From positions 1-21,480 of the IMG/VR virus record IMGVR_UViG_3300042486_000136: a DNA stretch of 21,480 nt, one strand, 5' to 3'. This DNA comes from a virus. A program made the translations under genes and the position numbers. Below the pieces are notes generated by a model, which saw only the letters and a program-made list of their open reading frames with translations, searched no databases and was not told where the DNA came from. This document shows, one piece after another, positions 1 through 21,480 of this stretch (positions are counted from its first letter, which is position 1; each line of letters begins with the position of its first letter).

Positions 1-706
1 CTTGAGCAAACACCAAATCAGACCCTAAAGAACCTAACTCAATTTCGTCATCAACTATTCCTGGATTCATTTGACGGACAGTCTGAAACGTACTCTCAGA
101 ACCATCCCAGTCAGGTGCAACATCTTTCTGTAAAGACTCCCAGAACTGTTCTACACGCCCATTCATAGATTCAGCCCAGTCCTCGTTGTAATCCAAGTGG
201 AAAGTCTCCAACTGGTTACCCTGAAACAGCACAACAACCTTGCACCACTTTAAACCAAGCAACTCCATGTACCACATACATTGAGCTTCATAATGGGGTG
301 GAACAGTCTCAAAACGATAGCCAGCAGTCTTAATCTCCAGCAAACCGTAGTCATCACCAATCTTTAGGATACCGTCAGGATTAGCGTGTTTCCAACCATC
401 AGCCCAAGTACCTGTAGTAAACATCTCAAAGTCAGGGTTACGCAAACCCCACTCTTCAAAGATGATTGGCTCAACAATAGTTCCCCACCGCATCTTCTCA
501 TTCTGCTGAAAACCATCTTCAATTTTGTTAGTCAACTTAGCCCACAAAGTGAAAGCAGACTCCCAGGGGTTCAATCCCAAGATAGTGCCAACCTGTGAAC
601 CACCAATACCATTACTGCGTAGCTCATGCCATTCAGGACTCTGATTCTCAAAGTCACCAATCAACTTAGCTTTACCAAATAACGGATGCTCTAATTTATT
701 AGACAT
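1..706 (-). CDS. YqaJ-type viral recombinase / exonuclease (partial, C-terminus outside window)
   Basis: The first 235 residues are present; the gene runs off the left edge. It belongs to the YqaJ/lambda-exonuclease-like PD-(D/E)XK nucleases, which resect double-stranded DNA ends for phage recombination together with a single-strand annealing protein. Visible family marks are an early RSNGIGGSQVG segment (residues 30-40) followed by LGLNPW, a conserved Glu at 79 in RWGTIVEP, Asp111 in NPDG, and the E124-I-K126 motif in LLEIKT, so the catalytic Asp, Glu and Lys are all present. The ATG is preceded by AAGGAAAAGGG, a good ribosome binding site. It is divergent from whiB with only 49 bases between the starts, so the two may share control elements. 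The annealing partner is not in this window. The family call is firm; the exact role is inferred from relatives. Confidence 0.88.
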   Translation of the reverse strand, partial: MSNKLEHPLFGKAKLIGDFENQSPEWHELRSNGIGGSQVGTILGLNPWESAFTLWAKLTNKIEDGFQQNEKMRWGTIVEPIIFEEWGLRNPDFEMFTTGTWADGWKHANPDGILKIGDDYGLLEIKTAGYRFETVPPHYEAQCMWYMELLGLKWCKVVVLFQGNQLETFHLDYNEDWAESMNGRVEQFWESLQKDVAPDWDGSESTFQTVRQMNPGIVDDEIELGSLGSDLVFAQ

Positions 707-720
707 AACCCTTTTCCTTG

Positions 721-749
721 TTTACATCTGACCGAAATGTCAGTAAAGT
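721..749 (+). promoter_or_regulatory. whiB promoter, probable leaderless transcript
   Basis: A -35 like TTTACA (721-726, five of six consensus bases) and a -10 like TAAAGT (744-749, four of six) are separated by exactly 17 bases. A start seven bases after the -10 falls on base 756, the A of the whiB ATG, so the mRNA would lack a leader. This agrees with the absence of a convincing Shine-Dalgarno sequence before whiB. Leaderless mRNAs are common in Actinobacteria. On the opposite strand the same stretch gives a weaker TTTACT-17-TAAACA pair pointing at the exonuclease gene. Confidence 0.55.
728..743. promoter_or_regulatory. Palindrome in the whiB promoter spacer (operator candidate)
   Basis: CTGAC (728-732) and GTCAG (739-743) form a perfect inverted repeat around six bases. 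It lies wholly inside the 17-base spacer between the -35 and -10 of the whiB promoter, a classical repressor position. It could bind a phage repressor or the WhiB protein itself with a partner sigma factor; the sequence does not say which. Confidence 0.5.
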
Positions 750-755
750 AAGTGT

Positions 756-1070
756 ATGACAAACCACCGACATCCAGTACCAATTTCACGAAAATTGTTT
801 TCTTTTATAGAAAAACAAGAAGAAGTTGGAGAACTGCCCTGCCAAAGTTTCCCAGACCTATTCTTTCCAGACCAAAAAGGGTATGGGCAATCTCAAGACA
901 TAGCATCCGCTAAAGAGTTATGTAAAGCCTGTCCGCTAATAGAAGATTGTCGGGACTACGCTATAGAAGCCAAAGAGCCATACGGCATCTGGGGCGGATT
1001 AACTGTAGATGAAAGAAGAACCTACAGGACTATTTCTGTTGCTGTTGCTTCTCTTGGGCTTTCTGAATAG
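756..1070 (+). CDS. whiB: WhiB-family [4Fe-4S] transcriptional regulator
   Basis: This 104-residue protein has the four WhiB cysteines at 29, 56, 59 and 65 (C-X26-C-X2-C-X5-C), which hold an iron-sulphur cluster, and the turn GIWGG (77-81) followed by basic residues (ERRTYR) that in the family contact DNA. WhiB proteins bind the principal sigma factor and tune transcription in response to redox or nitric oxide; phage versions can act on host promoters, and mycobacteriophage TM4 WhiB is a known dominant-negative example. It is the only rightward gene in the window. Its last 41 bases overlap the end of the leftward holin gene, so the final residues, past the usual family end, are coded antisense to the holin tail. 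A promoter with an internal palindrome lies immediately upstream. The family call is firm; the target promoters are unknown. Confidence 0.93.
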   Translation: MTNHRHPVPISRKLFSFIEKQEEVGELPCQSFPDLFFPDQKGYGQSQDIASAKELCKACPLIEDCRDYAIEAKEPYGIWGGLTVDERRTYRTISVAVASLGLSE

Positions 1071-1314
1071 CATCATTAGAAGCCTTAGCAACATCAGCCT
1101 TAGTTACCTGACCTGTAGTAGCAATAGCGTAACCAATAGCACCTATTACACCAATCATCAAAGTTCCCCAAGCAATAAGCACACCGTTTAGCCAGTTGCC
1201 TGTAAGAGCTGCACCAACACCAGCCGAACCGCCAAGAATAAATAGGAAAATACCGAATCCACGCCAAGCAAGAATTGCTAAAACGTCAAGGATTTGTTTT
1301 GCTCTGTCTTTCAT
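1030..1314 (-). CDS. Two-membrane-segment protein, putative holin
   Basis: A 94-residue protein with two hydrophobic stretches (about 11-37 and 44-66) and a charged Lys/Gln-rich tail ending in KAQEKQQQQK. Size, topology and position directly after the endolysin gene fit a phage holin, which makes the membrane lesion that times lysis. Its start overlaps the endolysin stop by one base (TAATG), so translation is probably coupled. The 3' end overlaps the convergent whiB gene by 41 bases. I do not recognise a specific holin family from sequence alone; another small phage membrane protein is possible, and the upstream XhlA-like gene also competes for the holin role. Confidence 0.6.
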   Translation of the reverse strand: MKDRAKQILDVLAILAWRGFGIFLFILGGSAGVGAALTGNWLNGVLIAWGTLMIGVIGAIGYAIATTGQVTKADVAKASNDAIQKAQEKQQQQK

Positions 1315-1778
1315 TATTTACCTGTATTCGCTAGGATGTGCTTCAAAGGGTCAACTAAGTCTTTGTAAGCAGATAGATGGATGTCTGGGTTGCTGAAACT
1401 CTTGTTAGCCTTACCGATACTCATGTGTAGGTGCGCTCCAGTACTAGCTGAACCGCTTTTGTACTTGCCACCGCCAACTTTACCTAAAACAGTTTGACCG
1501 CCAACAACCTTATCACCCTTAACTAAATCTGACTGTTTAGCCAAGTGAGCATAAAGAACCCAGTAACCATCCTTAGTAGAGTGAACCAAGAACCAGCCCA
1601 ACACATCAGACCACTCACTCAAGAACACAGTCCCATCAGTAATAGCCTTGATAGGTGAAAGTTCCTTTGGAGACCAGTCCTGACCTCTATGCGGTCTACC
1701 GTTACGGTATGGGGCTAAATTACCGAACTCATCATTACGAGTTTTAGCAGGGAACGGTTCATAGTAGACAACAGACAT
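1314..1778 (-). CDS. M23-family peptidase endolysin
   Basis: A 154-residue single-domain LytM/M23 metallopeptidase that should cut peptide cross-bridges of the host wall. The zinc and catalytic residues are visible: H30 and D34 in HRGQD, H78 in YAHL, and H116/H118 in GAHLH. The usual flow of the fold (DGTV, DGYWVLYAHL, KGDKVVGGQTVLGKVG) lies between them. There is no signal peptide and no separate wall-binding domain, so it needs a holin to reach the wall. AGGAAG before the ATG overlaps the region of the upstream stop six bases away. It sits between two membrane protein genes, forming a lysis cassette. No second catalytic domain and no LysB-type esterase is seen, consistent with a host lacking mycolic acids, though genes outside the window could add one. 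Confidence 0.9.
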   Translation of the reverse strand: MSVVYYEPFPAKTRNDEFGNLAPYRNGRPHRGQDWSPKELSPIKAITDGTVFLSEWSDVLGWFLVHSTKDGYWVLYAHLAKQSDLVKGDKVVGGQTVLGKVGGGKYKSGSASTGAHLHMSIGKANKSFSNPDIHLSAYKDLVDPLKHILANTGK

Positions 1779-1784
1779 AACTTC

Positions 1785-2033
1785 CTAACCTATAGCTTTC
1801 AATAAAACACCAACAAGTCCAGAAGTAATAATGGCTGAAAGCACACCAGTAACCCAAGCGGACTGCCAGCGAGCCTTCTCTAACTCCCTAATACGAGCTT
1901 CATGGTCAATGACCAAATCAGACTGAATAGTGACATCTTTTTTTATAACAGCAATGTCAGTTTTGATTACAGCCATGTCATCAACAATTCTTTGTAAAAG
2001 TTCACCATTATTAGGTCGTTTGACATCAGACAT
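1785..2033 (-). CDS. XhlA-like membrane protein (holin-associated)
   Basis: An 82-residue protein with an N-terminal heptad-like coiled coil (about 12-55, repeated V/I-x-x-D/K pattern such as VIKTDIAVIKKDV) followed by one membrane segment (58-80). This is the architecture of the hemolysin XhlA group, small proteins that work with a holin and endolysin in prophage lysis cassettes. It lies immediately upstream of the endolysin, and its ATG overlaps the stop of the preceding tail gene by one base (TAATG). It might itself be the holin or act as a regulator of the 94-residue protein. The topology is clear; the function is inferred from shape and position. Confidence 0.65.
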   Translation of the reverse strand: MSDVKRPNNGELLQRIVDDMAVIKTDIAVIKKDVTIQSDLVIDHEARIRELEKARWQSAWVTGVLSAIITSGLVGVLLKAIG

Positions 2034-2383
2034 TAGCCAGCAGCCGTTCCAGCAGTCATCTGCACAGCAGTCCAGTAAAGAGTTGAATCGCTACCAGAAG
2101 CAGCCGAAACATTACGAACAGTTGCCACAGCAGAACCAGCAGTATTAGTACCGATAGAAACAATGTATCTGTTGCTAGTAGTCCATGCTTGAACGATAGG
2201 TGCTACAGAAAAACGGCTTGTCGGGTAAGTTATGTTAATGGTTGCTGTAGCATCAGCAGCTACAGTACCAGTAGTAGTCGCACCAATGCCAGCCGCATAA
2301 GCATAAGGCAACTTATCGAAATTGCCATTCAAAGCAGCAGCACTTAAAACTGCTCCAGCACTAAAAACTGTAGTTCCAGCCAT
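2033..2383 (-). CDS. Small tail protein with lectin-like fold, possible receptor-binding component
   Basis: A 116-residue Ala/Thr-rich protein. The first 30 residues (FSAGAVLSAAALNGNFDKL) resemble the short N-terminal anchor common in phage tail-tip proteins, and the rest alternates beta-strand-like segments around SRFSVAPIVQAW, a pattern like H-type lectin domains in phage fibres. It follows the distal tail protein gene and precedes lysis genes, the usual place for a receptor-binding protein. TAAGGAG before the ATG is a strong ribosome binding site. If it is the only receptor-binding protein in the tail it is very small, and fibres encoded in the head module may share that job. The lectin comparison is by eye. 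Confidence 0.6.
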   Translation of the reverse strand: MAGTTVFSAGAVLSAAALNGNFDKLPYAYAAGIGATTTGTVAADATATINITYPTSRFSVAPIVQAWTTSNRYIVSIGTNTAGSAVATVRNVSAASGSDSTLYWTAVQMTAGTAAG

Positions 2384-2392
2384 TATTTCTCC

Positions 2393-3586
2393 TTACAACC
2401 CCAACACATATGTATCTAGTTTACCGAACTCTGTATCATTCAACACAAGATAAGGTATCTTGATGCTATCAAACTGCAAAGTCATGTAATGACCGCCAGG
2501 ATTGATTTCATGGCTCAAACCAATAATCTGTACAACACGTTCAATAGCATCCCCAATACCATTAGGCCTAAACTTTACTTTCGCAAAATCATTCAACTCT
2601 AATCCAGCTAAATCCTGTTGAGTTGCCCCATCCTGAGCATAATAATTTACTCTAATAGAGTTTATGCGATACTCAGGTAAAGCATACTTTTTGATAAGTA
2701 AAGTTCCTAAACTAGACAGCCTTGCAGGTGATGTGTAAAGAACATTATCAACATCTAAACCATTTACACCGTATGTTTCCTGTGAAGCAGCATTGCTTGC
2801 CATAACATAGTTCACACCATCAAAAGAATTGACGGTAACGCTGTTATACATCAGTTGGCTAGTGTATGAAACATCAATGTAATCGTATTTAATGCTAGGT
2901 TTACCAGCCGTACCAAACGAATAATTTATTGTGCCATCATCCGCAAATAACTCGTAAGTAGTCGTAGAACTAATGCTGTTGTTATTATCCTTAAAGACAA
3001 GACCAAAGTTTTTAGGGCTATAAAATAATGCACCCTGCTCAGAAGCTTCAATTTGACGTAAATACTCTAAAGCATTAGTTCCAGCACCAACAGTCTGAGC
3101 AGACAACAGTTGTGTGCCATCATCAATAATTCTGTCACCGAACCCAGTAGACCAAGCAACACCAGAGTTGTCTAAAACCTTGTCAACCCTAGTACCAGAT
3201 AATTCTTGTGGGTAAGTAGTTCCAAACAAATACATGTTCGCTAAAAGGCCACTTTCCTCAGTAGCTGCAATAGTGGCGTAAGATTCACCGTTAGGGTCAT
3301 AACTAAAAGACCAATCATCAATCAAACCCTGATAAATGGATTGACCGCCACTATTAATTGTTATGCCACGCTTAGGATACACATAAGGCTGAAAACTAGA
3401 AGTGGTATTTAAAGGGTCAAAAGCCCTATCAAAATTATTGAAAACAACAGAAATAGACCCAGGTTCATAGTAATCTAACTGCCTAGACTTACCCCTAGAA
3501 ATGCTGACCGAAACAACCTTACTGGTAACCTCAATCTGGTCACCAGTAGTAGGTTCTCTCAGGTAAACCGTTGCATCAAGACCCAT
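2393..3586 (-). CDS. Distal tail / minor tail protein
   Basis: A 397-residue protein encoded directly after the tape measure gene, with a one-base TAATG overlap. The N-terminal third (ATVYLREPTTGDQIEVTSKVVSVSISRGKSR, then DYYEPGSISVVFNN) looks like the beta-rich ring-forming region of actinophage minor tail proteins, and the middle has the SFSYDPNGESYATIAA pattern seen in Dit/Tal-type proteins. It would form the ring at the tail tip on which receptor-binding parts sit. No enzymatic motif is visible. The position makes the minor tail call reliable; whether it is the Dit hub or a Tal-like protein cannot be decided by eye. Confidence 0.78.
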   Translation of the reverse strand: MGLDATVYLREPTTGDQIEVTSKVVSVSISRGKSRQLDYYEPGSISVVFNNFDRAFDPLNTTSSFQPYVYPKRGITINSGGQSIYQGLIDDWSFSYDPNGESYATIAATEESGLLANMYLFGTTYPQELSGTRVDKVLDNSGVAWSTGFGDRIIDDGTQLLSAQTVGAGTNALEYLRQIEASEQGALFYSPKNFGLVFKDNNNSISSTTTYELFADDGTINYSFGTAGKPSIKYDYIDVSYTSQLMYNSVTVNSFDGVNYVMASNAASQETYGVNGLDVDNVLYTSPARLSSLGTLLIKKYALPEYRINSIRVNYYAQDGATQQDLAGLELNDFAKVKFRPNGIGDAIERVVQIIGLSHEINPGGHYMTLQFDSIKIPYLVLNDTEFGKLDTYVLGL

Positions 3587-5889
3587 TAGTTGCTACGCCA
3601 ACCTTTACCCTTAGCACGTTCAAACTCCATAATCGCCTTAACAAGAGCATCACCAATCTGAGCTCCACTCGCACCAGGGGCAACGTTAATAGAAATGTTG
3701 TAGTCATTTGCTATTGCTTGGTTTTCTTTGAACTTAGAGTAACCTATTGTGTCCTTAGCAAAAGGGTTCATAATATCTTCAGATTCCATAAGTTTAAAAC
3801 CAGCATCCAAACCAGCACCACGAACACCAGCAGAGTAAGAGCTAATAAATTTAGGAACACTCATTGAAGCAGGGCCAACCATAGGTCTACTCTTCTTAGG
3901 TGTTGCCTTCTCAGGTTTATAGTTAGGGTCAATCGCTAACTTTTCTGCTTCAGTAAGCAAGAATCCAGCAGCACCAGCTTCAGCAATAACAGTTTTTAAC
4001 CTAGCACTAGCTGCAGTACCAAGAGCATCCCCAACCTTAGCACCAATAGCAGCCGCAGAAGCAATCATCATGTCCTGCTGTTTATACAAACCATCAATCA
4101 GACCATTACCAAGTTTACCGCCAGCGTTCTCCATAGCCTTAGCACCAAGAACACCAATGTCACCAGCAACCTTCTTAATGTCCTTAGCAGTCTTATTTAG
4201 ACCCTTAATGCCTGTCTTACCTGACTCCAAAATTGCTTCAGCAGTAGCATTACCAGCTTCAGGCCCAGCATTAGTGATTTGTTCAATCAACATAGGGTCA
4301 AGACCAGCTTTAGTCAAAGAACTCAGATTCTTGTAGAAATCTTTAATCTTCATCAACTTATCTTTAAACGCACCAGCAATGTCGGTAGCACCTTTAGAAG
4401 CACTAAAAGCAACAGTCTTAAACTTTCCATCCAAATAAGTGATGCTTTGGAAAATTTCGTTAGAGTTCGCTTCAAGCAAACCAGTAATGTTTACAGAACC
4501 AATAATGGACTTTTGTATGTTTACAGCATTATCAACAAATTGATTTAATTTGTCTGAAGTTTTTTGAAGTTCAGCCGAAGCCTTTTTAGCACTATCCGCA
4601 ACACCATCAACAGGATTAACATTAAGTCCAGTTTTAGAGTATTTGTTTAACAAATCCCCATAAGAATCGCCAGCATTTTTTGAGCCTTTTGTAAGGTCAT
4701 CAAACTCGCTTGTAAAACTTTTTAATTCTTTGCCAGCATCTTTGAAAAAATCACCAAGTCCAGGAACAATTCCGCCAAGTTTTGATAAGCCATCAAATAA
4801 AGCACCAATAGTCCCAATAGCGGCTCTAAAAATAAAAGTAAGTATTGCCACTACTGGAGTCAATACAGCACCAATAACCTGAGCAAGGAAAGTAATGAGT
4901 GGAATAAATGGAGTAATAATCTTGCTTAAAACTTCAAAAATACCTGCTAAAGGAATGAGTAGCGGACTAATCAAATCAGTCAGCACAGTTATAAGAGGAT
5001 TAACTGCATCCACTAAAGCTAAAATGTTTCCAACCTTTTCAGCAATAACTGGCCCAAGATTTTCTAGAATTTTACCCATGTTTTCAAAAAGAGGAAGAAG
5101 AGTAACTTGCAACTTATCCATCAAAGGAATAAAGTTACTTAGAAAATTCGCTAAAGGCCCAGTCAAAGCCCCACCCAAAGCAGCCTTCAAATTCTCAAAA
5201 GAAGCCTTCAACTGTGTTTGAACAACAAACAAACTACCTGCCTGAGCTGCATAAGCTCCCTGAGCATCAGCAGAACGTGCATACAAAAGGTCAAGACGAG
5301 CCTGAGCCTGAGCCTGACGTTGCAAAGCACCAGTCAACTTACCCATACCACGAGCAGCAACCAAAGCATTAACCTCAGACTGCTTCATAGCGACACCGAA
5401 TTTCTCAATCGGGTCGTACTCACCTCTAAACAAGGCTGTCATACCAGTCAACGCTTCAGAAACGTCATAACCATAAGTAGCAGACAAATCAGAAGCCAAA
5501 CCAACAAGATTTTTAGTTTCTTTAGCAACAAAACCCATTTCAAAGCCAGACTGCTTCAAAACAGAACCCAAGAAAGTAACAGACTTAGAAGCATCAACCT
5601 GGCTCAAACCAATAGCCGAAGCACCTTCCGCATACTTCGTCATCATTGGAGTTAAATCGCCAAAAACTCGCCCCAAACCAACTGTGTTACGTTCAAGGTC
5701 ACGAGCTGCCGTAACAGTATCCTTAACAAACCCTGTCGCTCCCACAGCTGCAAACGAAGCAGCCGCACCAACCGCAGCACCCTTCAAACTCTTCAAAGAA
5801 GCAGTAAGCGAAGCCATCCCAGTCTTAGCCTGATTAATACCCTTAGCATCAAAAACCGAAACTAAAGGAATAAAAATGTTGCCAGCCAT
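3586..5889 (-). CDS. Tail tape measure protein
   Basis: The 767-residue protein sets tail length; using the usual ratio of about 1.5 angstroms per residue it predicts a tail somewhat over 100 nm. Family marks are an Ala/Gly-rich N-terminus, a conserved region around residues 95-170 (GLSQVDASKSVTFLGSVL, then MTALFRGEYDPIEKFGVAM) found in many siphophage tape measures, a Gln/Ala-rich helix near 185-215, and a long hydrophobic stretch (about 284-366) that may enter the host membrane at infection. The C-terminus (SINVAPGASGAQIGDALVKAI) is the usual tape measure end motif. No peptidase or lysozyme domain is visible. It begins by TAATG overlap with the preceding 225-residue gene and follows the frameshifted chaperone as expected. 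Confidence 0.95.
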   Translation of the reverse strand: MAGNIFIPLVSVFDAKGINQAKTGMASLTASLKSLKGAAVGAAASFAAVGATGFVKDTVTAARDLERNTVGLGRVFGDLTPMMTKYAEGASAIGLSQVDASKSVTFLGSVLKQSGFEMGFVAKETKNLVGLASDLSATYGYDVSEALTGMTALFRGEYDPIEKFGVAMKQSEVNALVAARGMGKLTGALQRQAQAQARLDLLYARSADAQGAYAAQAGSLFVVQTQLKASFENLKAALGGALTGPLANFLSNFIPLMDKLQVTLLPLFENMGKILENLGPVIAEKVGNILALVDAVNPLITVLTDLISPLLIPLAGIFEVLSKIITPFIPLITFLAQVIGAVLTPVVAILTFIFRAAIGTIGALFDGLSKLGGIVPGLGDFFKDAGKELKSFTSEFDDLTKGSKNAGDSYGDLLNKYSKTGLNVNPVDGVADSAKKASAELQKTSDKLNQFVDNAVNIQKSIIGSVNITGLLEANSNEIFQSITYLDGKFKTVAFSASKGATDIAGAFKDKLMKIKDFYKNLSSLTKAGLDPMLIEQITNAGPEAGNATAEAILESGKTGIKGLNKTAKDIKKVAGDIGVLGAKAMENAGGKLGNGLIDGLYKQQDMMIASAAAIGAKVGDALGTAASARLKTVIAEAGAAGFLLTEAEKLAIDPNYKPEKATPKKSRPMVGPASMSVPKFISSYSAGVRGAGLDAGFKLMESEDIMNPFAKDTIGYSKFKENQAIANDYNISINVAPGASGAQIGDALVKAIMEFERAKGKGWRSN

Positions 5890-6566
5890 TATGAGACCAT
5901 CCTTCTATTAATGATGCTGTAAGCCCTTTGTAAAACAACCTTAGTTTCAGCCCTAGCCTTTGGCAAAGCCTTCACAGCAGACGGCCAAGCATACCTAGAA
6001 GCCTTACCACCCAAAGCCCGAATCATTGCACGACCCTGACCATTAATTCTGTGCTTTCTCTTACCTGTCTTGCTCAGGCTGTAATCATACTCACGAGTAA
6101 CCGAATACTTGTTTGTGTACTTATTGCTTTTACCAGCCATGTCAGCCATAACAACACCAGCATTATCTACCATCAAACGAGCAATAGAAAAAGAAGTGGT
6201 CTTGTATCTGCTAAAAATACGTTTAGCTTTAGACGGGGCAGGAGTCTGAATCAAAACAGACTTTACAGCCTTATTCTTATTCTGATAGTTAGCACCCCAA
6301 GTCAAACGACCAGGAACAGCCACAGGAAAGAATCCAGAGCGAGAACTATTAGGGCGATTACGGTGAATACCGCTAGTAGGTGGACTTGCAGGAATAGCAC
6401 CCTTTACGGCAGTCTGCACAGGCTTTGCAATCTTCTTGTAATCCTTTTGAAGCTGCTTTACAAGAGTAGGTTGGACACGATTCAACTCACGAATCAACTC
6501 ATTGTAATCTGTGATGTATAGGCCAGCACGACCACCCTTAGTTACATACTGTACTTCGCCAGCCAT
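5889..6566 (-). CDS. HK97 gp10-like / tail-associated protein of uncertain role
   Basis: A 225-residue basic protein. The first half (LIRELNRVQPTLVKQLQKDY, then KKIAKPVQTAVKGAIP) has the helix-then-IP pattern of HK97 gp10-like proteins, which act at the head-tail junction. The second half is rich in Arg/Lys (SLSKTGKRKHRINGQGRAM). The position is unusual: gp10-like genes normally precede the major tail protein, but this one lies between the tail chaperone and the tape measure. It starts 27 bases after the frameshift-frame stop and its stop overlaps the tape measure ATG. A weak GGTGG site precedes the start. It could instead be a tail-initiation protein specific to this phage group. Confidence 0.5.
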   Translation of the reverse strand: MAGEVQYVTKGGRAGLYITDYNELIRELNRVQPTLVKQLQKDYKKIAKPVQTAVKGAIPASPPTSGIHRNRPNSSRSGFFPVAVPGRLTWGANYQNKNKAVKSVLIQTPAPSKAKRIFSRYKTTSFSIARLMVDNAGVVMADMAGKSNKYTNKYSVTREYDYSLSKTGKRKHRINGQGRAMIRALGGKASRYAWPSAVKALPKARAETKVVLQRAYSIINRRMVS

Positions 6567-6593
6567 AAAACACCACCAATCACATCTATTCTA

Positions 6594-6997
6594 TCAACGA
6601 GATTGTTGCTGGCTACGCCACACTAAGTATCTACCTAAAGTCCACAACATGCGGTCATCACACTCCATCAAAGCAGCAGGACTAATACCAGTCTCAACTG
6701 CAAGAGAAGCTATATACCAATGGGCTGAACTATCGCCCAACCCAACTATTTTGGGTCGTTTTCACTAGCCTTAATAGAAGCGACCTCATCAACCCAAACA
6801 TCAAACTCTTTGGTAGTTGACTTAGTGCGAGATTCTGCAAGATAAGCAAGATAAAGTAAATGAGTTAGTTTGACGTTAGATTCAAGCACAGCAACTGACA
6901 GGTCAAACTTAGATTCAAATTTAACCATGTCAGATGCTGAACAAGTAATTTCTTTTTCTTCGCCAGAAACAAATTCAATGCGTAGGTTGATTTTCAA
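6594..6997 (-). CDS. Tail assembly chaperone, long form made by -1 frameshift (G-T type)
   Basis: The zero-frame product (83 residues, ending at 6746) shares its N-terminus with a longer 134-residue product made by slipping back one base on CCCAAAA (6749-6755), just before the TAG stop. After the slip the reading continues for 51 residues (IVGLGDSSAHWYIASLAVETG and on to WRSQQQSR) and stops with TGA at 6594-6596. This is the lambda gpG/gpGT arrangement: the long form recruits the tape measure and the short form coats it during tail assembly. Base 6749 is read twice. The position between major tail protein and tape measure, the perfect X-XXY-YYZ phase and the Trp-rich extension all agree. Confidence 0.88.
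6746..6997 (-). CDS. Tail assembly chaperone, short form (G type)
   Basis: An 83-residue acidic protein encoded right after the major tail protein. It starts at a TTG codon with AAGGA six bases before it; the first in-frame ATG lies well inside the protein (in SASDMVKF) and has no such site, so TTG is preferred. The segment KLTHLLYLAYLAE is typical of the helical chaperones that coat the tape measure. The last codons (GAC CCA AAA TAG) contain the slippery heptamer, so most ribosomes should end here and a minority continue to make the long form. Confidence 0.85.
   Translation of the reverse strand: MKINLRIEFVSGEEKEITCSASDMVKFESKFDLSVAVLESNVKLTHLLYLAYLAESRTKSTTKEFDVWVDEVASIKASENDPK
6749..6755 (-). 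promoter_or_regulatory. Programmed -1 ribosomal frameshift site CCCAAAA
   Basis: On the minus strand the zero frame reads C-CCA-AAA-TAG. Both tRNAs can re-pair after slipping back one base (CCC-AAA), the canonical arrangement. The stop codon immediately after the site may add a pause. No strong downstream hairpin is obvious by eye. Confidence 0.85.
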
Positions 6998-7013
6998 TTG
7001 TTTTCCTTATTTA

Positions 7014-7427
7014 TTAGGCTGTTGCACGAGTTACAGTACCGCTTGTCGGCCATGTAACAGAAAGTGTTGCAATGTCCCCAACAGAAGCTGAGAACGGTTG
7101 GTACTGTGAAACCAAGCATACAGCAGTCCAAGCAGGGTTAGTTGCTGAAGTTGCAGAGCTTGTAGGGTTTACTACTACAGTAGCGTATGAACCTGCTACG
7201 AATAGTGGGGAAAGTACAGCATCAACTGAGCTTGCACCGAAATCTTGGAAGAAGTTTAGAGTCACAGACCCAGACTTCAAACCAGCAATACGGCTTCTCC
7301 AACCGCCACCGAAAGCTGTTGTCTCAATTTCATCTGCTGACAGGTCAAGGCTTACGCTCTGGAGAACATTTGAAAATGCTGTTCCGTTGACTGTAATCTT
7401 GTGGTCTGTTGCTACATAAACCGCCAT
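7014..7427 (-). CDS. Major tail protein
   Basis: A 137-residue protein that should polymerise into the tail tube. It has the tail-tube pattern of alternating beta strands, with KITVNGTAFSNVLQSVSL and DEIETTAFGGGWRSRIAGLKSGSVTLNFFQDF near the N-terminal half; the T-T-A-F-G and G-L-K-S-G-S-V motifs are typical of actinophage major tail proteins. AGGAG before the ATG is strong, as expected for an abundant protein. It directly precedes the frameshifted chaperone gene and follows the tail terminator candidate. The protein is short for the family and has no C-terminal Ig-like domain. Confidence 0.88.
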   Translation of the reverse strand: MAVYVATDHKITVNGTAFSNVLQSVSLDLSADEIETTAFGGGWRSRIAGLKSGSVTLNFFQDFGASSVDAVLSPLFVAGSYATVVVNPTSSATSATNPAWTAVCLVSQYQPFSASVGDIATLSVTWPTSGTVTRATA

Positions 7428-7438
7428 TTAATGTTCTC

Positions 7439-7846
7439 CTAATTTGCTTGAACAGCACAGTCAAACTCTGCTGTTAAATATGTGTTATCACCAATAATTA
7501 CTGAGCCGTAGTTTCTCATTTCAGATACTACCAAATCAAAACAACGACCTGATAGTGTCCTATCTGATTCTATCGCACTTTTTATACTAGACGAACCAGT
7601 AGGGTTACAGTACGCATCAAGACTATTCTGAGAAACTCTGTCAGAAACTCTACCCACGAAAACAGACACCACAAAGTTATAGGTGTTGAAACCATTGTTG
7701 AAAGACTTGTGGTATTCAATGTTCTGTGGCGTAACAATAGCCATAGGTGGGTTTGGATTGTCAGGAACGAAGCTAGAGACTCTTAGCCCTGTAATAGTTG
7801 CAAGATTCTCCGCTATCCCTGTACGAAGGTCGCTCAGAGTAGCCAT
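7439..7846 (-). CDS. Tail terminator / tail completion protein candidate
   Basis: A 135-residue protein between the head-tail connector and the major tail protein. The N-terminal helix (LSDLRTGIAENLATITGLRV), the PPMAIVTP strand, and the C-terminal NTYLTAEFDCAVQA strand match the pattern of small siphophage tail terminator proteins that cap the tube before joining the head. It starts by a TAATG overlap with the connector stop, so it is translationally coupled. The call is from position and fold pattern; a head-closure (stopper) role is the main alternative, since no separate stopper gene is seen. Confidence 0.62.
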   Translation of the reverse strand: MATLSDLRTGIAENLATITGLRVSSFVPDNPNPPMAIVTPQNIEYHKSFNNGFNTYNFVVSVFVGRVSDRVSQNSLDAYCNPTGSSSIKSAIESDRTLSGRCFDLVVSEMRNYGSVIIGDNTYLTAEFDCAVQAN

Positions 7847-8487
7847 TACCCTTGATTCCTTACCCTACGGTAAGAATTAAGCAGCATAGCCACATCAGGG
7901 TCAATACGGCTAGACACCCTAAAGTATCCTGTATCTGGGCTAGAGATAACACCAAGCGGTGAATCAAGGCGTTTGAAGATACGCATGGACTGAATGATAG
8001 TTGCTTGCTTCACAGCAGTAGGGACAGCAGACCAACCCCACACACCAGTAACCTGTACAGTCGCAACATCTTCCTGACCATAACGACCCTCATAACGGTA
8101 GCGAGTATTACCGTTAGGGAACTCGTAAGTTCCTACAGCACGAATACGGGTGATAGGCCAACCAGATAAACCATCAGCGATACCATTCAAAGGCTCAGTC
8201 TGATAGTCAACCGAACTCCAAGTCTGGTCAAAAGTCTTATTCAACAAAGTAGACACAGCAATAGCAGAAATAGAAATAGCATCATCAATAGCAACTAAAT
8301 CATCAGTATAAGGTACAAACACTCTCGTAGCTGTACCAGCGTTATAGAAATTACGCATAGTGTATTCATCCACCATACGAGAAGCAGATTCAATCGCTAT
8401 CTCTAAAAGCGAATCATCTACACCATCCTGGATGCGGAGTGCGGTTTTCACGTCATTTAGTGAAGCATAACCATTTACAATAGCCAA
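7846..8487 (-). CDS. Head-tail connector (adaptor) protein
   Basis: A 213-residue protein. Its N-terminal third (SLNDVKTALRIQDGVDDSLLEIAIESASRMVDEY) is the classic helical pattern of HK97 gp6 / SPP1 gp15-type adaptors that dock under the portal after packaging. The start is TTG at 8485-8487: AAGGAG sits five bases upstream and no in-frame ATG exists between that site and the conserved region. The gene lies after the glycosyltransferase and 58 bases from it, and its stop overlaps the next start. The C-terminal half is beta-rich with no recognised motif. Confidence 0.8.
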   Translation of the reverse strand: MAIVNGYASLNDVKTALRIQDGVDDSLLEIAIESASRMVDEYTMRNFYNAGTATRVFVPYTDDLVAIDDAISISAIAVSTLLNKTFDQTWSSVDYQTEPLNGIADGLSGWPITRIRAVGTYEFPNGNTRYRYEGRYGQEDVATVQVTGVWGWSAVPTAVKQATIIQSMRIFKRLDSPLGVISSPDTGYFRVSSRIDPDVAMLLNSYRRVRNQG

Positions 8488-8545
8488 AATGACTCCTTAT
8501 CTTTACTAACCAATTTTACCCCATTTACAATACGGGCTACCAAAC

Positions 8546-9745
8546 CTATGCTAAAAGTTTTTTTAGTACAGGTAGCCAATGGTTAGTCCAAACTGTTTCC
8601 ACGTCAAACTGCTTCACGAAGTCTATGCTCTTCTGTGAGCGTGTACCACGAACCTTGTAGGCTTCCTCAAGGGCGTTGACAATGCTAGGGATAAGTGGTA
8701 CTTGCCACCAAGCGTTCTGACCTGCATCCCAAGAAGGCTGACCATCAACAAGCCAAGAGTCCTCTGAAACAAGGTCTGGAGTAGCTGCCCAGTTGCTTCC
8801 AATCACTCTTGTCCCACAACTTTGTGCTTCAATGGTAGGAACACCAAATCCCTCTCCATAAGACGGAGTAAGCATGACATCCATAGCTGTATAGAACGCA
8901 GCCAAAGTTTCTTGGTCAATACCATACTTGTAGTCAGCCATGTCAGGAAACAAAATCTGCTCAGGTTTAATGCCCATAGATTCACACAGGACAAATAGAT
9001 TCCAGCCACCAGCACCACCAAACGGGTCTGTATGCAAATACAGTTTCGCATCAGGCTTATCCTGAGCAAAAATACTGAAAGCCATAATGTTCTCGGCAAA
9101 CGCTTTACGGTGAAGAAGTCCACCAGCCTTATTAGCTGCGTTCATACCCACAACAAAGTCATCCTTGCTCAAGTTCATAAACTTACGGGTCTCAACACCA
9201 TTGACCTTATAGGTAGGCTTCATAACGTTAGTGTCAACAGCATGAGGAACATACTCGCACTCCAAACCATTCTGCTCCATCTGACGTTTACCATGAGGAC
9301 TCATAGCGATAGGAAAAACATTAGGTTTCTTCAACCAAGTCAACACAGCAGGTGGAATAGTAACGTGGTCTAGCGGAGTCCAAGAAGCAATCTTCGGCAT
9401 CCTATCCCAAGCCTTGCCCTTAAAGACCCACACGTCATACAAGGTGATAAGCAAGTCATTTAACTTATCTTTCCTTGTGCTGTTTACTGTCTTAGCATGA
9501 TGGCTATGATTCATAACTAACACGTCATTGCTGTACGGCTCAAAGCCACGAGCGTAATGCGGAATCTTACCTGAAGGAGTTTCCAACACGCTATTAGTGC
9601 CTTCCAAACCAAAGTTAGATAACGCAGCAACATCCACACCGTCACGCTTCAAACGGTCAACCAGATAACCAGCCTGAACACCATAACCAGTAGGAATGTA
9701 TGGGCTATTAGAAGCAACAGAAACAATACCCTTTAACTTTGACAT
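8546..9745 (-). CDS. GT4-type (GT-B fold) glycosyltransferase
   Basis: A 399-residue retaining glycosyltransferase; it moves a sugar from an activated donor to an unknown acceptor. Visible marks are a Gly-rich N-terminal loop (SPYIPTGYGVQAGYL, residues 15-28), the C-terminal-domain start VVGMNAANKAGG with basic residues after it (R213, K214), and the donor-site E-X7-E motif in EGFGVPTIE (E298 and E306), followed by the usual SCGTRVIGS. I place the start at the ATG at 9743-9745, which has AAAGGAA nine bases upstream; an ATG 66 bases earlier lies in the terminator loop and lacks such a site. Lying inside the structural operon, it may decorate virion proteins, as glycosyltransferases of some actinophages do. 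It may also modify host surface or DNA. Confidence 0.87.
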   Translation of the reverse strand: MSKLKGIVSVASNSPYIPTGYGVQAGYLVDRLKRDGVDVAALSNFGLEGTNSVLETPSGKIPHYARGFEPYSNDVLVMNHSHHAKTVNSTRKDKLNDLLITLYDVWVFKGKAWDRMPKIASWTPLDHVTIPPAVLTWLKKPNVFPIAMSPHGKRQMEQNGLECEYVPHAVDTNVMKPTYKVNGVETRKFMNLSKDDFVVGMNAANKAGGLLHRKAFAENIMAFSIFAQDKPDAKLYLHTDPFGGAGGWNLFVLCESMGIKPEQILFPDMADYKYGIDQETLAAFYTAMDVMLTPSYGEGFGVPTIEAQSCGTRVIGSNWAATPDLVSEDSWLVDGQPSWDAGQNAWWQVPLIPSIVNALEEAYKVRGTRSQKSIDFVKQFDVETVWTNHWLPVLKKLLA

Positions 9746-9787
9746 AGGATTTCCTTTATTTCGTAGGTAGCAATAGACTAGCATAAG

Positions 9788-9825
9788 AAAACCCCCCTGA
9801 TGCCTACGCACACCAGAGGGGTTTT
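9788..9825 (-). terminator. Rho-independent terminator after the capsid gene
   Basis: AAAACCCC (9788-9795) pairs with GGGGTTTT (9818-9825), with an inner CTG/CAG extension past one mismatch, and a loop of about a dozen bases. Read leftward it gives a GC-rich hairpin followed by TTTT, 17 bases after the capsid stop. The symmetry would let it act on both strands. Confidence 0.8.
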
Positions 9826-9842
9826 CAGTTTAACTCAGGGGA

Positions 9843-11015
9843 TTAGCTAGCTGCACCCTTGAAGAACTTGACATGGCTTGCATGTGTTAAGTTACCGTCA
9901 ACACGCATCTTCACTCTGAATGTGGTTACATCCTGGTTGAACGCATAGTCAGGTGACTGAGCAATGTCAATACCGCCAGCAATACGAACCTTGTATGAAG
10001 GTAGGTGACCGAACAGAACAGACTTAGCACCAGTAGCAACAGCTGCCATAGCAGGGTTCTCGTAAACTGGGAAGCCTAGAACGGTGTCTGGCGCTCCTGT
10101 AGTTCCTGGAACGAAGATGTAGTTACCTGCACCATCCTTCAACTTGCGAAGAACACCAAGTGAAGAAGTAGACATCTGGAAACCAACACCTGGAAGCTGA
10201 CGAGCAGCTCCATCAATGCTGTACACAAGGTCAACTAGGTTGTCGTATGTGAACGCACCAGCAACTCCAGTACCGCCTGTAAGAGCTGAACCAGCTGCAA
10301 CTGCTAGACCTGTTGGCTGGGTTGTACCAGTTCCTACAGTTAGAGCGTTGTTTACTGCGTAACCAATTTCGTTACCAGCCTGTTCTGCGATTAGAGAGGT
10401 TAGGTCGAATCCAGCATCTGCAATCAGTTCGTTCGCAACGCCAACCAAGAATGAGTACTTGTAAGCGTTTAGAGCGATAGATGAGAATGTTGGGTCGCTT
10501 GCACCAATAGCCTGAGTTGCAGTAGCAACAGCAGCAGTTGAACGAGCAGTTAGAGTTGGGATAGTTAGCTGCTCACCAGATGTTGTGTTGAAAATCTGTG
10601 AAGTTGCAAGCATAGGGCCAACAAGTCTTGCAACCGAGAAAACCTGGTTGTAGAAAGACTCTGGAACTGTGTTGCTTGAACCAACTAGAGTACGCTTTTC
10701 GCCAGCACCGAACTCGTATCCTCTACGCTCGCCCATAGCGATTGAACGAAGGATATCTGCATCAGTTGAACGAGTGTCGTTTGATGGTGTGAAAGAAGAA
10801 GCGGCTTCAGCTGCTCTCTCTTCACGCTCTGCGGTTGCCTTGATTGACTCAATGAGCTTTGCTCTTTCGTCAATGTCAACCATGATACGCTCGTAAGTTT
10901 GCTTCTCGTCACCTGAAAGGTCACGCTTTTCTGAAGCAGCATTGTCTAGAAGAGCCTTAGCTTCTTCATATGCTTTCTTACGGGCTTCTTGCTGAATGTT
11001 AATGTAATCAGACAT
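9843..11015 (-). CDS. Major capsid protein, HK97 fold
   Basis: A 390-residue protein of the phage capsid family. Residues 1-75 form a charged coiled coil (ARKKAYEEAKALL, ERAKLIESIKATAEREER), the delta or scaffolding-like domain removed by the prohead protease in HK97 relatives. The mature part starts somewhere near residues 100-115 (around GAGEKRTLVG); typical fold marks are TVPESFYNQV, the SFLVGVANELI helix and the C-terminal RVDGNLTHASHVKFF strand. AGGAG six bases before the ATG is a strong site. Upstream and downstream terminators isolate the gene, and direct repeats lie in its leader, which suggests its own high-level promoter. The protease gene is two genes upstream. Confidence 0.95.
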   Translation of the reverse strand: MSDYINIQQEARKKAYEEAKALLDNAASEKRDLSGDEKQTYERIMVDIDERAKLIESIKATAEREERAAEAASSFTPSNDTRSTDADILRSIAMGERRGYEFGAGEKRTLVGSSNTVPESFYNQVFSVARLVGPMLATSQIFNTTSGEQLTIPTLTARSTAAVATATQAIGASDPTFSSIALNAYKYSFLVGVANELIADAGFDLTSLIAEQAGNEIGYAVNNALTVGTGTTQPTGLAVAAGSALTGGTGVAGAFTYDNLVDLVYSIDGAARQLPGVGFQMSTSSLGVLRKLKDGAGNYIFVPGTTGAPDTVLGFPVYENPAMAAVATGAKSVLFGHLPSYKVRIAGGIDIAQSPDYAFNQDVTTFRVKMRVDGNLTHASHVKFFKGAAS

Positions 11016-11051
11016 TGAAACTCCTATTTAGAAATGAATGGGGGATACCTG

Positions 11052-11090
11052 CGGTGCTGACACTCTACAGACGTAACGGTGCTGACACTC
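11052..11090. repeat. Two 14-base direct repeats in the capsid leader
   Basis: CGGTGCTGACACTC occurs at 11052-11065 and again at 11077-11090, a 25-base period. The pair lies between the upstream terminator and the capsid ribosome binding site. I cannot fix a convincing -35/-10 pair here, but the position suggests a promoter activator or repressor site, or a leader RNA element. Confidence 0.6.
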
Positions 11091-11133
11091 AATTACTCAT
11101 TTAAGTCTAGTAGCAGAAAATAACGTGTAAGAG

Positions 11134-11173
11134 AAAACCCCCACCAAGAGAAGGGAATAAACTCGGTGGGGGG
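11134..11173 (-). terminator. Rho-independent terminator before the capsid gene
   Basis: CCCCCACC (11138-11145) and GGTGGGGG (11165-11172) make an eight-pair GC-rich stem with a 19-base loop. Read leftward it is followed by TTTT (bases 11137-11134). It ends the portal-protease-53-residue transcript and separates it from the capsid unit. Confidence 0.75.
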
Positions 11174-11199
11174 TCGCTAGAAAAGGGAATAACTAGCGA
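11174..11199 (-). repeat. Second hairpin over the stop codon of the 53-residue gene
   Basis: TCGCTAG (11174-11180) and CTAGCGA (11193-11199) form a perfect seven-pair stem with a 12-base loop. The gene's TAG stop lies in the stem. The loop carries AAGGGAATAA, also present in the loop of the adjoining terminator hairpin. It has no T-run of its own. Confidence 0.6.
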
Positions 11200-11354
11200 G
11201 TTTCTTTTACTTCAACAACCCGAACTTCTTTAGCTGGGGTGTCAATAGCAACAACTGCATCAGCAAACGCTTCTGCTAAATCTCTTACTTCACCTGCTGA
11301 TGGGTTACCAGCAACATCTAGTATAGCCTTGACGATTTGTTCTTTAGTAGCCAT
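11193..11354 (-). CDS. Small conserved-looking phage protein between protease and capsid (53 residues)
   Basis: The ATG at 11352-11354 overlaps the protease stop by one base (TAATG) and the frame ends with TAG. The 53-residue product begins MATKEQIVKAILDVAGNPSAG, has an acidic middle (VRDLAEAFADAVVAID) and ends VVEVKETR. Its composition is coding-like, it is translationally coupled, and the stop lies right at a terminator, so I consider it real. Small proteins with this flavour (VAGNPSAG, AFADAV, and a final ETR) occur next to the capsid gene of other actinophages as far as I recall, without known function. A role in capsid assembly or decoration is a guess from position. Confidence 0.75.
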   Translation of the reverse strand: MATKEQIVKAILDVAGNPSAGEVRDLAEAFADAVVAIDTPAKEVRVVEVKETR

Positions 11355-12502
11355 TAGAGCATTTTTCCTTCCAGAGTGTGCTTCATCTGTAACAATCCTA
11401 GCAGATTAGGTTCTTCAACAGGAGCAGTTTCTTCAACTTCTTCTGCCTTTACTTCATCAGCAACAGACTCTTCAACCTTATCACCTTTAGTCATCTGCTT
11501 GATAACGTTTTCCAATAAACCTGCTTGGTCTGGAGTTAAAGAATCATTTGTCTCTAACGCCAAAAGAGCATCAGAAAGTTTTTCTACATCAACTTGGTCT
11601 AAGGAACGTACTTGTGCAACACTTGATTCGTAGGCTGGGAACGTCACGATACTTACCTCTAGCAATCTTACGGACTCTAAAGTTCTAACGTTGCCGTCAG
11701 GAGACCAAGAGTCGGACTGGACATTGAAACCAAAAGACATCTTATCAATGTCTCCTCGCTCCATAAGTATACTCAAATCTCGCCCTCTTGTGGTAGGTGC
11801 AAGTTCGGCTTCAACACGCAAACCCTTAGAGTCCTCAAACAAACGCATAGTACCAGAACGAGTGCTGGCCAAAGGTTCACCCGAATCGTGATTCCAAAGT
11901 AACTTCACATCATTACGAGACTGAAGAGAACGCTTGAAAGCACCAGGAGCGATACGCTCAGTAAAAGGTAGTGGCTGACTGTCGCTGTTAAACACAGCTG
12001 CGTAACCAGAGAAAGTTAGTTTGTCTCCGACAGCACGAATCTCAAACTCTGCATTAGAAACACGAGTTTCAGGTACAGGCTTCAAGCCGTTGATTTTGCG
12101 TAAGGTTGCCATAATCTTTGTAGCACGAGCATCAGCTCTAACAAGTACATCACTCATCAAATTCCTTTGTTTATTTGATTCTCTCTCAACAATACCACGA
12201 GACCAAGTAAAGCCAGCGTCTCCACCCCAAGCATCCCACATAATCCTGCCGTTTGAAGGATTGCTGGTATTAAAGAAATCTTTACCTTTTTTATCTACCT
12301 CATGGCGAGCAAAGAACGAGTACATACGCTTCACAACACTCAAAGACATAGAACGCCCAGCAACAATGTCTGTAGCCCTACCCCAACCAACAGGAGTACC
12401 AGCACCAGTAGCCTTACCGTCAGCCTTCCAACGCAAAGCCCTAGCCGCAGCAGTTTTCATCCCCTGTGTTGGCTTGTAAGATGCTACAGCCCTAGTATCC
12501 AT
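11354..12502 (-). CDS. HK97-type prohead protease (S78) with extra N-terminal domain
   Basis: The 382-residue protein has two parts. The C-terminal part (about 150-320) is the S78 prohead protease that matures the capsid: the fold marks FSGYAAVFNSDSQPLPFTERI and APGAFKRSL, the catalytic H205 in LLWNHD, S256 in KMSFGF, and the following SIVTFPAYESS are all present. The tail (330-382) is acidic. The N-terminal part (about 15-105) is a separate small domain with GAGTPVGWGRATDIVAG, RMYSFFARHEVDKKGK and GRIMWDAWGGDAG; I have the impression of similar domains in other phage proteins but cannot name it. A second start (ATG at 12155-12157, residue 116) has AAAGGAA placed ideally before it and would give a 267-residue protease alone. 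The outer start has only a weak site. Confidence 0.9.
   Translation of the reverse strand: MDTRAVASYKPTQGMKTAAARALRWKADGKATGAGTPVGWGRATDIVAGRSMSLSVVKRMYSFFARHEVDKKGKDFFNTSNPSNGRIMWDAWGGDAGFTWSRGIVERESNKQRNLMSDVLVRADARATKIMATLRKINGLKPVPETRVSNAEFEIRAVGDKLTFSGYAAVFNSDSQPLPFTERIAPGAFKRSLQSRNDVKLLWNHDSGEPLASTRSGTMRLFEDSKGLRVEAELAPTTRGRDLSILMERGDIDKMSFGFNVQSDSWSPDGNVRTLESVRLLEVSIVTFPAYESSVAQVRSLDQVDVEKLSDALLALETNDSLTPDQAGLLENVIKQMTKGDKVEESVADEVKAEEVEETAPVEEPNLLGLLQMKHTLEGKML
12155..12169 (-). promoter_or_regulatory. Internal ribosome binding site and start within the protease gene
   Basis: Read leftward the sequence is CAAAGGAATTTGATG, with AAAGGA five to six bases before an in-frame ATG at the exact junction between the extra N-terminal domain and the protease part. 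It is a better site than the one in front of the outer start at 12502. Confidence 0.65.
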
Positions 12503-12516
12503 AAAAGGTCTTTCAG

Positions 12517-12729
12517 TTATTCGGCTAATTCAGCCAATTCTGCTTCATGTACAGCAATAGCAGATTGGATAGTGACAATAGCTGCAGCAGATTGCTCAAC
12601 TACTTGCTCATTGTTTAATGCTTCAGCAGACTTCTTGTTTAACTCGTGCTGATAACCCTCAAGGTTTAGTGCTTCAATACGCTGTGTTAGCATCTGTAGT
12701 TTAGCTTCATAAGACACGTTAAATGACAT
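12517..12729 (-). CDS. Small coiled-coil protein of unknown function
   Basis: A 70-residue protein, nearly all predicted helix, with heptad-like spacing (LQMLTQRIEALNLEGY, NNEQVVEQSAAAIVTIQSAI) and an acidic end (HEAELAELAE). It lies between the fibre gene and the protease gene, 14 bases before the latter. A weak AAAGAAG site precedes the ATG. A -10-like TATGAT and a 17-base palindrome lie upstream, so it may begin a transcription unit with the protease. Small helical proteins beside the protease can act as scaffolds or assembly factors, but nothing in the sequence proves this. Confidence 0.65.
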   Translation of the reverse strand: MSFNVSYEAKLQMLTQRIEALNLEGYQHELNKKSAEALNNEQVVEQSAAAIVTIQSAIAVHEAELAELAE

Positions 12730-12760
12730 TTATTTTCTTCTTTCTATCGTTTGTGTAGGC

Positions 12761-12783
12761 TATCTTGAATCAAGATAATCATA
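12761..12783 (-). promoter_or_regulatory. 17-base palindrome next to a -10-like box
   Basis: TATCTTGA-A-TCAAGATA (12761-12777) is a perfect palindrome with one central base. Directly upstream on the minus strand is TATGAT (12783-12778), matching five of six -10 bases; transcription would start within the palindrome. The -35 region (TGGAAG) is weak, which suggests an activated or regulated promoter. The lack of a following T-run argues against a terminator. Confidence 0.45.
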
Positions 12784-12819
12784 CCGTTATTAGTCGTTTT
12801 CTTCCATTTTTCAGTATTT

Positions 12820-15819
12820 TTAAGCATTTGCAATAGTTGTTATAGTTCCTGAAGAGCCACGATACTTTAAAGCACCATTTTCAACATAAAGAATACCACC
12901 ACCGCTAGGGTTTGATGAAGGTGGAGTAGCATTTTGCATACCAATAACACCAACTCCACCACGAATGTCAAATGAGGTGTTGTTTATTCTAAGGTTTACA
13001 AATCCAGCACCGCCACCTTGAGCAACGTTCGCTAATACTGTTCCGCTTTCATTTTGCCACTCTTGGAAAGGTGCAGTTTGACCTGATACTCTGCGAATAA
13101 TCATTCCTGCTCGGCCAGTACCACCAGTATTAACGTTAATGGCAGCACCTATATAATCTGAAGCAATCAAAGCTGCCGAGCTAGGTAAAACTAAATCTCC
13201 ATAGGCATTAATTGAAGCTCTAGCACTTCCTTCACCTAGCCTTCTCCACTCTTGGAGATTGGCTGTATGTGAAGCCTGTCCATAAACGGTCATAGGAACG
13301 TTACTTGTTGTTCCAGCAGTAGCAGTCATAAAGTATGTTGCTTCCATACCACCAAAAATTATGACGTTAGAATCAGCACGAACATAGCCACCTGTTCCGC
13401 CAGCACTATTTTGCCATATCTGGGTTGCTTCAGATTGAGATGCAGCTCCCTTTACTGTCAAAGCAGCAACAGATGGTGTAGGAGCATTGACTAGCAAGTT
13501 GCCTTTAATACCGCCACTAACTGTCAATGGTGCAGCAATAGTTACGCTATCTGTAGTCGTATTTCCGATAGTGACTGAACCGTTACCATTAGCAGCACTT
13601 CCTTGACCACCATTAATAGTAACGTTACCGCCAAATCCTTGAGTGGTATTAGTTGCACCACCTGTAATACTGACGTTACCGCCAGAAGAAAGACCTGTAC
13701 CTGATACTGATGACCCACCAGCAATGTAAACTTCACCAGCATCACCAGCAGAATTACTTGTTGAACCGCCTCTAATGATGATTTCATTTGCTGGAGTAGT
13801 GCTTACAGAAACTGGGGCTAATAAAATTGCTGCGGAACTAGCAGAACTCGTGGTTGCAAATGAGCCAACATAACCAGAAGCAGCAGGTGTAGTCCAGGTA
13901 GGAGTGTTGCCTGAACCTGCGGATGTTAAAACTTGACCTGAGCTACCTGTGGAACTGTTTAGAGTTATCGGTGAATTTGTGCTTGTAAGGTTCAAGCCTT
14001 TAGAACTTATTACACCGCTTGCTAGTACATTTGCTAAAGGTGTTCCACCGCTATTTTGCCATTCTTGAAGTTCGGCTGTCTGACCAGCTGAAGCACGAAT
14101 TACAATTCCTTTTTCGCTGATAAGTGAAGGAACAATAGAAATCTTGCCACCCAAGTAAGATGTATTGATTTGCATGGCAGTATTTGGTAAATAGAGGTCA
14201 CCAATGTTAGTTATTACCGCTAAAGCTGTTCCACCAGAATTTTGCCATTGCTGTAAAGGCTCTGTTTGACCTGAAGCACCTCTAGCAATAAGAGGTATAA
14301 CATTTGAAAAACCAGCGTTAGCTATCATGTTGTAGCTTGAATAAAGACCATTCAGGGCGCTTACAGGTGCATAAGTGGTAATGCTATCTGTAGTCGCATT
14401 TCCGATAATTACCGAACCATTACCGTTAGTTGTGCTTCCTTGTCCACCATTAATAACTACAGAACCACCACTACCCTGACTTGTGTTGGATGCACCACCA
14501 GTAATGTTTACACCACCGCCGCTAGACAATCCTGTACCTGTCGTTGACGTACCACCAGCAATATAAACTTCACCAGCATTACCAGCCGAATTAGTTGTTG
14601 AACCGCCCTTAATAGTGATGTCATTTGCTGGAGTAGTTGAAACATCTGCTGGAGTCAATAAAATTGATGCGGAACTGGCTGTTGTAGTTGTTTGGAAAGC
14701 ACCAACATAACCAGAAGTAGGGTTAGACCAAGAAGGCGTATTACCTGTGCCATTTGAAGTCAATACCTGTCCAGACGAACCAGCACTATTTTGAACTTGC
14801 AATGGAGAAGATGAACTAGAAAGATTAAAAGCACCAGGAACAGAAACTAATCCTGTAGGAGAAATAAATAGTCTTGTCGCACCATTATAAAAATAGAAGT
14901 TTTTTTCACCATCTCCAAAACCGTCTTGACCAATAGCCCAATCTGTACCAAACTGCATACCAGCACGATTAGATGCAGTTCCACCGCTAGACCAAGTAGA
15001 TTCACCAATAACTAAACCTGGAGCGTATCGGTCATTAAGTCCACCAATGCTAATTGCTGCAGATGATGTAGCCCCACTCAATGTTAATGGCGCACCAATA
15101 GTTACACTATCTGTACCGTACTCAGTTCCAATTAAAACAGAACCATTACCATTTGCACCAGAACCAAGTCCACCATTTATTTTTACAGAACCACCAATAC
15201 CCTGAGTAGAGTTTCCATTACCAGCAGTAATGTTTACGTTACCGCCAACAGTAATGTTTGAAGTATCTGTAGAATTACCACCAGTTAAAGTTATAGCTCC
15301 ACCAGTAGCAGATGGAACTGAAGTGCTACCGACAGAAATTGGAAGTGCGACACCAGGAGCAGTCTGAATACCTGTAATTGAAGTTCCAGAACCTGTAAAA
15401 CCAGAACCATTTGAAGCTGAAGTTAATCTTCCTTTGCTGTCAACAGTAATGCTCGCTAAAGTGTATGAACCTGCGGTAACGCCTGTTGTAGCCAAAGTTG
15501 GGTTAGGAAATGTACCTGCTAAATCTCCGCCAGCAGAACCTGTAGGAGTTCTAGCATCTGACAAACGAGAATCAGAAGTAATAACAGCAGTCCCAGTAAC
15601 CTGAGAAGGGTCAATCGCTAAAGCAGTTTGGTCAATACCAATAACAGCAGCAGTAGGCGTACCAGAATTAGTTATAGGTGCAGTAACCTCTACAGAACCT
15701 GCTGTGCCAGGAGTATTAGTAAACGTGCTAATCCAAGCAGCACCATTCCAAGTGTAAGTAATCTCTCCGTAAGTAAAAGAATCGCCTACAGCTGGATTAG
15801 ATGGATACGGGATAGCCAT
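12820..15819 (-). CDS. Large repetitive fibre / appendage protein
   Basis: A 999-residue Gly/Ser/Thr-rich protein. The N-terminus ([25 protein letters not shown]) is the structural-anchor motif common to fibres of aquatic phages, and [14 protein letters not shown] near residue 100 is another widespread fibre motif. Inside are three related Gly-rich beta-helix-like blocks (about 165-250, 375-490, 655-770), two copies of GQVLTS-x-G-x-GNTP-x-W about 280 residues apart, and about five copies of a unit around Q[11 protein letters not shown]. No C-terminal peptidase or intramolecular chaperone domain is evident. The gene lies between the portal and protease genes rather than after the tape measure, so the product may be a head fibre or a separately placed tail fibre. 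AGGAA before the ATG is the ribosome site. Confidence 0.82.
13511..13861 (-). repeat. Fibre repeat block, copy C
   Basis: This encodes the block running from [14 protein letters not shown] through [14 protein letters not shown] and [18 protein letters not shown] to LTVSGG. It matches copy B closely in both protein and DNA. Confidence 0.8.
14353..14697 (-). repeat. Fibre repeat block, copy B
   Basis: This encodes [14 protein letters not shown] through [14 protein letters not shown] and [18 protein letters not shown] to APVSAL. Long stretches are near-identical to copy C, so it arose by duplication or recombination within the gene. Confidence 0.8.
15075..15325 (-). repeat. Fibre repeat block, diverged copy A
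   Basis: This encodes the related but shorter block with [20 protein letters not shown] and [19 protein letters not shown]. It lacks the GEVYIAGG part and is more diverged than B and C. Confidence 0.65.
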
Positions 15820-15825
15820 TTATTC

Positions 15826-16437
15826 CTACTCTTCTGTAATGTAATTGCCTGAAACATGGAAGTTATCGGCAACAGTCAAAGTTATCGGGTTATTGTATGT
15901 AAAATCTACTTGATACGAACTATTGCCCTGAGAATCTATTGACTGAAGGTAAACTCTATTAGAGCCAGCAGTAACATGGGCAAAGATGGGGTATTCAATG
16001 CCTGTGGACACGTCATGTAGGCATCCACTACTGAATTGATAGCTGTACTTAGATGTAAAAGGTAAATCTAAATAGTATTGTCCAGTACCAAAACTTGTAA
16101 TGTTATCAAATTCAACTTGAATCTGAAAATGTACTTGACTACCAATCTTGACGTAGCTACCAGTAAAAAGCGGTGAACCAGAAAACGTTGGCTGATTACC
16201 CGTAGTGCCACCAGCAACAGTAAAAGAAGTGTTATCAGTAAAGTCAGGCTTGTTCTTTATGTAAGCAAAACTGGTTGTAGTGGCTTCTTCCCAATCAACC
16301 TGAACCTGAGCTACAACTACTTCTTCACTAGCCGCAATAACCTGAACGCTAGTTTCTGTAATGTCAACATTTACAGCCGATTCGGTAACATTTACATCTG
16401 TTGTTGACTCGGCTACCGTTACAACAACATCACTCAT
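15826..16437 (-). CDS. Appendage / fibre-like structural protein
   Basis: A 203-residue acidic, beta-rich protein. The N-terminal 55 residues are Val/Thr/Glu-rich strands (VTVAESTTDVNVTES); then the linker FAYIKNKPDF, a common turn in phage fibre proteins. The C-terminal domain (FTGSYVKIGSQVHFQIQVEF, then GQYYLDLPF, and ending ADNFHVSGNYITEE) resembles receptor- or wall-contacting domains of aquatic phage fibres. Its start overlaps the previous stop in ATGA (16434-16437), and the big fibre gene begins a few bases after its stop, so the two are probably made together and may be assembly partners. Confidence 0.65.
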   Translation of the reverse strand: MSDVVVTVAESTTDVNVTESAVNVDITETSVQVIAASEEVVVAQVQVDWEEATTTSFAYIKNKPDFTDNTSFTVAGGTTGNQPTFSGSPLFTGSYVKIGSQVHFQIQVEFDNITSFGTGQYYLDLPFTSKYSYQFSSGCLHDVSTGIEYPIFAHVTAGSNRVYLQSIDSQGNSSYQVDFTYNNPITLTVADNFHVSGNYITEE

Positions 16438-16778
16438 CTGGTCACATTTCCAGAAACATTGAAACTACCCTGCAAAAGTCTAGTAACAGTCCCCCCAGAA
16501 GTAATCTCCAAATCATAAACAAATGAACCAGCAGCAATCGCTGATGACTGAGCAGAAGTAATAGTTACAGCAATAGTTCCAGCAGTACCACCCAAAGTCA
16601 TGCCAGAACCATTAGTCAAAGAAAGCAAAGGAGTAGCCGAATCTATCGCTTCACGAACTTGCATAGCAGAAGTGTAGCCAGTCAAATCCATAGGCGTACC
16701 GCTAGTGCTAATAGTAAAAGTCTTGTAGTAGGTCGCACCTTGTGGACATTTAATGTTGTATGTACCTGGATTTATCAC
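16434..16778 (-). CDS. Small beta-sandwich structural protein (BppU-like N-terminal domain type)
   Basis: A 114-residue protein. It starts at GTG (16776-16778), overlapping the portal stop as GTGA, with AGGAG just upstream. The pattern GATYYKTFTISTSGTPMDLTGYTSAMQVR, then FVYDLEITSGGTVTRLLQGSF near the end, matches the small Ig-like domain found at the N-terminus of baseplate upper proteins and as stand-alone proteins in many phages, where it serves as an anchor for appendages. With the two fibre genes after it, it plausibly fixes them to the particle. Confidence 0.65.
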   Translation of the reverse strand: MINPGTYNIKCPQGATYYKTFTISTSGTPMDLTGYTSAMQVREAIDSATPLLSLTNGSGMTLGGTAGTIAVTITSAQSSAIAAGSFVYDLEITSGGTVTRLLQGSFNVSGNVTR

Positions 16779-18139
16779 GAGTTCTCCTCTTCTTCTATCA
16801 TGTCTTCCATGTCATCTTCAGGAGAGTCTTCCATTTCAGGCTCTTCAGGCTCTTCCATTGCAGGAGCAGCAGATGGAGTACCAACATAAGGCATAGCAGG
16901 AAGACCAAGTTCCATCAAAACTGCTTCAGGGTCATAGCCAGCCTTGACTAGAGTCTCAGCCATTTTGACTTTAATCTCCATCTCAGACAAATCAGCTGCA
17001 GAAACGTTGATGTTAGCCAATGGAACTCGGAAAGTGTCTCCGCCCTCAACGCTAGGCTCATCTTCCAAACGCTTAATTTCGTTGATTGACTTGAAACCAG
17101 CCTGAGTGGCGATTGAATACGCTGAGTAGCGGCTTGCAAGGTCTCCACGAAGCAAAGCAGAGAAATTAAACTTGATAAACGCTTGGTTAGGTAGGATACG
17201 GCTGTAAGACCACTCCAGTTTCTCCAAGATAGGGCGTAGAGTGTGCGAAATGAACTGAAGGTTGTTCTGCTCAACTGAAGCGTAGCTCGCTGTGTCAGGG
17301 ATACCTAGCATGTGCAACGGAATGTTGAACGCTCTAGCAATCTCTTCAACCGCAAATCTGCGTGAATCAAGGAACTGTGCTTGGTCATTAGGAACGCTAG
17401 TAGTAACATACTTCGCTCCGCCAGACAAAACACCTGTCTTGTGAGACCTTCTAAGACCTCTGTGACGTGAATCAAAGCCATCACGCAAATCTTTTGCTTC
17501 TTCAGGGGTAAGTTCGCCAGGATACTCAATGATTCCGTTGGTGCTAGAACCGTTAGAGAAGAAGCGAGCTGCGTAAGATTGCAAAGCCGTAGCAACACCA
17601 AGAGCATCCTTCAACTTGTCTACTCTGGATAATCCAGTAAGTGAGCCTGGTACTGCTAGGTCTATGATGTGGATGATTTCATCTGAAGTAAGTGTCTTAG
17701 GTTCGTCAGCGTAAACAAAGATTTTACGACCAATAGCCGAACGTCTAACTTCCATCTTGGTTGGGTCAAGAGCAACAAGGTTTACAACATCTCCACGATT
17801 GTCTCTAAAAACACGAGTGAAAGAGTTTCCGTAAACAAGAAGAGAAGCAACAACAGCCCCATAGTGTGCTTGACGGGTAGTATCCACGTCAGGCTGTTCA
17901 ATCCACATAGGCTTTGGTCTGTAAGGTTTACGTTCGCCATCAAGACGAATAAAAGCATCTACGGGCAGAGTAGAGATAGTGTCGCTGATAAGGCTGACAG
18001 CTGCGAAGAAAGCAACAACCTCATAGGCAGTATTGCCATTGATAGTTGTACCTGACTGGGTTTCAGTAGCGAAGTCCCCACCCTGAGAGAAAATGCTCTG
18101 GTACGAAACCGAGCGTGTCTGTAAAAGCCTAGTTAGCAT
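16775..18139 (-). CDS. Portal protein, HK97 type
   Basis: A 454-residue protein that forms the dodecameric DNA gate at one head vertex. Marks of the family are TAYEVVAFFAAVSLISDTISTLP near residues 38-60, LLVYGNSFTRVFRD, the DEIIHI strand, and the long stretch FAVEEIARAFNIPLHMLGI that is the most constant part of HK97 portals. The last 28 residues are strongly acidic (MEEPEEPEMEDSPEDD, then EEEENS), an extension most portals lack. It starts by TAATG overlap with the small membrane protein gene. Confidence 0.95.
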   Translation of the reverse strand: MLTRLLQTRSVSYQSIFSQGGDFATETQSGTTINGNTAYEVVAFFAAVSLISDTISTLPVDAFIRLDGERKPYRPKPMWIEQPDVDTTRQAHYGAVVASLLVYGNSFTRVFRDNRGDVVNLVALDPTKMEVRRSAIGRKIFVYADEPKTLTSDEIIHIIDLAVPGSLTGLSRVDKLKDALGVATALQSYAARFFSNGSSTNGIIEYPGELTPEEAKDLRDGFDSRHRGLRRSHKTGVLSGGAKYVTTSVPNDQAQFLDSRRFAVEEIARAFNIPLHMLGIPDTASYASVEQNNLQFISHTLRPILEKLEWSYSRILPNQAFIKFNFSALLRGDLASRYSAYSIATQAGFKSINEIKRLEDEPSVEGGDTFRVPLANINVSAADLSEMEIKVKMAETLVKAGYDPEAVLMELGLPAMPYVGTPSAAPAMEEPEEPEMEDSPEDDMEDMIEEEENS

Positions 18140-18276
18140 TATTTATCCGTTCCAAGTGCTAAACCGAAAAGAAGTGTGCCTATGCCTAAAGCCATCACAC
18201 CTGCTGGTGGGTAAATCCAACCGATACCCAACGCCACGATAATAACGCCTACTGCTTGAACTATTGAAGAAATCAT
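18139..18276 (-). CDS. 45-residue membrane protein between terminase and portal
   Basis: The ATG at 18274-18276 begins a 45-residue product with two hydrophobic stretches (about 4-21 and 27-42) separated by IYPPAG and ending GTDK. A GGATAGG site overlaps the terminase end, and its stop overlaps the portal ATG by one base (TAATG), so it is firmly inside the coupled operon. I know no function. A hairpin membrane protein here could anchor assembly to the membrane or be an accessory factor; both are guesses. Confidence 0.72.
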   Translation of the reverse strand: MISSIVQAVGVIIVALGIGWIYPPAGVMALGIGTLLFGLALGTDK

Positions 18277-18283
18277 AATAAAC

Positions 18284-19798
18284 CTATCCAAAAAACTTTG
18301 GCACTATCCTTTTCTCTATTTTAGCCCCTGCTCGGTCATACGCCAAGATAGCTGCAACCGCAGCGTCAATACGTCTGTTGCTGGAACGATTTTCTTTTAC
18401 AATACGAACACCTAAACTATCTGTCTTTACCACAGCGTTGCTCAAGTGACGGGCCAACAAAGGGTTACCGTCATGTGTGATGCGTTGCTCAACGACAGCA
18501 TCAAAGAAAGCAGCACACGCAGGAATCATACGTTTAGCCGAAGTAGACGGCCACTCAACAATCGGGATACCTTCATCAGCCAACGCTTCCATAGACCTCT
18601 GCCAACGGTAAGGGTCACAAGCAACTTCACGAACTTTATACTTAGCACAGAACTCTCGGATAGCGTTTTCAGCATCAGCAATGTCTACACGCCAAGTATC
18701 GTCAGCATCAACAGGTTTCTCCCACGCCTTCAACAAAAACACATAAGGTTTATCTTCTTCATGTCTTGCCTTGCGACAACCAACAATAACAGTCGTGTCC
18801 CCCGAGAACGAACCATCAAACCCAAGCACATACTCGCCATCAGGGTCTAACTCTTCAGGGTCAGCAATAGCATCCCACACACCAGTAGGAAGCCAAGAGA
18901 TAGCACTAGACACCCATTGGTTACAACGCTTAGTACGGAACTCTGACTCAGGTGTACGCAACACAGCAGACTCATAGTCAGACAAAGCACAAATGTCATC
19001 TATGCCAGGGTTAGCCATCCGCCAAGTCTCTTCAAGCCTGTGGTCTGCTTCCATAGGTGCTTCCCACCACCAAAATCCAAATGTTGGGTCAATAACTTCA
19101 CCACGAGCCACACGCTGACCATACTGATACAACGAATAAGCAATACTGTCCATACCCGTAGAGTCAGACTTCACACCAGCAGTAGTAATCGCAATCATAG
19201 AAGCCATGTTTCCTCTAGCACCCTGAGCCAAAGACATAACATCAAAAAGTTCACGATTCTTCTGGGCATGGAGCTCGTCAAAGATAATTGTGGTCGGAGA
19301 CAGACCCTCTTTTGTGAACGCTTCACTAGACAGCACACGATACACAGACCCAGTAGACGGAACTTCAATCGCATCCCTATACAACTTCACCATCTCCAAC
19401 AAATCAGGATGGGCTTCAATCATCTTCTTCGCATCAGCAAACACGATACGGGCTTGGTCTCGGTCAGCTGCGCAACTATAAACCTCAGCACCATTGATAC
19501 CCTGACCCAACAAACCATAGATACCCAACGTACTCGCAAGAGCAGACTTCCCCTGCTTGCGTGGCATCCCAATCAAATTGATACGGTGCTTCAAACCCTT
19601 CTCGTCATAAGCAAAAACATTCTGCAACAACTTCTTCTGCCAGTCACGCAACTCCAACGCAATGCCAGCCTTACCAGCAACAGAGTCCTTCGTAATAATG
19701 CCGAACGTCTCAGCGAACGCAATAACAGCATCCCCCTTGCCATTAGCAATCTCTTTCTCAGAAACAGGGGTCAGCCAAGCAGGTGGCCAACTAGCCAT
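18284..19798 (-). CDS. Terminase large subunit (packaging ATPase-nuclease)
   Basis: A 504-residue protein that cuts concatemeric DNA and pumps it into the prohead. The ATPase part has an atypical Walker A at residues 79-85 (PRKQGKS), the expected Walker B at 171-175 (IIFDE, with D174 and E175), and ITTAG at 204-208 as coupling motif. The RNase H-like nuclease part has acidic residues D328 in GFDGS, D395 in ACDPYRW and D478 in RIDAAVA. The length and order are those of HK97/phiC31-type large terminases. Its start overlaps the small-subunit stop by eight bases. Confidence 0.95.
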   Translation of the reverse strand: MASWPPAWLTPVSEKEIANGKGDAVIAFAETFGIITKDSVAGKAGIALELRDWQKKLLQNVFAYDEKGLKHRINLIGMPRKQGKSALASTLGIYGLLGQGINGAEVYSCAADRDQARIVFADAKKMIEAHPDLLEMVKLYRDAIEVPSTGSVYRVLSSEAFTKEGLSPTTIIFDELHAQKNRELFDVMSLAQGARGNMASMIAITTAGVKSDSTGMDSIAYSLYQYGQRVARGEVIDPTFGFWWWEAPMEADHRLEETWRMANPGIDDICALSDYESAVLRTPESEFRTKRCNQWVSSAISWLPTGVWDAIADPEELDPDGEYVLGFDGSFSGDTTVIVGCRKARHEEDKPYVFLLKAWEKPVDADDTWRVDIADAENAIREFCAKYKVREVACDPYRWQRSMEALADEGIPIVEWPSTSAKRMIPACAAFFDAVVEQRITHDGNPLLARHLSNAVVKTDSLGVRIVKENRSSNRRIDAAVAAILAYDRAGAKIEKRIVPKFFG

Positions 19799-20234
19799 GC
19801 TTATCCATAAACTCCGCCAACTTAGATTTAGCCTTCACCTCAGCCAAACCATAGCGACTACGGTCAACAGGAGTCCAAGCCATCAAAGACAAGTTGCTGA
19901 TTAGCGAACGCTCAAGGTCACGCAACTGCCTACGGTCACGCCACGAATCAGTATCCCCAGCAGCTACACGCTCCGCCAAAATCTCACGCAACTCTTCACG
20001 CTCATCAAGCATCTCAGCAGTAAGTTGCACAAGCCAAGCATCAGTACGCCCCAACCACAACTGACCTTTATTCCAAGCTTCATCCCAAAACAACTCCCCA
20101 ACCTGACCCAAAGGGCGAATAGGTTGCGGTCTCATGTCCAACTGGGGCAACTCCACAGCATCCTTCGGCAAAGGCCGTCTGCCAGGGTTGCCAATCAGGC
20201 GTTTCTGTTCAATAGGTTTAGGGGGATTAGGCAT
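19791..20234 (-). CDS. Terminase small subunit candidate
   Basis: A 147-residue protein directly before the large subunit and overlapping it by eight bases. The N-terminal motif IEQKRLIGNPGRRPLP is the usual start of the P27-like small terminases of actinophages, and the remainder (LTAEMLDEREELREIL, RQLRDLERSLISNLSLMAW) is helical as in that family. It recognises the packaging site and guides the large subunit. I start it at the ATG at 20232-20234 with GGAGAG six bases upstream; a TTG twelve bases earlier is in frame but sits on the ribosome site itself. Confidence 0.8.
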   Translation of the reverse strand: MPNPPKPIEQKRLIGNPGRRPLPKDAVELPQLDMRPQPIRPLGQVGELFWDEAWNKGQLWLGRTDAWLVQLTAEMLDEREELREILAERVAAGDTDSWRDRRQLRDLERSLISNLSLMAWTPVDRSRYGLAEVKAKSKLAEFMDKHG

Positions 20235-20499
20235 CACACTCTCCAAGACTCGTAGTTGACTTGTGCATCAAGCCTAACACCTAAAAAGGTCTGAACTGCT
20301 ACTTTGTGCAAAGACTTGCGGGCGGGGTGTCAGTCTGAAAAACGGCTTGAGAAATTGCCCCACTCCCCCCCTGCGATTTTGTAGCTGCGTCAATCCTGGC
20401 GGGGTGGTCTTGGTGGTTTATGATTGGGGCGGGTCTGGTCTGTGGTCTGTGTATCTGCTCGGGCTTGGTCTGCTCTGGTCTATCTGCTCGGGGTATGCG
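20235..20499. other. Non-coding, repeat-bearing region before the terminase genes (packaging-site candidate)
   Basis: About 265 bases without a convincing gene. It is visibly richer in G and C than the flanks, with runs such as GCGGGCGGGG (near 20320) and a T/G-rich stretch of GGTCTG units. TATCTGCTCGGG occurs twice (20452-20463 and 20481-20492, period 29). Cos or pac sites of siphophages are often next to the small-terminase gene, so a packaging site is a natural reading, but no cohesive-end sequence can be recognised by eye. It may also hold the promoter for the structural operon. Confidence 0.4.
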
Positions 20500-20529
20500 A
20501 AAACCCCCCAAGCGTTTCGGCTTAGGGGG
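20500..20529 (-). terminator. Rho-independent terminator after the 163-residue gene
   Basis: Read leftward: CCCCCTAAGC, a six-base loop, GCTTGGGGG and then TTTT. The T in the first arm pairs with G as a wobble, giving a ten-pair stem. It lies 15 bases after the gene's stop codon. Confidence 0.8.
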
Positions 20530-20544
20530 CTTAGGCGTTGCGGG

Positions 20545-21036
20545 TTAGGCGGTCTTCTTTGCTTCTGCCTTTGCTCGCTTCTTGGCTAGTTGTTCGGTTG
20601 TCTTTGCCATTTCTTCTAGGCGGGTCTTCTGTGCGGTGTAGGCGTTGCTCGTAATCATTTGCTTTGCCCTGATTAGTTCTAGTCTGTCGGCTTGCTCTTT
20701 GATTGCGGTCTCGTGTAGCCCGTCTTCAATCGCTGAAACTATCCCGTCGTGTAGTGTGCGGGCTGTGCGTATCTCTATCTCAATGTCTCTTAGGCTTTCT
20801 AGGTTTTTGTTGAACTCTCCAATGTCGGGGGTGAAAGAATACATATTTAGACTGACGAACCTATCTGAAGAAATGCTGTTCAAGTGGCGGGTTATGGTTG
20901 TGTAATCCTTTACCGCATCTAAATATAACTGGCTGTCTTCGCTTAGTTCTGGTATTACTACACACTCGGCAATTTTCTCCGCTTGCTTGTAGTAATCGCT
21001 TGACTTGATTTGTTCGGGTGTTATTTGTGTTTTCAT
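20545..21036 (-). CDS. Hypothetical helical protein, 163 residues
   Basis: I do not recognise this protein. It is mostly helical, with a likely coiled coil in the second half (LESLRDIEIEIRTARTLHDG, QADRLELIRAKQMI, KTRLEEMAKTTEQL) and a basic C-terminus (AKKRAKAEAKKTA) that could touch nucleic acid. Strong ribosome site AAAAGGGACA precedes the ATG, nearly the same as the one before the next upstream gene, and a terminator follows. It is the last gene before the packaging region, so a role in replication end stages or packaging is possible but unsupported. Confidence 0.75.
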   Translation of the reverse strand: MKTQITPEQIKSSDYYKQAEKIAECVVIPELSEDSQLYLDAVKDYTTITRHLNSISSDRFVSLNMYSFTPDIGEFNKNLESLRDIEIEIRTARTLHDGIVSAIEDGLHETAIKEQADRLELIRAKQMITSNAYTAQKTRLEEMAKTTEQLAKKRAKAEAKKTA

Positions 21037-21061
21037 TTTGTCCCTTTTCTTTTTGTGTTGG

Positions 21062-21301
21062 TTAGTTGTTGGTTAGATAGATTAGTGTTGCGAATTTGTT
21101 TGGGGCAGAAACTTCAAAGCCCGCCTGTGCTAGTGTCTCGGCTACTTCGTTAGTGTCTCCAAAGTGATAGTTGATAACGCTAACTTGGTGGCTGTCGTTT
21201 TTTTCTGTGTGAATTTTGAAGCCATATTCTCCGTTGAATTTCTCAAAAGCGTTAGCCTTTAGAATTCTGCGAATTTTGGCGGTGGCGGTGGTGGTGTTCA
21301 T
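21062..21301 (-). CDS. Hypothetical small protein, 79 residues
   Basis: I do not recognise this protein. It begins with a Thr-rich segment and a basic helix (AKIRRILKANAFEKF), followed by a mixed alpha/beta pattern (YGFKIHTEKND, QVSVINYHFG, NEVAETLAQAGFEV). It fits a small soluble domain. The ribosome site AAAGGGACACA directly before the ATG is strong and matches that of the following gene 25 bases away, so the two form one unit. Confidence 0.72.
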   Translation of the reverse strand: MNTTTATAKIRRILKANAFEKFNGEYGFKIHTEKNDSHQVSVINYHFGDTNEVAETLAQAGFEVSAPNKFATLIYLTNN

Positions 21302-21392
21302 TGTGTCCCTTTCGTTAGTTAGTGAATTTAGTTATTTAGTTGTATCTATATTCTGCCACTTATACCCCGTAATCCTGGCAAAATCTCCCAGA

Positions 21393-21428
21393 TTTTTATA
21401 ACTTTTTTCTTGTAAATCGTTATAAAAA
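21393..21428. repeat. Ten-base perfect inverted repeat in the right-end leader
   Basis: TTTTTATAAC (21393-21402) and GTTATAAAAA (21419-21428) are separated by 16 bases in an AT-rich leader. As DNA it could be a two-half-site operator; as RNA it would be a weak AU hairpin. The 179 bases from 21302 to the window end hold no gene I can support and no clear promoter. Confidence 0.45.
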
Positions 21429-21480
21429 ACGCTTGATTATTGACCTAACATATGCTAAGAATTTCACCCCTATTTTTAGG

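Follow-up and report, generated by a model that had tools for sequence, protein, structure and literature searches.

A conserved internal start site suggests a prohead protease nested within a longer, N-extended gene of a viral head operon

In phage lambda, an internal in-frame start within the capsid-protease gene C additionally yields the C-terminal part of its product on its own. The lambda protease is of the S49 type, whereas the gene described here encodes one of the S78 type. For the HK97 protease gp4, we know of neither an N-terminal accessory domain nor an internal start. The roles of lambda C and Nu3 have been described (PMC3224144), and in HK97-type proheads the protease subunits are built into the structure in about 60 copies (PMC12749128). 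A full-text search of the literature on internal starts in prohead protease genes, covering open-licence papers only, returned nothing relevant, a result that does not establish novelty.

We analyzed a stretch of viral DNA of 21,480 nt, positions 1 to 21,480 of IMG/VR record IMGVR_UViG_3300042486_000136 (hereafter the window). The original prediction held that its prohead protease carries an extra N-terminal domain ahead of the S78 protease and that a second in-frame ATG lies at the domain junction. Both elements were recovered: the N-terminal part matches phrog_2859 over residues 7-109, PF04586 covers residues 153-303, and the second ATG is that of M116, with CAAAGGA located 5 nt upstream. 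The features of the locus are the following.

11354-12502, minus strand: full-length open reading frame, 382 aa, comprising N-terminal domain, linker, S78 prohead protease and acidic tail
12500-12502, minus strand: outer start ATG, with 5' sequence TGAAAGACCTTTT; its Shine-Dalgarno (SD) sequence is weak by E. coli rules and moderate with an actinobacterial 16S tail
12173-12481, minus strand: core of the N-terminal domain, about residues 8-110; five helices, pLDDT 94; phrog_2859, no Pfam family
12163-12169, minus strand: internal SD sequence CAAAGGA, invariant in 17/17 related ORFs while the linker around it varies
12155-12157, minus strand: internal start codon ATG (M116), in frame with the outer ATG
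11354-12157, minus strand: predicted short product, the protease alone, 267 aa
11594-12046, minus strand: Peptidase_S78 domain, residues 153-303 (PF04586, E 3e-48)
12517-12729, minus strand: small upstream gene, 70 aa, without family match, also located 5' of the fused gene in L001 and L004
11193-11354, minus strand: small downstream gene, 53 aa, the ATG of which overlaps the protease stop (TAATG)
9843-11015, minus strand: HK97-type major capsid protein (PF05065, 6e-57)

In profile searches the protease half passed both the curated cut-off of PF04586 (164.5 bits for a cut-off of 21) and that of TIGR01543 (128 bits for a cut-off of 59), and the gene sits in a head operon with the HK97-fold capsid gene. 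Judged by profile match and by this location, the protease half is an HK97-type prohead protease (Peptidase_S78). Between the portal-side genes and the protease, the window encodes a repetitive protein of 999 aa (12820-15819), to which the counterparts in relatives bear only partial likeness. A WhiB transcription factor gene is also present (756-1070; PF02467, 6e-18) and points to an actinobacterial host.

The match of the N-terminal domain to phrog_2859, a functionally uncharacterized phage family, was obtained with an E-value of 4e-28, whereas profile searches yielded no convincing Pfam or NCBIfam family and a sequence profile search of the PDB gave no significant match. AlphaFold2 modeled the domain as five helices with a mean pLDDT of 94. 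Compared with solved structures, this model had no Foldseek match at E ≤0.001 and reached at most Z 2.8 on a second look, which does not by itself establish a new fold. In the full-length model, M116 falls inside a low-confidence stretch (residues 108-120). In other phages the phrog_2859 domain occurs alone or joined to TUDOR, Dps-like, HAD, ParB, portal, XkdF and protease-capsid proteins, and a domain of this type also precedes protease-capsid fusions. It is further encountered as a stand-alone protein of ~100 aa in bacterial chromosomes (Nocardioides, rhizobia and Kocuria; L249-L328), and the Xanthomonas version bears a Lys/Ala-rich histone-like tail. The regions that extend prohead proteases N-terminally combine HAD/PNKP-like, Dps-like, TUDOR-like and further modules in a mosaic fashion (L061, L155, L250, L376).

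We propose, with a probability of roughly 0.8, that the gene is a nested pair in a single frame from which both the 382-aa and the 267-aa proteins are made. Initiation at the outer ATG would yield the prohead protease bearing the five-helix accessory domain, and initiation at M116, directed by CAAAGGA, would yield the protease alone. The protease module and its own ribosome-binding site would thus form a unit to which accessory modules can be joined in frame on the 5' side without loss of the site.

Within the window, the M116 ATG (12157-12155) is preceded by CAAAGGA-ATTTG, that is, by an SD sequence with a 5-nt spacer. The site had been described as "ideal" and as stronger than the outer one. 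It is indeed the stronger of the two, with a duplex energy of -5.6 versus -0.9 for the outer start when an E. coli-type anti-SD is used, but the gap narrows with an actinobacterial 16S tail (-6.1 versus -4.9), making the advantage modest and the term ideal generous. SD strength alone, which we considered as evidence for an internal start, proved ordinary: equally strong SD sequences precede 12 of the 101 in-frame internal ATGs of the window and 11% of all its ATGs, so that the case made from this single sequence would be weak. When SD strength and predicted accessibility are taken together, only 2/87 reach the level of the M116 site. Since strength alone does not go beyond chance, the case for the internal start rests on conservation across relatives.

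For the lineage of the window itself (group A), viral contigs and the window together yielded 17 distinct ORFs of this type, with nucleotide identity down to 66%. All 17 keep both CAAAGGA and the ATG while the linker residues vary: R is followed by N, T or M, and L, S, I, K or N precedes M. Among the 36 nt of the 12 codons around the start, 10 are invariant, including 7/7 positions of the SD sequence versus 3/29 of the others (p 1.4e-5, phylogeny being ignored), and invariant 7-nt blocks account for only 2% in these ORFs. The pattern RAAGGA-N4-7-ATG occurs exactly once per group A ORF and always at the junction. What lies upstream differs between members, being either the domain alone or the domain with other modules; L106 has an unrelated N-terminal part that resembles the HAD-like part of L061, and yet CAAAGGAATATT-ATG is retained. 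It is to be noted that, for synonymous constraint, a wider window of 8 codons on the 5' side of the internal ATG has a rank of only 37/369 in this group, and that Q112 and R113 are conserved as residues, which could account for some of the conservation at the nucleotide level. Purifying selection at the protein level acts on both halves, as pN/pS in the group A comparison is 0.15 for the N-domain and 0.15 for the protease. In group A, the window with the strongest synonymous constraint in the gene spans codons +30 to +36 counted from the internal ATG, close to where the protease begins.

Comparable junction starts were found in other families. Group B consists of 34-38 ORFs, about 44% identical, carrying a divergent form of the domain; GAGGAA stands 5' of an ATG that is invariant, and the codons immediately preceding it show some of the lowest synonymous variability in the ORF. 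In two groups other than group A, synonymous change approaches its minimum immediately 5' of the internal ATG, at ranks 5/450 and 11/495, the latter in group D. The synonymous constraint in group B (L011-L058) extends over codons -15 to -2, further 5' than an SD sequence needs, and may reflect another RNA element. In a family linked to Rhodobacteraceae, first met in a Rhodobacteraceae genome bin, a strong SD sequence precedes MERRYG and is kept in different codon registers (GCA-GGA-GGC, CAG-GAG-GTC and GCG-GGA-GGT); the 8-codon window upstream ranks 102/288 for synonymous constraint in this group.

The clearest evidence for start function came from the family of phage phiPsal1 (52 distinct ORFs, nucleotide identity down to 53%), in which exchanges between Leu, Met and Val at the junction use only the three codons with which bacteria start translation. 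TTG is present there in 41/52 members, ATG in 5/52 and GTG in 3/52, the remaining 3/52 having a Lys codon. Wherever the residue is Leu, its codon is TTG (41/41), and this is the sole single-codon column among 18 Leu columns, the next one reaching 56% TTG. In the three members with Lys (L465, L472 and L473), CGGAGC or a similar sequence precedes a GTG located five codons upstream, to which the start may have moved. Sequence comparison thus indicates that selection maintains the internal SD sequence and start codon in these families, and both products are probably made in the cell. As a separate observation on gene order, the capsid gene of the window is followed by a glycosyltransferase gene (8546-9757; PF00534) with conservation across groups A, B and C, and the phiPsal1 annotation has a glycosyltransferase at the same place, after the capsid gene.

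Whether relatives encode the domain as a separate gene had been proposed as a check, and five such cases were identified (L154, L158, L163, L167 and L168), in which the domain protein is encoded upstream in another reading frame. In both L158 and L167, the stop of the domain gene precedes the protease ATG by 28 nt, with a TTG start 9 nt earlier; the L167 interval includes CAAAGGA. The protease start therefore occupies a corresponding place in fused and unfused relatives. This geometry is equally what a recent fusion would leave behind, with the old start and SD sequence as remnants and the full-length protein as the only one made and working; in a single sequence such a leftover would look identical. 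A relic would decay, however, and we consider this explanation improbable in view of the retention of the site throughout group A despite its divergence, of the exclusive exchange between TTG, ATG and GTG in 49/52 members of the phiPsal1 family, and of the persistence of the SD sequence under changing codon registers in the Rhodobacteraceae-linked family. That two fused genes are still translated separately, as originally predicted, is thus supported as far as sequence can tell, since SD sequence and start are kept while the linker and the upstream part change.

Prohead proteases process themselves, and the short protease could accordingly be cut from the long form in the linker at the conserved QR, the SD-like sequence being a by-product of the residues encoded there. 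The conservation of QR in group A and the low confidence with which the linker is predicted, as if it were flexible, agree with such cleavage. Other families nevertheless keep the SD sequence and the start with quite different residues (EETNS, AGGDI, AQEVT, GEAL), and cleavage offers no explanation for the invariable use of TTG for the junction Leu in the phiPsal1 family, which makes it improbable as the source of the short protein. Finally, that the site is one of the SD-like sequences expected by chance before some ATG in any ORF of such length would fit the counts of equally strong sites in the window and the similar frequencies in cluster-level synonymous shuffles, but it is scarcely credible given that random sites are not conserved at one position across lineages and that the conservation tests disfavour it.

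The nested start does not extend to all N-extended proteases. Among 15 divergent clusters of such proteins, a strong SD-ATG near the junction was present in 9, versus 7.7 in synonymous shuffles, so an internal start as a general rule is unsupported. Protease-capsid fusions (CRP-406, S-CBS3) were considered as further cases and set aside, most clusters being devoid of a convincing site, and group-wise comparison revealed no conserved junction ATG in the L376 (Dps-like), L136 and L426 groups. Fusions that persist without the internal site, raised in the original prediction as a counterindication, are thus absent from the lineage of the window and present among protease-capsid fusions, in the Dps-like group and in the L136 group. 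Because the site is missing in some groups, we limit the claim to particular families, that of the window included.

As protease subunits are built into HK97-type proheads, the long form could perhaps be a minor form through which the accessory domain enters the prohead, serving there as cargo or adaptor, a reading we prefer but advance tentatively. The capsid-targeting role originally suggested for the long form is likewise speculative. More doubtful is a general loading scheme in which mobile domains (this domain, TUDOR, HAD/PNKP-like and Dps-like) would ride N-terminally on a minority of the protease subunits, with the ratio of cargo to free protease depending on how strong the internal start is.

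Two genes sharing one frame probably underlie some of the proteins annotated as N-extended prohead proteases, an arrangement that offers phages a possible control over the number of protease copies bearing an accessory domain. Nested translation in capsid genes is already known; here the protease would be the nested product, and the arrangement recurs in divergent phage families, the upstream modules changing while the internal start stays. The likeness to lambda C/Nu3, which had been anticipated with the roles ordered differently, lies in a capsid-protease gene with an internal in-frame start, here together with an SD sequence under selection; in lambda it is the scaffold that is nested, and only the long form contains the protease, whereas here the predicted nested product contains the whole S78 protease. 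HK97 gp4 belongs to the same Peptidase_S78 family and is likewise encoded in a head operon that also specifies an HK97-type major capsid protein. Proteins of phrog_2859 share the N-terminal domain, which elsewhere, in most cases, is not fused to a free protease that has an internal start. The protease of Pontimonas phage phiPsal1 (AUV61415.1) is similar in that a divergent form of the domain is fused to the same protease with a conserved internal TTG and SD sequence; it differs in having more N-terminal modules (484 aa) and TTG instead of ATG, and this named phage makes the nested-start reading testable.
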